DNA of 64,000 nt from Bryobacterales bacterium. Lineage in GTDB: Bacteria > Acidobacteriota > Terriglobia > Bryobacterales > UBA6623. This document shows positions 1 to 64,000 of this stretch, piece after piece. The stretch covers positions 1-64,000 of the forward strand of contig JAPOOG010000040.1 of the NCBI GenBank assembly GCA_026713545.1, read 5' to 3'. The translations under genes were made by a program, and so were the position numbers. The notes beneath the pieces are model-generated. The model was not told the DNA's origin. It searched no databases and saw nothing but the letters and a program-made list of their open reading frames with translations. Each line of letters starts with the position of its first letter. Position 1 is the first letter of the stretch.

Positions 1-142
1 CACAGCCGGCCACACCCCGTTGTCACGCGGCAAGGCCCCGTTCTCCTGCGGCAAGAAACCCGGAATATCGAGGAATGGCCTCCGCCAGATTCGCAGCGAA
101 GTCGTCAAGGGGCGGCGGGGACGGCGGTCCGGACGGAGGCAA
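1..142 (-). CDS. possible 5' end of a gene running off the left edge
   Basis: An open frame on the minus strand runs from a TTG at 142 to the window edge and reads as a proline-rich start followed by protein-like sequence (DDFAANLAEAIPRYSGFLPQ and onward). No ribosome binding site is evident and the upstream DNA is a repeat-rich spacer, so the start is a guess. Nothing in it is recognised. It may equally be chance open frame in high-GC DNA. Confidence 0.2.
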
Positions 143-147
143 AGTCC

Positions 148-196
148 GTGATTCGTGTCTCGTGATTCGTGAAAAACCCGTTGGCCGGGCTTGGGG
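148..196 (+). repeat. short dispersed repeat, copy 1 (CGTGATTCGTG type)
   Basis: The core reads as successive CGTG steps (GATTCGTGTCTCGTGATTCG) followed by TGAAAAA and a GGCCGGGC-like tail. The same order of blocks recurs at 240, 512, 702 and 22802. Confidence 0.65.
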
Positions 197-239
197 TTGC
201 TCTCCTTGGAGTCCCCGGAGGGCAGGGGAAAAATATGTT

Positions 240-283
240 GCGTGTCTCGTGTTTCATGAAAAACCTTACCGGCCGTGTTGCTG
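240..283 (+). repeat. short dispersed repeat, copy 2
   Basis: GCGTGTCTCGTGTTTCATG followed by AAAAA and then ACCGGCCGTGTTGC. It shares the block order of the copies at 148, 512 and 702, including the GGCCGnGTTGC-like tail. Confidence 0.6.
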
Positions 284-335
284 ATGCGGACGGAGCGCGG
301 ACAGCAGCTCGGGGCGCCTCCACTAAAAAAATACT

Positions 336-390
336 GAACAATGACGAACAATGACGAACAATGGCGAACAATAGTGAACAATAGTGAACA
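336..390 (+). repeat. 10-bp tandem repeat, about 5.5 units
   Basis: The unit GAACAATGAC repeats in exact 10-bp register from 336: units 1 and 2 are identical, unit 3 has one change (GAACAATGGC), units 4 and 5 read GAACAATAGT, and a sixth breaks off after GAACA. It lies in non-coding DNA. Confidence 0.8.
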
Positions 391-511
391 GGGCAGCAAT
401 GACCGGGCAATAAGATTGCCAGGCGACCGGACGCAGGGAAACAGTGACCGGGCGGTGGTTTTTCGTGATGCGACCCATTCGTTCCCATGGCGAGCCGAAC
501 GGCCGTAAAGG

Positions 512-556
512 CCGTGTTTCGTGACTCGTGATTCGTGAAGAGCATAAAAGCCATGT
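512..556 (+). repeat. short dispersed repeat, copy 3
   Basis: CGTGTTTCGTGACTCGTG, then ATTCGTGAAG and a tail ending near GCCATGTTGCC. Same block order as the copies at 148, 240 and 702. Confidence 0.6.
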
Positions 557-701
557 TGCCTTCGTGGGGGTCAGCCTTTTCAGCGAGCGCCGCGCCGAGG
601 GCAAGTCGATCCGGATGATTCCCGACATCCTGACCTCATGCTATGCCGGCCGGGGCGGAAAAAAAAGACTGAAGGGCTTCAGTACCCGAATGTACTGTTT
701 C

Positions 702-752
702 GACACTCGTGACTCGTGATTCGCGAAAAAGCTTGCAGGCCGAGTTGCCGGC
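702..752 (+). repeat. short dispersed repeat, copy 4
   Basis: ACACTCGTGACTCGTGATTC, then GCGAAAAAG and a tail GGCCGAGTTGCCGG. Fourth copy within 0.75 kb; spacing between copies varies, so this is not a CRISPR array. Confidence 0.6.
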
Positions 753-924
753 GCGGGCGGCTCGTGGCTCGCAGGGCTTCAGTCCCTCGATCTGCAGGGG
801 GACGTTCTCCTTGACTGACGGGGGGGAACTTCTCCCATTGCGCCGAAAGCCAACAACCGGGCAATGGAGGTTGCAGACGGAATGCTCCAGCCCGGCTGCC
901 CGGCTGCTCTTACGACCCACAGCT

Positions 925-1224
925 CTACTCCTCGAGACGCGGCGCTTCAATCACCTCCGCATCCATCACGCTGTGCTCTACATCGACCACATCGCCGGCC
1001 GGCCGGCGCATCGACTGCCGTCTCAACCTGCGCATGCGCCACCACAAGCGCACACCGAAATAAATCAGCAACAGCGCTCCGACAACGAGAAAAACCGTGA
1101 AGAACAGAAGCAGCCCGGCAAGCGCCAACACGCCCAACAGAACGGCCAATACCCGGCCCGGCCCGCTTCGCATCCACGCCGGCGAGTTCACTGCCGCTGA
1201 ACCCAGATGCACTTTGAACGGCAC
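925..1224 (-). CDS. small two-helix membrane protein
   Basis: The 99-residue product has a hydrophobic block from about residue 27 to 58 (VLAVLLGVLALAGLLLFFTV, then VGALLLIYFGV) that can form two closely spaced membrane helices. A strongly basic stretch (RRMRRLRRQSMRR) and an acidic C-terminus follow. By the positive-inside rule the tail should be cytoplasmic. It lies 28 bases downstream of the sulfatase gene on the same strand, so the two are probably co-transcribed. No family was recognised and no catalytic motif is visible. Confidence 0.65.
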   Translation of the reverse strand: MPFKVHLGSAAVNSPAWMRSGPGRVLAVLLGVLALAGLLLFFTVFLVVGALLLIYFGVRLWWRMRRLRRQSMRRPAGDVVDVEHSVMDAEVIEAPRLEE

Positions 1225-1252
1225 GGTCCTTGTCCCCGGAGCCGGCGCCCCG

Positions 1253-3013
1253 TTATTCCACCCTCCTCAGCACGACGTTACCGACAGCGCTGTTGTCCGT
1301 CATGATCGCCCGGCCGCTTCCCGGCGCCTGCGCCCATACCTCCAACTCCGCGTCTCCCGAAGGCAGGTCGAAGAACGCATGATCCGAACCCGGCGCCAGA
1401 TCCTTCGCTTGCACGACACCGTTCCGACTCAAGTAGATCGTCGCCGGCCCTGCCCACCAAGCCTCTTCCTCTCGTTTCACACGGACTTCATAACGCCCTG
1501 CCCGCTCGATCGTCGTCTTCCATGTCGTCGGACGGCCGCCGACATACGTGGAATCCTGATACCGCGAAAGGACGGACACGGTCTCGACCGGGGACCCGAT
1601 GTGAATGACCCCCGGCTCGAACGAGCGCGTGCTTCGCACATCCTCGAACCAGGCTTCGTAGCGGGCTCGCAGATCCTCGACGATGTCCGGACGTTCCCCG
1701 GCGATGTCCTTCTCTTCCCCCGGGTCCGTGCTCAGATCGTAGAGCTCCGTCGGCGCCGCCCCGGTGAAGCTCCAGGTTTCGTCGGAGAACGCACCGGGAC
1801 CCAAAACCAGTTTGTACGCCCCAGTCCGCACCGCCGCATTCCGATACTTCTTCGGCGTGAGGCCGCGATGGCACTGGAAGAAGAGGCTACGGTCATCCGG
1901 CCCGGCTGGTTCTCCGCGAAGCAGCGGCAGCAGACTGAGCCCGTCCATTTCGCCGTCCGGATCGACGCCAGCGGCTTGCATCAGAGTCGGAGTCACGTCG
2001 ATGTGCGCCGCGATCGAACCCAACTTCGCCGGCGCCGCCAGAACCGCGGGCCATTGCCACAAACTGATTGCCCGGATGCCGCCCTCATACATGGACGCCT
2101 TCCTGCCCCTCAGCCCCGCGGTGTAGCGGCGCTGCTGCGGGCCGTTGTCCGTCAGGAACACCACCAAGGTGTTTTCACGCAGCCCCAGCTCGACCAGCCT
2201 GTCCATCAAGCGACCGAAGTTGTCATCGATGTTCTCGACCATCCCGTAGACCTTGGCGGTGTCCTCGTCGAGACCCGCGTCGAGATAGGGCCGCGCGTAC
2301 TCGTCCGGGACGATCAGCGGCGTGTGCGGCGCGTTCGTTGGAATATAGGCGAAGAACGGCTCATTCCTGTTGTTTTCGATGAACGCGAGAGCAGCGTCGA
2401 AGAAGACATCGGTGCAGTACCCCTTCGCTTCGAAACGATGCCCGTTCTTCCAGAGCAGCGGATCGAAATAGTCGTTCGGACGATCCGGCGTCTGATTGAT
2501 GCCGCCCGATTTGTGGATCAGAGACTCCTCGAACCCCTGGTCCATCGGTCGCATCGGATAGTTGTCTCCGAGGTGCCATTTACCGAAGATCCCCGTCCGA
2601 TACCCCGCCGCTTGCAGTCTCTCGGCGAGGGTAACCTCATCGGAATGCATCTTCGCTCCACCCCGTGAAGTGTGAATGATGCCGGTCCGATAGTAGTAAC
2701 GCCCCGTAAGCAGGCTCGCACGGGTCGGCGCGCATACGGGACTCACGTAGAAATTGGTGAACTCGACCCCTTGCGCCGCAAAACGGTCCAGATGGGGCGT
2801 CCTGATCCTGTCGTTGCCATGGGCTCCGAGATCTCCGTAACCCTGATCGTCGGTCAAGACGACGATTACGTTGGGGCGTCGTTCCGGGCCGACTTCCCGG
2901 CCGCAAGAAGCAAGCGCAACGGCGATCCCCACCGCCGCGCTGACGATCCGAACCTTTTTCGCTGTAACGTTCACCGCGGATTCACCGACCGAACGGCCGA
3001 CGGAAGACCCCAT
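1253..3013 (-). CDS. exported lipoprotein-type sulfatase
   Basis: This is an alkaline-phosphatase-superfamily sulfatase, hydrolysing sulfate esters, probably on polysaccharides. The N-terminal metal motif VIVVLTDDQGYGDLG is followed by the modification signature CAPTR (C-x-P-x-R) in VCAPTRASLLTGR, whose cysteine becomes formylglycine. GKWHLG and VFLTDNG supply further active-site residues. An open frame extends to 3154, but its first 47 codons translate a T-rich repeat; I chose ATG 3013. From there a signal peptide ends in a lipobox (VALASC), so a lipid-anchored outer-membrane or periplasmic location is likely. A GTG at 2974 is an alternative. The C-terminal region beyond about residue 470 is beta-rich and may be an accessory domain. 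About 586 residues. Confidence 0.92.
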   Translation of the reverse strand: MGSSVGRSVGESAVNVTAKKVRIVSAAVGIAVALASCGREVGPERRPNVIVVLTDDQGYGDLGAHGNDRIRTPHLDRFAAQGVEFTNFYVSPVCAPTRASLLTGRYYYRTGIIHTSRGGAKMHSDEVTLAERLQAAGYRTGIFGKWHLGDNYPMRPMDQGFEESLIHKSGGINQTPDRPNDYFDPLLWKNGHRFEAKGYCTDVFFDAALAFIENNRNEPFFAYIPTNAPHTPLIVPDEYARPYLDAGLDEDTAKVYGMVENIDDNFGRLMDRLVELGLRENTLVVFLTDNGPQQRRYTAGLRGRKASMYEGGIRAISLWQWPAVLAAPAKLGSIAAHIDVTPTLMQAAGVDPDGEMDGLSLLPLLRGEPAGPDDRSLFFQCHRGLTPKKYRNAAVRTGAYKLVLGPGAFSDETWSFTGAAPTELYDLSTDPGEEKDIAGERPDIVEDLRARYEAWFEDVRSTRSFEPGVIHIGSPVETVSVLSRYQDSTYVGGRPTTWKTTIERAGRYEVRVKREEEAWWAGPATIYLSRNGVVQAKDLAPGSDHAFFDLPSGDAELEVWAQAPGSGRAIMTDNSAVGNVVLRRVE

Positions 3014-3058
3014 TCTAGTTTTTTCTCCGACCGCGTGCGGATCTATGGTGGAGGCAGT

Positions 3059-3165
3059 CAGTTTTTCGTTTTTAGTTTTTCGTTTTTGGTTTTTCGTTTT
3101 TTTCTCCGCCCGCGTGCGGATCACTCCACGGGCAAGTTCCGGAGCGGCGTCCACGCTGCTGGATC
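3059..3165 (+). repeat. interspersed repeat family, copy R1 (diverged)
   Basis: A run of TTTTTCG/TTTTTAG steps is followed by CTCCGCCCGCGTGCGGATCA, CACGGGCAAGTTCC and CGCTGCTGGATCAG. The same order of blocks (T-rich steps, GTGCGCGGATC, AAGCGGG, CTGGACAGGAGGA) is found at 11221, 11352 and, inverted, at 37218. This copy is the most degraded and lies in the 5' region of the sulfatase gene. Confidence 0.6.
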
Positions 3166-3222
3166 AGCGATTCGTTTCACATCAGAGGGCTCACGTCAAC
3201 CCGTCCTCTACAATGACGAGGC

Positions 3223-4290
3223 ATGGTCCAACGCGCCGCCGGGACTGCGACCGGGAAATGCTACGACATCGCCCGGTCTTACGACTGGAACTACGAAAAC
3301 GTTCCTTCCCCGCCTGAGATCGAAGTTCCCGAGGCGCGCGGAGAGTGGCATTTCTGCGGCCTGCCCGTCGCCTCACCGCTCGGCATCCCGGCCGGCCCTC
3401 TCCTCAACAGCAAGTGGATTCTCTACTACGCTCGGTTGGGCTTCGACGTGCTGACCTACAAGACGGTGCGATCGAGCTATCGCGCCTGCTACGAGCCGCC
3501 CAACCTCCTGCCCGTCGCCGTTCAGAGCATGTCGGGCGACGGCTCGGAGATCCCAGCCGCTCCGGCCAACAGCCCTCATGACACCTGGGCGATCTCCTTC
3601 GGGATGCCCTCGAAAGACCCCGCCACCTGGCGGGCTGACATCGAGAAGGCCCGCGCCGGGCTCGGTCTCCGGCAAGTCCTCTCGGTATCCGTAGTCGCTT
3701 CGCCGGAAGCAGGCTGGAGCCTCGGCAAACTGGCCGCCGACTTCGCGCAATGCGCGAAGTGGGCCGTCGATTCCGGCGCGCATGTCGTCGAAGCGAACCT
3801 GTCGTGCCCCAACGTCTGCACGAAGGAAGCGGACCTCTATCTCGACGCCGAAGCCGCCGCCGAGATCTCCGCCGAGATTCGCGCGGGTATTCCGGCAACG
3901 CCCCTGGTCCTCAAGATCGGGCTCTTCCACAACCCGGACCAGGCGGAAGACGTCGTGAAAGCCGTCGCTCCCCACGTCGACGCCCTCAGCTCCACCAACT
4001 CCCTCACCGCCCCGGTTCGCGGTCTTTCGGGTGAATCGCTCTTCGGAGGCCTCCGGCGCGGGGTCGGCGGCGGCGCGATCACCGAACGCTGCAACGAAGA
4101 ATTGAAGATGCTGTCGGAGATCATCAATACAACGAAGTCTCCGCTCCTTCTTGTCGGGGTGGGAGGCGTGATGAACGCCAGCGACGTTCGAGACCGGCTC
4201 GCCGCCGGCGCTCACAACGTGCACCTCGCCACGGCGCCGATGCTCAACCAGTTCGCCGGCATCGACATCCGGCGGGCCCTGGCGTCATAA
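3223..4290 (+). CDS. dihydroorotate-dehydrogenase-like flavin oxidoreductase
   Basis: The 355-residue protein has the FMN-binding TIM-barrel plan of class 1 dihydroorotate dehydrogenases and of the C-terminal domain of dihydropyrimidine dehydrogenase. Visible hallmarks are SPLGIPAGPLLNS near residue 48, LTYKTVRSS (flavin contact), VVEANLSCPNV near residue 190 and LLLVGVGGVMNASDV near residue 310, which is the phosphate-binding end of the barrel. There is no signal peptide, so it acts in the cytoplasm. Sequence around the first motif departs from true PyrD, so pyrimidine synthesis is not certain; a related oxidoreductase role is possible. It stands alone between two leftward genes, with a 3' spacer holding an HsdR-like relic. 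Confidence 0.8.
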   Translation: MVQRAAGTATGKCYDIARSYDWNYENVPSPPEIEVPEARGEWHFCGLPVASPLGIPAGPLLNSKWILYYARLGFDVLTYKTVRSSYRACYEPPNLLPVAVQSMSGDGSEIPAAPANSPHDTWAISFGMPSKDPATWRADIEKARAGLGLRQVLSVSVVASPEAGWSLGKLAADFAQCAKWAVDSGAHVVEANLSCPNVCTKEADLYLDAEAAAEISAEIRAGIPATPLVLKIGLFHNPDQAEDVVKAVAPHVDALSSTNSLTAPVRGLSGESLFGGLRRGVGGGAITERCNEELKMLSEIINTTKSPLLLVGVGGVMNASDVRDRLAAGAHNVHLATAPMLNQFAGIDIRRALAS

Positions 4291-4639
4291 GGCGATCAGA
4301 GATGTTCCTTTGAATGCCGGTCGATGGAAACGGTTCAGAAGGCCCGGTCCCACCCCCAGGACATCAACTCCGCTTATTCGCGCACTGCCCACATCGTCTA
4401 TTCCTGCTTGCCCGGCGGGCAGCCGTGTTTGCGGAGGCGGAGTCTGCCGAGACGGTCGTCTTGCGATGGATCGTCCGGGCGCATGTCCGGGCGCCTCGAT
4501 GAGCGTCCCGGTCACCGGGTTGACATGTGCGCTCTCACTGAAAGCCAAAGAAGGAGGCTCTGATCTTGGGTTCATGCAGACTGAACGAGAAGCAAAGGGC
4601 GGCGATTCCGGAAAGCCTCATCACACTCATGGACCGCCT
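4291..4639. other. spacer between convergent genes
   Basis: No gene is supported here. The only recognisable item is a short stretch matching the 3' end of the hsdR gene (4402-4437). The rest shows no repeat or hairpin I can defend. Confidence 0.5.
4402..4460 (-). pseudogene. relic resembling the C-terminal part of HsdR
   Basis: Bases 4402-4437 match 11743-11778 inside hsdR over 36 bases with 5 differences, all transitions. On the minus strand in the corresponding frame the stretch reads DRLGRLRLRKHGCPPGKQE before a TAG; hsdR has [19 protein letters not shown] at the same place, with 10-12 identical residues of 19. It is too short to have function and is best read as a remnant of a second hsdR-like gene, or as a fragment moved from one. 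Chance similarity is unlikely but cannot be excluded without a search. Confidence 0.45.
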
Positions 4640-5893
4640 CTACTTGGTGGGATAATCGATGTCCGCTTCGCGCCACGCGGTTCCGGCGCGGCCGTTGTAG
4701 TCGAAGACGATCCGTCCGGCGCGCAACGTCATCTCGCAGCCGATGCGCCGATCGCCGGTGATGCGCCCTCCGCGAACGTCGACGTATCCAAAGTCACCGC
4801 GGTCGACACGCAGGACAGCCACGTCCGCTTCCGCCCCGACGGCGATTTGTCCCAACTCGGGCCTCTTGACCTGCGTCGCCGGGTTTGTGGTTGATTGACG
4901 GATCACCTCGGTCAGCGGAACGCCCATCACGAGGAACTTCGACATCACCGTGACCATGTCGATCATCGCACCGTTGTGGGAATTGAGATGCAGATCCGTC
5001 GAGATCGAATCCGGCCAAAAGCCTTGCTTGACCAGGGGTTCCGCCTGGCGGAAGTAGAAACTGCCGGCTCCATGGCCGACATCGAACTTGACGCCGCGCT
5101 CGCGCGCCACATCGAGATACGGAAGTTTCTTCTCGTTCTCGTCCATCAGCGGCGCAGGCCAACGGTAGAAGTGCGTGCTCATGTCACCGGGCCGCAGTTT
5201 GTCGAGAACCATCGTCTGATAGGGCCGTTCAGGGAGGAAGGAACCGAAATCGACCATGACAGGGATGTCCGCAAGATTGCCCGCCTCAACGGCTCGCTCT
5301 ACTGAAATAAAGTCCGGTTGACGCCAGTGAGCCGACTTGATGCCTACGATCACGTCGGCGTGTTTCTTCGCCATCTCGGCGGTCTTCTGCGGCTCCATAT
5401 CGACCGGGTTCTGCTCAACCTCGTTGTTGATCATGCCGATTCCAACGATGTTGAGCATCGCGAGCACACGCGTTTTCCTGGATGTCTCGACGATACGGCG
5501 CCGGAAATCGGGAAACGCCCGCCAGCCGACCGTTCCCACATCGACTCCCGTGGTCACGCAAGTACGCGGACAAGTCGTGTCAGGATGCACATTCGTATCG
5601 CCGTCATATACGGTTCCGGGCTGAGGGTAGATGTAGAAGTGGGAATGAATATCGACGAGGCCCGGCGTGACGTACAGCCCGCTCACATCGATCACTTTCG
5701 TGGCCAGGTTCTCGGAGATACCGGATTCCAGGGCGGCGATGCGGTCCCCTCGGATGGCTACATCCAAGACCGCATCCACATCGTTTCCCGGATCGATGAC
5801 GTGGCCGCCCTTCAGCAATAGATCGTACGTTTGCGCATACACGGGAACACCCGCGGCGAGAGCGAACATAACCAACAAACCCACTAGCCTCAT
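4640..5893 (-). CDS. exported amidohydrolase-superfamily hydrolase
   Basis: The protein belongs to the metal-dependent amidohydrolase superfamily (dihydroorotase/deacetylase-like branch), hydrolysing amide or cyclic amide bonds. It begins with a cleavable signal peptide (MRLVGLLVMFALAAGVPVYA), so it works outside the cytoplasm. An N-terminal beta-sandwich segment (YDLLLKGGHVIDPGND) precedes the barrel motif VTPGLVDIHSHF with the HxH metal ligands near residue 85. GIKSAHW may hold the bridging lysine, and VGHGAGSF and STDLHLNSHNG are the strand 6 and 8 regions. At strand 5, where histidine is usual, the protein has PVMVDFGS. I chose ATG 5893 over an ATG 42 bases upstream because AAGGGAAG lies just before it and the signal peptide starts there. 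About 417 residues. Confidence 0.85.
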   Translation of the reverse strand: MRLVGLLVMFALAAGVPVYAQTYDLLLKGGHVIDPGNDVDAVLDVAIRGDRIAALESGISENLATKVIDVSGLYVTPGLVDIHSHFYIYPQPGTVYDGDTNVHPDTTCPRTCVTTGVDVGTVGWRAFPDFRRRIVETSRKTRVLAMLNIVGIGMINNEVEQNPVDMEPQKTAEMAKKHADVIVGIKSAHWRQPDFISVERAVEAGNLADIPVMVDFGSFLPERPYQTMVLDKLRPGDMSTHFYRWPAPLMDENEKKLPYLDVARERGVKFDVGHGAGSFYFRQAEPLVKQGFWPDSISTDLHLNSHNGAMIDMVTVMSKFLVMGVPLTEVIRQSTTNPATQVKRPELGQIAVGAEADVAVLRVDRGDFGYVDVRGGRITGDRRIGCEMTLRAGRIVFDYNGRAGTAWREADIDYPTK

Positions 5894-6033
5894 AAGTATC
5901 TTCCCTTTATTTTCGGTGACCCAATAGATCCCCAAGGCCGCCTAAATTATAAACAATACTTCATATGAAAACGAGTGCTACCCTGTTGTTCATACGTCCC
6001 GCCAAGTTCGACACAACAGCACTGAGACAACGT

Positions 6034-6687
6034 ATGACAAGACTAACAAGTCATTGGATCAAGACCACTTCCATTTTGATCTTGATGGGAGTATTTTTCT
6101 CCCCTCTTCCCGCGCAGAGCCCCCCGGGGCCTGACGGGTGGGAACCCCTCTTCAACGGCAAAGACCTGACCGGCTGGGAAATCCGGGGTACGGAAAAATG
6201 GACGGTGGACAACGGCACGATCCTCGGCGAGAGCGGCCCGGACAACGACGACGGTTTTCTGATGACCAAGAAAACCTACAAGAACTTCCACGCCTTTCTG
6301 CGATTCAAGTGCGAGACCAACACGAACAGCGGCCTCTTCTACCACACGACCATCCCCGAGGACATCTCCAAGATCACGTTCATCCAAGTCGAGATCGACA
6401 ACCGGCCGGGCCGGCATACCGCCGGGCTTCACGGCAACGGACGGAGCTGGATCGTCTGGCCCGCGCAGGAGAAAGAGTTTTACCTGCGGCCGTTCGAGTG
6501 GAACGACTTGCTCGTCAAGGTCGAAGGGAAGCGAACCCGCACCTACCTGAACGGGATCGAGATGGTTGACTTCACGTACCCCAGGCCGCACGTCACCGAC
6601 GGCGTGCTGGCGCTGCAGATTCACTCCGGCGGCCACACGCGAATACGGTTCAAGGATGTCTGGGTGCGCGATCTGGGCGGCCGATAG
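6034..6687 (+). CDS. exported DUF1080 (3-keto-disaccharide hydrolase family) protein
   Basis: DUF1080 proteins are concanavalin-like beta-sandwich proteins, some of which cleave 3-keto-glycosides. The family opening is plain: WEPLFNGKDLTGWEIRG, then WTVDNGTILG, YKNFHAFLRFKCE, NSGLFYHT and the closing HTRIRFKDVWVRDL. An N-terminal segment TSILILMGVFFSPLPAQS is a signal peptide, so export is expected. The open frame extends upstream to 5965, but the signal peptide favours ATG 6034; no strong ribosome binding site decides between them. About 217 residues. It ends 160 bases from the convergent oxidoreductase gene, with a perfect inverted repeat between the two. Confidence 0.87.
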   Translation: MTRLTSHWIKTTSILILMGVFFSPLPAQSPPGPDGWEPLFNGKDLTGWEIRGTEKWTVDNGTILGESGPDNDDGFLMTKKTYKNFHAFLRFKCETNTNSGLFYHTTIPEDISKITFIQVEIDNRPGRHTAGLHGNGRSWIVWPAQEKEFYLRPFEWNDLLVKVEGKRTRTYLNGIEMVDFTYPRPHVTDGVLALQIHSGGHTRIRFKDVWVRDLGGR

Positions 6688-6808
6688 GCCACGTTTTACT
6701 CAGACGTGAGTGAGGCAGACAACCCACTGTTGCCTTACGGTCGCCGCGGCGAGGGCGCCGTTGCACCAGCCGACAGTGTCTGAAAGCAATTCTTCAGAGA
6801 ACCACCAG

Positions 6809-6846
6809 CCTGCATTTTTGCCTCGCCGCGTGGTGAAAAATGCAGG
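6809..6846. terminator. hairpin between convergent genes
   Basis: CCTGCATTTTT (6809-6819) and AAAAATGCAGG (6836-6846) are perfect 11-base inverted arms around a 16-base loop. It lies between the DUF1080 gene and the convergent oxidoreductase, directly against the latter's stop codon. No U-run follows either arm, so a classical rho-independent terminator is not certain; transcript 3'-end protection is an alternative. Confidence 0.5.
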
Positions 6847-8007
6847 TCAGATGGAAACACCGAGCTCGTCCCACGTCACCATGCGCCGTTGGTAAATCGA
6901 CTCGCGGCCCATGATGCCGGTCAGAGCGGCGATGGCAGCGGTTTCGATATCGGCGACCGGCTTGCGACCTTCACGAATCGCCCTCAGGAAGTCGTTGTGT
7001 GCGGCCTCGGTGAGGTCGATGTCTTCGGCCGCATGTTCGACGGGCTCGGCATCCCCGTACATGTCGTAAAACGTCCACGAACCATAGGTCAGCTCGATTC
7101 CACCCTTCTCGCCGTACACAACGAACCACATGCCGTTCGGCAACTTCTTGAGCTTGCGAGGGTGCAAGTAGAGCTGGCTGTAGTCGAGATGCATGTCATT
7201 CCGATAGATGTACTCGACACTGAACCCATCCATCATCACCTTGCCGGCCGGCATCGGCTCGGGCAGGTACCTTTTGCCATGTCCATAGGAGCTTACCGGA
7301 CGGCTGCCGGCAAGCCAATTGCACACGTCGAGGTTGTGAACCGCATTCTCGACGATGAGATCACCCGAAAGTCTGACGTCGTTGTACCATCCCGGGAAAC
7401 GCCGCCGCCGGCCGCTGCCGCCTTCGCGCCGCGTACCGGGCTTCGAGGGCGTGCTGTGGCGTTGGGCCTTGATGACGAGCGGCTTGCCGATCAAGCCGGC
7501 TTGATGGATCTGCGCCACGACCTCCTGCATGTGAGGCGCGTTGCGGGATTGCAGTCCGATCTGAAACACCGCCTTCGACTTGCGCGCCGCGTTCAGCACC
7601 AGATTGACCTGGTCCGCCGAAATGGCCAGCGGCTTCTCGCAGAACACATGCTTGCCCGCTTCCAGAGCGGCCGCGGACATCTCCGCGTGCAGATAGCACG
7701 GAGTCGAGATCAACACCGCATCGATGCCGCTCTGATCAAGCAACTCCTTGTAGTCGCTATAAGAGCGCGGGTTGTCAGCCCGCGCCGTGCTTTGCGCAGC
7801 GTCGCGCGCGGAGGGGTCGATATCGCAGACCGCCTTGACCGCGACATCGGAGCGCTTGACGAAGCGCCGCAGATGCGCATTGCCTCGTTTGCCCACTCCG
7901 ATCATCCCGAAGCGCAAAGGATCTTCTTGCGCAGTCGCTGATGACGCCACGGCCGTTGTAGCTACCGTTTGCAAAAAGCGGCGTCGCAACACTTTGCTTT
8001 TATTCAT
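6847..8007 (-). CDS. Tat-exported Gfo/Idh/MocA-family oxidoreductase
   Basis: The N-terminal Rossmann fold carries RFGMIGVGKRGNAHLRRF, the dinucleotide-binding glycine motif. CEKPLAISADQ holds the EKP motif with the conserved lysine, and ENAVHNLDVCNWL carries the catalytic-region histidine of family sugar dehydrogenases. The protein starts with KVLRRRFLQTVATTAVASSA, a twin-arginine signal, so it is exported folded with its NAD(P) cofactor. ATG 8007 is preferred over 8019 because GGAGG lies seven bases before it. About 386 residues. Tat-exported members are frequent in Acidobacteria and Planctomycetes and go with sugar degradation. DUF1080 genes on both sides suggest a shared role in handling oxidised sugars; that link is inference. 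Confidence 0.9.
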   Translation of the reverse strand: MNKSKVLRRRFLQTVATTAVASSATAQEDPLRFGMIGVGKRGNAHLRRFVKRSDVAVKAVCDIDPSARDAAQSTARADNPRSYSDYKELLDQSGIDAVLISTPCYLHAEMSAAALEAGKHVFCEKPLAISADQVNLVLNAARKSKAVFQIGLQSRNAPHMQEVVAQIHQAGLIGKPLVIKAQRHSTPSKPGTRREGGSGRRRRFPGWYNDVRLSGDLIVENAVHNLDVCNWLAGSRPVSSYGHGKRYLPEPMPAGKVMMDGFSVEYIYRNDMHLDYSQLYLHPRKLKKLPNGMWFVVYGEKGGIELTYGSWTFYDMYGDAEPVEHAAEDIDLTEAAHNDFLRAIREGRKPVADIETAAIAALTGIMGRESIYQRRMVTWDELGVSI

Positions 8008-8238
8008 AGCGGCCTCCAATAAATAAAAGTTACGACTTGCCTTCGGAAGCTGTTCATCCTACCATTATGCTGCTTCCCGGAAGAGCGGCGCAGTCGGGAC
8101 AAAGCGCTGCGACCACCCGGCAGGTCGAATAGGAGTAACTGTAATAACAGCAACGCACCTTACAGCCCGTGTCAAAAGGCCCCGCTGCATTCAAGCGGCG
8201 ATGCATCCCGGCTGAACTGCGTTGCTTCTCGGTCGAAT

Positions 8239-8961
8239 ATGTCCAATATGCTCCATGGCCGCGCCTTGTCAGCCGGGCGCAACGCTGTTCACAGTGCTAC
8301 GCGGGCCGTTCACGGTGCTACGCGGGCTTTCAACACGGGCTGTAAACCTGCTTGTATCGTCTTGTTCCTGGTCTTCGGATTCCCTTTGCCCGCCTCGGGA
8401 CAGTCGGAAGGCTTTGTTTCATTGTCTCCCCGATCCCACCTTGGCGAGCATTGGACCGTAGAAGGTTCCGCATCCGACACCTGGTCCGTCAAGGACGGCG
8501 TGATTGCTTGCAGCGGCCGCCCCAACGGGTTTCTCCGCAGCAGGAGATCGTACCGCGATTTCATCTTCCGGGCCGAGTGGCGTTTCCAAAAAGAGGGTTG
8601 GACGGAGCCGCCGCCCACCTACCCGAATGCGGGTTACTTCATTCATGCCGGGGCGGTGGAGCGCGGTTGGCCGCGGTCGCTCGAGATCCAGGGCCACTAC
8701 GGCGAAGCCGGCAGCCTGTTCGGCGTGCGGGGCGGCAGGGTGAGCGGCGCCCGGCGGGGACCGATTCCAGAGAACCGCAAGCCATTCGGCGAGTGGGAGA
8801 GCATCGAGATCCAGTCGCTCAACGGCATCGTCACCGTGGCCCTGAACGGCAGGAAGATGAATGAAGGCCGCGACATCTACCCAACCGAGGGAAACATCTG
8901 TTTGCAGGCAGAGGGTTGGCCGGTCTTCTACCGCAACTTGAAGATCAAGGAACTCGACTGA
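8239..8961 (+). CDS. exported DUF1080-like protein
   Basis: Although more diverged than the protein at 6034, it keeps the family layout: WTVEGSASDTWSVKDGVIAC, then GFLRSRRSYRDFIFRAEWRF, NAGYFIHAG, SLEIQGHYGEAG and the closing VFYRNLKIKELD. A hydrophobic segment CIVLFLVFGFPLPASGQ about 40 residues in acts as signal peptide, but the stretch before it is unusually long and includes a 21-base in-frame duplication. The true start may therefore lie downstream of the ATG at 8239, and I could not fix it. It is followed after 47 bases by the double hydrolase gene on the same strand, consistent with co-transcription. Confidence 0.78.
   Translation: MSNMLHGRALSAGRNAVHSATRAVHGATRAFNTGCKPACIVLFLVFGFPLPASGQSEGFVSLSPRSHLGEHWTVEGSASDTWSVKDGVIACSGRPNGFLRSRRSYRDFIFRAEWRFQKEGWTEPPPTYPNAGYFIHAGAVERGWPRSLEIQGHYGEAGSLFGVRGGRVSGARRGPIPENRKPFGEWESIEIQSLNGIVTVALNGRKMNEGRDIYPTEGNICLQAEGWPVFYRNLKIKELD
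8287..8328 (+). repeat. 21-bp tandem duplication in the 5' end of the DUF1080 gene
   Basis: GTTCACAGTGCTACGCGGGC(C) and GTTCACGGTGCTACGCGGGC(T) follow each other directly, 21 bases each, with two differences. The length keeps reading frame and yields two similar heptapeptides before the signal-peptide core. Confidence 0.75.
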
Positions 8962-9008
8962 CCGGCTCACTTGCGGACCGATATCCGCTTTTTCACAAGA
9001 TATAGACC

Positions 9009-11219
9009 ATGAAACTTCGTTCCGCCGTTCTCGTATTCCTTGCGGTCACACTCGTCTTCAGCCGGGCTTCCGCCCAACAAGAGCTGGATTTCCTCGCGGG
9101 CTTGACGGAGTTCCACGATCTTCACCAGATGCTGCCGAAGTATCTCAAGGCCCGCGCCAACCGGATGCTGGCCGAACGCCGCGAGAAAGTGGCGAGCTGG
9201 AGCGGTGCGGATGATGTTGCACGCCGCAAGACTTACGTACGCAAGACGATCCTCGAGGCAATCGGAGCCCTGCCCGAGCGCACGCCGTTGAACGCGAAGT
9301 TGGTCGGCCTGCTGGACCGCGAAGATTACAAGATCGAGAAGCTGATCTTCGAGAGCCAGCCGAATTTCTTCGTTACCGCCAATCTGTATCTGCCCAAGAA
9401 GGGCACCGGGCCTTACCCCGCGGTGCTGTACCCGCTTGGCCACGAGCGCGGCGGGAAGTCGAACCCGACCTGGCAACGCAATCTGATCGGTTTCGCCAGA
9501 AAGGGCTATGCGGCATTGACCTGGGACCCGATCGGGCAAGGCGAACGTTACCAAATCTACGATGAGGATTTCGAGAGGCGCAAGGTGATTCGTTCCACCA
9601 CCGAGCACTCGATATTGGGCGTCCAGTGCATCCTGGCCGGAGACAACGCGGCGCGATACACGATCTGGGACGGCATTCGAGCTCTGGACTACCTGTTGTC
9701 GCGCCCGGAGGTCGACACTACGCGCATCGCCTGCACCGGCAATTCCGGCGGTGGAACTCATACCGCTTATCTATCGGCTCTCGAGGATCGCATTCACGTA
9801 GCCATGCCTTCGTGCTATCTGACCTCATGGAGCCAGCTACTCGATACATTGGGGCCGCAAGACGCCGAGCAGAACCTTCTTCCATGGATCGGCGCGGGGC
9901 TCGATCACGCCGATTTCATCCATGCCTTCGCACCCCGGCCCTATCTGATGTTGTCGGCGATTCGAGATTTCTTTTCGATCAGCGGCTCCCGGTCCACGTA
10001 TGGGGAAGCCCAAAACGTCTACCGCAAGCTGGACGCCGGGGAAAAGATCCAGATGTTCGAGGCCGATGACCGCCATGGATATTCCAAGCCGCGCCGGCTC
10101 GCGGGCTACGACTGGCTCAGTCGTTGGTTCAAGGGCGTCGAGGACCGACAACCTGAGCCGGAGGGCCCTATCGCCAGTTTCGAGGAACTCCAGGCGACGG
10201 AAACGGGTCAGGTCGCGACTTCACTGGGCGGCGAGACCGTGTTTACGCTGAATCAGAAACGGGCGCGCCAGTTGGACAAGGGCCTTCCCCCTTTCACGAA
10301 CGGGAGCGATGCGGAAACTTTTCGGGCCTCAATCCGGGAGCGGGCCCGAACGGTTGCTTCGGTTCGGATTCCGACGGCAGAGCCAGCGGTTCGCCGCTAC
10401 GGGAAGATCGAGCGAGACGGTTACCACATCCGGAAATTCATCTACGAAAGCGAGCCCGGGATCCTCATACCGTCGCTGCTGTTCGTGCCCGAAGGTTCCG
10501 GCAGACGTCCGGCGATCGTATACGCGCACGGCCGGGGGAAAGCCTTCGAGGCGGGCGCCGGACAAGAGATCGAAAAGCTCACGAAGGCAGGCCATGCGGT
10601 GCTCGCCGTCGATCTGCGCGGAATGGGCGAAACGTACAGCTTGCAGGACGACAATGGCTCGGACTTTCCCCGTTACTTCGGACAGTGGGACAGCACGATG
10701 ACAGCCCTGTTGATGGGCGAGAGCCTGGTCGGCATGCGGGCATACGACATCCTGCAAGGTTTGAACGTCCTGGCGGCGATGCCCGAAGTGGACATCGAGC
10801 GTGTTTCGGCTATCGGCAAGGAGGCGGGCGGTGTGCCTCTGCTGTATGCGGCAGCGCTGGATGACCGGATCGGCGGGTTGTTGCTGGAGAACGTGCTGGT
10901 TTCCTACGCTGCCGTGGTGAATCAGCGGCTTCATCAAGGAGTCTTCGAGCACGCCGCATGGGGTGTGCTGAAGTCGTTCGATCTGCCCGACCTGGTAGCG
11001 GCGCTCACGCCTCGCCCTGTCTGGATCACCGACGCGGTGAACCCCCTGGGCAACAAGATTCCGCTCGAGGACGTCAACCACGTCTACTCGGAGGCCGGAC
11101 GCGTCTATCGCACCAGCGGCGCGGCCGATTCATTGCGCATTACGCGCCGAAACGAGAACGACGATTCCACTACCGGGGCCTACCTGGAATGGTTTCAGCG
11201 AGTTGCAGGCTCAGGTTAG
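9009..11219 (+). CDS. exported protein of two tandem alpha/beta hydrolase domains, second one lacking the serine
   Basis: A signal peptide (MKLRSAVLVFLAVTLVFSRA) leads into an acetyl-xylan-esterase-like hydrolase of about residues 25-370. This domain has the nucleophile elbow CTGNSGGGTH, an acid candidate in SAIRDFFS and a histidine in DDRHGYSKP, so it should be active on esters. After a linker a second, similar domain occupies about residues 440-735: HGRGKAFEAG, VDLRGMGETYS and SAIGKEAGGVP. At the second elbow the serine is replaced by glutamate (GKEAG) and no histidine follows in the expected place, so this half is probably non-catalytic, perhaps binding substrate. Total 736 residues, about twice a single domain. 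The 3' end is followed at once by tandem repeats. Confidence 0.85.
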   Translation: MKLRSAVLVFLAVTLVFSRASAQQELDFLAGLTEFHDLHQMLPKYLKARANRMLAERREKVASWSGADDVARRKTYVRKTILEAIGALPERTPLNAKLVGLLDREDYKIEKLIFESQPNFFVTANLYLPKKGTGPYPAVLYPLGHERGGKSNPTWQRNLIGFARKGYAALTWDPIGQGERYQIYDEDFERRKVIRSTTEHSILGVQCILAGDNAARYTIWDGIRALDYLLSRPEVDTTRIACTGNSGGGTHTAYLSALEDRIHVAMPSCYLTSWSQLLDTLGPQDAEQNLLPWIGAGLDHADFIHAFAPRPYLMLSAIRDFFSISGSRSTYGEAQNVYRKLDAGEKIQMFEADDRHGYSKPRRLAGYDWLSRWFKGVEDRQPEPEGPIASFEELQATETGQVATSLGGETVFTLNQKRARQLDKGLPPFTNGSDAETFRASIRERARTVASVRIPTAEPAVRRYGKIERDGYHIRKFIYESEPGILIPSLLFVPEGSGRRPAIVYAHGRGKAFEAGAGQEIEKLTKAGHAVLAVDLRGMGETYSLQDDNGSDFPRYFGQWDSTMTALLMGESLVGMRAYDILQGLNVLAAMPEVDIERVSAIGKEAGGVPLLYAAALDDRIGGLLLENVLVSYAAVVNQRLHQGVFEHAAWGVLKSFDLPDLVAALTPRPVWITDAVNPLGNKIPLEDVNHVYSEAGRVYRTSGAADSLRITRRNENDDSTTGAYLEWFQRVAGSG

Positions 11220-11220
11220 A

Positions 11221-11351
11221 CTCTTTCGGTTTTTAGTTTTTGGTTTTCAGTTTTCAGTTTTTCGCCGCCGGTGCGCGGATCGTTCAAGCGGGGAACATCC
11301 GAACAGGTGTCTACCTCGCCTGGACAGGAGGATGTTTCAGGTCAGTTTTTC
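11221..11351 (+). repeat. 131-bp tandem repeat, unit 1 (family copy R2)
   Basis: The unit starts CTCTTTCGGTTTTTAG, passes through further TTTTTGG steps, GTGCGCGGATCGTTCAAGCG and CTGGACAGGAGGATGTTTCA, and is followed head to tail by a near-identical unit at 11352. Only a handful of differences separate the two, so the duplication is recent. Confidence 0.85.
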
Positions 11352-11475
11352 CTCTTTCGGTTTTTAGTTTTTGGTTTTCAGTTCTTGGTTTTTCGCCGCC
11401 GGTGCGCGGATCGTTCAAGCGGGAAACATCCGAACAGATGTCTACCTCGCCTGGACAGGAGGATATTTCAGGTCT
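11352..11475 (+). repeat. 131-bp tandem repeat, unit 2 (family copy R3)
   Basis: Second unit of the tandem pair, with the same block order: T-rich steps, GTGCGCGGATCGTTCAAGCG, GGAAACATCCGAACAGATGT and GACAGGAGGATATTTCAGGT. Its 3' 72 bases match the inverted copy at 37218-37304 at about 80% by eye. Confidence 0.85.
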
Positions 11476-11543
11476 GGGAACCATCGCTTCAGATGACCGG
11501 TGTCCGGGCCTCTCGGTCATTGCCGAGGCTTCCGTACCCAGAC

Positions 11544-11640
11544 ATCGACTTATCCGCCGTCCGAATGCGGAGAAGCTGCGGAGAAAAAGCCGCGGGGCGA
11601 GCATTCAACGAAGACGCATCTGCTCCGAATTCCCTGCCCG
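11544..11640 (+). repeat. left member of the repeat pair flanking the defence island
   Basis: Blocks ATCGACTTATCCGCCG, GCGGAGAAGCTGCGGAGAAA and CTCCGAATTCCCTGCCC correspond in order to ATCGACTTACCTGCCG, GCGGAGAAGCGGCGAGGAAA and CTCCGATTCCCTGCCC at 20385-20476, in the same orientation. The pair is diverged (roughly 70-75% by eye) but collinear over about 95 bases. It ends 35 bases from the hsdR stop codon. Confidence 0.65.
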
Positions 11641-11675
11641 CGTAAATCCGGCGGCAGTCGTGATCGGAAACAGTT

Positions 11676-14812
<3,137 letters not shown>

Positions 14813-14816
<4 letters not shown>

Positions 14817-15334
14817 CAAACTAGGCTCTCCAATTCAGATAAGTACGAATAGTAACTCTCAGGTTCCATCTGATACAAAATCTCACTTGGTCGAAATTCA
14901 GCATCAAAAATACGAACTACACTATAGTTTTCATCCACATAATCGTTGAATTCTGGATTGGCTTCGTACTTTGGAAATGACGAATCTGGTACTAACAGGT
15001 CTTGTTGATGGATTCGATAAAGGAAGCCGACAATTGTATCCGCTGCTTCAGCCGCCAGAAATGCTTGTGCTGGTCCCATCTGCGGTTGTGGGCCGCCATA
15101 CCCATGGGAGGCAAAACCACATCTGTTGCGCAGTTCGCAGATACCTTGAACAGCAGTTCGTAGACCATCAAGTGTTTGAGTAAGGCTTTTTCGGACTTCT
15201 ACCGCCTGACTCGCCTTGGGTGGCAACAACGGTAAATGTTGTCTAACTTTGCGGAACAGCTTCGGAAGGTCATCGATTTGACTAAAGTCAATTTTTCTCT
15301 CCTTCAAAATTGTCCGACAAGTACTCTCGACCAA
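14813..15334 (-). CDS. Abi_C-domain (abortive infection) ORF between hsdS and hsdR, possibly 5'-truncated
   Basis: The product matches the Abi_C domain found at the C-terminus of abortive-infection family proteins: [20 protein letters not shown], then [32 protein letters not shown] and FASHGYG. From TTG 15334 it is 173 residues, shorter than I expect for full-length members. In-frame protein-like sequence (VDGIEQAVIERPSLAIDLAK) continues upstream, then an in-frame TAG occurs at 15406-15404. An in-frame ATG lies at 15451, just past hsdS. So either translation starts at TTG 15334 or the 5' end has been lost. Base composition is clearly more AT-rich than in hsdM or hsdR. The stop overlaps the hsdR start, implying coupled translation. 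Confidence 0.75.
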
Positions 15335-15473
15335 CGTTTTGGCAAGATCAATTGCAAGGCTCGGCCTTTCGATTACTGCCTGCTCGATTCCATCAACTTG
15401 CGCCTAGATATGTGTTAAACCGAGAGAAATGGCATCCCGTGAGCCATGCATCACGAAGGCGCTACCCTGAGGT

Positions 15474-17063
15474 TCAGTCATTTGGCTCTATTTTTTTGGA
15501 AAACCTTTTCACATCGTCCATTCTCAACTCTCCTGACACTAACTTCGGCAACATGACGTCTCGCAAGCCGGCAAGGGTGCGGGATGCTTTGGCCATTCTG
15601 ACTTGCTGGTCGTCGCAAGCTGCCATTAATCGAGAATATGCTCCAGCAATCGTAGATCTTGGGACAATGAGTCGATGCGATTTAAGGACCTGCTGGTTGA
15701 TGTTCTGCTGGGCTGCTCCAACTGCAATAGACTTCAAAGTGCCTCTCGCCTCTATAAGCATGCGTCTGAGAAAAGGCACACCATATTCCGACTTTACGAT
15801 AAGGCCAGCAGTTGCTTGGTTTGCTGTTCCTGGCTTTTCTAGCACTCCCAGCCTCCCCACTGTTGGCGATGCATACAGAGCAAACAGGATTGTTCCAGCA
15901 GGCCATAGCTTGGCGGACGAGTTGCTGATCGCTGCCTCAGTGATATATTCCTCAGAGTCAATGAGCGGACCATCAAGGAGTTCTCCTGTTTTGTACCAAG
16001 GAATCGTACTGTGCTCCCAAAAGGCTGAATCCTTTCGAGATGGTGTCCCCCCGCTTGTAATTGAGACACAGAGGCTCTCGACATCGGCCACCCCCCACCC
16101 CTCCGGGATCTTGCCGAGTTCAGAATCAACGAGGCGGCCGGGGAAAAGGTCGGCGAGGGGTTGGGGGAGGCCGGGGTCGCGGCCGGCCATCTTGGCGCGG
16201 ACGGGGTCGAATTCGACGAACCAGGACTTGAACAGCGCCCGCGCCATCGCCTCCAGCGTCTCGTTCATCCGCCGGTTCAACTCGATCTTGTCGTCCAGCG
16301 TCCCCAGGATGTGGGCTATGGCGCGTTGTTCGGGGAGGGGAGGGACCATTACTGGTATCGAAGAAAGAATGGTCTGATTAAGTAGGGGTTGACCGGAACC
16401 CGCTCTCCAATCATTCAATCGAAGTGTCTGGAGGAGATAAAACAGGAACTTCGCATCATTCCCTTTGGCGGCGTTTGCGCGGATAGCATTGTCTGTCACC
16501 CAACAATTTTTATCGCTGTAGTGCAGAGACCCACAGTAGCTGCCAACACGCCCGATGACAGTGGTGTTAGGTGGGGCATTCGTTTCATCAGAAAAGCCAA
16601 TAATCCCATTTGAGCCGTAGACGGGATAGGGAAAACCGTCAGTCCGTTCGGGACTTGTCTTCCCATTAGAGAACAATAGCAAATTGCCAAGCTTGCTCTT
16701 GAGCCACTCGTCTGCCGCACCCGCCCTCTTCCCTTCCAGCCTTCCGCTGTCTCCCGCTACCAGCACCACATGATGCCGCTCGATCTCACGGTGGAATCGT
16801 TTCGGCAGGCGCGTCCAGTCGCGCGCCTCGACCAGGAAGGGAATGGTTGACTCCCGCACGGCTTCCTCGAAATCCCCCAAACGGCCGATGGGGATTTCCT
16901 TCAGGTCCGGCCCGCGCAGCACGAGGTCGAGATCGCTGCCGTCGTGGCTCCGCCCGCTCACGCGGCTGCCGCAGGCCCAGACCTCGACGCCGGGCAGGTG
17001 TTCCTGCAACAGCGCTTCCAGCACTTGCCGGTGCTTCGGGCGTAGATGGAGGCGATCAGCCAT
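15474..17063 (-). CDS. hsdS: fusion of a minimal nucleotidyltransferase domain and the type I specificity subunit
   Basis: Residues 1-105 are a minimal nucleotidyltransferase (MNT) domain of the DNA polymerase beta fold, with ACGSRVSG (G32-S33) and SDLDLVL (D44, D46); the third acidic position appears as E79 in FLVEARDW. The rest, about 118-529, is a complete HsdS with two target-recognition domains. The first begins WLKSKLGNLLLFSNG, the central coil contains LPEQRAIAHILGTLDDKIEL, the second domain begins PEGWGVADVESLCVSITSGG, and a closing coil ends in LRDVMLPKLVSGELR. HsdS positions HsdM and HsdR on a bipartite DNA site. ATG 17063 overlaps the preceding fragment by 8 bases; the frame is open to 17090. 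The MNT domain might be a regulatory or antitoxin-like module; that is inference. Confidence 0.9.
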   Translation of the reverse strand: MADRLHLRPKHRQVLEALLQEHLPGVEVWACGSRVSGRSHDGSDLDLVLRGPDLKEIPIGRLGDFEEAVRESTIPFLVEARDWTRLPKRFHREIERHHVVLVAGDSGRLEGKRAGAADEWLKSKLGNLLLFSNGKTSPERTDGFPYPVYGSNGIIGFSDETNAPPNTTVIGRVGSYCGSLHYSDKNCWVTDNAIRANAAKGNDAKFLFYLLQTLRLNDWRAGSGQPLLNQTILSSIPVMVPPLPEQRAIAHILGTLDDKIELNRRMNETLEAMARALFKSWFVEFDPVRAKMAGRDPGLPQPLADLFPGRLVDSELGKIPEGWGVADVESLCVSITSGGTPSRKDSAFWEHSTIPWYKTGELLDGPLIDSEEYITEAAISNSSAKLWPAGTILFALYASPTVGRLGVLEKPGTANQATAGLIVKSEYGVPFLRRMLIEARGTLKSIAVGAAQQNINQQVLKSHRLIVPRSTIAGAYSRLMAACDDQQVRMAKASRTLAGLRDVMLPKLVSGELRMDDVKRFSKKIEPND

Positions 17064-17238
17064 TGCGCTGGAATCCGTCGTTGTATACATTCCGGCTCTG
17101 GCCCAGCAGATAAGGCCCTTTCTTCAGGTATACGTCCTTGCCGCCACATGGCGTCGCTCCGCTACCGATCTTGGCGCATACATCACCGAGCGCAACCTCG
17201 CGCCAGCCGTCCGCTGCCGCTTTTCCCCGTATCGTCAT
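17056..17238 (-). pseudogene. 60-codon hsdS-like N-terminal fragment
   Basis: The ORF MTIRGKAAADGWREVALGDV continues with CAKIGSGATPCGGKDVYL, typical of the start of an HsdS target-recognition domain, and stops after NVYNDGFQRNG. HsdS proteins normally exceed 380 residues, so this is a stub. Its stop codon lies inside the start of the MNT-HsdS gene (8-base overlap), and it begins 14 bases after vapC. It may be the leftover of an older hsdS displaced by insertion of the MNT-HsdS gene, or a short leader used for translational coupling. No frameshifted continuation was found. Confidence 0.7.
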
Positions 17239-17252
17239 GCGCCGGCCTGCCC

Positions 17253-17675
17253 TCAGCAGCCCGTATCCGGCGGGCCGAAGGGGTTGACGACGGGAACGCC
17301 CGCCGGTTCGAAATGGCGGGTGTTGCGGGTGACCACGGTCAGGCCGTGCTCCAAGGCCGCCGCGGCGATGAGGAGGTCGTAGCTGTTGTGGCCCAAGCCG
17401 GCGCAGAGCCGCCCCCAGCGCCGCGCCGTGGGCACATCGACGGGGAGAACGCGGTCTCCGTACCATGTCAGGATGCCGGCCAGCCATGCGGCCAGGTCCT
17501 GGGCGAAAGACAGGTTTCGGCGAGTCTGCCGGCCAATTCCCCGCTCGATTTCTCCAACGGTTACCACGCTCAAGAAGAGGTCGGAGGCCCGTTGCGCGGA
17601 CAACCAGCGAGCAGCCTCGCGATGCCGGTCCCCTCTCCGCAATACCGAGATCGCATCGGTGTCCAAGAGGTACAT
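17253..17675 (-). CDS. vapC: VapC-type PIN-domain toxin
   Basis: The 140-residue PIN domain carries the acidic residues of this RNase family: D5 and D7 in MYLLDTDAIS, E42 in VTVGEIERG and D100 in GHNSYDLLIAAAA, followed by TVVTRNTRHF. VapC toxins cut tRNA or rRNA and stop growth unless bound by antitoxin. The start ATG shares one base with the stop of the antitoxin gene (TGATG). I took ATG 17675 because the domain begins exactly there and the antitoxin frame ends there; the longer open frame upstream only shadows the antitoxin gene. It lies inside the restriction-modification island between hicB-phd and the hsdS fragment. Confidence 0.92.
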   Translation of the reverse strand: MYLLDTDAISVLRRGDRHREAARWLSAQRASDLFLSVVTVGEIERGIGRQTRRNLSFAQDLAAWLAGILTWYGDRVLPVDVPTARRWGRLCAGLGHNSYDLLIAAAALEHGLTVVTRNTRHFEPAGVPVVNPFGPPDTGC

Positions 17676-17929
17676 CACAAGTCCAACGGACGGAGTTCCG
17701 ACGGCATGCGCTCGAATTCCTGACCGTCCTGCGGGATGGCCAAGAGGTGTTCGACAAAGCTGGGCGCGCCGGCCTTCTCCGCGAGGCGAAGGCGCTGGTA
17801 GTCCTCGACCGCCAACACGACGACGGCGGGAGCGCCGCGGCGGGTGACGGTCTGGGGTTCTCCGCCGAGGGCGGCATTCACCAGGGCGCTGAAACGGTTC
17901 TTGGCGTCTTGCAGGGCCCACTCGGCCAT
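17675..17929 (-). CDS. Phd/YefM-type antitoxin
   Basis: The product of about 84 residues begins MAEWALQDAKNRFSALVNAA and continues with QTVTRRGAPAVVVLAVEDYQ, the usual Phd fold: an N-terminal DNA-binding half and a toxin-binding C-terminal tail. It should neutralise the PIN toxin encoded next and repress the shared promoter. The start at ATG 17929 is preferred over the open frame to 17947 because family members begin at this position. About 106 bases separate it from hicB, enough for its own promoter and operator, though no clear operator palindrome was found. Confidence 0.9.
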   Translation of the reverse strand: MAEWALQDAKNRFSALVNAALGGEPQTVTRRGAPAVVVLAVEDYQRLRLAEKAGAPSFVEHLLAIPQDGQEFERMPSELRPLDL

Positions 17930-18035
17930 AGTCCACCATCCTTGCAAGCTGTTCTGGCTAGATTATTACGCTAGCCGGCAGTGCTGTCAACGGAGCGCTT
18001 CCTGACCTCGGGCTCCAAGGTGTCGGCATGTTCCC

Positions 18036-18257
18036 CTATCCGGCGACAGCGGCCACGTCGACTACGGTTGCGCTGCACTGCGGTTCCGGCACCGGCTCGC
18101 CGTGTTCGCGCAAGCTCTCGATGTGAAACTCGATCGCCTGGCGCATCTGCGTGACCGCCTCCTCCCTGGTAGCTCCGGTTGCGACGCAGCCGGGCAGATC
18201 GGGAACGTAGGCCGCATAGTTGCCCGGCGCCTTTTCGATCACGATGGTGTATTGCAT
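18036..18257 (-). CDS. hicB: HicB-type antitoxin
   Basis: The 73-residue product MQYTIVIEKAPGNYAAYVPD continues LPGCVATGATREEA and AIEFHIESLREHG, the partial RNase H-like fold of HicB antitoxins. No C-terminal DNA-binding domain is present, so it is the short form. It starts 7 bases after hicA on the same strand, the usual order. Role: binding and blocking the HicA mRNA interferase. Confidence 0.93.
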   Translation of the reverse strand: MQYTIVIEKAPGNYAAYVPDLPGCVATGATREEAVTQMRQAIEFHIESLREHGEPVPEPQCSATVVDVAAVAG

Positions 18258-18264
18258 CCTTCGT

Positions 18265-18456
18265 TCACTCCTTCCGTCCGGATTGCTTCATGATGCTGTT
18301 CCATGTCCCCGGTGGAAGATCGTCGCTTGGCTTCCCGGCGATGGTCACGGTTCCCGGCTTGTCGGGGTGCCGATACTGGCGATGGCTTCCCCTGGTCCGC
18401 ACCAATCGCCACCCATTCCGCTCCACCTGCCGAATGGCCTCCCGCACTTTGGGCAT
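18265..18456 (-). CDS. hicA: HicA-type mRNA interferase toxin
   Basis: This 63-residue dsRBD-like protein has WRLVRTRGSHRQYRHPDKPG, with the catalytic histidine (H25) in the GSH motif, followed by VTIAGKPSDDLPPGTWNSI. HicA cleaves mRNA independently of the ribosome. It precedes hicB by 7 bases. The pair sits between hsdM and the phd-vapC pair, so it is the first of two toxin-antitoxin modules inside the island. Confidence 0.93.
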   Translation of the reverse strand: MPKVREAIRQVERNGWRLVRTRGSHRQYRHPDKPGTVTIAGKPSDDLPPGTWNSIMKQSGRKE

Positions 18457-18475
18457 GGCTCGGTAACTTCAGTCC

Positions 18476-18625
18476 TCAATGGCACGCACGCTGGAGGGCC
18501 AATGCATCAACGATCTCGGTGTTACCCGGCAGCACTTCCGCGATAGAATGACGCCCGACGGTTGCAGCCGAGCCAAACTGGTCGAGCCGTTGGACGCTGT
18601 AACGGAGATAGATACTCTTGGTCAT
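18476..18625 (-). CDS. small ORF between hsdM and hicA, unknown
   Basis: Twenty-four bases after the hsdM stop, an ATG opens a 49-codon frame: MTKSIYLRYSVQRLDQFGSA, then GRHSIAEVLPGNTEIVDALA, ending ACH. It reads like protein, without low-complexity or repeat content, and fits the tight spacing of the island, but no good ribosome binding site is present and no family was recognised. It could be the remnant of a longer gene or a small operon protein. Confidence 0.4.
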   Translation of the reverse strand: MTKSIYLRYSVQRLDQFGSAATVGRHSIAEVLPGNTEIVDALALQRACH

Positions 18626-18649
18626 CGAAACACTCGGAGACGCCAGAAA

Positions 18650-20272
18650 TCATCGTGCGCTCTCCTGATCAACAATAAACCCCAGGCTCTTCAGGTTCGC
18701 CTCGATGGCGGCGTCCAGCTTCGCGGACTCGTCCTGTTGCTGTCGCCACTGGGCGGTAAGCCGGGCCATCTTCTCCTCGAGCGGCTCGCCGTCGTCCTCC
18801 TGCACTTCCGCGCCGACATAGCGGCCGGGAGTCAGCACGTGGCCGTGCTTGCGGACCTCTTCCAGCGCCGCGCTCTTGCAGAAGCCCGGAACGTCGCCGT
18901 AGGCGTCCGCGCCTTCGCGCCAGGCGTGATAAGCGCCCGCGATGCGGCCGATGTCATCGCCGGTCAGCTCTCGGTGGGTGCGGTCCACCATGCGGCCCAT
19001 CTTGCGGGCATCGATGAACAGGATTTCGCCCCTTCGGTCGCGCAGTTTGCCGCCCTTGCGGTCGCGAGCGAGAAACCAGAGACAGGCGGGGATCTGAGTG
19101 GAGTAGAACAGTTGCCCCGGCAGGGCGACCATGCAGTCCACCAGGCCTGCCTCGATGAGGCTTTTTCTGATCTGGCCCTCGCCGGACTGGCTGGACGACA
19201 TCGAGCCGTTGGCGAGCACGAAGCCGGCGGCGCCGGCGGGCGCCAAGTGGTGCACCATGTGCTGCACCCAGGCGAAGTTGGCGTTGCCCCTGGGCGGGGC
19301 GCCGTACTGCCAGCGCTTGTCGTCGGCGAGGCGTTCGCCGCCCCAGGAGGAGACGTTGAAGGGCGGATTGGCGAGGATGAAGTCGGCCTTGAGGTCGGGG
19401 TGGCGGTCGTTGTGGAAGCTATCGCCGTGGGCGATCTGGCCCTCGATGCCGCGGATGGCGAGGTTCATCTTCGCGAGCCGCCAGGTCGTGTAGTTGGACT
19501 CCTGGCCGTAGATCGAGATGTCGCCCCGCGCGCTTTTGGGCAACTTACCGCCATTGCCGTTGCCGGTGGCGTGGGCGTTGATGAACTCGATCGATTGCAC
19601 GAACATGCCCGAAGAACCGCAGCAGGGGTCGTAGACGCGGCCCCGGTAGGGCTCCAGCATCTCGACCAGAAGCTTGACGACGCAGCGCGGGGTGTAGAAC
19701 TCGCCGCCCTTCTTGCCCTCGGCGCTCGCGAACTGCGACAGGAAGTACTCGTAGACGCGGCCGAGCACGTCGCGGGAGCGGGCGTCCGCGTCGCCCACCT
19801 TGATGTTGCTGACGAGGTCGATGAGTTGGCCGAGCCGCTGCGTGTCGAGCGCGGGGCGGGCGTAGTCCTTGGGCAGCACGTCCTTGAGCACCCGGTTGTC
19901 GCGCTCGATCCCGCCCATGGCGTCGTCGACGAGCCGGCCGATGGCGGGCTGCCTCGCCTGATCCTTCAGATGCGCCCAGCGGGCCTCGGGCGGCACCCAG
20001 AAGATGTTCTCGGCGATGTATTCGTCGCGGTCCTCGGCGGCCTCCTGGCCCCATTCGGCGAGAACCGCCGCGCGGCGCTCCTCGAAGGCATCGGAGATGT
20101 ACTTCAGAAAAATGAGGCCGAGAACGACGTGCTTGTATTCGGCGGCGTCCATCGAGCCGCGCAGGGTGTCGGCCATGCGCCACAGTTCGGCTTCATAGCC
20201 GGTCACCGCGCCCTGGGCGTCCGTTTTCACGTCGGGATCGGATTTCGCCTTCTTCTTGCGTCCTCGCGCCAT
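18650..20272 (-). CDS. hsdM: type I restriction-modification DNA methyltransferase (M subunit)
   Basis: HsdM transfers methyl groups from S-adenosylmethionine to adenine N6 at sites chosen by HsdS. Motif I reads [13 protein letters not shown] (D215 region) and motif IV is [10 protein letters not shown] (NPPF at 302-305), marking an N6-adenine enzyme. The N-terminal helical domain ([20 protein letters not shown]) is typical of HsdM, and 540 residues is normal length. It is the first gene of the leftward island. Directly upstream are an 8-base-arm palindrome and a 9-base-arm hairpin, then the right flanking repeat. Two toxin-antitoxin pairs separate it from hsdS and hsdR, an unusual split of the hsd genes. 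Confidence 0.95.
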
Positions 20273-20305
20273 GTATTGGCGCGGTTCACCACGCCACCCT
20301 CACTA

Positions 20306-20325
20306 TATCGCGGTAAACCGCGATA
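20306..20325. promoter_or_regulatory. palindrome 34 bases upstream of hsdM, possible operator
   Basis: TATCGCGG (20306-20313) and CCGCGATA (20318-20325) are perfect arms around TAAA. The position, just upstream of the first gene of the island, suits a repressor site, for example for one of the encoded antitoxins. No second copy was noticed. A role is inferred from position only. Confidence 0.4.
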
Positions 20326-20337
20326 CCCTCACCCCGG

Positions 20338-20358
20338 CCCTCTCCCAGCGGGAGAGGG
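20338..20358. repeat. 9-bp-arm hairpin of the CCCTCTCCC type
   Basis: CCCTCTCCC and GGGAGAGGG pair perfectly around AGC, preceded by CCCTCACCCCGGCC. Elements of this look occur as dispersed intergenic repeats in many bacteria. It lies between hsdM and the right flanking repeat. Confidence 0.65.
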
Positions 20359-20384
20359 GAACGGTGGGTCGTTTTCATCATGGG

Positions 20385-20476
20385 ATCGACTTACCTGCCG
20401 CCTGAACGCGGAGAAGCGGCGAGGAAAAGGCGGGGCCGTTATCCAACGGTGCCGTATCCGCTCCGATTCCCTGCCC
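20385..20476 (+). repeat. right member of the repeat pair flanking the defence island
   Basis: Collinear with 11544-11640 in direct orientation: ATCGACTTACCTGCCG, GCGGAGAAGCGGCGAGGAAA, a variable centre with a small gap, and CTCCGATTCCCTGCCC. It lies about 110 bases upstream of hsdM, so the pair encloses exactly the hsdM-to-hsdR block. Confidence 0.65.
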
Positions 20477-20548
20477 ACAGCCATCGCAAAGCGACCGGCC
20501 GGCGGGCGAGCCGGAACTCGGCTCTCTTCCGTTCAACTGCGGATCGCC

Positions 20549-20953
20549 TTACGACCGGCCCAAAACCACGCCGATCACGCCGCCGGTGAGACCCATTCGG
20601 ACCGCGTTGACCAACGTGTCCAGCGGGATTGTCGCCGGTCCGGACAAGTTCATCGTTCCGTACATTTCGAGGTTCAAGCCCAAACCAAGCAGCAGGCCGA
20701 GCAGCGCTCCGGCCTTGGCCCCCGCGCCAAAGCTCGTTATCCCGGACCATCGACTCAGGATCAGGGTGAGAAACGCGGCCAAGACAAGCTCTCCGAGAAT
20801 CAGAGGAACCATGTCCGGCATCTCCTTGACCACACCCGGCGCGGCGTTGGCCTCCATGAACTCGCTCAACAGCACTCCGTAAAACACGAATCCCAGGAGA
20901 AACAACATGACTCCCCCGGCCACCGAGGCCATCGCAAACTTCTTCGCATCCAT
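20549..20953 (-). CDS. small integral membrane protein, four predicted helices
   Basis: The 134-residue protein has hydrophobic segments near residues 8-27, 48-66, 74-95 and 112-131, the last with GLTGGVIGVVLG. The layout resembles DUF1761-like membrane proteins, but the match is only by overall pattern. The start ATG 20953 is set by AAAGGAG a few bases upstream; the longer frame to 21028 lacks such a site. It faces away from hsdM's neighbours only by distance: it is on the same strand, with about 280 bases of repeats between. Function unknown. Confidence 0.75.
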   Translation of the reverse strand: MDAKKFAMASVAGGVMLFLLGFVFYGVLLSEFMEANAAPGVVKEMPDMVPLILGELVLAAFLTLILSRWSGITSFGAGAKAGALLGLLLGLGLNLEMYGTMNLSGPATIPLDTLVNAVRMGLTGGVIGVVLGRS

Positions 20954-21306
20954 TCTTACCAACTCCTTTCGCGCCCGCGAGACCCTGCTCGAGCGCCCCC
21001 CAGAGTGTAGGCCCATCACCGAGCGCATCGCAATGTGAGTTCTTTGGAAGCCTTGAGGCGGAGCGATCCGCCGGCAGGGTCTACCGAGATCGGACCTTCG
21101 ACCCCTGCGGCGCCATCAGGATGCCGAGGAAAGCCCCTGCATCTTGCTGCTTGACGCGGCTTTGCCGATGACGGAAGACGAGCCGACAAGCCGGTCGGGG
21201 GGAAGCGAACGTTTTTTTTCGTCCATCTGGACAAACAGCGTGCCGAACCTGCTTCAGCCGGGCTACGATGAGTAGTTGCGGGCCGCCGCGGGTCCGCCTT
21301 GCGGCC
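20954..21306. other. divergent intergenic region
   Basis: Between the leftward membrane-protein gene and the rightward aminotransferase. It should hold both promoters. No hairpin, operator or small gene could be supported. Confidence 0.4.
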
Positions 21307-22641
21307 ATGACCGGCTTCCCTGCATCCGATCGGATTCTCGATCGCAACCGCCAGTACATTCCGGGCGGCATCTCTTCCATCAATCGCCTCACGGACCCGA
21401 ACATCGCCTTCGTGCGCGCCGAAGGTTCGCACCTCTGGGATGCCGAAGGGCGTGAATACATCGACTATCACGGGGCCTTCGCACCGCAATTCCTCGGCTA
21501 CCGGCACCCGGATGTGCATGCGGCGGTCCAACGCGTGTTGGAGGACGGCCTGGACCTGTGGGGATCCGGTCCGACGGAACTCGAAGGGCGGCTGGCGTAT
21601 CTGATCTGCGAGAAGATCCCCTGGATCGAGCGGGTCGCGGTGCTCAACAGCGGCAGCGAAGCGACGGCCCAGGCGATCCGCCTGGCGCGGGCGGTAACGG
21701 CCAAGGATCACGTCATCGTGATGCAGGGCGGCTATAACGGCTGGCACAACGACGTCGCGGTCAACCTGATGACGCCGCTCGATCAACTGGGCCCCCGCCG
21801 CTCGCCCGGAGAATACGAGCTGGCCCCTCTCAGCGCCGGCATTCCCTCCGCCCATCAGGCGCTGCTGCACGCCGTCAACTTCAACGACCTCGAATCGGTG
21901 CGGCATGTCTGCGAGCGATACCCCGTTGGGGCGTTGATCACCGAGCCGATCTTGCAGAACATCGGCCTGATCAAGCCGCAGCCGGGCTATTTGCAAGGCC
22001 TTCGCGACCTTGCCGACGAGTTTGGCTTTCTGTTGATCTTCGACGAGATCAAGACCGGCTTTCGGCATGCATTCGGGGGCTATGCGGAAGTGAGCGGGGT
22101 GTTGCCGGATCTGGCCGTTTACGGGAAGGCGATCGCGAGCGGCTATCCGCTGGCTGCCATTGCCGGCCCGGCCCGCTGGATGGAGCACTACGCACACGAC
22201 GATCCGTCCCGGCGCGTTCTGCTCGCCGGAACGTACAACGCCCATCCGGTGCCGACAGCCGCCGCGGTGGCGACCATCGAGTTCCTGCTCCGAGACGGCG
22301 GCGCACTCTACGAAAGGCTCGAACGACTCGGGTCCCGAATCGAGCAGGGAATGACGGAGCGGCTCGCCGCGCACGACATGCAAGGCTTCGTCGTTCGCCA
22401 GGGCAGCGCGTTCGTCGTTTTCTTCATGGATCACGAGCCGGTCGATTGGCACGACCTGGCGGGGAATCATGACTACGAGCTCGACAGAACCTTCCGGTTG
22501 GCGCTGATTGACGACGGCATCTTCTTCTTCCCCATCGCCACCAAGCAGTGTTCGATTTCGGCCGCCCACACCGAAGCCGACATCGACCGGACGATAGCGG
22601 TCGTGGACCGCGCCCTGACGGCTGTGCTGGCCACCCGCTAG
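21307..22641 (+). CDS. class III pyridoxal-phosphate aminotransferase (glutamate-1-semialdehyde aminomutase-like)
   Basis: The fold-type I PLP enzyme shows YIPGGISSINRLTDPNIAFV at the start, LNSGSEATAQAIRLARA (phosphate binding) near residue 115, LLIFDEIKTGFR with the aspartate that contacts the pyridine nitrogen, and VYGKAIASGYPLAAIAG with the Schiff-base lysine. These resemble the glutamate-1-semialdehyde 2,1-aminomutase branch of class III aminotransferases. Since no haem genes are near, it is more likely a catabolic or specialised aminotransferase than HemL. Length about 444 residues, no signal peptide, so cytosolic. I chose ATG 21307; ATG 21268 is also open but adds residues not typical of the family. 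Confidence 0.87.
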   Translation: MTGFPASDRILDRNRQYIPGGISSINRLTDPNIAFVRAEGSHLWDAEGREYIDYHGAFAPQFLGYRHPDVHAAVQRVLEDGLDLWGSGPTELEGRLAYLICEKIPWIERVAVLNSGSEATAQAIRLARAVTAKDHVIVMQGGYNGWHNDVAVNLMTPLDQLGPRRSPGEYELAPLSAGIPSAHQALLHAVNFNDLESVRHVCERYPVGALITEPILQNIGLIKPQPGYLQGLRDLADEFGFLLIFDEIKTGFRHAFGGYAEVSGVLPDLAVYGKAIASGYPLAAIAGPARWMEHYAHDDPSRRVLLAGTYNAHPVPTAAAVATIEFLLRDGGALYERLERLGSRIEQGMTERLAAHDMQGFVVRQGSAFVVFFMDHEPVDWHDLAGNHDYELDRTFRLALIDDGIFFFPIATKQCSISAAHTEADIDRTIAVVDRALTAVLATR

Positions 22642-23023
22642 TTTTTTTCTTTGCTGCCAAGGTTCACGTTCGAGTCAAGTTGACGCGACGATCCGTTGTC
22701 CTGCTTGTCGGTCTGAGGACTTCCTCGCCAGTTTTCTCCGCCGGCTACGGCGCCGGGCTCTCTGCGCCTTTTTCTTCGTAGGCCGGGAGCGGCGCATCAA
22801 GGCCGTGATTCGTGTCTCGTGATGGGAAAGGCGGAAAGGACGTGATGCGTGATGCGTAAAACCTTCGGGCGACGGACGTTTTCGTTCCGACACCACGAAT
22901 GGACACGAATGGAGAGCCACTTTCGTTGCGCCGGCGGTGATGCGGGCAGGATGCCCGCGCTCCCAGGATGCTGAGCCGCGCCCGGATTGAAACTGCACGG
23001 CCACGCGGGGATAATGGCTTGCC
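22642..23023. other. intergenic stretch with a dispersed repeat
   Basis: A T-run follows the aminotransferase stop. Further on are a copy of the CGTG-type repeat and a small hairpin GCGGGCA-GGA-TGCCCGC near 22940-22960. No gene is supported. Confidence 0.5.
22802..22873 (+). repeat. short dispersed repeat, copy 5 (CGTG type)
   Basis: CCGTGATTCGTGTCTCGTGA, then after a short gap CGTGATGCGTGATGCGTAAA and CTTCGGGCGACGG. It shares the core of the four copies in the first 750 bases, 22 kb away. Confidence 0.55.
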
Positions 23024-24832
23024 ATGACGAGCAAATACGAATCGGCGCTTACGCGAAGACTTTTTCTGAAGGCCGCGTCGGCATCGGCGTTGGCCGCCGC
23101 CGCGCCCGGTGGCGCGCCGCCGATCTATCTGGCGGACATGAGCAAGTGCCTGCCCGCGTCGGCCTTGACGAATAAACCGCAGCGCGGGCATTGGCGGCTG
23201 CTGCCCTACGAGACGGAGACCTTCTCCGGCTCGATGCTGGTGGCGGGCCGGAATACCGGGGCTCCGGAGATTCGCTATCCGCTGCCGCAGAAGGGATGGC
23301 ACCGCGTTTCGCTGGGCTTGCGGTCATACCAGGGCGACGAGTCGGCGACGCTCGTCGAAGTGCGGCTCGGCCGGGATTCCAACTCCGTCATGGTGCGGCA
23401 TTCGCACGGCGAGGAGGACCGCATCGACGACTACTACTGGCGGACCGTCGAGTTGACCGGCAGTGACGAGCTGGTGTTCAGGCAGTGGTGCCGGCGGCTC
23501 GTGCCGGACGATGCGGACTCGGTGGGCAACTCGTGCAGCGCGGTATGGTTGGCCTACATCAAACTGGAACCGCTCGATCAGGCTGAGGCGGCTCGGCTTC
23601 GAGAGGAGCGGCGCTCGGGAAGAACGCGCGTGCTCTTCTGCCATAACGATGCCTGGAGTTACACCTATCGATACCGTCCGACGAGCGAAGCCGAAATCCG
23701 GCGGGAGATCGAGCCGTTCCGGGACACGGACTTCTCGCGCATCTATTGGGAAGCGGGCATGGGCGACCGCATGTACTACCCGACGAAGATCGGGCGCATC
23801 ACGGCGGCGGACGATTGGATCGACGACCCCTACCGGGTGGGGGACCGGCTCGCCAAGGAGACCTGGCGGACATGGCGCGAAAAGGGGATCGATCCGCTGA
23901 AGGTGGCTGGAGACCACGCGCGATCAATCGGGTTGGAGTTTCACGCGACCTACCGGCCGAGCGGCTTCCACTTCCCGGTACCGCAGGATGAATGGAACGA
24001 GGGAGGGGCCTACGACCGGCACCCGGAATGGCGCGGGCGGGACAAGATGGGCCGGCCGACGCCCCGCCTGTCCTATGCGTTCCAGGGAGTGCGTGACCTT
24101 GTCGCCGGTTTCATGAAGGAGATCAGCGGCTACGAGATCGACGGGGTCTGCATGGCCTACAACCGGCGTCCTCCGTATCTGGAATATGAGCCGCCTCTGC
24201 TCAACGGGTTTCGGAAGACGCACGGCAAGGACGCGCGAGCGGTCGATGACCGGGACCGTGAGTGGCTGAAATACCGGGCAACGTTCATGACTTCGTTCAT
24301 GAAGCAGGTTCGGCAAGTGGTGGAGTCCGCGCGCCGGCAAAAAGGCCGGACCAGGCCACTGGAGGTGTCGGCGATCGTTCTGAGCAGCGAGCAGGAGAAC
24401 CTCTATTACGGATTGGATCTCGAAGAATGGGTGAAGCAGGGCCTGGTCGACACGATCATGCCGTACTCGTCGGTTCGGGGAATCAACAGCTCCAAGGACT
24501 CATGGACCGACCCGGCGGAGGCGGAGTTCTTCTATCGGATCACCGAAAGCAGCTCGTGCAAGCTGGCGCTGAACTTGATGCCGCGCCGGTTGCGCCCGGA
24601 TCAGTATCGCGAGCGGGCCCATGCCTTGTACGAGGCGGGTTCCGACCACTTCTTCTTCTGGGACACGAACGCCCGCAACGATTTCAGCCCGTCGTGGGAA
24701 GTCTTGCGCCGCCTTGGCCACCGGGACGAGTTGGCGCGTTGGGCCGGCGATGGGAAGCCTCCGTACGAGGCGCCGGGATCGCATTTGCGGAAGCTGGGGA
24801 ATTGGAACCTGGGGTATGAGACACCGGGATAG
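23024..24832 (+). CDS. Tat-exported glycoside-hydrolase-like protein
   Basis: The 602-residue protein starts with SALTRRLFLKAASASALAAA, a twin-arginine signal peptide. Residues 60-190 look like a beta-sandwich (HRVSLGLRSYQGDESATLVE). From about 200 on the pattern is that of a TIM-barrel glycoside hydrolase: VLFCHNDAWSYTYRYRPTSE, IYWEAGMGDRMYY, GLEFHATYRPSGFHFPV, YEIDGVCMAYNRRPPYLE and DTIMPYSSVRG. It resembles family-10-like glycosyl hydrolases of unknown specificity common in Acidobacteria and Planctomycetes. Candidate catalytic acids are the E in YWEAG and D in EIDGV, but I cannot assign them firmly. ATG 23024 matches the start of the Tat motif. It is isolated, with repeats upstream. Confidence 0.7.
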   Translation: MTSKYESALTRRLFLKAASASALAAAAPGGAPPIYLADMSKCLPASALTNKPQRGHWRLLPYETETFSGSMLVAGRNTGAPEIRYPLPQKGWHRVSLGLRSYQGDESATLVEVRLGRDSNSVMVRHSHGEEDRIDDYYWRTVELTGSDELVFRQWCRRLVPDDADSVGNSCSAVWLAYIKLEPLDQAEAARLREERRSGRTRVLFCHNDAWSYTYRYRPTSEAEIRREIEPFRDTDFSRIYWEAGMGDRMYYPTKIGRITAADDWIDDPYRVGDRLAKETWRTWREKGIDPLKVAGDHARSIGLEFHATYRPSGFHFPVPQDEWNEGGAYDRHPEWRGRDKMGRPTPRLSYAFQGVRDLVAGFMKEISGYEIDGVCMAYNRRPPYLEYEPPLLNGFRKTHGKDARAVDDRDREWLKYRATFMTSFMKQVRQVVESARRQKGRTRPLEVSAIVLSSEQENLYYGLDLEEWVKQGLVDTIMPYSSVRGINSSKDSWTDPAEAEFFYRITESSSCKLALNLMPRRLRPDQYRERAHALYEAGSDHFFFWDTNARNDFSPSWEVLRRLGHRDELARWAGDGKPPYEAPGSHLRKLGNWNLGYETPG

Positions 24833-25253
24833 GCTGGATAGTTCCTCGCATCACCAGAGATCTTCGGGGCAGGGCCGAAGCAGCTGAGCCGCTGATTGTT
24901 CAGCGACAGTCCGGGGCTGATATAGGTCCTGCCGATGTCGTAGGCCATGCCCGCCTCCCCGAACAGCTCTGCCTTTACAGGTTGTCGAGGGGCGGATCAG
25001 GAGCGTTGTCGTCAGCCAGAAGCCCTTTGCACGGCGCCACTGCGCGACGATCACACAACCTGTGAAGACCAAAGCGTTTGCGGGAGGATTACCGACCCAG
25101 GCCAGATGCGAAAACATTGCCATGTAAAAAACACCACATTGCGGTGGTGAATCTACCAGGCTGGGAGCGCCCGCAGGGCTACAATGGGAATTCGGGGCCA
25201 TGATGTTTGGTAAAGTTTCGGGGACCAGATTGGATCAGGTCAGGAGGTGTGAA
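24833..25253. other. intergenic region upstream of the first Oar-like receptor
   Basis: A minus-strand open frame (24851-25201) reads partly protein-like, with AMFSHLAWVGNPPANALVFT and a second frame containing GEAGMAYDIGRTYISPG, but it changes frame and was not recognised; it may be a decayed gene. The receptor's ribosome binding site AGGAGG is at 25242-25247. Confidence 0.35.
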
Positions 25254-28200
25254 GTGCTTCGCAAAGCAACTCGACAGCTAACTGTCTCGTTTTTCCAAAG
25301 AGTCATTACCGTAACGGGAATCCTGATTGCCTTGGCCGTTCCCGCGGCCGGGCAGGTTCTCACGTCCCGAGTGGATGGGACGGTGCAGGATCAAAGCGGC
25401 GCCGTCATACCGGGGGCTTCGGTGACGTTGACGAACGTCGAAACGAACATATCGCTGGAGGCCGAGACGAACGAAGTCGGTCTCTACGTGTTTCCGCAGG
25501 CGCCCGCGGGGCACTACTCCATCACCACGAAGCTGTCGGGTTTCAAATCGACCGTGCTCGAAGGCATCCAGATCGAAGTGGACACGCCCGCCACCATCGA
25601 CATCGTCCTCGATGTGGGCGTGGTGGATGAGACGGTCGTGGTGACCGCGTCTCAACCGGCGATGAACACGGTCAACGCGGAAATCAACACCAACATCAAC
25701 CGGGAGCAAGTCAAGGAGCTTCCCTTGAACGGACGAAGCGTGACCCAGTTGGCTCTCACGCAAGCCGGCGTGACCAGCCGCAGCGGCGCTCGTTCGGCTT
25801 CCATCAATGGAACCCGAGGCACCTTCAACAACTTCACTCTCGACGGCATCAACAACCAGGACACGTTCATTCGAACGGATGCTCTTTTCGGAGTCATTCC
25901 TCTCCAGGAAAGCTTCATCGAGGAGATCAACATCACGACCGCCAACTCGGAGGTCGATGCGGGCTTGGGAGCATCGCAGACCCAGTTCGTCACCCGTTCC
26001 GGAAGCAACACATTTCGCGGGGAGGCCTTCTACTACAACAGAAACGACGCGCTCAATGCCAACACCTTCTTCAACAACGCCGCCGGGATCAGGAAAGAGA
26101 AGGTCCTGATCCACCAGTTCGGCTTCAACGTAGGCGGTCCCATTTTGAAGGACAAGCTGTTCTTCTTCTTCGACTATGAGGAAGAACGCAGCCCCGGTAC
26201 GGCCTCCGTGGTGCGGAGCGTCCTGACCAATTCCGCGCGCGCCGGCAATTTCAGCTACGTCCGGCAGGACAACGGCGAACTGGTCACGCTGGACCTGTTG
26301 GGACTCACCGGTATCGCCATCGACCCGGCCATCCGATCGCTGATCGATTCGACGCCGCAGCCCAACGACACCAGCGTGGGTGACGGCCGGAACGTCTCCG
26401 GTTTCCGCTTCAACAGCCCCGACAAGTCCAATTCCGACTGGATTATTTTTCGAGGAGATTACCAGATCAACCGCAAGAATTCCTTCACTGGAACCTTTCA
26501 CCAGTTCGGCTTCGATTACCCGAACGCCACCGGCAACGGCATCGGTTCCGTGTTTCCGGGTCTCCCCGGCGCGGGGCAGGACTCCACCCGCAGACTGGGT
26601 TCCTTTTCCCTGAGAAGCACGTTCAGTCCGGCCATCACGAACGAAGCGAGATTCGGGTTTCAGGCCGCGAATCCGAGGTTCTACACGAACGAGACCTTTG
26701 ACCAGGGCTATCGTCTGGACGTCGCGGTGTTCAGCAATCCGGTTCAGGATTTTCTGCCCCAGGGGCGCGACACCCGCAATCTGGACCTGATGGACAACCT
26801 GACTTGGGTCCAGGGCAACCACACGATCAAAATAGGCGGGAGTACCCGCTGGACCCGAGTCGACTCGTTCAATGACGGGGGTACGGTACCGACCTACATC
26901 CTCGATTTCGGCACGGGGAACCCCGACCCGCTGGTTCCCGATATCTTTCCCGGCGGCATTTCCGCCGGTGAACTGAGCACCGCTTCCGGGCTGTTGAGCA
27001 CTCTAGGAGGGTTCGTTGACGAGGCGCAACAGGTGTTCAACGTCACCTCGCCGACTTCGGGATTCGTCGACGGGGCCTCTCAAACGAGTCTTCTCACCCA
27101 GAACTTCGTCAACTTTTACCTGGCGGACACGTGGCGCGCCACTTCTAAACTCAGCCTCACTTTCGGAGTCAGGTGGGAGTTTCACTCCGTCCCGGACGAG
27201 ACGAACGGCTTGGCCCTGTTGCCCGTAGGAGGCGTCGAAGCGGTGCTGAACCCCGACGCCGTCGTCGATCTCGCCGGCGCGACCAACGGAAGGCCTTTCT
27301 TCAAAAACGACGGGAACAACTTCGCTCCCAACGTGGGTTTGGCCTGGCAGATTACCGACAAGACCGTTCTGCGCGCCGGATACGGCCTGAACTACGTGGT
27401 CGACAACAACCTGACAACGGTGCTCAACGCCCTGCGGGGCAACGACGGTCTGAGCCAGACCGTCTCCCTCCCGGGACTCAGCGGCACGGTCAGCGGCGGC
27501 GGGCGGGTTCCCATTCCGAAGCCCGAGTTCAGGATTCCGCGGACCGCGCGCGACGGCATCCTGGCGGATTCCACCGCGGCCCTCTTCACGATCGATCCCG
27601 GAATGCGCACACCCTACGTGCAGCAATGGAACATCGGGTTGCAGCATCAGATCATGCCGGATACCGCCGTCGAGCTGCGCTACGTGGGAAACCACGGCAT
27701 CAAACTCGGCCGTGCGGTTGATCTGAACCAGGTCCTCCTGCCCCCGGATTTCGTCGATGACTTCCGGCGGGCCCAACGGAACCTTGCCGCCAACGGGCAC
27801 CCCGCCGCCGGCGAGCCTCTGCAGATCTTCCCGCAACTGGGTTTCGGGGGATTCCTGCAATCGGGAGGAGTCCAGAACTGGATTCGGAACGGTGAGATCG
27901 GGCAGTATGCCGGCGGTTTTCTGGCGCCCAACCGGGTCTTCTTCTTTGCCGGTGAAGGCGGAGAGAGATTCGGCGCCACCCTGCCGATCAGCTATTTCCT
28001 GCGCAATCCCAATGCCTTCGTCGGCGATTTTGTCGGCAACAACGCGTTCTCCAGGTACAATGCCCTGCAGTTCGAGATCAGGAGGCGTTTCCGCTCGGGC
28101 TTGACCGGCCAGTTCAACTATACGTTCGGCAAGGTGCTGACGAACTTTTCCGGCTCACAGTCCAATTTCCGCGGGCTCTTCGACAACGCCCAACCGCATC

Positions 28201-28877
28201 TCGAGATCATGCGTCCCGATTTCGACATCACCCACACCTTCAACGGCAACTGGGTGTGGGAGATCCCCTTCGGTCAAGGGCGCAAATGGATGAACACCGG
28301 CAGCTTCCTGAACGCGATCGCCGGCGGGTGGGACCTCAGCGGATTTCTCCGGATCCGTTCCGGTGAGACGGTCAACATCGTTTCCGGAAGAGGAACCATC
28401 AATCGAGGCGGTTCCCGAGCCCTGACGAATACCGTTCATCTGATCGGCATGGATATCAAGGAGCTTCAGAGCAGGACCGGATTATTCCGCCACTCGGAGG
28501 GACGCATCAATCTTTTCGATTCCAGCCTCATCGCACCCAGTGGACAGGGCAATCCCGGCATCTTCCAGAACCCGGGGCTGCTGGAGGCGGGATCGCTGGG
28601 CATGTCCCCCGTCAGCGGGCCCTGGTACGCGTCGCTGGACGTGGGGCTCCGCAAGAGCTTTCCCCTGCCCATCACGGAACAATCGCGTTTTCAGTTCCGC
28701 TTCGATTTCTTCAACATTCTCAACCGCAGCAATTTCAACGTGGCCAGTACGACGGCGGGAAGCCTGGATGACCTGGGTGTTTATAACCGCCAAAATCCCA
28801 ACAGCACCCAGTTCGGCCGGATCAGCGGCACCTTTGATGCCCGCGAGATCCAGGTCGGGATGAAGCTCACCTTCTGA
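25254..28877 (+). CDS. Oar-like TonB-dependent outer-membrane receptor 1
   Basis: About 1207 residues. After a signal peptide (VITVTGILIALAVPAAGQ), residues 50-130 form a carboxypeptidase-regulatory-like beta-sandwich: RVDGTVQDQSGAVIPGASVT, then NEVGLYVFPQAPAGHYSI. A plug domain follows (VKELPLNGRSVTQLALTQAG, TLDGINNQDTF), then a long beta-barrel that ends in the aromatic signature VGMKLTF. Such proteins are abundant in Acidobacteria and take up large or complex substrates with energy from TonB. The start is GTG 25254, chosen because AGGAGG lies six bases upstream; the frame is open to 25200. It stands alone and its substrate is unknown; neighbouring exported hydrolases suggest carbohydrate or peptide fragments. 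Confidence 0.92.
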   Translation: MLRKATRQLTVSFFQRVITVTGILIALAVPAAGQVLTSRVDGTVQDQSGAVIPGASVTLTNVETNISLEAETNEVGLYVFPQAPAGHYSITTKLSGFKSTVLEGIQIEVDTPATIDIVLDVGVVDETVVVTASQPAMNTVNAEINTNINREQVKELPLNGRSVTQLALTQAGVTSRSGARSASINGTRGTFNNFTLDGINNQDTFIRTDALFGVIPLQESFIEEINITTANSEVDAGLGASQTQFVTRSGSNTFRGEAFYYNRNDALNANTFFNNAAGIRKEKVLIHQFGFNVGGPILKDKLFFFFDYEEERSPGTASVVRSVLTNSARAGNFSYVRQDNGELVTLDLLGLTGIAIDPAIRSLIDSTPQPNDTSVGDGRNVSGFRFNSPDKSNSDWIIFRGDYQINRKNSFTGTFHQFGFDYPNATGNGIGSVFPGLPGAGQDSTRRLGSFSLRSTFSPAITNEARFGFQAANPRFYTNETFDQGYRLDVAVFSNPVQDFLPQGRDTRNLDLMDNLTWVQGNHTIKIGGSTRWTRVDSFNDGGTVPTYILDFGTGNPDPLVPDIFPGGISAGELSTASGLLSTLGGFVDEAQQVFNVTSPTSGFVDGASQTSLLTQNFVNFYLADTWRATSKLSLTFGVRWEFHSVPDETNGLALLPVGGVEAVLNPDAVVDLAGATNGRPFFKNDGNNFAPNVGLAWQITDKTVLRAGYGLNYVVDNNLTTVLNALRGNDGLSQTVSLPGLSGTVSGGGRVPIPKPEFRIPRTARDGILADSTAALFTIDPGMRTPYVQQWNIGLQHQIMPDTAVELRYVGNHGIKLGRAVDLNQVLLPPDFVDDFRRAQRNLAANGHPAAGEPLQIFPQLGFGGFLQSGGVQNWIRNGEIGQYAGGFLAPNRVFFFAGEGGERFGATLPISYFLRNPNAFVGDFVGNNAFSRYNALQFEIRRRFRSGLTGQFNYTFGKVLTNFSGSQSNFRGLFDNAQPHLEIMRPDFDITHTFNGNWVWEIPFGQGRKWMNTGSFLNAIAGGWDLSGFLRIRSGETVNIVSGRGTINRGGSRALTNTVHLIGMDIKELQSRTGLFRHSEGRINLFDSSLIAPSGQGNPGIFQNPGLLEAGSLGMSPVSGPWYASLDVGLRKSFPLPITEQSRFQFRFDFFNILNRSNFNVASTTAGSLDDLGVYNRQNPNSTQFGRISGTFDAREIQVGMKLTF

Positions 28878-29010
28878 GGGACTCGATAGTCAGCTAAGAC
28901 GAGCTACTGTGGGTTGAACAGCGGGGCATTGGCGGCGTTCGGAACGCGAATCGTGACCGGCGATCTGTGATCTGCCAAGCCCCTGCTACAATAGCCACCG
29001 AGGCGACCCC

Positions 29011-29664
29011 ATGTCCGCTACAACCACTCCAGCGCGCGGTGTTCGACTGACGCAAGCAGCGGAACTCTACCACAGCGACGGCTACACCTGGGCCATCGAG
29101 CAAGCCGATGCCCTGCGCCGCCGCGACTTCGCCGCCATCGATTGGGACAATGTCATCGAGGAAATCGAGGACGTGGGACGCAGAGAGAAAAATCACTGGC
29201 GCGGTTGCTGCGCGAGGATCCTCGAGCACCTGCTCAAAATCGAACACTACCGCGAAGCCACCCATGAAGTGCTGCGGCACTGGGTGAGTGAAATCAAAGA
29301 CTTTCGTGAAGAAATGGCCGATGACATCATCAATAACCCTGGACTGCAAGGGGAATACGAAACGATGTTGAAGAGCGCCTGGCAAAAGGGAAGAAACTAC
29401 GCACGCCGCAGGCTGGCTGAATATGACGAGTCCAACGGCATATCGACGTTCAAGCAGGCTCGCCTTGAGCGTGACCAGACTCTGCCTGAACAATGCCCCT
29501 ATCGCCTGGAAGACGTGACGGCCTTCGATCTACAGCGAGACAGAGATCCTGACGAAGATGTTTGGCCCTCTGGCGTAGCCCGCGTCCTGAACGACCGGCT
29601 CGGCGCCGACTATCCCGTGCTCCCCGACCGCGACCGGGGCCGCAGCACGGGTTGGAGCCGGTAA
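29011..29664 (+). CDS. DUF29 domain protein
   Basis: The 217-residue protein matches DUF29 in its conserved run: YTWAIEQADALRRRDFAAID, WDNVIEEIEDVGRREKNHWR and ILEHLLKIEHY. DUF29 proteins are small helical cytosolic proteins of unknown function, common in cyanobacteria and Acidobacteria, and often near mobile or toxin-antitoxin genes. This one lies 78 bases from a leftward toxin-antitoxin pair. The C-terminal 40 residues (WPSGVARVLNDRLGADYPVL) look like an extension beyond the core. ATG 29011 is the first in frame, with no strong ribosome binding site. Confidence 0.85.
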   Translation: MSATTTPARGVRLTQAAELYHSDGYTWAIEQADALRRRDFAAIDWDNVIEEIEDVGRREKNHWRGCCARILEHLLKIEHYREATHEVLRHWVSEIKDFREEMADDIINNPGLQGEYETMLKSAWQKGRNYARRRLAEYDESNGISTFKQARLERDQTLPEQCPYRLEDVTAFDLQRDRDPDEDVWPSGVARVLNDRLGADYPVLPDRDRGRSTGWSR

Positions 29665-29741
29665 CCACTGCATCTTGTGTGTTAAGTCGTTCGGCCTTGG
29701 GGCCAAACCCACCGATTGATCTACGCGCCGCGATTGCGGCA

Positions 29742-30017
29742 CTACTTGGTAACAGCAAGCCGGACGTTCAGCGTGTCGAGCACTTTGAACAGCGTGTCGA
29801 TGCGCGGATTGCCGTTGCTGGAGAGCGAACGGTACAGGGCTTGTCTGCCCAATCCGCTTGCCTGGGCGACGGAGGTCATGCCCTTCGCACGGGCAACATC
29901 GCCAAGCGCCTTGATGAAGAAGTGCGGATCACGTTCTTCGAGCGCAATGTTAAGGTACATCACCAAATCATCATCGCTCTTCAAAAAATCAAGCACATCA
30001 AATTTTTTGAGTTTCAT
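29742..30017 (-). CDS. helix-turn-helix antitoxin of a RelE/HigB-type pair
   Basis: The 91-residue protein ends in an HTH that recurs in addiction-module antidotes: FFIKALGDVARAKGMTSVAQ, then SGLGRQALYRSLSSNGNPRI and DTLFKVLDTLNVRL. It should bind both the toxin and its own promoter. ATG 30017 overlaps the toxin stop codon as ATGA, so toxin comes first and translation is coupled, the HigBA-like order. Because the toxin frame lacks a normal start (see next entry), this antitoxin may now be an orphan. Confidence 0.9.
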   Translation of the reverse strand: MKLKKFDVLDFLKSDDDLVMYLNIALEERDPHFFIKALGDVARAKGMTSVAQASGLGRQALYRSLSSNGNPRIDTLFKVLDTLNVRLAVTK

Positions 30018-30316
30018 AATGCCCCCTGGAATTTGCTCGCCATCTGCTGGGCCAGTTGCTTGTCTTTCTGCTGGCTCGACTTATCACCGCCGCACAACAG
30101 GATCACAACGACGTTGCTCCGGATCGTGGAATAGACTCGATAACCTTTGCCAACACCGATCCGAAGCTCGCTGACACCACCGCCGACCGATTTGTGATCG
30201 CCGAAATTGCCGTCCTCAATACGTCTGATTCGAGCGGCGATCGTGACCCTGGCACGCTGATCGCGCAGCTTCCCGAGCCACTTCTCGAATGCTGCGGTGC
30301 AGACGATCTTCGTAAC
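30014..30316 (-). pseudogene. RelE/ParE-superfamily toxin frame without a usual start codon
   Basis: Read on the minus strand, the frame gives VTKIVCTAAFEKWLGKLRDQ, RARVTIAARIRRIEDGNFGD, a short run, then ELRIGVGKGYRVYSTIRSNV and VILLCGGDKSSQQKDKQLAQ, ending FQGAL. This is the addiction-module killer-protein family (RelE/HigB fold), full length at about 100 residues. The first codon of the family-like sequence is GTT (30316-30314), and a TGA lies three codons further upstream, so no ATG, GTG or TTG is available until near the end. Either translation begins at a rare start or a point mutation (such as GTG to GTT) silenced it. Confidence 0.75.
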
Positions 30317-30745
30317 CGCAGTGTCTCATAAAAGGGACATGCTGTCGCGTTCTTTCTCGCTATTTGCGGAGCCGCCAGCCAAGTAGAAGCCCCTTTGTGT
30401 CGTCAGATGTGATGGTTCGCCTCCATCGCCGCAATCATGCTGTCCACTGATCCGGTCCTGAAAGGCATGAACCGTGGACGCCCAGCCGTGCTCCAGGTGA
30501 CGAAGTCGAGATCGCCTTCGGCGGTCTTTGACCGACTTTCCAACATCGAGCCGGAACCGACCCCATCCTTCTCGATCAACTCCCCCACCCCGGATCCCGG
30601 TAGGCGAATAATACAGTTGGGTGTGGAGTTCCCCCAAGTGTGGATTCTTTCGGGGCTGAAGCTCGCCAGGATTCGGGTCTTCCAGCGGGGAAGGTCGGGG
30701 AAACCCTGTATGGACGCGGGAAACTCATATTCCCGGCGTCGCTGC
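30317..30745. other. intergenic stretch with an unassigned open frame
   Basis: A minus-strand frame ending at 30403 includes protein-like sequence (GELIEKDGVGSGSMLESRSK, then DLDFVTWSTAGRPRFMPFRT), but no plausible start, no ribosome binding site and no recognised family. It may be the remnant of a gene that once preceded the toxin frame. Confidence 0.35.
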
Positions 30746-31189
30746 CTATTGGCGGCGTTCCACCATGAACTGGTTCCGGCCCTTCTGGAGGACCCGGCCA
30801 TCCTGGTTGCTGAGCTCGATCTCGAGAGAAACGACTCCGCGGTCGGGTTTGGTGCGGGAAGGCTTCTTGCCGGCGACCCGAACGACGGCCTTGACGGTGT
30901 CGCCGATGAAGATCGGACCGACGAAGTCCCAGGACCAGTGCAGCGAGGCGATGGCGTGGACCTGGAAGCCGGAGCGGTTCTTGAGGCCGTCGGTGATGGC
31001 CAGCCCCAGCAGGCCATGAGCTACGCGGCGGCCGAACTGGGTTTCCCTGGCGAACTCCTCGTTCGTGTGCAGCTCGAAAAAGTCCATCGAGAGGCCCGCG
31101 AATTGCATCACGTGCCAGTCGGTGATGGTCACGCCGGGAGTTTCGTGCTGCTCGCCGATTTCGATTTCGTCGAAGTAGCGCTTGGGCAT
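30746..31189 (-). CDS. MaoC-type hot-dog acyl-CoA hydratase
   Basis: The 147-residue protein MPKRYFDEIEIGEQHETPG has the single hot-dog fold of R-specific enoyl-CoA hydratases. The hydratase motif is visible as FAGLSMDFFELH, with the aspartate and histidine five residues apart, then FGRRVAHGLLGLAI. It would add water to 2-enoyl-CoA in the cytoplasm. The start ATG 31189 is taken because the fold begins there; the open frame to 31399 runs through non-coding DNA. It is divergent from the CoA-transferase gene with about 185 bases between, so a shared regulatory region and a joint role in acid or ketone breakdown are plausible. Confidence 0.88.
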   Translation of the reverse strand: MPKRYFDEIEIGEQHETPGVTITDWHVMQFAGLSMDFFELHTNEEFARETQFGRRVAHGLLGLAITDGLKNRSGFQVHAIASLHWSWDFVGPIFIGDTVKAVVRVAGKKPSRTKPDRGVVSLEIELSNQDGRVLQKGRNQFMVERRQ

Positions 31190-31374
31190 GGTGGGGTTAT
31201 GGTAGCGCAGCGTGGTCTCCCGAGCGGGTGACCGGGCGCCCCGGCATCTGCCGCTAAAAAGAGGGCTTGCCTCTCCGGCTGATCCAGGTCCGCGGGCATT
31301 CCCGGGTATGTTCCCGCGGGCCGCGCCGGGACGAGTGGCGGGCCTTCGCCGGGTGATAAGATTTGGTCTCGCCG

Positions 31375-32943
31375 ATGACCACCGGACTGGAAAAGGCATT
31401 CCTGAGCGCGGATGAGGCGGTCGCTCGGATCGGCGACGGCCGCACGATAGCCATTGGCGGTTCCGGATCGGGGCACTGTATTCCCGACATCCTGCTGGAG
31501 GCCCTGGGGAGGCGGTTCGCGGCGACGGGGCGCCCGAACCGCCTGACGCTGGTGCATGCGTTCGGCGTCGGCGATCAGAAGAGCCGCGGACTGCAGCACC
31601 TGGCTCACCCGGGCCTGTTCCGGCGGGTGATCGGCGGGCATTGGTCGATGGCGCCGAAGATGGGCAAGCTGGCGGCGGCGAACGGGTTCGAGGCGTACAA
31701 CATACCCGCGGGCGTGATCGTGCAGTTGTTTCATGCCGCCGCCGCGGGCAGTCCGGGCTGGATGACCGAGGTCGGCCTCGGCACGTTCATCGACCCGCGT
31801 CTCGAAGGCGGGAAGCTGAATGCGAAAGCGCAGGAGGACATCGTCGAGTTGATCGAACGGTACGGGCGCGAGTACCTGTTCTATCCGGCGATTCCGATTG
31901 ACGCGGCCTTGATTCAGGGAAGCGCGGCGGACGAGCACGGCAATATCGGCATGAACCGCGAGGCGGGCTTCTGGCACAACTGCGCCATGGCGCAGGCGGC
32001 GCGGACGGCGGGAGGAATCACGATCGCCGTCGTGAAAGAGCGGGTTGCAGCGGGTGGGATTCACGCGCGGGACGTGCGCGTCCCCGGCTGCTTCGTGGAC
32101 TTCGTGGTCGTGGACCCCCAGGCCGGTCAGACCTTCCAGACGCATTTCGAGCCGGCCTACTCGGGAGACTCGCGGAAGCCGGACAGCGAGTTCGGCGGCT
32201 TCCCGCTGGATGCGCGCAAGGTGATTGCGCGGCGGGCGGCCTTGGAGCTTGCGCCGGGGACGGTGCTCAACGTCGGGTTCGGGGTTCCCGACGGGGTAAT
32301 GAAGGTGGCCCGGGAACAGGGCATTGCCGGCACCCTGGTCCCGACCATCGAGCATGGTCAGTTCGGCGGCATACCGGCGGAAGGCCTCGATTTCGGCGCC
32401 ACGTACAACAGCGAGGCGATTCTCGAGACCGGACACATGTTCGATTTCTATCAGGGCAGAGGGGTGGATCAGGCATACCTGGGTTTCCTCGAAATCGACC
32501 GTGAAGGAAACGTCAACGTGAGCAAGCTGGCGGACACGATCATCGGGACGGGCGGTTTTATCGATATCGCCCAGAAGGCGCGGAAGGTGGTTTTCTGCGG
32601 GACGCTGGCCGTGCGGGCGAAGACGGAGTTGGCGAACGGTACCGTGCGCTTCGTGAGCCGCGGGAAGCCCAAGTTCAGCGAGACGGTGAATCAGGTCACG
32701 TTCAGCGGACGGTATGCGCGGACCCATGGGCAAGAGGTGCTTTACGTGACGGAAGCGGCGGTCTTTCGACTGACCGGACAGGGCGTGCGCCTCGAGGAGG
32801 TCGCGCCGGGAATCGATATCGAACGGGACCTGATGCCTCAGTTGGGCTTCAGACCCTTGATGGCCGAGCCGATGGGCGCAATGGCGTCGGAGCTGTTCCG
32901 CGAGGATGCGCTGCCGCGGCGGCTGTTTCGTTTCTACGGCTGA
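31375..32943 (+). CDS. fused alpha-beta acyl-CoA:carboxylate CoA-transferase
   Basis: The 522-residue protein contains both halves of a family I CoA-transferase. The alpha half (FLSADEAVARIGDGRTIAIG, GSGHCIPDILLEAL) occupies about residues 1-255 and the beta half begins near VIARRAALELAPGTVLNVGF. PTIEHGQFGGIPAEG carries the glutamate that forms the enzyme-CoA thioester. Fused forms of this length are typical of propionate/acetate CoA-transferases. It shuttles CoA between acyl groups in the cytoplasm. ATG 31375 is used; a TTG 12 bases upstream is also open. Divergent from the MaoC hydratase. Confidence 0.9.
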   Translation: MTTGLEKAFLSADEAVARIGDGRTIAIGGSGSGHCIPDILLEALGRRFAATGRPNRLTLVHAFGVGDQKSRGLQHLAHPGLFRRVIGGHWSMAPKMGKLAAANGFEAYNIPAGVIVQLFHAAAAGSPGWMTEVGLGTFIDPRLEGGKLNAKAQEDIVELIERYGREYLFYPAIPIDAALIQGSAADEHGNIGMNREAGFWHNCAMAQAARTAGGITIAVVKERVAAGGIHARDVRVPGCFVDFVVVDPQAGQTFQTHFEPAYSGDSRKPDSEFGGFPLDARKVIARRAALELAPGTVLNVGFGVPDGVMKVAREQGIAGTLVPTIEHGQFGGIPAEGLDFGATYNSEAILETGHMFDFYQGRGVDQAYLGFLEIDREGNVNVSKLADTIIGTGGFIDIAQKARKVVFCGTLAVRAKTELANGTVRFVSRGKPKFSETVNQVTFSGRYARTHGQEVLYVTEAAVFRLTGQGVRLEEVAPGIDIERDLMPQLGFRPLMAEPMGAMASELFREDALPRRLFRFYG

Positions 32944-33086
32944 CTATGGCTATTTCTGTCGATTCTGCGGCCAGGGCAGAGCGAACAAGTGCTTTACCAC
33001 TCCTTCCGCCACGGGCTGCGAAGCTCACTGGACGGTTGCGGATGTTATCGTTTAGCATGCTCGGCGTAAATCTCTGGCAAGACAAG

Positions 33087-34307
33087 ATGACAAGACTCGT
33101 CATGGCGCTGTGTGTGTTCGCCGCTGCGGCTCCCGCCGTGGAGGTGCGGGGGATCACCCCGACCGGCGGACAGAAGCCGGCTGGCCCCTATACGTTGGGG
33201 GTGATGGCGGGTGATTACCTCTATGTCTCAAGCCAGGGCCCGCGGCGGCGAGACGGAACGATTCCCGGAACGATCGAAGAGCAGGTCGATCAAGCGGTGG
33301 CCAACGTAGAAGCGATCGTGCGGGCCGCGGGGCTCACACTCGACCACATTGTCTATACGCACGTCTACCTCGACGACATCTCGCTCTACGACGGCATGAA
33401 CCGCGCCTATGCCAGGCATTTCGGCGCCAATCCGCCCGCGCGCGCCGTCGTGGGAATCCATAAGCGCGCCAACGGGATGCACGTCACGATCAACGCCGTT
33501 GCAGTTCGTGATTTGTCGATGAAGACGGTGGTCGCACTGCCCGGGATCGACGTGAAGGAACCCTACTCCCCCGGAATCCTGACTCACGATCGACTGTATG
33601 TCTCGGGCATGCTGGGCCGGGACTTGAAGACCGGACGGATCCCGGATGGCATCGACAATCAGGTCGCGCTGGCGCTCGACAACGTCGGCGAGGTGCTCAA
33701 GGCCGCCGGGCTCGACCACCGCCACATGGTGTTCGTCAATCCCTACGTTGGGCCGAACATCGCCTACGGCGAAATGAACAGGGTCTACGCGACGTACTTC
33801 GAGTTCGGCAACACCCCGGCGCGGGCGACGATCTTCGTGACTTCCCTGCCCCACAACGCGCGTATCGAATTCACCGGCGTCGCTGTGCGCGACCTGTCGA
33901 AACGTCTCGCGGTGCGTCCGAAGAACATGAAACCCAGCCCGACCGCCAGCCCTTGCGTCTTCGCCGGCGACACGTTCTTCTGTTCGGCGAAAAGCGGCTT
34001 CATTCCAGGCGTCAACGGCGGGATCTGGGCATCAACCGTCGAGAACCAGCTTCGGCAGACGATGCGAAACCTGCTCGATAACCTCGAGGAGGCGGGGATG
34101 GACTTCAGCGACGTGGTGGCGACGAATCTCTATCTGGACGACCGGGCCGATTACGACAAGGCGAACGCCGTCTACAAGCTGTATTTCGCGGACCTGCTAC
34201 CCGCGCGAACCACGGTGCAGCAACTCGCTCCCGCCGAACGCCGGCCCCGCCCCAACGGACGCTGGCCGACCCTGGAGCAAATCTCACTGATTGCCGTGAA
34301 GCGGTAA
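33087..34307 (+). CDS. exported protein of three tandem RidA (YjgF/YER057c) domains
   Basis: After a signal peptide (MTRLVMALCVFAAAAPAVEV) the protein has three RidA-like domains at about residues 25-145, 150-270 and 285-405. Each has the family landmarks: GVMAGDYLYVSSQG, HDRLYVSGMLG and AGDTFFCSAKSG at the front, and PPARAVVG, TPARATIF and LPARTTVQ near the end. The arginine of the PAR motif, catalytic (R105) in E. coli RidA, is present in all three. RidA normally works as a cytosolic trimer that hydrolyses reactive enamines and imines; here a single chain could fold as a covalent pseudo-trimer outside the cytoplasm. ATG 33087 matches the signal peptide; the frame is open further upstream. 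406 residues. Confidence 0.85.
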   Translation: MTRLVMALCVFAAAAPAVEVRGITPTGGQKPAGPYTLGVMAGDYLYVSSQGPRRRDGTIPGTIEEQVDQAVANVEAIVRAAGLTLDHIVYTHVYLDDISLYDGMNRAYARHFGANPPARAVVGIHKRANGMHVTINAVAVRDLSMKTVVALPGIDVKEPYSPGILTHDRLYVSGMLGRDLKTGRIPDGIDNQVALALDNVGEVLKAAGLDHRHMVFVNPYVGPNIAYGEMNRVYATYFEFGNTPARATIFVTSLPHNARIEFTGVAVRDLSKRLAVRPKNMKPSPTASPCVFAGDTFFCSAKSGFIPGVNGGIWASTVENQLRQTMRNLLDNLEEAGMDFSDVVATNLYLDDRADYDKANAVYKLYFADLLPARTTVQQLAPAERRPRPNGRWPTLEQISLIAVKR

Positions 34308-34800
34308 TAGCAAAAACGTCAGTCTCAATATCCCGAAAGAGAACCGTTTCGCTTCAGAGGGGCGCGCCATCGATTCCGGCTGCTGCCAATGAGGCAAACA
34401 GAATTCAAACAAGACTGATAACCGTATATGTTTAAGCTACTTGCCATCTATCTCTCGGGTAACACACGATTTATCAGGCCTCACGTACAGACACGTCGTG
34501 CGGCAACTCGACCTGCTCTGCTCTCACATCGGTGAGCCGGGAAAAGAGACAAATACCAGTCCCGACGGCCATCGGCATTTCACTGATCAAAGAGCAAGTT
34601 CGTCTACCCCACCGGGAAAGAAGGCCTCAGGCCGTCTGTACTCGAACTCATACCCTGAGCGATTGGAGTGCGATGGAGAAACCGCCTTCTCCGTCAAATG
34701 CCGGGAAGACAGTTGCGCGGTCTTTCTGCAAGGAGTAGAGTTCAGACAGCAGGAGAATGGAGCCTGCTCATCTCATCATTCCGTAGAGGGAACCTCACAT
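34308..34800. other. intergenic region, no gene recognised
   Basis: An open frame to 34441 is in frame with the membrane protein at 34801 but reads as unstructured, cysteine- and histidine-scattered sequence and is probably non-coding. A small palindrome-like ACGT-n6-ACGT occurs near 34485-34500 in an AT-richer patch. No RNA gene was identified. Confidence 0.4.
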
Positions 34801-35235
34801 ATGCTCAAGCGAATCAGTGGCGTAATCCTCATCGTGATGGCGGTTGCAGTCGCCGTCCACACCATCGTTGAACCGCTCTATTACAGATCCAGCGAAGGTC
34901 AACCATACAGCCCGCTGTGGGCCATCCTGGGCTGGCTGATGATACTGCCCATCGTGCTGGGCGTGATATACGGTTATCTCCGCAAGAAAGACGTCGACAG
35001 CGAAGGGGGCAACGGCGCGGTCACGCGCGAGTTCCTTGCCGCCAACACGCAGTTCTACGGCTTCCTCTTCGTAGGCATCATGTTCCTCTGGAACTGGTTC
35101 AACCAAATCAGTCCCGGATTCAGCGCAATAGGCGCCGATACGGTCTCCCTGGTGTGGATACTCGTCGATGCCGCACTGCCGCTGCTTTCGGGAGCGATGG
35201 GAATGTTCCTTCTGCGGGCAGACAGCAACGGATAG
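34801..35235 (+). CDS. integral membrane protein, four helices
   Basis: The 144-residue product has hydrophobic helices near 5-22, 38-58, 85-103 and 114-137 (SLVWILVDAALPLLSGAMGM). Between helices 2 and 3 is a basic, acidic-mixed loop (YLRKKDVDSEGGNGAVTREF). No motif points to a function. ATG 34801 is preferred because the first helix starts there and GAGGGA precedes it. It lies about 220 bases upstream of grpE, on the same strand, without obvious operon linkage. Confidence 0.75.
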   Translation: MLKRISGVILIVMAVAVAVHTIVEPLYYRSSEGQPYSPLWAILGWLMILPIVLGVIYGYLRKKDVDSEGGNGAVTREFLAANTQFYGFLFVGIMFLWNWFNQISPGFSAIGADTVSLVWILVDAALPLLSGAMGMFLLRADSNG

Positions 35236-35458
35236 GGCGGCAACTTCAGCGCACCGTCCTGGAGCGATGACAAGTCATCGCGCAAGCGTCTGTGCGGGGC
35301 GCTTGCGGCCTATGATGACTTCCTTGTATCGCGTGATTACTACATGGCCTTCGGTCCGCGGGACGGAGCCACTGCGATCTACAGCAGGCAACCGTTTCCC
35401 TTCCCCGAACCGGCGCTTTCGAGGCCCTTTGTTAAAATGACCAGTAGCGTTGTCAGAC

Positions 35459-36067
35459 ATGCTTGAGAGCCCATCCAACGACAAGAATCCGGCGGCGGCC
35501 GGGGCCGAACCGACGACTGCGCGCGATGCAGACGAGTCCGCGGCAACCGCTTCGAAGAACGGGAAGCAAATCGGAACGGACGGCCAGGAAAGCGAGTCTC
35601 TCGACGAAGTCGCACCAGAGCCCGACCCGATCGAAAAGCTCGAAGCCGAGAAGGCGGAACTGCTGGACCGCTTCCAGCGAGCCCAGGCGGAGTTCGAGAA
35701 CTTCCGCAAGAGACTACTGCGCGAGAAGGACGAGGTGCGGGAGTATGCCGCCATGGATACCATCCGCTCCCTGCTGCCGGTTGCGGACGATTTCCAGCGC
35801 GCGCTCGACGCCGAGGGCCTCGATACGGAAGTCCGCAAGGGCCTCGATCTGGTGTTGAAGTCGATGTTCGACGTGTTCACCCGGGCCGGCCTCAAGCCGC
35901 TCGAAGACGGCGGCTTCTTCGACCCGAACATCCATGAAGCCGTGGATCGGGGCCCCGCCGAATCCGACGAAGACGACCAGAAGATTCTCGAGGTGTACCA
36001 ACGCGGTTACCACTTCAAGGACCGCTTGCTGCGTCCTGCGATGGTCAAAGTAGCCGTCAAGGACTGA
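35459..36067 (+). CDS. grpE: nucleotide exchange factor GrpE
   Basis: GrpE releases ADP from DnaK in the protein-folding cycle. A long acidic, disordered N-terminus (about 55 residues) precedes the coiled coil EKLEAEKAELLDRFQRAQAE and the signature FENFRKRLLREKDEVREYAA. The beta domain follows with DGGFFDPNIHEAVDRGP and the ending GYHFKDRLLRPAMVKVA. About 202 residues, normal length. ATG 35459 was chosen; the TTG nine bases upstream is possible. dnaJ follows after 39 bases, but dnaK and hrcA are not in this window. No CIRCE element was seen upstream. Confidence 0.95.
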   Translation: MLESPSNDKNPAAAGAEPTTARDADESAATASKNGKQIGTDGQESESLDEVAPEPDPIEKLEAEKAELLDRFQRAQAEFENFRKRLLREKDEVREYAAMDTIRSLLPVADDFQRALDAEGLDTEVRKGLDLVLKSMFDVFTRAGLKPLEDGGFFDPNIHEAVDRGPAESDEDDQKILEVYQRGYHFKDRLLRPAMVKVAVKD

Positions 36068-36106
36068 GCCCGCACCGCGATCCATACCCGCCAGGGATAC
36101 TTCAAC

Positions 36107-37219
36107 GTGGCCAAGCCTGATTATTACGAGGTTCTCGGTGTAGATCGAGGAGCTTCCGAGCAGGACGTCAAGAGCGCCTACCGCAAGATGGCTCTGAAGT
36201 ATCATCCCGATCGCAACCCTGGCAACCCCGAGGCGGAAGAGCAGTTCAAGCTCGCCTCCGAGGCCTACAGCGTCCTCAGCGATTCCGACAAACGCGGCCG
36301 GTACGATCGCTTCGGTCACGACGGGCTGGCCGGAAGCACGGCCGGTTTTGATCCGTCCCAGTTCACCGACTTCTCCGATATCTTGGGCGACCTCTTCGGA
36401 ATGGGCGACTTCTTCGGCGGTGCGGGCCGACGGACGCGGGCCCGGCGGGGCGCCGACTTGCAGTACGACCTGGAAATAGATTTCGAAGACGCCATCTTCG
36501 GCTTCAATACCGAGATTCAGTTTCCTCGCTCACAGCCTTGCGACGACTGCCACGGCACCGGCGTGGCGGGAGGTGCTCAACGGCGGACCTGCAGTCAGTG
36601 CGGCGGTCGAGGCCAAGTTCATTACCAGCAGGGATTCTTCTCCGTCGGCAGGACCTGCCCTCGGTGCCGCGGCGAGGGTAGCGTCGTTGACAATCCCTGT
36701 GGGGCTTGCGGCGGGAGGAGCCAGGTTCGCAAGCAGCGGAAGCTCAAGGTGAACATTCCGCCGGGCGTCGACGGCGGCCCCCGCCTGCGGCTCAGCGGCG
36801 AAGGGGAAGTCGGAGCAAATGGCGGCCCTCCCGGTGATTTGTACGTTCTGCTCCAAGTCAAGGACCACACAATCTTCGAGCGCGACGGCACGGACCTCTA
36901 CTGTGATGTGCCGGTCAACGTGGCTCAGGCGGCGCTGGGCGACGAGATCGAAGTCCCGACCTTGGAAGGCGCCGAGAAGGTCAAGATCCGTCCCGGCATG
37001 CAGAGTGGTTCACGTCTACGGCTGAGAGGCAAAGGCGTGCCGTTCGTCAACAGCGGCCGCCGCGGCGACCTCATTGTTCAGGTCGTCGTTACGACGCCGA
37101 CGAAGCTCACTCAGGAGCAACGCCGGATGTTCGAAAAACTGAGGGACATCCTTCCCATCGACAATCAGCCCTCGGAAAAAGGCATTTTCGACAAGGTCAA
37201 GGACTACCTCACCCAATGA
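36107..37219 (+). CDS. dnaJ: co-chaperone DnaJ
   Basis: DnaJ delivers unfolded proteins to DnaK and stimulates its ATPase. The J-domain carries the HPD motif in [21 protein letters not shown] Gly/Phe-rich linker follows ([16 protein letters not shown]), then the four zinc-binding CxxCxGxG repeats ([30 protein letters not shown]), and the C-terminal beta domains. Length 370 residues is normal for a type A DnaJ. The start is GTG 36107. It forms an operon with grpE. The stop codon overlaps the first bases of an inverted interspersed-repeat copy. Confidence 0.96.
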
Positions 37220-37304
37220 CCTGAAATGTCCTCCTGATCAAGCGGCGTTGACATCGGCCCGGATGTTTCCCGCTTGTATGATCCGCACACGGGCACGGGC
37301 GGAG
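37218..37304 (-). repeat. interspersed repeat family, copy R4 (inverted)
   Basis: Reverse-complemented, it reads CTCCGCCCGTGCCCGTGTGC, then GGATCATACAAGCGGGAAAC, ATCC and TCAGGAGGACATTTCAGGTC. This follows the 3' 72 bases of the units at 11221 and 11352 base for base with about a dozen differences. It lacks the T-rich portion. It starts on the last two bases of dnaJ and so could act in its 3' end. Confidence 0.75.
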
Positions 37305-37337
37305 GGGAAAATAGCCGGATAGCAGCCCCGCGAACAG

Positions 37338-38762
37338 TTAGGCGGGGTCCGTCCAAGGCGACTCTCTGTCCCAGCCCTCGAGGTGTTCCCTCCAGATTCG
37401 CAGGCGCTCGCGCATGGCTTCGAGTTCCCTGTCGCCACTGCGGACCAGATTCACAAGCTCGTCAGGATCGCCTTCGAGGTCGTACAGTTCTTCGAATGCG
37501 GGGTCGGTCTCAAGATAGCGCGTGTACTTCCAACGGGCGCCCCGAACAGCCTCGGTTTTCGGGATCGTCCGGTGCTCGAACAAATGCTCGTAGAACCACT
37601 CCGTCCGCCACTCGGGAGAATGCCCTTGGAGTAGCGGCGCGAGACTCCGGCCCTGCATCGAGACCGGAACGTCGACGCCCGCCATCTCCAGGATTGTCGG
37701 CGCAATGTCGATATTGAGCGCCGTCTCCGCGCGGCGGGCGCCGGAGGTGTGCTTACGCCTCGGATCCCGGATGATCAACGGCGTCCGGATCGACTCTTCA
37801 TGCGTCAGCCACTTGCCGGCCCAGCCCCATTCACCGAGAAAGAAGCCGTTGTCGGCCGTGTAGATCACGACAGTGTTGTCGTCCCAGCCGCGCTCACGCA
37901 ACTTGTCCATGATCCGCCCCACCTGGGCATCGACGCCGCTGATCAGCCGATAGTAGCGCTTGACGGACTCCTGGTATCTCTCCTCCGTCCCGAACCGGCG
38001 CTCCCAACGAATGCGCCCCTCGTAGTCACCGCGAAGGAATCCCGGGAGTGCCGCGTGAATATCGGGGTCCGACTTCGCAGCCGGAGGGATCGTCACGTCT
38101 TCATACAAGTGATCGTAGGCAGGATCATTGAGGAAGTACGGCGGCTCGCGATCCTGGACATGAGGGGACTTGAAACTGACCGAAAGGCAGAACGGCGTCT
38201 CATCAGTGCACCCGTCGAGAAAATCGAGCGCCTGGACGCCCATGACCTTGGTGAGATGTACCCGCCGGCCCTCGATCTCTCGGAAGTACCGGCCTTGCCC
38301 GGAAAACCCCTCGAAGAAATCAAAACTCTCTTTAGGAAGCGTACGGCCGACTCCGTATTTCCCGATGAATCCCGTGCGGTATCCTGCCGCACGAGCGAGC
38401 GAAGGATACGACGCAGAGTGCTGCTCGGCCGTCAGCGGCGTGCGAAACCCATGAATGCCGTGGGTTCGAGCGTATTGTCCGGTGAAAAACGAAGCCCGCG
38501 AAACGGCGCAGATCGACGTCGTGACAAAGCTGTTCTCGAACAGCACGCCCTGTTCCGCGAGCCGGTCGACATTGGGTGTCTGGACGATCGGGTTGCCGGC
38601 GCAGCCAAGAGCATCGGCGCGCTGGTCGTCGGTCAAGAGAAACAGGATGTTCGGCGGACGTTCCGTCTCAACCGAGCAGCCCGGCGCGGCGAGAGCCGCC
38701 GCGGACATGCCGCGAATAAAGTCCCGCCGCGAAGGAGCCGATGCATTGTGTGCTGTATTCAA
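37338..38762 (-). CDS. Tat-exported sulfatase with CxVxR signature
   Basis: This alkaline-phosphatase-superfamily sulfatase opens the catalytic domain with NILFLLTDDQRADALGCAGN and has TSICAVSRASFFTGQYAR as the modification site. The site reads C-A-V-S-R rather than C-x-P-x-R; the cysteine for formylglycine is kept. IGKYGVG, HVQDREPPYF and VIYTADNGFFLGEWGWAGKW give further active-site residues. The N-terminus SAPSRRDFIRGMSAAALAAP is a twin-arginine signal. I chose TTG 38762 because GAGGA lies six bases upstream; the longer frame to 38966 lacks support. Length 474 residues. The substrate is probably a sulfated polysaccharide. Confidence 0.9.
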   Translation of the reverse strand: MNTAHNASAPSRRDFIRGMSAAALAAPGCSVETERPPNILFLLTDDQRADALGCAGNPIVQTPNVDRLAEQGVLFENSFVTTSICAVSRASFFTGQYARTHGIHGFRTPLTAEQHSASYPSLARAAGYRTGFIGKYGVGRTLPKESFDFFEGFSGQGRYFREIEGRRVHLTKVMGVQALDFLDGCTDETPFCLSVSFKSPHVQDREPPYFLNDPAYDHLYEDVTIPPAAKSDPDIHAALPGFLRGDYEGRIRWERRFGTEERYQESVKRYYRLISGVDAQVGRIMDKLRERGWDDNTVVIYTADNGFFLGEWGWAGKWLTHEESIRTPLIIRDPRRKHTSGARRAETALNIDIAPTILEMAGVDVPVSMQGRSLAPLLQGHSPEWRTEWFYEHLFEHRTIPKTEAVRGARWKYTRYLETDPAFEELYDLEGDPDELVNLVRSGDRELEAMRERLRIWREHLEGWDRESPWTDPA

Positions 38763-39032
38763 GTCAAGTCCTCGGCCGCGGCATGGGCAACGAACCGCAT
38801 GACATCCTGCCCTGCGCGACCAAACAACGGAAGCGGCCGGGCAAGGGTTGTGTGCGAACCTTCGGCGACGCTCTTCATCGTCGAATGTTTGTCTTCGGCC
38901 CTCGCAAGTGACAAGATCCGCCGCATGCTCAAGATAGCAGCCGGCAACAAGTTCACGAGAGAGCACGACCGAGATTCCAGGCGGACGGTCGCGGCAATCC
39001 GTGCTCGATCTTCGATCAGGTCCGGAGTTCGG

Positions 39033-39425
39033 TTACCACTCGTTGTACGGCGTGCCGTCGATAGCGGTCTGGTCCGAGCCGCTTCTTACGTCAAACAAGC
39101 CGGACGCACCGCTGGGACCGGTGTCGGTAATTTCCTCCCAGGTGTCGTTCGCCTGAGTAAACGGGTCGTGCGGGATGGCGCGGATATAGCCTTCAGCGAC
39201 CAACTCTTCAAGCGATTGCGGCGGCGTTTCTTTGTCGTACGTGTACTGGTCGATCAGGTGACGCATCGTCGACAGATTGTGCTTCAGCACCGCCTCCTTC
39301 GAACGAGTGAGGGCGGTGTGGTACATCGGGATCGCGATCGAAATGATCGTCAACAGGATGGCCAATACGACCATCAGTTCGACCAGGGTGAAGCCACGCC
39401 TCGGAGATCGGCTGTTACCAGTCAC
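39033..39425 (-). CDS. GspG-like major pseudopilin
   Basis: The 130-residue protein has a short leader ending in glycine and the prepilin cleavage motif RRGFTLVELMVVLAILLTII, with the conserved glutamate at position 5 after cleavage. The C-terminal part (LEELVAEGYIRAIPHDPFTQ, then TWEEI and ending PYNEW) resembles GspG, the major pseudopilin of type II secretion. It would be cleaved and methylated by a prepilin peptidase and polymerise in the periplasm. It is the last of three leftward genes and overlaps the previous pseudopilin by 11 bases. Confidence 0.9.
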   Translation of the reverse strand: MTGNSRSPRRGFTLVELMVVLAILLTIISIAIPMYHTALTRSKEAVLKHNLSTMRHLIDQYTYDKETPPQSLEELVAEGYIRAIPHDPFTQANDTWEEITDTGPSGASGLFDVRSGSDQTAIDGTPYNEW

Positions 39426-40107
39426 GATAGTAGGTACCGTCGAGAGCTTGATCCATGCTCTTCGAAAACACGTCGAACACGTTGTCGCCGCTCCAACTGA
39501 ATGACTGTGGATCGTCGCCCACCGAACGAATCCCCCAATCAGCCTGGCCGGTCATGGGGTCAACGGGAATCTTGCGGAGAAAACGGATGGTTTGCTCGCC
39601 TTCTTCGCTGTCACCCAACCTGCCGATACCACCGGCACCGCTGCCCGGGCGGTCCATGAAGCCGCCGCGCGAACTGTCAGATCTTCTCGATGAACTTCCG
39701 AAGGCTCCGCCGCGTCGTTGGCTTCCAAACGCGCCCTCCCGCCTTTGGCCACCGAATGCGCCGCCCGATGGGCCGCCCAGACTGCCTCTCATGCCCAGGC
39801 CCAGGCTTGGCTCCGTTCCCATGCCGCCTTGGACCGCTATGCCTTCCACCAGCATTTCCAGGCTTTCCGGATAGCCGTGGTTGTCGGGATCAAGCCGGCC
39901 GAGCCCGGCCGCATCGGCGGCGTCCTTGAAACGGTCAACGGCCTTGCGGATCTCGCTCAACCGATCGCGCAGCAGGCGTTCCTTCTCTCGCTGTACCTTG
40001 ACACGCGCCAAAGGCAGCGCCATCGTGGAGAGAATCATCAAGATCGCGAAGGCTACGATCAACTCCACCAAAGTGAGACCTGACCGGCTCCGGATCGAGA
40101 AGGCCAT
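39415..40107 (-). CDS. second pseudopilin with glycine/arginine-rich insert
   Basis: The N-terminal leader and helix (SGLTLVELIVAFAILMILST) mark a type IV pilin-like protein. The pilin core is interrupted near residues 95-150 by low-complexity sequence in which GAFG(G/S)QRR recurs (AFGGQRREGAFGSQRRGGAF). The end QALDGTYYRDW resembles the end of the GspG-like neighbour, hinting at shared ancestry. It lies between the secretin gene and gspG, in the same operon. The insert is unusual for this family and probably loops out of the pilin head. 230 residues. Confidence 0.85.
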   Translation of the reverse strand: MAFSIRSRSGLTLVELIVAFAILMILSTMALPLARVKVQREKERLLRDRLSEIRKAVDRFKDAADAAGLGRLDPDNHGYPESLEMLVEGIAVQGGMGTEPSLGLGMRGSLGGPSGGAFGGQRREGAFGSQRRGGAFGSSSRRSDSSRGGFMDRPGSGAGGIGRLGDSEEGEQTIRFLRKIPVDPMTGQADWGIRSVGDDPQSFSWSGDNVFDVFSKSMDQALDGTYYRDW

Positions 40108-40141
40108 GACTCTTATCTTATGGACCGCTGTCCCTTCCGGC

Positions 40142-42676
40142 CTACTGAACCGTGACTCGGGTTTCAGCAGACTCGATCTGAAGAGGTCTCAATTCCCCAT
40201 TGCGCGCTCCCGTCGGAATCACTCGGAGTCGCGCATCGCCGGCGGATACGCCTTCCACAATCAAGGTAATGATCAGACCTTCGCCGTCAACGCCGCCCGT
40301 GCCCGGGAATCGTGAAATGTTGACGGCGGCCTGCCCCACTTCGTTGCGGATGTTCTTCGAAAAGATCAGATCACTTTCATCGCCTTCGAGGAACGTGCCC
40401 TTTGTGATGTCCGCCAGACGCATGACCCGGCCGTCAAATCGGATCCGAAGCGGAACCCCGAACAGTTGCTTCACGTTCCGGATAATGACCTCGACCTCGG
40501 TTTTCCCTCCGACCGTGACCGTGGGCGCCGCGGGGCGCAGAACGAACCTGGCGCCGTCGCCGACCTGTGGTTCCGCCTGAACGGATGGCGCTGAAGCCGG
40601 CTGCGGCTCGGGTTGCGGCGCAGCCTCCGGTTGGGCGCTGGACGGGGCCTCCGCGGGTTGCTGCGGCGGCTCGGTCGGAGCGGGTGCGGGCGTCGTGATC
40701 GAGGGGGTGGCGTGCGCCTTCTCGTCCGGTCGGGCTTCCGAGACTGCAATCGGTTGGTCCGCAGACTCCGGATCGTGGCCAACGCTCCTCAGAGGAGATT
40801 CGCGATTCTCTTCCTCTTGGTAGCGGACCCGGAAAATCTGGTCCGTCCCGGAGGCCACCGAACGCAAGTTGGCTCTTTGCACATCCGGCATTCTCACGAT
40901 GTGAGGCACCAGGACGATCAGGATCTCGGTTTCATTCACCTGGACTTGTTCGGTGCTGAACAACCGGCCCACGATCGGGATGTCCGACAACAGTGGCACT
41001 CCGGCGCGCGTAGTGAACGTCTGGGTCTGCATCAATCCGCCAAGCACGCTTGAGTGCCCCTGCTCGATGCGGACGTCGTGCGAGACAGTCCGCTGCCCGA
41101 TGACCGGCTGCGAGATGCCGCCGATTTCGAGGAAATCGGCCACGTTCGAGACCTCGACTTCGATGTGCAGCGACACCTCACGGTCGTTGTGAATCCTCGG
41201 TTGAAGATCGAGGTTCACACCAACATCCACATACTGAAACTGTGTGTTGACGAGCGGATTGATTCCGACGCCTCCGATACCCGGCTGAAAACTGCCGGTG
41301 GCGATTGGAATGCGCTGACCGATGCGCAGTTCGGCTTGGAAATTGTCCGCGGCTCGCACTCGCGGCGACTGGAGCAGTCGTGTGTCCGATCGACTGAGCA
41401 GAGCCTCGATCGTGCCGCCGGGCAATGTCGTCGCCCAATCGCGGCTGCTTGCGCCCAGGTCGCTGAGTGGGACTGAGCCCCCTCCGCCCGCTCCGACACC
41501 TTCCCCGGTGTATGTCAGCGGGATGTTGATACCGGGTCTGCCGCCGGAGATGGGAGCGATCCCGAGATCCCGCGTGGAGGACTCGCTCGTTTCGATCACC
41601 AGGACGTCGATGATCACCTCCGGCCGCGCCTTGTCGACATCCGTGATGATCTTCTCGGCCAGAGCAATCCTGTCCGGCGAGCCGCGGACGACGATTGCAT
41701 TCTGCGAATTCACCGGGAAGAGCCGCCGCAGTTCCGTAAGGCCGCGGATCGCCTGGACGACCTCCTGCAGTTCCTGGGGCGTGCCGACATTCGACAAATA
41801 GAAGGTCTTGACGATCTCGTCGTCGAATTCCCTTCGTTTGTTCGGGCTGTCGTTGGTTACGAAGATCGCGTTCCTGGTGAGCGGCTTCCAGAAGGCCTTG
41901 GCGAGCAGACTCGTATAGTCCAAAGCTTCGTACAGAGTGACGTTCTTCAAATCGAATGTGATCTTTTCGTCATCGTAGTCGGAATCGAAGAGGACGTTGA
42001 TGCCCGCCAGCTTGCCGATCGTCTCGAATACGACTTTGCTCTCCTGGTCACGGAACGTTAACTCGCCCAACGGACGTGTCGAGATCGGTTCGAGTTCCGG
42101 GAGTTCTTTGAGCCGTTCCATCCTGCGTTTGCGCTCGGCTCGGTCTCTTTCCAGCGGGGTCTCGATATCGATCTCACCGCTTTCGCTCTTGCTCTGGCGC
42201 TCAATCAGATCGAGGGTCCGTTTCCGCTCCTGATTGGCGATGGTCGATGCCGGATCGATCTCGAGGGCGCGCAGAAATTCATGGGCGGCTTCCTCGAAAT
42301 GCCCCTGATCGCGCTGTATTCGGCCGAGCATGACGTGCCTCTGCGCGGCAACGAAACGCATCCGGCGCGAAGCCAATTGGTGACGCGGATCCTCGGGATC
42401 CTCGGCAAGCGCTTGGTCATAGAGGTCCAGGGCCTGGTCAAAATCCTTGGCCAACTCGGCCCGGCGGGCCTGATTGAAGAGTTTCTTGGCCTTTCGCGAA
42501 CCCGCCAAACCGGGTTCGGCAACAGCGAGGAACAGGCAAACCGACAGCAGCGCAACGATCCACCGAACGGAGCCCGCGCCGCCGCGTCGAGGGCGGGAGC
42601 TGCCATCCGTAACTTCCTGAAAACAAGTTGCTGAGGAGATGATCTGGCCAGGAGAGGTCGGCATCACGCAATCCAT
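40142..42676 (-). CDS. GspD/PilQ-type secretin with N-terminal TPR and C-terminal cohesin-like domain
   Basis: After a membrane or signal segment ([20 protein letters not shown]) the protein has TPR-like repeats ([20 protein letters not shown]), secretin N-domains ([20 protein letters not shown] and following) and a C-terminal secretin barrel with [20 protein letters not shown] and [12 protein letters not shown] proline-rich linker leads to a last domain of about 130 residues ([20 protein letters not shown]) that looks like a cohesin fold. Secretins form the outer-membrane pore of type II secretion or type IV pili. ATG 42676 is one of several candidates. It heads a three-gene operon with two pseudopilins; ATPase and platform genes are absent from the window. 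About 844 residues. Confidence 0.9.
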
Positions 42677-42718
42677 CCTGTTAACTTGACGAGTGGGCGC
42701 CGTCGAACGTGGAGCCAA

Positions 42719-43186
42719 ATGAGCGAGCCGAACGACATAAAGATCCTCACGAACAACCGCCGGGCCAGGTATCTGTACCACCTTTCCGACTACCTGGAAA
42801 CCGGCATGGTGCTGACGGGCAGTGAGGTGAAGTCCGCGCGTGAGGGTAAGATTCAGCTTTCTGACGCCTATGGGACACTCCGCGGCCGGGAACTATGGCT
42901 CGTCAACGCCCATATCAGCCCGTACGGGCCGGCCAATCGCGAGAATCACGATCCCGTCCGTCCGAGGAAGCTCCTCGCCCACCGCCCGGAGATCGACAGG
43001 CTCGGGGCCAAGACACGCGAGAAAGGATTGACCCTGATTCCCACGAGAATCTATCTCAAGAAAGGTCGAGTAAAGTGTGAACTTGCCCTTGCCAAGGGAA
43101 AGAAACTACACGACAAGCGCGATGCAGAACGTAAGCGCGAGTCGGAGAAAGAGGCTCGTTCGGCGATCCGTGGCCACCTCGGCTAG
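42719..43186 (+). CDS. smpB: SsrA-binding protein SmpB
   Basis: SmpB binds tmRNA and delivers it to stalled ribosomes. The OB-fold markers are [40 protein letters not shown] and [20 protein letters not shown]. The basic C-terminal tail, [20 protein letters not shown] followed by a charged [14 protein letters not shown], inserts into the ribosome. Length 155 residues is standard. ATG 42719 has GGAG four bases upstream. The gene is divergent from the secretin operon; I did not find a tmRNA gene next to it. Confidence 0.96.
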
Positions 43187-43274
43187 CAAATCTTCCGACA
43201 AGTCCCTGGTATGCGGGTACGAAGGAAAAATCCTGCCCGCATACAGTCCATGGTGAACCTCTATCGCCCGCTGC

Positions 43275-43664
43275 TTATTGCAGGAACTTGATGCTGAAGG
43301 GATAACGATAGTGTTCGCCCCGGCTCGCGGCCGAGCAAGCCATGATGATGAGGATCAAGTCCACGATCCCCAGGATGGCCAGCAGAAACAGGCCGATGTA
43401 AACCAGCACCAGGAACACCGATGCCATCAGGGCTATGGTGAATGTGATCTGAAAGTTCAGGGCTTCCCGACCCTGATCCTCGATGAACGGATGCTCCTCC
43501 TTCTTGAACAGCCAGATCAAGAGCGGTCCGACGACGTTGCCGGGTGGAACAATCAAGCCCAACAATCCGAACAGATGGCAAAGCACCGCCAGGTTGCGAG
43601 CATTTTTGTCATGATCGGCCTGCGAGGCCGCAGTTGGGTCGGTGGCTTTCGGTTCGACTTCCAA
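43275..43664 (-). CDS. DUF4870 membrane protein
   Basis: The protein of about 129 residues has three to four helices: [20 protein letters not shown], a middle segment with GREALNFQITFTIALMASVF, and LVYIGLFLLAILGIVDLILI. The GREALNFQ motif is the hallmark of DUF4870 inner-membrane proteins of unknown function. The start is uncertain: TTG 43664 has GGAG before it and matches the usual family start; ATG 43715 is also open. No operon partner is evident. Confidence 0.82.
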   Translation of the reverse strand: MEVEPKATDPTAASQADHDKNARNLAVLCHLFGLLGLIVPPGNVVGPLLIWLFKKEEHPFIEDQGREALNFQITFTIALMASVFLVLVYIGLFLLAILGIVDLILIIMACSAASRGEHYRYPFSIKFLQ

Positions 43665-43902
43665 TTCCCGCTCCAGGATGCTGCTCCCATGATTCAGACA
43701 GCTACGGCGAAGCATCTACATCATCGCACAGCGCCGGAAAGCCGCCCGGCGCTGAAGTGGCAGGGTCGTGATTGACGATTCGAGACAGCCTGCTGCGCCG
43801 TTTACTCGGCTGGCCTGTCTTGCGTTACTCGCAAAGGGGCGAAACACGGCACAACTTGCCAAAAAATCCGGATTAGGTCTCTAGGAACGTACAACGTAGT
43901 TG

Positions 43903-45684
43903 CTAATTCACCCGGTTCCAGGGAAAAGCCAGGTCCGGCTGATGAGTGAACCGGCGCATCCCGATCCGCATCTCCACACCGGAGCCGGCCTTGAGTTGAA
44001 CCGTGAAGTCGCGGCCGTCCACGGTCTCCGCTTTGCCGGCTATTTCGACAGTCTCGAAATGATGCTCTCCATAAGCGCCTGCCTGGACGGTGATCGACCG
44101 CGCTTCTATCGGGTTGGTATTGACGAGTGTCAACGTGATGCCGTCCGTATCGATTCTGCTGACCAGCGCGCCGACGTCCTCGGTGAGTCCTGCGCGGCGT
44201 TTGACCGGATCGAAGTAACGGACGCGGCTGTGCAGCACGTTGCCCGCGGTGCCGGGCGAGTTGCCCCCCAAGGTTAGATTGACGAGAGCTGACGTTGCCG
44301 CCGGGTTGTAGCGCTGCGACGAGTCGGACCCGCGTTGGTCAGGACTGGTGGGATCCTCGCGCAGACCCTTGACCTTGCGGCGCACCGTCTGCAGTTCCGC
44401 CTGCAGCGCCTTGAGCGGGTAACCGGGGTTTCTGCCATCGATGTAGGCGATCCAGGGGTCGTCTTTGATGCGCTCCTTGTCCTTGGGATCCATCGACCAC
44501 AGATAGATATCCCGTTGGACGTTGAAATGCTGATTGGGAGTGTAGCCGTACCAGCCGTCGTCGCCGTGCTTGTTCGGCAGCAGGATGCGGCCGTTCTCAA
44601 CCTTTTTGACGGCGTACAGGTTGTTGACTTGCTGCCGCAGCGGTTCGACGAAACTCTGGTCGGCGGTGAGCATCAACGCCTCGCCGAGCGCGATGCGCGG
44701 TCCGCGAATATAGTAGTTGCGGCTAGCGGTTTGCGGCCAGAAGTTCCAGCCGAAGGTCCCGCCGTACCACTTGCCGTCCCACTCCCCACCGATCTTGCCA
44801 TTGAGTCCGATGTTGGTCGGGATATTACCGTCGTTCTCGAGAATGCGGTCGCGCCAGGCTGAAACATACTCCAGAAGCCACTTCTTGTATTTCTCTTCGC
44901 CGGTCAACATGTAGGCGTTCATGCCGAGCGTCGCCGCGCAGAGATTCAGCGGATGGTCGCCGCGAATGTTGGCCGCGGTCGCGTAATTGTCCATACGCTC
45001 GGGCTGACCTTCAACCGGCAGACCGCCCCAGTCCATCTGGCTCGCATCGCTGATCTTCGAACCACGGCTGCCGTTGTGCAGGCTGCGAATGATCTTGTGC
45101 TCCGGATCGTAGTTGTTCGCGAAATCATCTTCACCGTTGTAGAAACCGGCGAAGCGCTTCAGGCGCTTCAAATAGAGCGGATCGTCCGGCTTGCCCAGTG
45201 CGTACAAATAGAAGGCCGCCAGTCCTTCGCCGTTGTGCTCCCAATCGAAGGCCGTGATGAACTCGCGCCAGTACATGCCGTGCTCGGCCATCTCGATGCC
45301 GGGCGCTTTCGCTTCGGTGTATTGCAGGATGTGCCCTTCCCAAGCTCGCTTGTAGAGCTTGAGCACCGACTCGGGCGCACCCAAGGCATAGAGCAAGGTC
45401 CAGTTGTTGAAGTTCTCCATGGCGTCGTCGGGGCCGTCGAGTCCACCCCACCGCTCGACACATTGCAAGTATCCGCGATCGTCGAGATAGCGATCGAAGA
45501 ACTCCTTTACGCCATCGGCGCCTTCTTTGAGCAACTTGTGTTCGGCCAGCGCCCATGCGGGCGGCGCCATGGGTGTATCGACGACGACCGTCTTGGCGCC
45601 GGCTGGTTCGGAAAACGATGCGAGCGAAAGAGATAGCAAAAGAGACAGCGAAAAAAGTTTCATTCCGATACGAAGGCCTGACAT
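43903..45684 (-). CDS. large exported protein with (alpha/alpha)-barrel-like sequence, function unknown
   Basis: A signal peptide (MKLFSLSLLLSLSLASFSEP) begins a 593-residue protein. The first 400 residues are rich in Trp, Tyr and helical repeats (WTLLYALGAPESVLKLYKRA, WEHNGEGLAAFYLYALGKPD and EEKYKKWLLEYVSAWRDRIL), as in six-hairpin glycan-active enzymes. The last 130 residues are beta-rich (TLTLVNTNPIEARSITVQAG), as in accessory sandwich domains. I cannot name the family. A polysaccharide lyase or unsaturated glucuronyl-hydrolase-like activity is possible. ATG 45684 has AGGAG about ten bases upstream. It is the gene after the AddAB pair, with only 26 bases between, but linkage to DNA repair is not likely. 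Confidence 0.65.
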   Translation of the reverse strand: MSGLRIGMKLFSLSLLLSLSLASFSEPAGAKTVVVDTPMAPPAWALAEHKLLKEGADGVKEFFDRYLDDRGYLQCVERWGGLDGPDDAMENFNNWTLLYALGAPESVLKLYKRAWEGHILQYTEAKAPGIEMAEHGMYWREFITAFDWEHNGEGLAAFYLYALGKPDDPLYLKRLKRFAGFYNGEDDFANNYDPEHKIIRSLHNGSRGSKISDASQMDWGGLPVEGQPERMDNYATAANIRGDHPLNLCAATLGMNAYMLTGEEKYKKWLLEYVSAWRDRILENDGNIPTNIGLNGKIGGEWDGKWYGGTFGWNFWPQTASRNYYIRGPRIALGEALMLTADQSFVEPLRQQVNNLYAVKKVENGRILLPNKHGDDGWYGYTPNQHFNVQRDIYLWSMDPKDKERIKDDPWIAYIDGRNPGYPLKALQAELQTVRRKVKGLREDPTSPDQRGSDSSQRYNPAATSALVNLTLGGNSPGTAGNVLHSRVRYFDPVKRRAGLTEDVGALVSRIDTDGITLTLVNTNPIEARSITVQAGAYGEHHFETVEIAGKAETVDGRDFTVQLKAGSGVEMRIGMRRFTHQPDLAFPWNRVN

Positions 45685-45709
45685 TTCGTTCAAACTCCTG
45701 CGTAGGTCA

Positions 45710-48700
45710 TCACAACGATGTCTGAGTCGACGCCCCAGTCGAAGGGCCGTCCGGCGTGGTCAAGTCCGCGGGACAGGCCCCCTTGAAATACGGGCAGCGG
45801 AAACAGTGCGTGCCGATCTTGAGAGGAAATGCCACGCTTGACTGTGCCGCAAAAAACTCCTCCGTGAGTTGAAAGGCGCGATCCATCGCCTGCGCCTCCA
45901 AGTCGATGTCGACAGTCACATCCGGGCGCAAAAAGTGTAGCACCGCCCGGTCCGGTTTGCGTCCGCGCCACTTCTCGATGCCAACGCTATAGAGTTGGAG
46001 TTGGATTGCATAGGTCTTGGCCGTCTGCTCGACTTCGGCTCGCTCGAGACGATCGGTCTTATAGTCAACTAGCACTTGTTCCCGGCCGTCGTCGAACCAT
46101 AGATCGATCTGTCCGCGAATCAGGCGGCCGTCGACAGCGAAGAGCAGACTCTCCTCACGGATCGAATGTGAAGCTTCCCGGGAGCGGCGTCCGAGATCGC
46201 TTTGCTCGAATCGCCGCACGAGGTCCAGAACTTCCTGATTCTCGTACTCTTTCGGCGGCTTGCCGGCCAGAATCTCGTGGACCCGTTGACCAAGATCGGT
46301 GGCGGTGATCTCGGTTGTCGTTTCGAGATCGTAATCTTCGACTGCAAACGCCTCCGCCGATTGCTGACCGTCAGGAAAACCGAGATACCTCGACAGGTAG
46401 TAGCGGCGCGGGCAGTCGGCGAACAGTGCGATCGAGGTAGCCGCCGCGGCCGAATCGGCCTGATCTCCAGGTTCGGCTGGTTCAACGGAAATCACTGGCC
46501 TGGGCGCGGCCGTCGATCGACCATCCGGCTCGGGCACGGCAAACGAGGGGCATTGGTCCGTTACGAGGCTGCGAATTTGCAATCCCTTCCGTGAGTAGAT
46601 CTTTGGAGCGTTCGTGACCTCCTTGAAATCGACGCCCAGTTGATTACGCAGGTGCTTCGACCAGCCGCGCGCGGCCACCTTTCCCCTGAACGAGGCGCTA
46701 AGAACCAGGTGCTCTTCCGCACGAGTCATTGCGACGTAAAGCAGGCGGTCGGCTTCATCTTTCTCACGTTGGTCGTATTTCTGCTTGATCATGCCGTAGG
46801 CGGGGTCCTCCTCGGCTTGATCGGAACCAGGCAGCACCCACCGCGCTCCGACTCCGTGTTCGGGGTGGTACAGCGAACTCGTCTTCCTTCTACTCCCTTG
46901 CCGCTGCAACGATGGCAGGATGACCACGGGAAACTCGAGCCCCTTCGCGGCGTGCATCGTCATTACCTTGACGGCGTCGAGGTCCTCTTGAGCGAGAGCG
47001 GCCTCAGGTTCATCGAGCGCCGATTGCTGTAATTCGTCAAGCCGTGAGACCAGCTCGTCGAAACCGAGCCGGCGACGCTCGGACAACCGCCGTATGACGC
47101 CGAGCAACTTGCGAACATTCGCGGCCTTCAGGTCGCCGTCTGCCGATTGCTCGAGATAGGCCGTGAAACCCGACTCGCTGAGAAGCCTCGAAACGAGCAC
47201 ATGGGAAGAGACATGGTCACGTTGCTCGCGGAACGTGGTGAGGCGTTCACGGGCGCATGCCAACCGCGATGAGTCGGGCAAACCGTCCATGTCAGCAGCG
47301 AGCAGGCTATCCGCCAGGTTGCGGTATCCGCTGCGGCGCTTCAACTCGAACAGAGTGTCGGCGGAGACCCCGGCCAGCGGCGAGCACAGGTAGGCTGCCA
47401 GTGCAATTTCGTTCCGCGGGTTTCGGGCCGAACGCAGGAAGTTGATCAGGTCGCGGATCTCCGGAGCGTCGAAGAAGCCACTGCCCGCCGCAAGCTGATA
47501 GGGTATGCCTGCCGTTCGTAAAGTCGGGAGGATATCCGCGATTACCGGACGCATCCGCGCCAGAATCGCGAAGTCCCTCCAGCGAGGAGACCGCTTGAGT
47601 TTGCCGATCGACAAGGTTCGTCGCAGCTCGAGAATGCGGTCTGAGATCAGCCGCGCTTCGAGTTCCCGTGCCTTCCCTCCACTCCCTGAGCGGGCGACGA
47701 GTACGTCAACGCATGGTGATTCTTTCGCGGGAAGTTCGCGCGCCGAGGAAAGCTCTCTGCGTTCCACTCCTGAATCGGACCGTTGGAAGATCAGCTCGAC
47801 AGCTTGCAGAATTTCGGTGCGGCTGCGGAAGTTATCCCCCAAGTCGACGACGGTTCCCTGCTCTTTCCGAACCTTCGAACGCAGGTCGCGAAAGATCTCG
47901 GGATCTGCATGACGGAATCCATAGACCGCCTGGTTTACGTCGCCGACGGCGAACATGCGGCTCGAACCAGATCCGGCTCTCTCCTGGACCCGTTCGATCA
48001 ACCGTTTCTGCAAATGATTCGTGTCCTGGAATTCATCGACGAGGATTGCCCGAAACGGGAAACGTACCTTGGGCGAGGACTCGATCAAGTCGATCGTTTC
48101 CTGCTGCAAATCTGAAAAGTCGAGCCAGCCATAGCGCCGTTTCGTTACGCGATAGTCTTCGTCGACCTGCTTAAGCGTTTCGACGAGCCAAGCCCTGCCT
48201 TCCTCCTGAAGCGGAGAGAACCCGGCGCTATCGCTGCCGGATTCAGGCTTGGTGCCCCACTCGCGAATCGTGTTGTAGAGCCCACCGATCTCCTGGTGCA
48301 CACTCGACCGTTCGATGCCGTTCACGTGGGCCCCGGAACCGAAAAAGTGTTTGAGAAACGTTAGCGCGCTCTTTTGATCGGTCAAACAGCGGCGGTCAAG
48401 AACAGCGGCGATCGAGCGCCGAAGCTGAATCTCGGCCTCCCAGGCATCAATCACCTCGAACGTCGGATCCAGCCCTGCTTGAAGAGAATGCTCGCGCAAT
48501 ACACGGGCGCAAAAGCCATGGATGGTCGAGATTTGCGCCAGTTGATAGGCTTGCCGATTCTCCGGTTCACTGAGAGCCACAAGACGTTCCAGCATGTTCG
48601 CGGCCGCCTTCTCGGTAAAGGTGATCGCTGCTATTGCGTCCGGCGGAATACCTTTCGCCGAAACAAGCCAACGAATACGCTCGACGAGCACCGTGGTCTT

Positions 48701-48784
48701 GCCGGAGCCGGGTCCCGCGACGACGCACACGTCACCCTGTGTCGATGCTTCGATCGCTCTGGTTTGGCTGCGGGTCGGAGTCAC
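45710..48784 (-). CDS. addA: AddA/UvrD-type helicase-nuclease subunit
   Basis: The 1024-residue SF1 helicase has Walker A VVAGPGSGKTTVLVERIRWL at residues 21-40, Walker B FRAILVDEFQDTNHLQKRLI near 245, motif IV-VI sequence HAAKGLEFPVVILPSL and LLYVAMTRAEEHLVLS. The C-terminus carries a RecB-type nuclease (GQIDLWFDDGREQVLVDYKT near 890) and four cysteines (C in FADCPRRYY, then CFRCPYFKGAC), consistent with an iron-sulfur cluster as in AddB and Cas4. Such enzymes process double-strand breaks for recombination. Its start overlaps the stop of the AddB-like gene by four bases (ATGA). AddA proteins usually lack the cysteine cluster, so the split of features differs from the textbook pair. Confidence 0.85.
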   Translation of the reverse strand: MTPTRSQTRAIEASTQGDVCVVAGPGSGKTTVLVERIRWLVSAKGIPPDAIAAITFTEKAAANMLERLVALSEPENRQAYQLAQISTIHGFCARVLREHSLQAGLDPTFEVIDAWEAEIQLRRSIAAVLDRRCLTDQKSALTFLKHFFGSGAHVNGIERSSVHQEIGGLYNTIREWGTKPESGSDSAGFSPLQEEGRAWLVETLKQVDEDYRVTKRRYGWLDFSDLQQETIDLIESSPKVRFPFRAILVDEFQDTNHLQKRLIERVQERAGSGSSRMFAVGDVNQAVYGFRHADPEIFRDLRSKVRKEQGTVVDLGDNFRSRTEILQAVELIFQRSDSGVERRELSSARELPAKESPCVDVLVARSGSGGKARELEARLISDRILELRRTLSIGKLKRSPRWRDFAILARMRPVIADILPTLRTAGIPYQLAAGSGFFDAPEIRDLINFLRSARNPRNEIALAAYLCSPLAGVSADTLFELKRRSGYRNLADSLLAADMDGLPDSSRLACARERLTTFREQRDHVSSHVLVSRLLSESGFTAYLEQSADGDLKAANVRKLLGVIRRLSERRRLGFDELVSRLDELQQSALDEPEAALAQEDLDAVKVMTMHAAKGLEFPVVILPSLQRQGSRRKTSSLYHPEHGVGARWVLPGSDQAEEDPAYGMIKQKYDQREKDEADRLLYVAMTRAEEHLVLSASFRGKVAARGWSKHLRNQLGVDFKEVTNAPKIYSRKGLQIRSLVTDQCPSFAVPEPDGRSTAAPRPVISVEPAEPGDQADSAAAATSIALFADCPRRYYLSRYLGFPDGQQSAEAFAVEDYDLETTTEITATDLGQRVHEILAGKPPKEYENQEVLDLVRRFEQSDLGRRSREASHSIREESLLFAVDGRLIRGQIDLWFDDGREQVLVDYKTDRLERAEVEQTAKTYAIQLQLYSVGIEKWRGRKPDRAVLHFLRPDVTVDIDLEAQAMDRAFQLTEEFFAAQSSVAFPLKIGTHCFRCPYFKGACPADLTTPDGPSTGASTQTSL

Positions 48785-51462
48785 GGGCGGATGCGGCAGA
48801 CATCTCGAAATTCGCAGTTGCGGCGGCAGGGCTCGAGGTCGTAGGGATCGGCCTCCATGCGGCCGTTGCGGATTTCCTCGACGGCAAGGGTCGTGGTCTC
48901 ACGGGCGCGCTCAAGCATCGCTCGGAGTTCTTCAGGTGGAACCATCCGCTCCCGGCCCTCGACCATCTCGCCCCCGAGTTCGTCGGAGATCCAACCAACC
49001 CGAGTGATGCCGCCCCGTAATCCCCAATAGCGGATGCCGGCCGGCTTGACGCCGATCACTTGCTCCAAGCCGATCAAGTAAAGCGCGCCTTGAACGAGTC
49101 GTCCTTCTTCATGGGCAGCGGCCAGCTTGTCCATGCCTGTCTTGCCGGTGTACTTATAGTCCACGACCAGCGCCAGGTTTTCTTCAAGAAGCTCATAGCG
49201 ATCGATGCGCCCACGCACTTGAAACGGTTCCCCGTCCTCCGGTTCCTCGATGAACCCGACCGGGGTTTCAAAGAATCGCTCGCTCGCGCCCGATCCCAGA
49301 CGCTTCTCTTCCTCGTGGGCAAACGCTTCCAGGTCAGCGCGCAGATTGTTGAACATTAGGGCTGTACGAAAGCTCCCTTGAATCGACTCCCGCTGGCAAG
49401 TGTCTTCGAAAACCTCGGCCAGGACATCGGCGATGGGTGTCTCGGGTGAGTGTCCCCAGCGCCGTAGCGTTTCGTGCACCATTGTGCCCGCCAACAGATT
49501 GTTGATCCGCCACTCCGGGTCTTCGGGAAAACCCTCAAGCTGCAACGAGTGTTGGCCGAAAAACAGGAACGGACACTTCAAGTACGTCTCGACTGCACTG
49601 GGTTGGAAGTGTCCATGCAGGGCCAGCATGCTTTCCTTGACACCCTCTACGCGGAGCCGTTCCTGGTGTGGCTCTTGGAAGTCGGCCAGTGTCTCTTTGA
49701 CGCGCACGCCGGGCGCGTTTGTGTCCTCATCCTTCGGTGTCTCGATGAAGAACGACCGTATGTTGACCCGCCCTCCTTCGTCGGACTCGGGATACGTCAG
49801 GACAAGCGAGTCCGTTGCTCGGGTCGTTGCAATGTCGAACAGTAAGCGCTCCTCTTTTTCGCGGTCGGCAAGCGTGCGGACCGGGATGCCCTGCCCCTTC
49901 ATCCGCCGGAAGTTGGCATCAGAGAAGAAGAGGTTTTGCGTGGGATGACGTGGAAATTGGTTTTCGATGAGTCCGCAGACGAACACGACCGGCAGTTCCC
50001 ATTGCCGCGCCTCGTAGACGGACAATACATTGACGACGTTGCGTCGTCCATCCCCGACAGGCAGCGGCGCGTTGTCGAGACTCGTTGTCAGGCCTCGGAA
50101 GTAGTCGGCGAAATCGACTTGTTCGGATTCCGGACACAGCTCGGCAGCTTGCGCCGCGGCCTGCTCGAAGCCTTGTAGTGCGCGGGCCGCCATCCTCATA
50201 TCGAGTACTCTCGGCATCGGGAGACCATCGGTGATCTGCGGTAGCCGCAGCAACCTCTGCCCTGATTCACAAACCCGCCGGGCCCAGACCGAAGCCGGCT
50301 GCCTCTCACGAGACCAACTTGAGAGAGCTTCAAGTCTTTTCAGGAAATCCTGTACCCTCGGGAATCGGTCCGCCTGTCGCAATAGAAAATCGAAACCGTC
50401 TCCGGTCAGTTTCTTGCGGACCTGAAAGTCGTACTCGTCCGCTTCTTTCGTCAGACCTGCCGGGCACCACTGCTGCCCGAGAAGGGCCAGCAAGTCCTTT
50501 TCATCGAAACCTCCCGCGATGCTTCGTAGCAGTTGACGGATGTAGGCAACGGCTCCGTGTTGTCCGAGAGAGGTTGCAGCCCTCATGCGAAACGGGATCC
50601 CGAAACGCTCGAAGACCGTCTCGATCAACGGTCGATAGACTTCCGGCGTACGTACGACAACGCCGCACTCGTGGAAAGGCCGCTTCGTTTCCAGGATGCG
50701 CCGCGCGATGTCCTCGACCTCATGCTCCGGATCGCGCGCCTTGACGACCTCTGGCGTGGGCCGCGGCCGATGCACCGTCTTCAGCCGCTTGACAGGCAGC
50801 TTCGTATACATCGCCTCCACGTCGGTCGGGACCGTCGCGACGAATCGTTCGGCGTTCTGCGCCAGCGAGCTGAACAATGCACTCTCGCCCACCGAGGGTT
50901 GAAAGAACCCGTCGAGATAGACTTCGCGCACCTCACCAAGACCTTCTGCCCTGATTCGCTCCGCCGCTTGCAGAAGCTTCTCTCCATGAACGGCGTAACC
51001 GTTCTCTTCGAGTAGTGCCTGGAAATTCTCGAATAGCGCAAGGAATGCGAATTGATGCGATCTTTTTGCGAATGGCTTCAGGTCCGCAGGGCGACAACCG
51101 GCCGCCATGAACTCTCGCATCGTGGCGAGTAGGTGTTCGCGAAAGCCATCCCGCGACAAGACCTCGCGGAAGGCCGGATGAGGGGCCTGTTGCAGCAGCC
51201 TGTCCACAAGCCACGACTCGACGGCCGGCTCGGCTTCGCGCAACTCGGGGGTGAGTTCCTCGACGTACGTCGTGATCGTGCGAATCACGTGCGTGGGTAA
51301 GGCTGCGTCGCGGCGGGCGAGCGTGTGAATGAGATGCTCGGCCATGCTGGCCGTGGGAACGACCAGAACGATCTCCCGGTCCCGCCCTTCAAGGACCGCG
51401 GACTCGACCGCCTCCAAAACGAAGTGTGTCTTCCCGGTTCCAGGTGGACCTGCGAGCAGCAT
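48781..51462 (-). CDS. addB: AddB-like subunit with iron-sulfur nuclease domain
   Basis: The 893-residue partner of the helicase at 45710 starts directly at a Walker A site (MLLAGPPGTGKTHFVLEAVE) and shares the AddB plan: degraded helicase domains with VVFVCGLIENQFPRHPTQNL and IATTRATDSLVLTYPE. A C-terminal PD-(D/E)XK nuclease follows (GRIDRYELLEENLALVVDYK). Cysteines in YLKCPFLFFGQ and EPCRRNCEFRDVCRIRP fit the four ligands of the AddB cluster. As the first gene of the pair, it is followed by the AddA-like gene with a four-base overlap. Whether this is strict AddB or a related RecB/RecC-like family cannot be decided by eye. Confidence 0.82.
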   Translation of the reverse strand: MLLAGPPGTGKTHFVLEAVESAVLEGRDREIVLVVPTASMAEHLIHTLARRDAALPTHVIRTITTYVEELTPELREAEPAVESWLVDRLLQQAPHPAFREVLSRDGFREHLLATMREFMAAGCRPADLKPFAKRSHQFAFLALFENFQALLEENGYAVHGEKLLQAAERIRAEGLGEVREVYLDGFFQPSVGESALFSSLAQNAERFVATVPTDVEAMYTKLPVKRLKTVHRPRPTPEVVKARDPEHEVEDIARRILETKRPFHECGVVVRTPEVYRPLIETVFERFGIPFRMRAATSLGQHGAVAYIRQLLRSIAGGFDEKDLLALLGQQWCPAGLTKEADEYDFQVRKKLTGDGFDFLLRQADRFPRVQDFLKRLEALSSWSRERQPASVWARRVCESGQRLLRLPQITDGLPMPRVLDMRMAARALQGFEQAAAQAAELCPESEQVDFADYFRGLTTSLDNAPLPVGDGRRNVVNVLSVYEARQWELPVVFVCGLIENQFPRHPTQNLFFSDANFRRMKGQGIPVRTLADREKEERLLFDIATTRATDSLVLTYPESDEGGRVNIRSFFIETPKDEDTNAPGVRVKETLADFQEPHQERLRVEGVKESMLALHGHFQPSAVETYLKCPFLFFGQHSLQLEGFPEDPEWRINNLLAGTMVHETLRRWGHSPETPIADVLAEVFEDTCQRESIQGSFRTALMFNNLRADLEAFAHEEEKRLGSGASERFFETPVGFIEEPEDGEPFQVRGRIDRYELLEENLALVVDYKYTGKTGMDKLAAAHEEGRLVQGALYLIGLEQVIGVKPAGIRYWGLRGGITRVGWISDELGGEMVEGRERMVPPEELRAMLERARETTTLAVEEIRNGRMEADPYDLEPCRRNCEFRDVCRIRP

Positions 51463-51552
51463 GCTTTCAGTTGCCTTGGGATTCTAGCCTACCTTTCTCA
51501 CCGCTTGACGGGCCGATTCTCTCACCCGACACCGCTGCTAAGATGTACACCA

Positions 51553-52626
51553 ATGTCACGCCTGCTGACTCTGGTCTTGTTCCTTGGACTCACGGGGCTG
51601 TTATCCCCTGCTTCCGAAATCATCACGATCGCGGGCACGGGAACGGCGGGGCATTCCGGCGATGGCGGACCGGGAGTTGCAGCGAAAGTCGCCAATGTAT
51701 ACGGCCTAGAAATCGGACCCGACGGTGCTCTGTATTTCTGCGAAATCGACAACCACGTCATCCGGCGTCTCGATTTGAGCAAGGGCACGATCTCAACGGT
51801 TGCGGGCAACGGAACGAGGGGCTACTCAGGCGATGGAGGACCCGCCCCGGAAGCGTCCCTGAACGAGCCTTACGAGGTTCGCTTTGACCGCGCCGGCAAT
51901 ATGTTCTTCGTGGAGATGCGAAATCACATCGTGCGCCGCGTCGATGCCAAGACCAACATCATCTCGACAGTTGCCGGGAATGGAGCGGAAGGATTCGGCG
52001 GTGACGGCGGCAGCGCCACGCAAGCGCAGCTCTCTCGCCCCCACAGCATCGCTCTCGACCTCGAGGGGTCCCTCTATATCGCCGACATCGGCAACCATCG
52101 GATTCGCCGAGTCGATTTGAAGACCGGCAGGATTGAAACCTTCGGTGGAACCGGCGAGAGAGCCGCTACCCCCGACGGAGCACCCGTAGCCGGTACGCCG
52201 CTCGATGGTCCACGTACGATGGCCTTCGATAAGCGGGGCGACATGTTTCTTGCGTTGCGGGAAGGTAATGCGGTCTATCGCATCGACATAAAAAAGCGTA
52301 CTCTGCACCACATTGCGGGGACGGGCGAGAGGGGCTACATCGGTGACGGTGGCAATGCGAAATCAGCCAAATTGTCGGGGCCGAAGGGCATTGCTGTCGG
52401 CGGCGGTGGTGTCTACATCGCCGATACCGAGAGTCACACGATACGCCGCATCGATTTGAAGCGTGGCATCATCGAAACGGTCGCCGGTGACGGAACACAG
52501 CATGACGGCCCTGATGGCGATCCCTTGAAATGCGGATTGGCTCGGCCCCATGGTGTTTTTGTAGGCAGCGATGCCGCAGTCTACATCGGAGACAGCGAAA
52601 ATCACCGAGTACGCTTATTGAGGTGA
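51553..52626 (+). CDS. exported NHL-repeat beta-propeller protein
   Basis: A signal peptide (MSRLLTLVLFLGLTGLLSPA) precedes about six repeats of the NHL type. Each ends in a variant of IDNHVIRRLDLSKG or IGNHRIRRVDLKTG, then an ITIAGTGTAGHSGDGG-type loop. The repeats would close into a propeller that binds a partner or a small molecule. The glycine-rich GDGGP loops are regular and may bind calcium, which is speculation. Length 357 residues. The gene overlaps the convergent flavoprotein gene by 12 bases at the 3' ends. Confidence 0.88.
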   Translation: MSRLLTLVLFLGLTGLLSPASEIITIAGTGTAGHSGDGGPGVAAKVANVYGLEIGPDGALYFCEIDNHVIRRLDLSKGTISTVAGNGTRGYSGDGGPAPEASLNEPYEVRFDRAGNMFFVEMRNHIVRRVDAKTNIISTVAGNGAEGFGGDGGSATQAQLSRPHSIALDLEGSLYIADIGNHRIRRVDLKTGRIETFGGTGERAATPDGAPVAGTPLDGPRTMAFDKRGDMFLALREGNAVYRIDIKKRTLHHIAGTGERGYIGDGGNAKSAKLSGPKGIAVGGGGVYIADTESHTIRRIDLKRGIIETVAGDGTQHDGPDGDPLKCGLARPHGVFVGSDAAVYIGDSENHRVRLLR

Positions 52627-53790
52627 GTTCGCAGCGGGCGAGCAAGCGAAACGGTCCGGCCGGAAGGCTTCCGCGGGCAGATCCGTCGTTCCCCGGACGA
52701 TGATGTCAGCAAGCATTTTCCCCGTACCTGTGCTCTGCATGATGCCCTTGCGGAAGTGCCCGGCCGCCACGTACATGTTCGCTCTTCCCGGCACCGCGCC
52801 GATCACCGGCTTCATATCTTCGCAGTAGGGTCGGAATCCCGACCATGCGCACTCCGTAGGAAGCTCTCTGAGCGCGGGCAGCAACTGGTTCATTTCTTCG
52901 CGGATCTTTGCGGTGGCATCGGGATCAACGCCCCTCCGAAAACCAACGTCGTCGAGCGTACCTCCTCCCGCAACGTGGCCCGACGCAAGTTGCCAATAAT
53001 AAAAGCTCTTCGCCGAGATCGTGTGATGCAAGGTCTTTTTTACCGGACCGATCGCCAGGAGCGTACCGCGAACGGGCCGTATCGGCGGCTCCCAGCCAAG
53101 TACGCGGGTGAGAAGGGGAGTCCAGGCTCCGGCGGCAATGATAATGATCTTCGCATCGATCGAACCGCGCGAGGTCACCAATTCACGCCGCACATCATCC
53201 ACTTCGACGCTCGTACAGATCCGCACACCGCTTCCCTGCAAAGATCTGAGCAAGACGGAAGCGAGCTTGGCCGGATGCAGATGTCCCTCATCCGGGTAAT
53301 AGAGTGCCCCGCTTGTCTTGATCACCAAGGACGGCTCGAACGAGCTGACCATGTTCGCATCAATGCTTTCTACACGGAACCCCGCGATCCGCAAGCGTTC
53401 GGCCCGCGCCGCGGCCTCTTCGACTTCTTCGTCGGAATCGAGTAGCTCCAGCATTCCCGAGCGCTCGAGGCCGAACGAACATTCCTCCGCAAGCTCTTCG
53501 TAAAGACGGCTGCTCTCCCGGTTCAACGCGGCGATCGCGCCCAGCTCGACGCTCTCATGCGCAAACCATAGTCCGCCTGCATTGGCTCCACTGGCCTCGC
53601 CGAGAACCCCCCCCCGCTCAACGACGCAAATGTCGCTCAGCCCGCAACGGACGAGATAGTAGGCTGTGGCGAGACCGACCATTCCGGCTCCGACGATCAC
53701 GACTTCGGCCGTACGCGGCAGTTCGTCACAGCGTTCGAAGGGCTGCCGTTCTCCTTCATCGAGGGTTCGAAACCAGATTGAATCCTGCAT
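52615..53790 (-). CDS. FAD-dependent amino-acid oxidase/dehydrogenase-like flavoprotein
   Basis: The Rossmann motif AEVVIVGAGMVGLATAYYLV near residue 28 and VVERGGVLGEASGANAGGLW mark the DAO/glycine-oxidase family. IIIIAAGAWTPLLTRVLGW and the C-terminal PVIGAVPGRANMYVAAGHFR, GIMQSTGTGKMLADII complete the FAD-binding half. Such enzymes oxidise D-amino acids, glycine, sarcosine or proline; the substrate cannot be told. No export signal, so cytoplasmic or membrane-peripheral. I chose ATG 53790 because the FAD fold follows it closely; the frame is open to 53907. 391 residues. Confidence 0.88.
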   Translation of the reverse strand: MQDSIWFRTLDEGERQPFERCDELPRTAEVVIVGAGMVGLATAYYLVRCGLSDICVVERGGVLGEASGANAGGLWFAHESVELGAIAALNRESSRLYEELAEECSFGLERSGMLELLDSDEEVEEAAARAERLRIAGFRVESIDANMVSSFEPSLVIKTSGALYYPDEGHLHPAKLASVLLRSLQGSGVRICTSVEVDDVRRELVTSRGSIDAKIIIIAAGAWTPLLTRVLGWEPPIRPVRGTLLAIGPVKKTLHHTISAKSFYYWQLASGHVAGGGTLDDVGFRRGVDPDATAKIREEMNQLLPALRELPTECAWSGFRPYCEDMKPVIGAVPGRANMYVAAGHFRKGIMQSTGTGKMLADIIVRGTTDLPAEAFRPDRFACSPAANSPQ

Positions 53791-53968
53791 GATTCGATTA
53801 TCTTTGAGAAGGGGTACTTCGCGCACCAGCGGAGCAACCGGAACCGCTACGAAAGAGCTTCGGCCGCTGTGATGGCTATTGCTTCGGCGGCTATCGCCAC
53901 GGATCAACGCATAATCAGGTCACTATCCCCAGTTTCGGGCTACCCGGTATTCGGACTATCATGAGCGT

Positions 53969-54832
53969 ATGAGAACTCTTTTCTGCGGTCTCCTGCTGGT
54001 TGCTTTGGCAGGAGCCTTCGGTATGGCCTTCGCCCAAGGCGACGTAGAGAATCTGCTGAGACGAGCGATTGATTTATACCGGAATGGCGAGCTCGACGAG
54101 GCGTTTGCACTGGCGAATGAAGCGGTGTCCAAAGCGCCGATGGATCCCACGGCCTACTTTATTCGCGCTTCGGTCTACGAGTCGAAACAGGAATATGACT
54201 TGGCGCTCGCTGACTACAACCGGGTCGTGAAGGTCAGTCCGGAACAGCCCTTGGTTTACAACCGACGCGGCGCTCTCTATTTCAAGCTCCGCCGCTTCGA
54301 TGACTCGATCGCCGATTTTGACAGGGAGGTCGAGTTGGACCCGCGCAGGAAACGGAACCATTGGCAACGCGGCCTCTCCTACTACTACGCGGGCCGCTAT
54401 GAGGATGGCGCGAAGCAGTTCGAACTGGCGTTCAACACGGAGAACCCCAACGATTACGAGAACGGCATCTGGCATTTTCTATGCCGCGCACGCTTGGACG
54501 GAGTGGATAAGGCGCGGGAGTCGATATTGGACATCGAAGGGGACGAACGCATACCGATGCGTGAAATATATGCCCTCTATCGAGGACATGGGACTGCCGA
54601 CGATGTAATGCAGGCTGCCGAACGAGGGTACCCGAATGCGGCGGAACTGAATAATCGGCTTTTCTATGCGCTGTTGTATGTCGCGTTATTCGATGATGTG
54701 AGCGGCAATACGGAAACAGCGTTGCGGCTCACCGAGAGAGCGGTCTCGAACTTCCAGATAACTCACTACATGTGGGATGTGGCGCGGATTCACCTGGAAA
54801 CTCTCAAGACGAGGGTTGGGAAACAGCAATAA
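53969..54832 (+). CDS. exported TPR-repeat protein
   Basis: A signal peptide (MRTLFCGLLLVALAGAFGMA) is followed by at least four tetratricopeptide repeats: LLRRAIDLYRNGELDEAFAL, PTAYFIRASVYESKQEYDLA, PLVYNRRGALYFKLRRFDDS and KRNHWQRGLSYYYAGRYEDG. TPR arrays hold protein partners together, here in the periplasm. The C-terminal third is helical without clear repeats. Length 287 residues. It faces away from the flavoprotein gene, and the next gene on its 3' side is convergent. Confidence 0.88.
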   Translation: MRTLFCGLLLVALAGAFGMAFAQGDVENLLRRAIDLYRNGELDEAFALANEAVSKAPMDPTAYFIRASVYESKQEYDLALADYNRVVKVSPEQPLVYNRRGALYFKLRRFDDSIADFDREVELDPRRKRNHWQRGLSYYYAGRYEDGAKQFELAFNTENPNDYENGIWHFLCRARLDGVDKARESILDIEGDERIPMREIYALYRGHGTADDVMQAAERGYPNAAELNNRLFYALLYVALFDDVSGNTETALRLTERAVSNFQITHYMWDVARIHLETLKTRVGKQQ

Positions 54833-55185
54833 CCCATCGCAGGGAACGCACCGCGGACGGGCAAGCTACGAAGCGCCTTGGGGGAATTGCAGGATCCGGC
54901 TAGGCACTACTGATTCCCATCGGCATTGCACGGGATATCAACGACCTCCTCTTCGAGGCGTTGAGCGCGAGAAGGAAGAACCATGCTGCGAAGGCCAGAA
55001 TCTTCCGAGCTTTGCTGTCGAGAAGGCAGCGGCCCACAATTACATCTCGATGGCTGCGAAGCAATACCAGCAGCCACTCTATCCGCAAGAAGCCGCGTGG
55101 CTTCTTGCAGAGAAGGTTTGGCGCCTTTACGTGGCGGCTTTCCTCGACGCTAACGAAGGGGGAAGCGTCGAGCTTGTGCAAGTCT
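54833..55185. other. convergent intergenic region with an unassigned open frame
   Basis: A plus-strand frame (about 55020-55200) reads AAAHNYISMAAKQYQQPLYP, then EAAWLLAEKVWRLYVAAFLD, which is protein-like but has no recognised family or start. It could be a gene fragment. No hairpin terminator was seen. Confidence 0.35.
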
Positions 55186-55821
55186 TCAGCGGTATTTATC
55201 GAGAGAGATCTCGAAATAGAAGAGATCGCGGCCTGTGTTGAGGTTTCGGATGCCGGAGATGTAGATGGCGGCTCCGGGAATGGGATTTGATTCCGTGCCC
55301 GTTTGGTAGTAGAAGAAGCCGCCGACGGAGCTGCGCGGCGGGACTACCGGCGCTTGAAAAGCGCGACTCGAGATCTCTGGTCTGGCAAGTGGGCCTTTCT
55401 TGACCTTGGGGCGGTTCAAGCCGGGAATACTGGGGATGTAGCGCGGGCGCTCCTTCGGACGGGTGTTGGGTTGATAGTAGACGAGGTCCTCGGCGGAAGT
55501 GGGCTCTATCCCGTCCCGATCGGATGTGATGAAGCGAACCATGAGGTCCTCGAGACCGAGCGCATCATCGCTGTTGTTGTTGATCACTACGAGGACTGGC
55601 AAGAAACCATGCTTCATAGGCTTGGCCTTCCCGAAGGTTCCCTTGATCTCTTTGTCGGTGTGAAAAGGCTTCACGGCAACAGTGACTTTGTCTTGCTTCT
55701 GGCGGGCCGGATATTTGTTGGCTGGCTTCAGCTTGAAAGTATCGTCGGCGGGGATCGCCACGGAGCTGAAAACCAGGGTCAGAACAAGGCCTGCGAGGCC
55801 GGAGAAACGGCTTCTTGTCAT
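55186..55821 (-). CDS. exported protein of unknown function
   Basis: A signal peptide (MTRSRFSGLAGLVLTLVFSS) and basic, beta-rich sequence follow: KVTVAVKPFHTDKEIKGTFG, then FLPVLVVINNNSDDALGLED and GGFFYYQTGTESNPIPGAAI, IYISGIRNLNTGRDLFYFEI. The pattern suggests an immunoglobulin-like or bacterial surface domain, with a proline-rich stretch in the middle. No family was recognised. ATG 55821 is preferred; ATG 55845 would overlap the start of the divergent waaA-lpxK gene. The two starts are only 17 bases apart, so their promoters must overlap the genes. Confidence 0.65.
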   Translation of the reverse strand: MTRSRFSGLAGLVLTLVFSSVAIPADDTFKLKPANKYPARQKQDKVTVAVKPFHTDKEIKGTFGKAKPMKHGFLPVLVVINNNSDDALGLEDLMVRFITSDRDGIEPTSAEDLVYYQPNTRPKERPRYIPSIPGLNRPKVKKGPLARPEISSRAFQAPVVPPRSSVGGFFYYQTGTESNPIPGAAIYISGIRNLNTGRDLFYFEISLDKYR

Positions 55822-55838
55822 AATGGAATGGGTTACGG

Positions 55839-58289
55839 TTGACATATTCGGCGTACAATCTGCTGGCTGCTTTGGCGGCGATTGTTGCCGTTCCCTACGA
55901 CCTGATCCGCGGCTTGAGGCGCGGTCGGCCATGGAGCAGCCTAGCACAGCGGCTGGGCTGGCTTCCTCACTCATTTCATCAGACTGCCTCCGACTCGATC
56001 TGGTTACATGCAGTGTCGGTCGGAGAGGTCGCCTCATGCGAGGGGTTGGTTCGGGGGTTGAAAGAACGGCACCCCGCTTTGCCCGTTTTTGTTTCGACCG
56101 GCACCGCTACAGGACAGTCTCTCGTACGGGATAAGCTCTCAGGCGTGACGGCAGGCGTGTTCTATGCGCCGTTAGATCTGCCGTTCGCGATCCGTCGCGT
56201 GCTGGATACCATCCGCCCACGATTGGTGGTGATTTTCGAGACGGAGATTTGGCCGAATCTCTATCGGCAGGTCAAGCAGGCAGGCGCGGGCTTGATGATT
56301 GTAAACGGTCGGGTTTCGGACCGGGCCTTTCCGAGCTATCGGCGTTTTCGGTTCCTGTTTCGGAGTGTGTTGCGTCATGTGGATCTGATCCTGGCGCAAT
56401 CTGAAAAGGACCGCGAACGGATGATTGCCATCGGGTCGGATGCCGCGCGGGTCGAGGTCGGAGGCAACCTGAAGTATGACTTCCAGGCCTCTGACGCCGT
56501 GGTGCCTGATGCCGTGCGCCGGTTCCTTGCTCAGTGTCAACCCGGACCGTTGATCATCGCGGGCAGCACTCGCGATGAAGAGGAACGGCCCGTGGTCGAG
56601 GCCTTTCGGAAGGTGGCTGAGCGCTGTGAAAAAGCGCTGCTGATCGTAGCGCCTAGGCATCCGCGCCGGTTTGAAGAGGCGGAGGCGACATTGGTCGCAT
56701 CGGGACTGCCAGTGGTGCGGCGGTCGGCGTTGAACTCGCTGTCAGCCGGAGTGGAGTTGCCGGCGGTCCTGCTGCTGGATTCACTTGGGGAGCTGTCGTC
56801 GCTGTACGCGTTGGCGGATGTGGTGTTCGTCGGTGGCTCGCTCAACGGATGGGGCGGGCACAACGTCTTGGAACCGGCGTCGTCGGGACGGCCTGTCGTG
56901 GTCGGGCCTACGATGCAGAACTTCGCCGAGATTGCTGAGACTTTGTTGTCTGAGCAGGGCATGGTCCGGATTGGAGGACAGGAAGAGCTGGGAGCGGCTT
57001 TGCTCGATCTGTTGAGGGACCGTGACGCTGCGCTGGCTATCGGCGAACGCGGACGCCGGGTGGCCGAGGCGCAGCGGGGCGCGACGGCACGCGCCATCGA
57101 TGCGGGGGTGCGGCTCTACAGCCACGCGGTTCCGGTCTCTATGCCGAGTTGGGCGCGCCGGACTTTGCTGGGCGGGCCCGCAATGGCCTGGGGCGCCGTG
57201 GCCCGACGGCGGGCTGCTTCTTTTTCAGCAGGCAACGGCTCGGCCAGGCGCTTGAAGAGTTTCACTCTTTGCGTGGGGAATCTCTCAGCGGGAGGCGAGG
57301 GCAAGACACCCGTGGTCGCCTGGCTCGTGGAACGCCTTAGCGAGAGCGGTTATCGTCCAGCGGTATTGACGCGGGGATACCGGCGTGACTCGATGCAGCC
57401 TCAGATCATCGTGGGGCCTGAGTCGGAACCCACAGCCGAACAGATTGGAGATGAGGCTTATCTGTTGCGACGCAGGTTTCAGGATTTGGAGATTACGGTT
57501 CCAATGGGAGTGGGTGCGGATCGGTTTCAAATCGGCACGAAGTTGGAAGCCCGGTTTCCGATCGACGTGATCGTGATGGACGACGGATACCAGCATTTCG
57601 CCTTGGAGCGGGATTTCGATTTGCTCGTAGTTGATGCAAGCCGGCCCTTTGGCGGCGGGCGGATGTTGCCCCTCGGGCTTTTACGCGAGCCGATTTCGGG
57701 TGCATCTCGAGCTCGAGCGATCTTGTTGACGAAGACGCAGCCCGAAGTCCGATACAACGGAATCGAATCGGTGCTGCGGCGTGCAAACCCGGGGGCGCCG
57801 ATCTTTCATGCTCAGACGCGTGCGGCGGCGATTGTTGACGCGATGTCGGCGGCAGAGAAACCGCTTGACAGTTTGGTGGGCGAGAGATGCGTCGGATTCT
57901 GCGGACTGGGAAGCCCGGATTCGTTTTGGCGCACTATCGAGGCAATGGGGATTCATCCGGTTGAGCGTTTGGCGTTTCCAGATCACCATCGGTACTCCGC
58001 GCGCGACATCGACAAGATCGCGGAGATGGCGCGACGGGCGGGCGCCGACGTGTTGTTGACGACGGAGAAAGATTTCGCGAACCTGCAGTCGGCGCTGGAC
58101 TTGCCTCAAAAGAGCGGGCCTGCGCGGGTTTGCGCGGCTCTCGGTCCGTTGCGCTTGTTCTGTCTTCGCGTTGAGCAAGATGTGGAGCCCGGCTTGTTGG
58201 AGTTCATCTTGTCGGCGCTGCCGAGTTCCCAAATCCGCTCGAACCAGACATGGGGGCCTCCGGAGGTAGCGTCCTCAAGGGAGTCGTGA
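55839..58289 (+). CDS. waaA-lpxK: fused Kdo transferase (WaaA) and lipid A 4'-kinase (LpxK)
   Basis: One 816-residue frame carries two lipid A enzymes. Residues 1 to about 430 are WaaA (KdtA): an N-terminal membrane anchor, WLHAVSVGEVASCEGLVRGL, and DVVFVGGSLNGWGGHNVLEP near 330, the nucleotide-sugar motif. From about 440 on it is LpxK: LCVGNLSAGGEGKTPVVAWL near 479-497 is the Walker A site, followed by VIVMDDGYQHFALERDFDLL and VVDASRPFGGGRMLPLGLLR. LpxK adds the 4' phosphate to lipid A and WaaA adds Kdo next, so the two steps are joined in one protein. The start is TTG 55839, the only option since a TAA lies four codons upstream. Followed by waaF after 18 bases. Confidence 0.9.
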   Translation: MTYSAYNLLAALAAIVAVPYDLIRGLRRGRPWSSLAQRLGWLPHSFHQTASDSIWLHAVSVGEVASCEGLVRGLKERHPALPVFVSTGTATGQSLVRDKLSGVTAGVFYAPLDLPFAIRRVLDTIRPRLVVIFETEIWPNLYRQVKQAGAGLMIVNGRVSDRAFPSYRRFRFLFRSVLRHVDLILAQSEKDRERMIAIGSDAARVEVGGNLKYDFQASDAVVPDAVRRFLAQCQPGPLIIAGSTRDEEERPVVEAFRKVAERCEKALLIVAPRHPRRFEEAEATLVASGLPVVRRSALNSLSAGVELPAVLLLDSLGELSSLYALADVVFVGGSLNGWGGHNVLEPASSGRPVVVGPTMQNFAEIAETLLSEQGMVRIGGQEELGAALLDLLRDRDAALAIGERGRRVAEAQRGATARAIDAGVRLYSHAVPVSMPSWARRTLLGGPAMAWGAVARRRAASFSAGNGSARRLKSFTLCVGNLSAGGEGKTPVVAWLVERLSESGYRPAVLTRGYRRDSMQPQIIVGPESEPTAEQIGDEAYLLRRRFQDLEITVPMGVGADRFQIGTKLEARFPIDVIVMDDGYQHFALERDFDLLVVDASRPFGGGRMLPLGLLREPISGASRARAILLTKTQPEVRYNGIESVLRRANPGAPIFHAQTRAAAIVDAMSAAEKPLDSLVGERCVGFCGLGSPDSFWRTIEAMGIHPVERLAFPDHHRYSARDIDKIAEMARRAGADVLLTTEKDFANLQSALDLPQKSGPARVCAALGPLRLFCLRVEQDVEPGLLEFILSALPSSQIRSNQTWGPPEVASSRES

Positions 58290-58307
58290 CCGCTGGACGG
58301 ACATCGC

Positions 58308-59348
58308 ATGAAGCTTCTTGTTCGGGCCACGAACTGGTTGGGCGATGCGGTGATGTCGCTGCCTGCGCTACGAGAAATCCGGCGAGCACACCCCGCTTGG
58401 GAGATCGTGTTGCTGGCGCGGCCTTGGGCGGAGGATCTTTACGGCCGCGAGGGTGTGTGCGACCGGACGATTCCCTACCAGCACACGGGGCGGCATCGAG
58501 GGGCGTTGGGAAGGTGGAGGTTGTCGCGTGAGTTACGCGCGGAGAGGTTCGACCGTGTCATTCTGCTGCCGAACTCTTTCGATTCGGCGCTCGTGCCCTG
58601 GCTGGCCGGCGTACGGGAACGAATTGGCTATGCGCGAGACGGCCGCAGTCTGATGCTGACAAACGCAGTTCGACAACCGCTCGCTGGGGAGATCCCGCCG
58701 CACCAGCGCTACTATTACCTGGAAATGCTGCGCCGTGCCGGATTGCTTGCAGATATGCCTGAATGCCGGGAAATACGGCTGGCGTGCGCCGAAGAGGCCG
58801 CTGTGGCAGGACGGGAGTTCTGGTCGGCACGGGGCGAGAACGGAACGCGATGGATCGGAGTAAGCCCGGGGGCGGCAAACAGCGTCGCAAAGCAGTGGCC
58901 GCCGGAGCGGTTCGCCGAGGCGGCTTCCCGGCTGGCTCGCGAGATGGGCGCGAAAGTGGTGATCTTCGGATCCGGCGCGGACACGGAAAGCGGGCGTTCG
59001 ATCGCCGAGCGAACCGCCCTGCCGGTATACAACCTGGTGAATCAGACGACGCTGCGCCGGTTCATTGACTTGACGGCCTGTTGCGAAGTGTTCCTGACGA
59101 ACGACTCGGGGGGGATGCACGTGGCGGCGGCGCTGGGCGTGCCCACGGTAGTGATCTTCGGTCCGACGGATGAGGCTGCTACGGGACCGGCGCATTCCTG
59201 CGCACGAGTAGTGCGCGAACCGGTGGATTGCAGTCCGTGCCTGCTGAAGACCTGTCCGATTGACCATCGCTGCATGACACGCGTGACGCCGGATCGTGTG
59301 GCGGCGGAAGCGTTGCAGCTCGTCCGGAACAAGAATGCAGCCCTGTAG
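58308..59348 (+). CDS. waaF: ADP-heptose:LPS heptosyltransferase (WaaF-like)
   Basis: The GT9 glycosyltransferase of 346 residues begins MKLLVRATNWLGDAVMSLPA, the acceptor-side loop of heptosyltransferases, and has WIGVSPGAANSVAKQWPPER and the donor-side FLTNDSGGMHVAAALGVPTV, then VIFGPTDEAATGP. It adds heptose to the inner core of LPS in the cytoplasm. The gene follows waaA-lpxK by 18 bases and precedes the MBL hydrolase by 37, so these form an envelope operon. The C-terminal CSPCLLKTCPIDHRCM cysteines are typical of WaaF. ATG 58308 is unambiguous. Confidence 0.94.
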   Translation: MKLLVRATNWLGDAVMSLPALREIRRAHPAWEIVLLARPWAEDLYGREGVCDRTIPYQHTGRHRGALGRWRLSRELRAERFDRVILLPNSFDSALVPWLAGVRERIGYARDGRSLMLTNAVRQPLAGEIPPHQRYYYLEMLRRAGLLADMPECREIRLACAEEAAVAGREFWSARGENGTRWIGVSPGAANSVAKQWPPERFAEAASRLAREMGAKVVIFGSGADTESGRSIAERTALPVYNLVNQTTLRRFIDLTACCEVFLTNDSGGMHVAAALGVPTVVIFGPTDEAATGPAHSCARVVREPVDCSPCLLKTCPIDHRCMTRVTPDRVAAEALQLVRNKNAAL

Positions 59349-59385
59349 ATCGGGGGTGCTAGACTGGCTCTCGGAGGTGGTCGGA

Positions 59386-60093
59386 ATGCGGACTTTGTTC
59401 TTTCTTCTGGTGATCGGATCGTTGATGGCCGCGACGGGCGCGGACATGGTCTCGACTTCAGCCGGAGATGTGAAGATCACGCCGGTGCTGCACGGCACGG
59501 TGTTGCTCGAGATCGAGGGCAGTGCCTGGTATCTGGATCCCTGGAGCCGCGCGGATTACTCCTCGCTGCCGAAGGCGGACGTGATCTTGATTACCGACAT
59601 CCACGGCGACCACATGGATCCGAAGGCGATCGCGGCGATTCGAAAAACGGACACTCGGATCGTGGCTCCGGCAGCGGTGGCGAAGACCGTTACGGAAGCC
59701 AAGGTTCTGGCGAACGGCGAGACCACCGAACTACACGGAGTCGAGATCGAGGCGATCGCGATGTACAACGTGCAGCGGGGCCCGGCGCCGGGCAAGCTCT
59801 TTCATGACAAGGGACGCGGCAATGGTTATGTCCTCACCGTCGGCGGGAAGCGATTCTACTTTTCCGGGGATACCGAGGGCGTTGCCGAGATGCGGAACCT
59901 GAAAAACATCGACGTGGCTTTCGTGTGCATGAATCTTCCCTATACGATGCCGCCGGAAGAGGCCGCTGACGCGGTAAAGGCTTTCAAGCCGAAGGTGGTC
60001 TACCCCTATCACTATCGAGGCTCTGACTTGAAGGTCTTCGCGGCGGGACTCGAGGGACAAGGGATCGAAATCCGCGAACGGAAGTGGTATTGA
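59386..60093 (+). CDS. exported MBL-fold hydrolase
   Basis: A signal peptide (MRTLFFLLVIGSLMAATGAD) leads into a metallo-beta-lactamase fold of the UlaG-like branch. The metal motif is LITDIHGDHMDPKAIAAI, where the first His of HxHxDH is an aspartate, followed by GGKRFYFSGDTEG and the late VVYPYHYRGSDLKVF. The substrate is unknown. ATG 59386 has GGAGG eight bases upstream and fits the signal peptide; the overlapping frame from 59296 inside waaF is not used. Probably co-transcribed with waaF. Confidence 0.87.
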   Translation: MRTLFFLLVIGSLMAATGADMVSTSAGDVKITPVLHGTVLLEIEGSAWYLDPWSRADYSSLPKADVILITDIHGDHMDPKAIAAIRKTDTRIVAPAAVAKTVTEAKVLANGETTELHGVEIEAIAMYNVQRGPAPGKLFHDKGRGNGYVLTVGGKRFYFSGDTEGVAEMRNLKNIDVAFVCMNLPYTMPPEEAADAVKAFKPKVVYPYHYRGSDLKVFAAGLEGQGIEIRERKWY

Positions 60094-60266
60094 GCGGACG
60101 GCAAGCTTCAGGGAAAGGCTGGCTCCTCCCGGCGTCGGCCTGAATAAACTACGACTGATCTACCTGAAATGAATTCGTTCTCTACCTGGGACAAAAAACG
60201 GTTGCGGATTGACCACCACTAGTATTTGTGGTATTGAAGAGCAGCAGTTTCCCAAAGGGGGTTTCA

Positions 60267-63200
60267 GTGAACGGCAAGAGAACTACAATCACGCGAATGA
60301 TTCAGGCTTTTGTTGCGCTGAGCCTGGTCCTTTTCATGACGGCGAGCGCTTCGGCGCAAGTCACCGCCGGCGGCGTGCGAGGAGTCGTTACCGATACGGC
60401 CGGCGCCGTCATACCTGGTGTATCCGTCAGGATCACAAACCTCGAAACGGACTTCACGGCCACTGCCGATAGCGGGGGCGCCGGAAACTACGTCATGGTG
60501 AACATTCCGGTGGGTCCGTACCGCCTCGAGGCGACGACGGACGGCTTCAAGACCTATGTGGCGGAAGACCTTCAGGTTCTCACCGCCACCACATCGACGT
60601 TGAACATCACCATGGAAGTCGGAGAGCTGGTCCAACAGATCACGGTTTCCGAGACGATTGCGCCCATCACGGTGGTGGAGACTTCCGAGGTCAGCACGAA
60701 CGTGGAAGAACGCGTCGTGATGGACCTCCCACTCCAGGTGGCAGGACAACGACGGCAGGCCGAGAACTTCATTTTCCTGACGCCCGGCGTTGCTGGGGAC
60801 ACCTTCTCGAAGTCCTATAACGGCAGTCCCGACTTGGCGCAAGTAGCCATGGTAGACGGCATCGCCTTCTCGAACGCGGAGGTGCCAGGACGGTTCACCA
60901 CGTTCGCTCCGCCGTTCGAGGCGGTCGAAGAGTTCAAGGTTTCGAGCACGCTGTACCCGGCGGAGCTGGGCCGCGGCTTCGGAGTCACGAACTACAAGAT
61001 CAAGTCGGGGACGAACGATTTCCACGGGAATGCTTTCGAGTTCCTGCGCAATGAGAAACTGGACGCCAGCGGGTTCTTCGCCGGCTCGAGGGCGCCGACC
61101 CGGCAGAACGAGTTCGGCGCCACCATCGGCGGACCGATCATCAGGAACCGCACGTTCTTCTTCTTCAACTACACGGGTTTTCGGCGCCGCGGCTCGCGTC
61201 CGACCACGCTGCTGACGCTGCCGCCTACCGCCTTCCGTTCCGGCGACTTCTCGAGGCTCATACCAGAACTGAACATCATGGTGTTTGATCCCGCCACCAC
61301 GCGCGATGACGGAATGGGTGGATTCGTTCGTGATGCGTTCCCCAACAACATGATCCCGGCGAGCCGCCATGATTCCCTGGCTGGGCAGGTGACCTCGCTC
61401 ATGCCGACCCCGGACACCAGCGCGCTCTTCAACAACTTCCTCACTCGCGGGGAGTCTCCGACCAACGAAGACCATTTCGTGTACCGGATCGACGAGCAGA
61501 TCAACGACAGCAACAAGTTCTCCTGGACGCACTGGCGGAACCTTGATCCTGTTGCAACGGCGATCGGCAGCTTCGGCAGGGATGCGCCGCTGGACAACGG
61601 TTTCCCGGGCGGAGGGTACTTCCAGGGCATGCGGGCGAACTGGGACAGCGTCATCAGTCCGACCCTGCTGAACCATTTTGCGTTCGGCTTCTCGGGCACT
61701 TTCGGGTTCGGCCGTGGGTTCGACTCGCGCAACGGCGCCGAAATCCTCTCCATACCGGGCTTGCCGTCGTCGTACGCCGGCACGACCAGTTTCCGGATCG
61801 GCCACTACACGGGATTCGGGAATGCCGGCGCGCAAGGGGATGCCCGTTGGGACCACACGTATAACTATTCGAACACCACGACGATTATCCGAGGCAAGCA
61901 TCAGATCAAGGTCGGTGGCGAACACTGGGCGCAGTCGTTCCGGGACTTCAATGTCCTCAACGGAGGAGGGACAGCGGGCACCATGACTTTCAACCGTCTT
62001 TTTACGTCCCAGCCCAACGCCGACGACTTTGCCCGACAAGGCGAACCCTACGCCAGCTTCCTGCTGGGTCAGGTCAATTCGCTTCGGCGGCTGGTCGGAG
62101 GAGAGGAAAGAACGCTGAGAATTCCCTACGTAGGGTTCTTCTTCACCGACACCATTCAGATGGGTCCCAGATGGACACTGAGCCTCGGGGTCCGTTACGA
62201 CATCGCGTTTCCCTGGCGAGGCAAGGATCCCGACCGGGCCTCCGCGATCGATCTCAACTTGTCCAATCCGGGCGCCGGCGGGCTGCCGGGAGCGCATGTC
62301 TTTGGCAACGACGCCATCGTCCCCGCTGCGGACAAGGGGGCATTCGGCCCTCGAGGCAGCATCGCCTATCAACTGGACGACAAGACCGTCGTTCGCCTGG
62401 GCTACGGGATCATCTACAGCATCTCGAATGCGTCGACCACAGGGTCGGTACAGTTCAACAACAATTTCGACAACGGTTTTCTGGGATTCCAGAACATCGT
62501 GAGCACCGACAACGGGGTCACGCCGGCCAGTCTGCTGAAAGACGGTTTTCCGTCATTCACGACTCCGCCGCGCGGTCCCGAGCTGGGCATCGGGTCAACA
62601 GTTGATTTCTACAACGGCTCCGCCGGCTTGCAGGCCTATCAGCAGACCTGGACGTTGAACATTCAGCGCCAGCTTCCCTACCTGATTCATCTGGATCTGG
62701 CCTACGTCGGCAACAAGGGACAGCGGCTTTCCGCAGGGTTGGAGAACCTCAACCAGGTGCCGTCCAGCTACCTGAGCCTCGGGCCCTTGCTCAACCAGCC
62801 GTTCGATTCGCCGGATGCCATTGCCGCCGGCATCACTGCGCCTTGGGACGGTTTCGGGGCGGCGCTTGGAGGAGCGGCCACCGTGGGCCAGGCGTTGCGG
62901 CCGTTCCCGCAATTCACCGGCATCAACAACCCCTGGCAGCCCATCGGCGCGTCGAACTACCACTCCTTCCAGATGAAGCTGCAGAAACGTTTCTCGGACG
63001 GCCTGTCATTCCTGACCAGCTACACGCTGAGCAAGAACCTCACGAACACCAGTCTCGCGGCGTTCGCGGCCTTTAACGGAGGCGCTCGCGATACGGCGAA
63101 CCGGGGCATCGAGAAGGCCATAGCGCCCAAGGACCAGACGCATAGCCTCGTCTCGAGTTTCGTCTACGAGTTGCCTTTCGGCAAGAACGTCTCCGGGCCG

Positions 63201-63683
63201 GCCGCCGGGTTCCTGAAAGGCTGGCAAGTCAGCGCCATCGTCCGTTACGCCACCGGTCAGCCGCTCGGAATCAGCGGAGGTCCGCCGATTCCTCTGTTCG
63301 GAGGCGGCAATCGGCCGCACCGTGTCGCCGGCGTGAGCGGCCGCTCGAACGTGAGCGCGGGCAGTTTCGACCCCGGGCGAGGAGACCGATACCTAAATCC
63401 GGATGGTTGGGTGCAGCCGGCTCCTTTCACTTTCGGAACGGGCGCTCCGCGCGAGCCGAACTTGCGGAACTTCGCGTTCTTCAACGAAGACTTTTCGATC
63501 ATCAAGCGCACCTATATTGGTGAGACGATGAATGTCGAGTTCCGGACGGAGTTCTTCAATCTGTTCAACCGAGTGCGATTCGGCAACCCGAATACGAGTT
63601 CCACCAGCGGCGCCTTTGGCCTTGTAGGGGGGCAAGGCAATCCGCCCCGCTCGATTCAGTTCGGGTTGAAGTTCAACTTCTAA
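60267..63683 (+). CDS. Oar-like TonB-dependent outer-membrane receptor 2
   Basis: About 1138 residues with the same plan as the receptor at 25254: signal peptide (MIQAFVALSLVLFMTASASA), carboxypeptidase-regulatory-like domain (GGVRGVVTDTAGAVIPGVSV, then SGGAGNYVMVNIPVGPYRLE), plug region (VVMDLPLQVAGQRRQAENFI) and a barrel ending in RSIQFGLKFNF. It should import large substrates with TonB energy. The two receptors are clearly paralogous in plan but differ greatly in sequence, so they are not a recent duplication. GTG 60267 is chosen because AAGGGGG lies six bases upstream; GTG 60228 is also open. A hairpin follows the stop. Confidence 0.92.
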   Translation: MNGKRTTITRMIQAFVALSLVLFMTASASAQVTAGGVRGVVTDTAGAVIPGVSVRITNLETDFTATADSGGAGNYVMVNIPVGPYRLEATTDGFKTYVAEDLQVLTATTSTLNITMEVGELVQQITVSETIAPITVVETSEVSTNVEERVVMDLPLQVAGQRRQAENFIFLTPGVAGDTFSKSYNGSPDLAQVAMVDGIAFSNAEVPGRFTTFAPPFEAVEEFKVSSTLYPAELGRGFGVTNYKIKSGTNDFHGNAFEFLRNEKLDASGFFAGSRAPTRQNEFGATIGGPIIRNRTFFFFNYTGFRRRGSRPTTLLTLPPTAFRSGDFSRLIPELNIMVFDPATTRDDGMGGFVRDAFPNNMIPASRHDSLAGQVTSLMPTPDTSALFNNFLTRGESPTNEDHFVYRIDEQINDSNKFSWTHWRNLDPVATAIGSFGRDAPLDNGFPGGGYFQGMRANWDSVISPTLLNHFAFGFSGTFGFGRGFDSRNGAEILSIPGLPSSYAGTTSFRIGHYTGFGNAGAQGDARWDHTYNYSNTTTIIRGKHQIKVGGEHWAQSFRDFNVLNGGGTAGTMTFNRLFTSQPNADDFARQGEPYASFLLGQVNSLRRLVGGEERTLRIPYVGFFFTDTIQMGPRWTLSLGVRYDIAFPWRGKDPDRASAIDLNLSNPGAGGLPGAHVFGNDAIVPAADKGAFGPRGSIAYQLDDKTVVRLGYGIIYSISNASTTGSVQFNNNFDNGFLGFQNIVSTDNGVTPASLLKDGFPSFTTPPRGPELGIGSTVDFYNGSAGLQAYQQTWTLNIQRQLPYLIHLDLAYVGNKGQRLSAGLENLNQVPSSYLSLGPLLNQPFDSPDAIAAGITAPWDGFGAALGGAATVGQALRPFPQFTGINNPWQPIGASNYHSFQMKLQKRFSDGLSFLTSYTLSKNLTNTSLAAFAAFNGGARDTANRGIEKAIAPKDQTHSLVSSFVYELPFGKNVSGPAAGFLKGWQVSAIVRYATGQPLGISGGPPIPLFGGGNRPHRVAGVSGRSNVSAGSFDPGRGDRYLNPDGWVQPAPFTFGTGAPREPNLRNFAFFNEDFSIIKRTYIGETMNVEFRTEFFNLFNRVRFGNPNTSSTSGAFGLVGGQGNPPRSIQFGLKFNF

Positions 63684-63692
63684 CGTAAACCG

Positions 63693-63720
63693 GCCCGGGG
63701 CAGGAATTTTTGCCTCGGGC
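63693..63720. terminator. stem-loop after the second receptor gene
   Basis: GCCCGGGGC (63693-63701) and GCCTCGGGC (63712-63720) pair with one G-T wobble around a 10-base loop containing TTTTT. Position right after the stop suggests a transcript end; a U-tail is absent. Confidence 0.5.
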
Positions 63721-63947
63721 TGGCGTCACCTGCAATACGTCAAAAGGGGTCGGCGGTGAAGACCGCGCCCTGTTTTCGTCCGAGGACAACAGATAAGGTG
63801 CAGGTGAAGATCCGTTGGATCGGGTTGTGCAGCACACAGGAGCAGGACACTCCGCCTTCACTTCCCCTTGGCGCGCTCAAATCCTGATGCTCCCTTTCCC
63901 GCGGTTAAGGTCTTGAAGGAAGCCGCGGTCTTGACGAGAGTCCAACC
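63721..63947. other. intergenic stretch at the right edge
   Basis: No gene or repeat was identified. A minus-strand open frame here has no supporting features. Confidence 0.35.
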
Positions 63948-64000
63948 ATGAACACCACCGGAAGCAGGTCGACCCGATGGCTGCATTCTTTCATTACCCC
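63948..64000 (+). CDS. start of a gene running off the right edge
   Basis: An ATG at 63948 opens MNTTGSRSTRWLHSFITP to the window end, and the bases before it (GACGAGAG) could be a weak ribosome binding site. Only 17 codons are visible, so no family can be named and the call is tentative. Confidence 0.35.
   Translation, partial: MNTTGSRSTRWLHSFIT

Follow-up and report, generated by a model that had tools for sequence, protein, structure and literature searches.

The restriction operon and its fused specificity gene

The window, which is the whole stretch of 64,000 nucleotides that was analysed, encodes a type I restriction operon in which the specificity gene hsdS begins with a nucleotidyltransferase (MNT) domain. 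The fused gene, MNT::HsdS, is a single unbroken minus-strand frame of 529 aa (17063 to 15474), as determined by an ORF check of the window. A further in-frame ATG lies upstream at 17090; the starts of the homologues align with the ATG at 17063. The gene is flanked by hsdM and hsdR, and the features of the region are included in Table 1. The PIN/Phd-YefM pair (17253-17947) lies in the area where relatives carry a HEPN gene. The Abi_C ORF is shorter by ~50-70 N-terminal residues than its homologues in loci L072, L026, L051, and L032 and is probably a truncated abortive-infection gene, judging by these alignments. A scan for promoters and terminators gave results no better than those from shuffled sequences, except for one 11/12 site at 17990-17962 on the minus strand.

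Table 1. Positions in the window of the fused gene's parts and of the neighbouring genes
Feature	Position	Strand	Location and evidence
hsdM	18650..20272	-	upstream of MNT::HsdS; N6_Mtase 350 bits, HsdM_N 99.8 bits
HicB-like antitoxin	18036..18257	-	no obvious HicA beside it; Pfam
Phd/YefM antitoxin	17675..17947	-	Pfam
PIN (VapC-like) toxin	17253..17675	-	between hsdM and hsdS; Pfam
N-terminal fragment (60 codons) of another hsdS allele	17059..17238	-	in the place of the HEPN gene; joins the MNT start at an ATGG microhomology (AATGGCTGA)
MNT (HI0073/MntA-type nucleotidyltransferase) domain	16749..17063	-	residues 1-105; GSX10DXD and E79; 1no5, E 4.8e-35, TM 0.93
Disordered linker	16713..16748	-	residues 106-117; pLDDT <50
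Complete HsdS (TRD1, conserved helices, TRD2, distal helices)	15474..16712	-	residues 118-529 and stop; Pfam, PADLOC, AlphaFold2, Foldseek
AbiJ C-terminal (Abi_C, PF14355) HEPN-type ORF	14813..15334 (open to 15403, no ATG)	-	between hsdS and hsdR
hsdR	11676..14819	-	downstream of MNT::HsdS; Pfam, TIGR00348 574 bits

An earlier note on this DNA had described the gene as an MNT domain joined in one frame to a complete HsdS with two TRDs, and its frame, coordinates, and domain assignments proved correct. The Pfam model NTP_transf_2 (PF01909) matches residues 12-64 with 21.9 bits (cut-off 21) and Methylase_S (PF01420) matches the protein with 115 bits. The spacing of the MNT motif is exactly GSX10DXD (G32-S33, D44, and D46) and E79 provides the third acid, each at the position that the note had assigned to it. 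In a profile search of the PDB the best match to the MNT domain was HI0073 (1no5), followed by the antitoxins 8xeh and 5yep. The domain scored 18.5 bits against the NCBIfam MntA model NF047752, for which the cut-off is 60; its closest solved relative appears to be HI0073 and not the MntA of that model. The structural model that the note had called for was obtained with AlphaFold2, using 31 fused homologues as input, and has a mean pLDDT of 90.6 with low confidence at residues 106-117 and the last residues. Foldseek placed the MNT part within 1.2 Å of 1no5 (the TM score in Table 1 is over the target) and matched the HsdS part to the type I S subunits 1yf2 and 1ydx.

The HsdS part has the two TRDs and conserved helices of a type I specificity subunit and is co-encoded with hsdM and hsdR, to which the fusion adds an N-terminal nucleotidyltransferase domain of ~105 residues. 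The MNT part has the GSX10DXD motif, the third acidic residue, and the HI0073/MntA fold of an MNT antitoxin. The fusion of an HI0073-type MNT, a linker, and a full two-TRD HsdS in one frame is confirmed.

Spread of the fusion and its HEPN partner

Approximately 85,000 species genomes were scanned and 80 homologous loci were retained, in which fused and unfused genes were called by profile searches. The MNT domain is in the same frame as HsdS at 42 of these, which answers the earlier note's proposal to survey how often the fusion occurs. The fused loci are found in records titled Gemmatimonadetes, Nitrospira, Chloroflexi, Bryobacterales, Rhodothermales, Alpha- and Gammaproteobacteria, and Cyanobacteria, among others. 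In an alignment of 48 MNT domains, mostly fused, G32 and D46 are present in all 48, S33 and D44 in 47 each, and an acidic residue (D or E) occupies position 79 in 47. The note had named two outcomes that would speak against the fusion, catalytic acids that are not conserved in fused forms and homologues that are always separate genes joined here by a sequencing error, and neither was found.

Zymomonas mobilis ATCC 10988 also has a single-frame MNT::HsdS, on its plasmid pZMOB01 (a complete sequence), where the genes are hsdM, a gene annotated as 'HI0074 family nucleotidyltransferase substrate-binding subunit', MNT::HsdS, and hsdR. A sequencing error is ruled out as the source of the fusion because the identical join occurs in unrelated phyla and on this complete plasmid. 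The Zymomonas protein is labelled 'restriction endonuclease subunit S' in RefSeq, and many genes with this label may conceal an antitoxin enzyme. The PADLOC specificity-subunit profile PDLC03138 (485 positions) covers the MNT domain alone, and the architecture therefore already sits in the databases, unremarked. In 297 genomes sampled evenly from the phylum of the window, HI0073-type MNT domains (E <= 1e-12) were found in 25 genomes with 28 matches in total. Four of these are fused to HsdS according to a profile check (the window, G220, G281, and G110) and the rest are mostly in short frames, so the fusion is a minority form of the HI0073-type MNT family. At one further locus (L107:692-2290) a 533-aa frame other than HsdS carries an HI0073-type MNT as its C-terminal part; PF08780 HEPN was not found in that genome.

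Clustering of the neighbouring genes showed that one family is restricted to the fused genes (22 of 23 loci). All 18 aligned members match PF08780 (NTase_sub_bind), the HI0074 HEPN family, and the nearest solved structures are 1jog (HI0074) and then 8xdj, a HEPN toxin. These HEPN partners are single-domain proteins of ~140 aa. Where 450 nt or more of DNA could be read ahead of the gene, profile searches found a PF08780 HEPN as the immediate upstream neighbour in 33 of 39 fused cases; the count for unfused hsdS was 0 of 32 (Fisher p 1.8e-14, for rows that are not independent). Because the rows are related, independent pairs were compared on the hsdM tree; in six pairs the HEPN follows the fusion or ties, none runs in the opposite direction, and the median p of the sign test is 0.06. 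The usual gene order in the fused family is hsdM - HEPN - MNT::hsdS - hsdR. In 24 of 33 measured pairs the two genes overlap, with 3-16 nt shared between the end of the HEPN and the start of the MNT, and the RX4HXY motif is intact in 28 of the 33 HEPNs. With the HEPN tightly linked upstream of fused genes and seen at none of the 32 plain-HsdS loci, the fused MNT is well supported as the antitoxin member of a HEPN-MNT pair (HepT/MntA, type VII) whose carrier is HsdS. The link to HEPN-MNT antitoxin biology that the note had drawn is borne out; it had overlooked both the upstream HEPN toxin gene in relatives and the loss of this gene in the window.

The note had also suggested that the MNT part may modify or gate the restriction complex. 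No sign of this was found; what is conserved alongside the fusion is the HEPN gene. The persistence of the MNT catalytic residues at loci without a HEPN, including the window, would be expected if the domain acted on the complex independently of any HEPN. However, the HEPN linkage is near strict, plain HsdS relatives next to closely related hsdM genes have no MNT, and at one locus without an adjoining HEPN (L006:6034-7584) the fused MNT carries a D44 to V substitution and appears from its sequence to be a decaying antitoxin domain on HsdS. We regard an action on the complex itself as very improbable.

Variants of the pair were observed at several loci. The RX4H motif is gone from three HEPNs that belong to the subclade of the window (L009:5463-6005, L014:5361-6005, and L023:5505-5963) and that retain the family profile and position beside a catalytically intact MNT::HsdS. 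The loss of the motif suggests that these pairs may no longer be toxic and that they were perhaps domesticated. At L060:5124-8389 two tandem HEPN-MNT modules precede hsdS, the first consisting of a HEPN without RX4HXY and a stand-alone MNT and the second of an intact HEPN and MNT::HsdS.

Loss of the HEPN gene in the window

In the window, a six-frame profile search of the hsd region with filters off found no PF08780 HEPN, which excludes a HEPN gene hidden by a frameshift. Neither the gene nor any piece of it was found on the other contigs of the genome, and as a control the same family was found in 11 of 15 genomes tested. The adjacent RX4HXY HEPN that characterises HepT/MntA systems is thus present in the fused family and missing at this locus. 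The Abi_C ORF was considered as a substitute HEPN. It belongs to a HEPN family different from that of the missing partner, and its close homologues adjoin both plain (L072, L026, and L051) and fused (L032) HsdS genes; therefore, Abi_C is not tied to the MNT domain.

The place of the HEPN gene is taken by the hsdS fragment, which resembles the TRD1 starts in L064, L005, and L050 and reaches the MNT start codon. In the HEPN-bearing locus L094 the sequence ...GCGAACG is followed at the junction by ATGGCTGACCGC (also given as HEPN...GCGAACG followed by ATGGCTGAC), and in the window ...CAGCGCA is followed by ATGGCTGATCGC (also given as hsdS...CAGCGCA followed by ATGGCTGAT). ATGG is common to both junctions, which suggests recombination at a short match, and the HEPN gene was probably replaced by the hsdS fragment in this way at the MNT start codon. 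The genome is a draft of 170 contigs and the join sits on a 4-base match, as might be seen if an assembly had misjoined the fragment to MNT::HsdS while the real genome retains the HEPN. We think such a chimera unlikely, as no piece of a HEPN lies on any other contig and the HEPN has been lost from the same place at other loci, where ~the last 20 codons (L003, a C-terminal remnant) or ~the first 25 residues (L022, an N-terminal remnant) are left.

The MNT catalytic residues are kept without a HEPN at the fused loci L003, L022, L037, L070, and L075 as well as in the window. Across the sampled loci the HEPN was lost repeatedly with the MNT retained and the converse was never seen; toxin loss with antitoxin retention fits what is predicted for a toxin-antitoxin pair. 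With the HEPN replaced by an hsdS fragment and none found in the genome, the window copy is most likely an orphan antitoxin domain, predicted to be catalytically competent, on an otherwise complete HsdS. Whether this domain is by now a non-functional relic that survives through its join to a needed HsdS is evenly balanced in our estimate. The missing HEPN, which is also missing at six other fused loci, and a Cys at MNT position 31, where homologues mostly have Tyr or Phe, are consistent with a relic. Every motif position and the predicted fold are nevertheless intact, so any decay of the orphan domain would be recent or slow. HEPN-less loci with an intact MNT fit either a recent loss or a second role for the MNT. 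The window is a decayed instance and is less important than the family.

A proposed toxin guard in type I restriction systems

We consider it likely that in this family an HI0074/HI0073-type HEPN-MNT pair is lodged in the operon of a type I restriction system, its antitoxin borne by HsdS and the release of its toxin putatively coupled to the complex, and that the window holds an orphaned copy. MntA relies on its GSX10DXD motif to AMPylate the RX4HXY tyrosine, which silences the HEPN RNase (PMC7641770). Both motifs are present in the fused family, which makes the same AMPylation chemistry the best guess. By analogy with PrrC-EcoprrI, the most likely mechanism is that the MNT AMPylates the HEPN RNase, whose release would depend on the condition of the restriction complex. 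An antitoxin on HsdS would be made and kept only within the M2S/R2M2S complex. If the complex were lost or disabled, newly made HEPN would consequently stay unmodified and the cell would arrest. The outcome would be a back-up or addiction switch like that of PrrC with EcoprrI. The earlier note's idea of a built-in immunity switch is accordingly plausible, if unproven, for the fused family, and falls short at the window, where the toxin half is absent.

It has been proposed that HEPN proteins linked to restriction systems are PrrC-like back-up effectors that are freed when restriction is neutralised (PMC3710099), and MNT::HsdS would be the direct physical form of this link. More broadly, there may be a widespread class of type I systems with a toxin guard, in which HsdS bears an AMPylating antitoxin and phage inhibition or loss of the complex unleashes the HEPN RNase of the operon; we offer this tentatively, as a proposal whose chances fall just short of even. 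On this reading, a switch for cell suicide or dormancy would be built into many restriction systems. The recurrent fusion of an antitoxin to HsdS with the toxin gene alongside links HEPN-MNT to anti-phage restriction, and Zymomonas mobilis ATCC 10988, with its plasmid pZMOB01, is a cultured organism in which the guard idea is directly testable.

The main and serious rival to the guard mechanism is plain addiction, in which HEPN-MNT is a selfish stabiliser of restriction operons that senses nothing of restriction, and the fusion arose neutrally between adjacent genes when the MNT stop was lost. Stand-alone HEPN-MNT pairs do occur in the same restriction operons alongside a second HEPN with MNT::HsdS (L034, which matches L095, as well as L096 and L097). 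On plasmids of Acetobacter ascendens the HEPN, MNT, and hsdS are three separate, consecutive genes in that order. The MNT tree forces at least five changes between fused and separate states on well supported branches, in a tree whose few columns leave the details weak. These observations agree with addiction, whereas the persistence of the fusion over long distances and in many phyla does not, since a neutral read-through should be disrupted more often. Addiction without sensing has, in our judgement, a substantial minority chance of being correct. The guard mechanism remains our preferred reading.

Neither the fusion of an MNT or MntA domain to HsdS nor the regular occurrence of a PF08780 HEPN in type I operons is described in PMC3710099, in PMC2701414, or elsewhere in the open-access full text searched. 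The novelty of the arrangement is provisional, as the search covered mainly open-access papers. The family shares the GSX10DXD motif, the HI0073 fold, and, in relatives, the adjoining RX4HXY HEPN with type VII HepT/MntA systems of the HI0074/HI0073 subtype (PF08780/PF01909). It differs in the fusion of the antitoxin to HsdS, in the HEPN missing from the window, and in gene order, as the HEPN lies upstream of the MNT, the reverse of the usual order in MNT-HEPN dyads (PMC3710099). PrrC, an anticodon nuclease silenced by the type I enzyme EcoprrI, is likewise a HEPN effector within an hsd operon that is restrained by the complex, as would be the case here. Unlike PrrC, which carries an N-terminal ABC-ATPase, the single-domain HEPN partners have none and restraint would act via the MNT borne by HsdS. 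A possibly parallel case among the profile matches of the MNT is Cmr1-MntA (PDB 9z7q), in which, going by the molecule name only, an MntA-type antitoxin is joined to an immune-complex component, a CRISPR subunit taking the place of HsdS.

Follow-up and report, generated by a model that had tools for sequence, protein, structure and literature searches.

Known enzymes and gene arrangements

WaaA (KdtA), the Kdo transferase, and LpxK, the tetraacyldisaccharide (lipid A) 4'-kinase, help to make the membrane anchor of bacterial lipopolysaccharide; both families are located on the cytoplasmic side of the inner membrane. Structures of Aquifex representatives serve for comparison, i.e. WaaA of Aquifex aeolicus (structures 2xci and 2xcu) and Aquifex LpxK (4ehx, 4ehy and 4lkv). 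Mutational evidence covers G30, E31, E98, K162 and R212 of Aquifex WaaA as well as K51, T52, R72, D99, E100, D138, D139, H143, R171 and H261 of Aquifex LpxK, whose activity also depends on its N-terminal helix (PMC6286764). LpxK rejects substrates that already carry Kdo, and WaaA of E. coli performs poorly when the 4'-phosphate added by LpxK is missing (PMC6286764).

At the gene level, the sections of Opiyo et al. 2010 (PMC3087551) used here describe waaA-lpxK as a frequent gene cluster that encodes two consecutive steps; the two genes are separate there, and a fusion between them is not mentioned in these sections. The same sections list an lpxC-fabZ fusion known in Bacteroidetes, Chlorobi and Verrucomicrobia. 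It likewise joins genes that lie side by side in the lipid A region, but it involves other enzymes at an early branch point, whereas WaaA-LpxK would unite two consecutive late steps. We found no prior description of a WaaA-LpxK fusion in the open-access literature; automatic domain-architecture pages may already include the combination.

The gene presented here, from a member of the Bryobacterales (Acidobacteriota), is made solely of well-known parts. Its N-terminal half shares the full-length fold and the CMP-Kdo-binding residues with Aquifex WaaA, including the catalytic glutamate (E63 in the fusion, E31 in Aquifex); it differs in bearing an entire LpxK at the C-terminus and in scoring below the PRK05749 subgroup cut-offs. 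The C-terminal half has the P-loop, the Walker B motif and the catalytic Asp-His pair in common with Aquifex LpxK, together with the lipid-binding Arg and His residues and the N-terminal membrane helix. Unlike LpxK, however, this kinase half has no free N-terminus, and its membrane helix comes straight after WaaA. Judged from sequence, the product is very probably a real bifunctional, membrane-bound and cytoplasm-facing lipid A enzyme with a single origin in the Bryobacterales, both of whose activities are selected for.

Structure and identity of the fused gene

The window analyzed is the whole stretch of 64,000 nucleotides at the start of contig JAPOOG010000040.1 (forward strand). The fused waaA-lpxK gene, delimited by its open reading frame and by profile matches, lies at positions 55839..58289 on the forward strand and comprises 816 codons plus the stop codon. 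It begins with TTG, the sole start codon that follows the upstream stop, and this TTG is preserved in the two nearest kin. Tracing of the reading frame revealed no internal stop across all 816 codons. The Kdo-transferase N-terminal domain (Pfam: PF04413) matches residues 34-214 with 200.6 bits (cut-off 23.9), and the LpxK domain (Pfam: PF02606) matches residues 448-752 with 265.8 bits (cut-off 27); the NCBIfam model TIGR00682 (lpxK) also passes its cut-off, with 191.2 vs 91.95 bits. The PRK05749 models for WaaA yield near full-length matches with E-values down to 5e-103, the best of which scores 344.8 bits against a subgroup cut-off of 438; because these NCBIfam models describe narrow subgroups, a score below the cut-off is still compatible with the WaaA identity. 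When the fusion was compared with the sequences of solved structures, the sole relatives were Aquifex LpxK, Aquifex WaaA and the C-terminal domain of Acinetobacter WaaA. The preliminary description, which read this locus as WaaA and LpxK joined in a single 816-residue frame, is thus borne out by two Pfam domains above their cut-offs in one stop-free frame.

The host genome (5.6 Mb in 170 contigs, 99.2% complete) contains one PF02606 match and one PF04413 match, both inside the fused frame. A profile search of this whole 99.2%-complete genome found no second copy of waaA or lpxK, which settles the question, raised at the outset, of separate genes elsewhere. LpxB, which makes the substrate of LpxK, and KdsB, which makes CMP-Kdo, are encoded elsewhere in the host genome.

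Heptosyltransferase II catalyzes a later inner-core step. A gene for an ADP-heptose:LPS heptosyltransferase II (waaF-like; 58308..59348, forward strand; TIGR02195 with 213.2 bits vs a cut-off of 134.6) starts 18 bp downstream of the fused gene. On the other side, a divergent gene (55186..55836, reverse strand) encodes a secreted-looking protein of about 200 amino acids without a Pfam family. Proteins that resemble it by eye occupy the same position in two distant members of the order (L053:4355-4999 and L060:4391-4999, both on the reverse strand).

The two halves and their junction

The WaaA half spans residues 1-425 (55839..57113, forward strand) and consists of an N-terminal helix (residues 2-28), the PF04413 domain and the CMP-Kdo-binding half. 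Alignment to Aquifex WaaA maps the catalytic-site residues to G62, E63, E134, W138, K212, R273, N342 and E345, where G62, E63, E134, K212 and R273 correspond to the Aquifex residues G30, E31, E98, K162 and R212. All of these are invariant or nearly so in an alignment of 41 fused proteins. According to the alignment of the fused set and the predicted model, a junction linker follows (residues 426-437; 57114..57149, forward strand), and then the membrane-associating N-terminal helix of LpxK (residues 438-464; 57150..57230, forward strand) with the invariant W451. The kinase half (57231..58289, forward strand) carries the P-loop GGEGKTP, the Walker B motif and the catalytic and lipid-binding residues. 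Its key positions by alignment to Aquifex LpxK are K489 and T490 (P-loop), R512, D538/E539, R562, D581/D582 (Walker B), H586, R616 and H716, which likewise vary little or not at all among the fused proteins; the pairs K489/T490, D581/D582 and D538/E539 and the residue H716 are the equivalents of the P-loop, Walker B, D99-E100 and H261 of Aquifex.

A structure model of the fusion, built with 10 sequences and of medium confidence (pLDDT 78, pTM 0.71), predicts that a connector of about 12 residues links a WaaA fold to an LpxK fold. In fold comparisons of this model, the WaaA half matches 2xci_A (Z 22.6 over 354 residues, rmsd 5.4) and 4bfc (Z 23.8 over 188 residues, rmsd 2.3), and the LpxK half matches 4ehy with a Z of 28.6, the membrane helix included. 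Residue 1 of 4ehx aligns at model residue 439, and the amphipathic N-terminal membrane helix of LpxK is retained in the predicted structure. Against a relative about 67% identical, dN/dS is about 0.16 for the WaaA half and about 0.14 for the LpxK half, both values being rough because dS is near saturation. At the sequence level, the two halves are under similar purifying selection.

Distribution within the Bryobacterales

Our survey of the order covers 61 genomes, i.e. the host and relatives from its own family (f1) and from two further families (f2 and f81). Both halves were located by tblastn and the open frame between them was traced. LpxK is present in 59 of the genomes; the remaining two have a completeness of just 74% and 64%. 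WaaA and LpxK lie in a single unbroken frame in 58 of the lpxK-bearing genomes, and the one exception (G336) is truncated within LpxK by the end of its contig. Among named records, the nearest comes from a Bryobacterales MAG, with a protein that is 92% identical. In a maximum-likelihood tree of both halves combined, the 39 Bryobacterales rows form one clade with an SH-aLRT support of 100. One record in this clade, CALQCC020000006.1, is a MAG titled Bordetella parapertussis; it bears the Bryobacterales fusion, groups inside the order, and is evidently mislabelled.

These data bear on the suspicion that the fusion is an artefact of sequencing, assembly or frameshift, or a pseudogene with one dead half. 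The source is a draft assembly in 170 contigs, which would leave room for such an error, but the identical unbroken fusion recurs in 57 further genomes of the order, and the genome has no other copy of either gene. Intact catalytic residues and purifying selection on both halves argue against a pseudogene in particular. Nearly all lpxK-bearing genomes are fused and the sampled fusions group together in a single clade, which excludes a frameshift or an error of assembly, including the hidden frameshift against which the preliminary description had cautioned; for the artefact and pseudogene readings as a whole, we see virtually no chance.

Acidobacteriota outside the order

The survey for further fusions extended to two phyla, Acidobacteriota and Pseudomonadota. 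In family f3, from another order of the same class, and in nearly all other Acidobacteriota that were checked, waaA and lpxK are separate genes that mostly lie next to each other, in the order seen in the fusion. We compiled 62 unfused loci, which include a few repeat views of one genome: in 49, the two genes are in different frames and usually close or overlapping, and in 11 they share a frame with one stop between them. Long LpxK frames from families f18, f24, f41, f56 and f65 were rejected as fusions, as WaaA lies in another frame and the length reflects open frames in high-GC DNA. This check covered the Acidobacteriota matches listed (about half), f34 and f6 excepted.

A second WaaA-LpxK fusion was found in family f75 (genome G243, L096:1172-3649), with 826 amino acids and both Pfam domains above their cut-offs. 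In the maximum-likelihood tree of both halves, it groups among unfused families. Because it stands apart from the Bryobacterales clade, the topology points to at least two origins (or changes), the second of which is drawn from one draft genome.

The likeliest history within the Bryobacterales is a single fusion event in the common ancestor, when adjacent waaA and lpxK genes lost the stop or the overlap between them; both activities have been maintained by selection since then.

One polypeptide or two

A fused gene could still give rise to two proteins if ribosomes initiated internally at the former lpxK start or if a protease cleaved the product. The host gene does have ATG codons in the junction region, at residues 435 and 449, and in the separate f75 fusion an ATG preceded by a Shine-Dalgarno-like stretch, possibly a relic, lies close to where lpxK formerly began, as would be expected by inference if that fusion were younger. 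However, at the position of ATG 435, the one nearest the former start, the 92%-identical kin has ATT and the next kin GTT. Among 40 fused genes whose junctions were scanned, just 16 have a junction ATG, and a start codon combined with a Shine-Dalgarno-like stretch occurs in 11, at varying positions; no internal lpxK start codon is conserved across this set. We consider production of two proteins very unlikely.

Proposed function as a bifunctional enzyme

From the established biochemistry of WaaA and LpxK, we infer the reactions of both halves. The C-terminal half would use ATP to phosphorylate the 4'-hydroxyl of tetraacyldisaccharide-1-phosphate, yielding lipid IVA, and the N-terminal half would next transfer Kdo from CMP-Kdo onto lipid IVA. 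The view that LpxK and WaaA perform consecutive steps of the pathway, with which the locus had first been interpreted, is upheld. Because LpxK refuses Kdo-bearing substrates and the E. coli WaaA is poorly active when the 4'-phosphate is missing, the C-terminal half should precede the N-terminal one. The order of the domains in the fusion, with WaaA first, is the opposite of this reaction order.

The preliminary description had proposed substrate channelling, according to which the kinase half passes lipid IVA to the Kdo-transferase half, bypassing the membrane pool; this would be an addition to the bifunctional reading rather than an alternative to it. Several observations are in line with channelling: the two steps are consecutive and both take place on the cytoplasmic side of the inner membrane, the predicted folds are separated by a linker of only about 12 residues, the fusion is retained throughout an order, and E. 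coli WaaA is poorly active without the phosphate that LpxK adds (PMC6286764). On the other hand, the substrates are membrane lipids that are free to diffuse in two dimensions. Furthermore, unfused relatives already possess the gene pair in adjacent and co-oriented form, so that the fusion can be explained without any benefit from channelling. We regard channelling as doubtful.

The loss of a stop between abutting or overlapping genes could equally have been tolerated and then locked in, with the domains active independently of each other. The prevalent gene order in the phylum agrees with such a neutral event: most members have waaA and lpxK as neighbours in the same order, in another frame in 49 of the 62 unfused loci and one stop apart in the same frame in 11. 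So does the retention of the full LpxK N-terminal helix, and the separate f75 fusion indicates that the event is possible more than once. Against neutrality, no re-splitting is seen among the 58 genomes, which may hint at a benefit, though re-splitting is rare anyway. We give neutral fusion an even chance. Because waaA and lpxK lie side by side in most members of the phylum, fusion in place (with equal stoichiometry) or neutral fixation fits the sequence data as well as channelling does. A hand-over of lipid IVA is possible, closeness being the evidence that speaks for it, and neutral fusion is at least as likely. If the bifunctional enzyme does confer an advantage, the likeliest benefits would be that both enzymes are made in equal amounts and stay close together on the membrane.

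A more far-reaching proposal would combine all of these elements, i.e. an obligate and order-defining bifunctional coupling of 4'-phosphorylation and Kdo transfer, undescribed so far, which arose two or more times within Acidobacteriota and possibly hands over lipid IVA. As a whole, we put it forward tentatively and think it rather unlikely.

The fusion provides a natural test of whether tethering consecutive membrane-lipid enzymes alters flux, in a phylum whose LPS has received little study, and it may also serve as a marker for the order Bryobacterales. Surveys that count genes should be read with caution, as they may score waaA or lpxK as 'missing' when both share one frame.

Other arrangements of lpxK

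In Acidobacteriota family f42, most sampled members (e.g. G066, G158, G166, G174, G197 and G204) have no match to either LpxK or WaaA, despite a genome completeness of 90-96%. This suggests that the family lost the LpxK/WaaA part of lipid A synthesis.

For Pseudomonadota, 299 genomes were searched, and no WaaA-LpxK fusion was present among the best ~150 matches listed. Long LpxK frames in G507, G447 and G383 proved to be merely out-of-frame open reading in GC-rich DNA. The candidate in G403 was rejected as a WaaA-LpxK fusion as well; it is a real fusion, but the partner is the ABC transporter MsbA, joined in frame to LpxK in a protein of 964 amino acids (L122:566-3457). Two further genomes of the same order have MsbA and LpxK unfused, and the MsbA-LpxK fusion occurs again in another member, G662 (L131), with a length of at least 820 amino acids.
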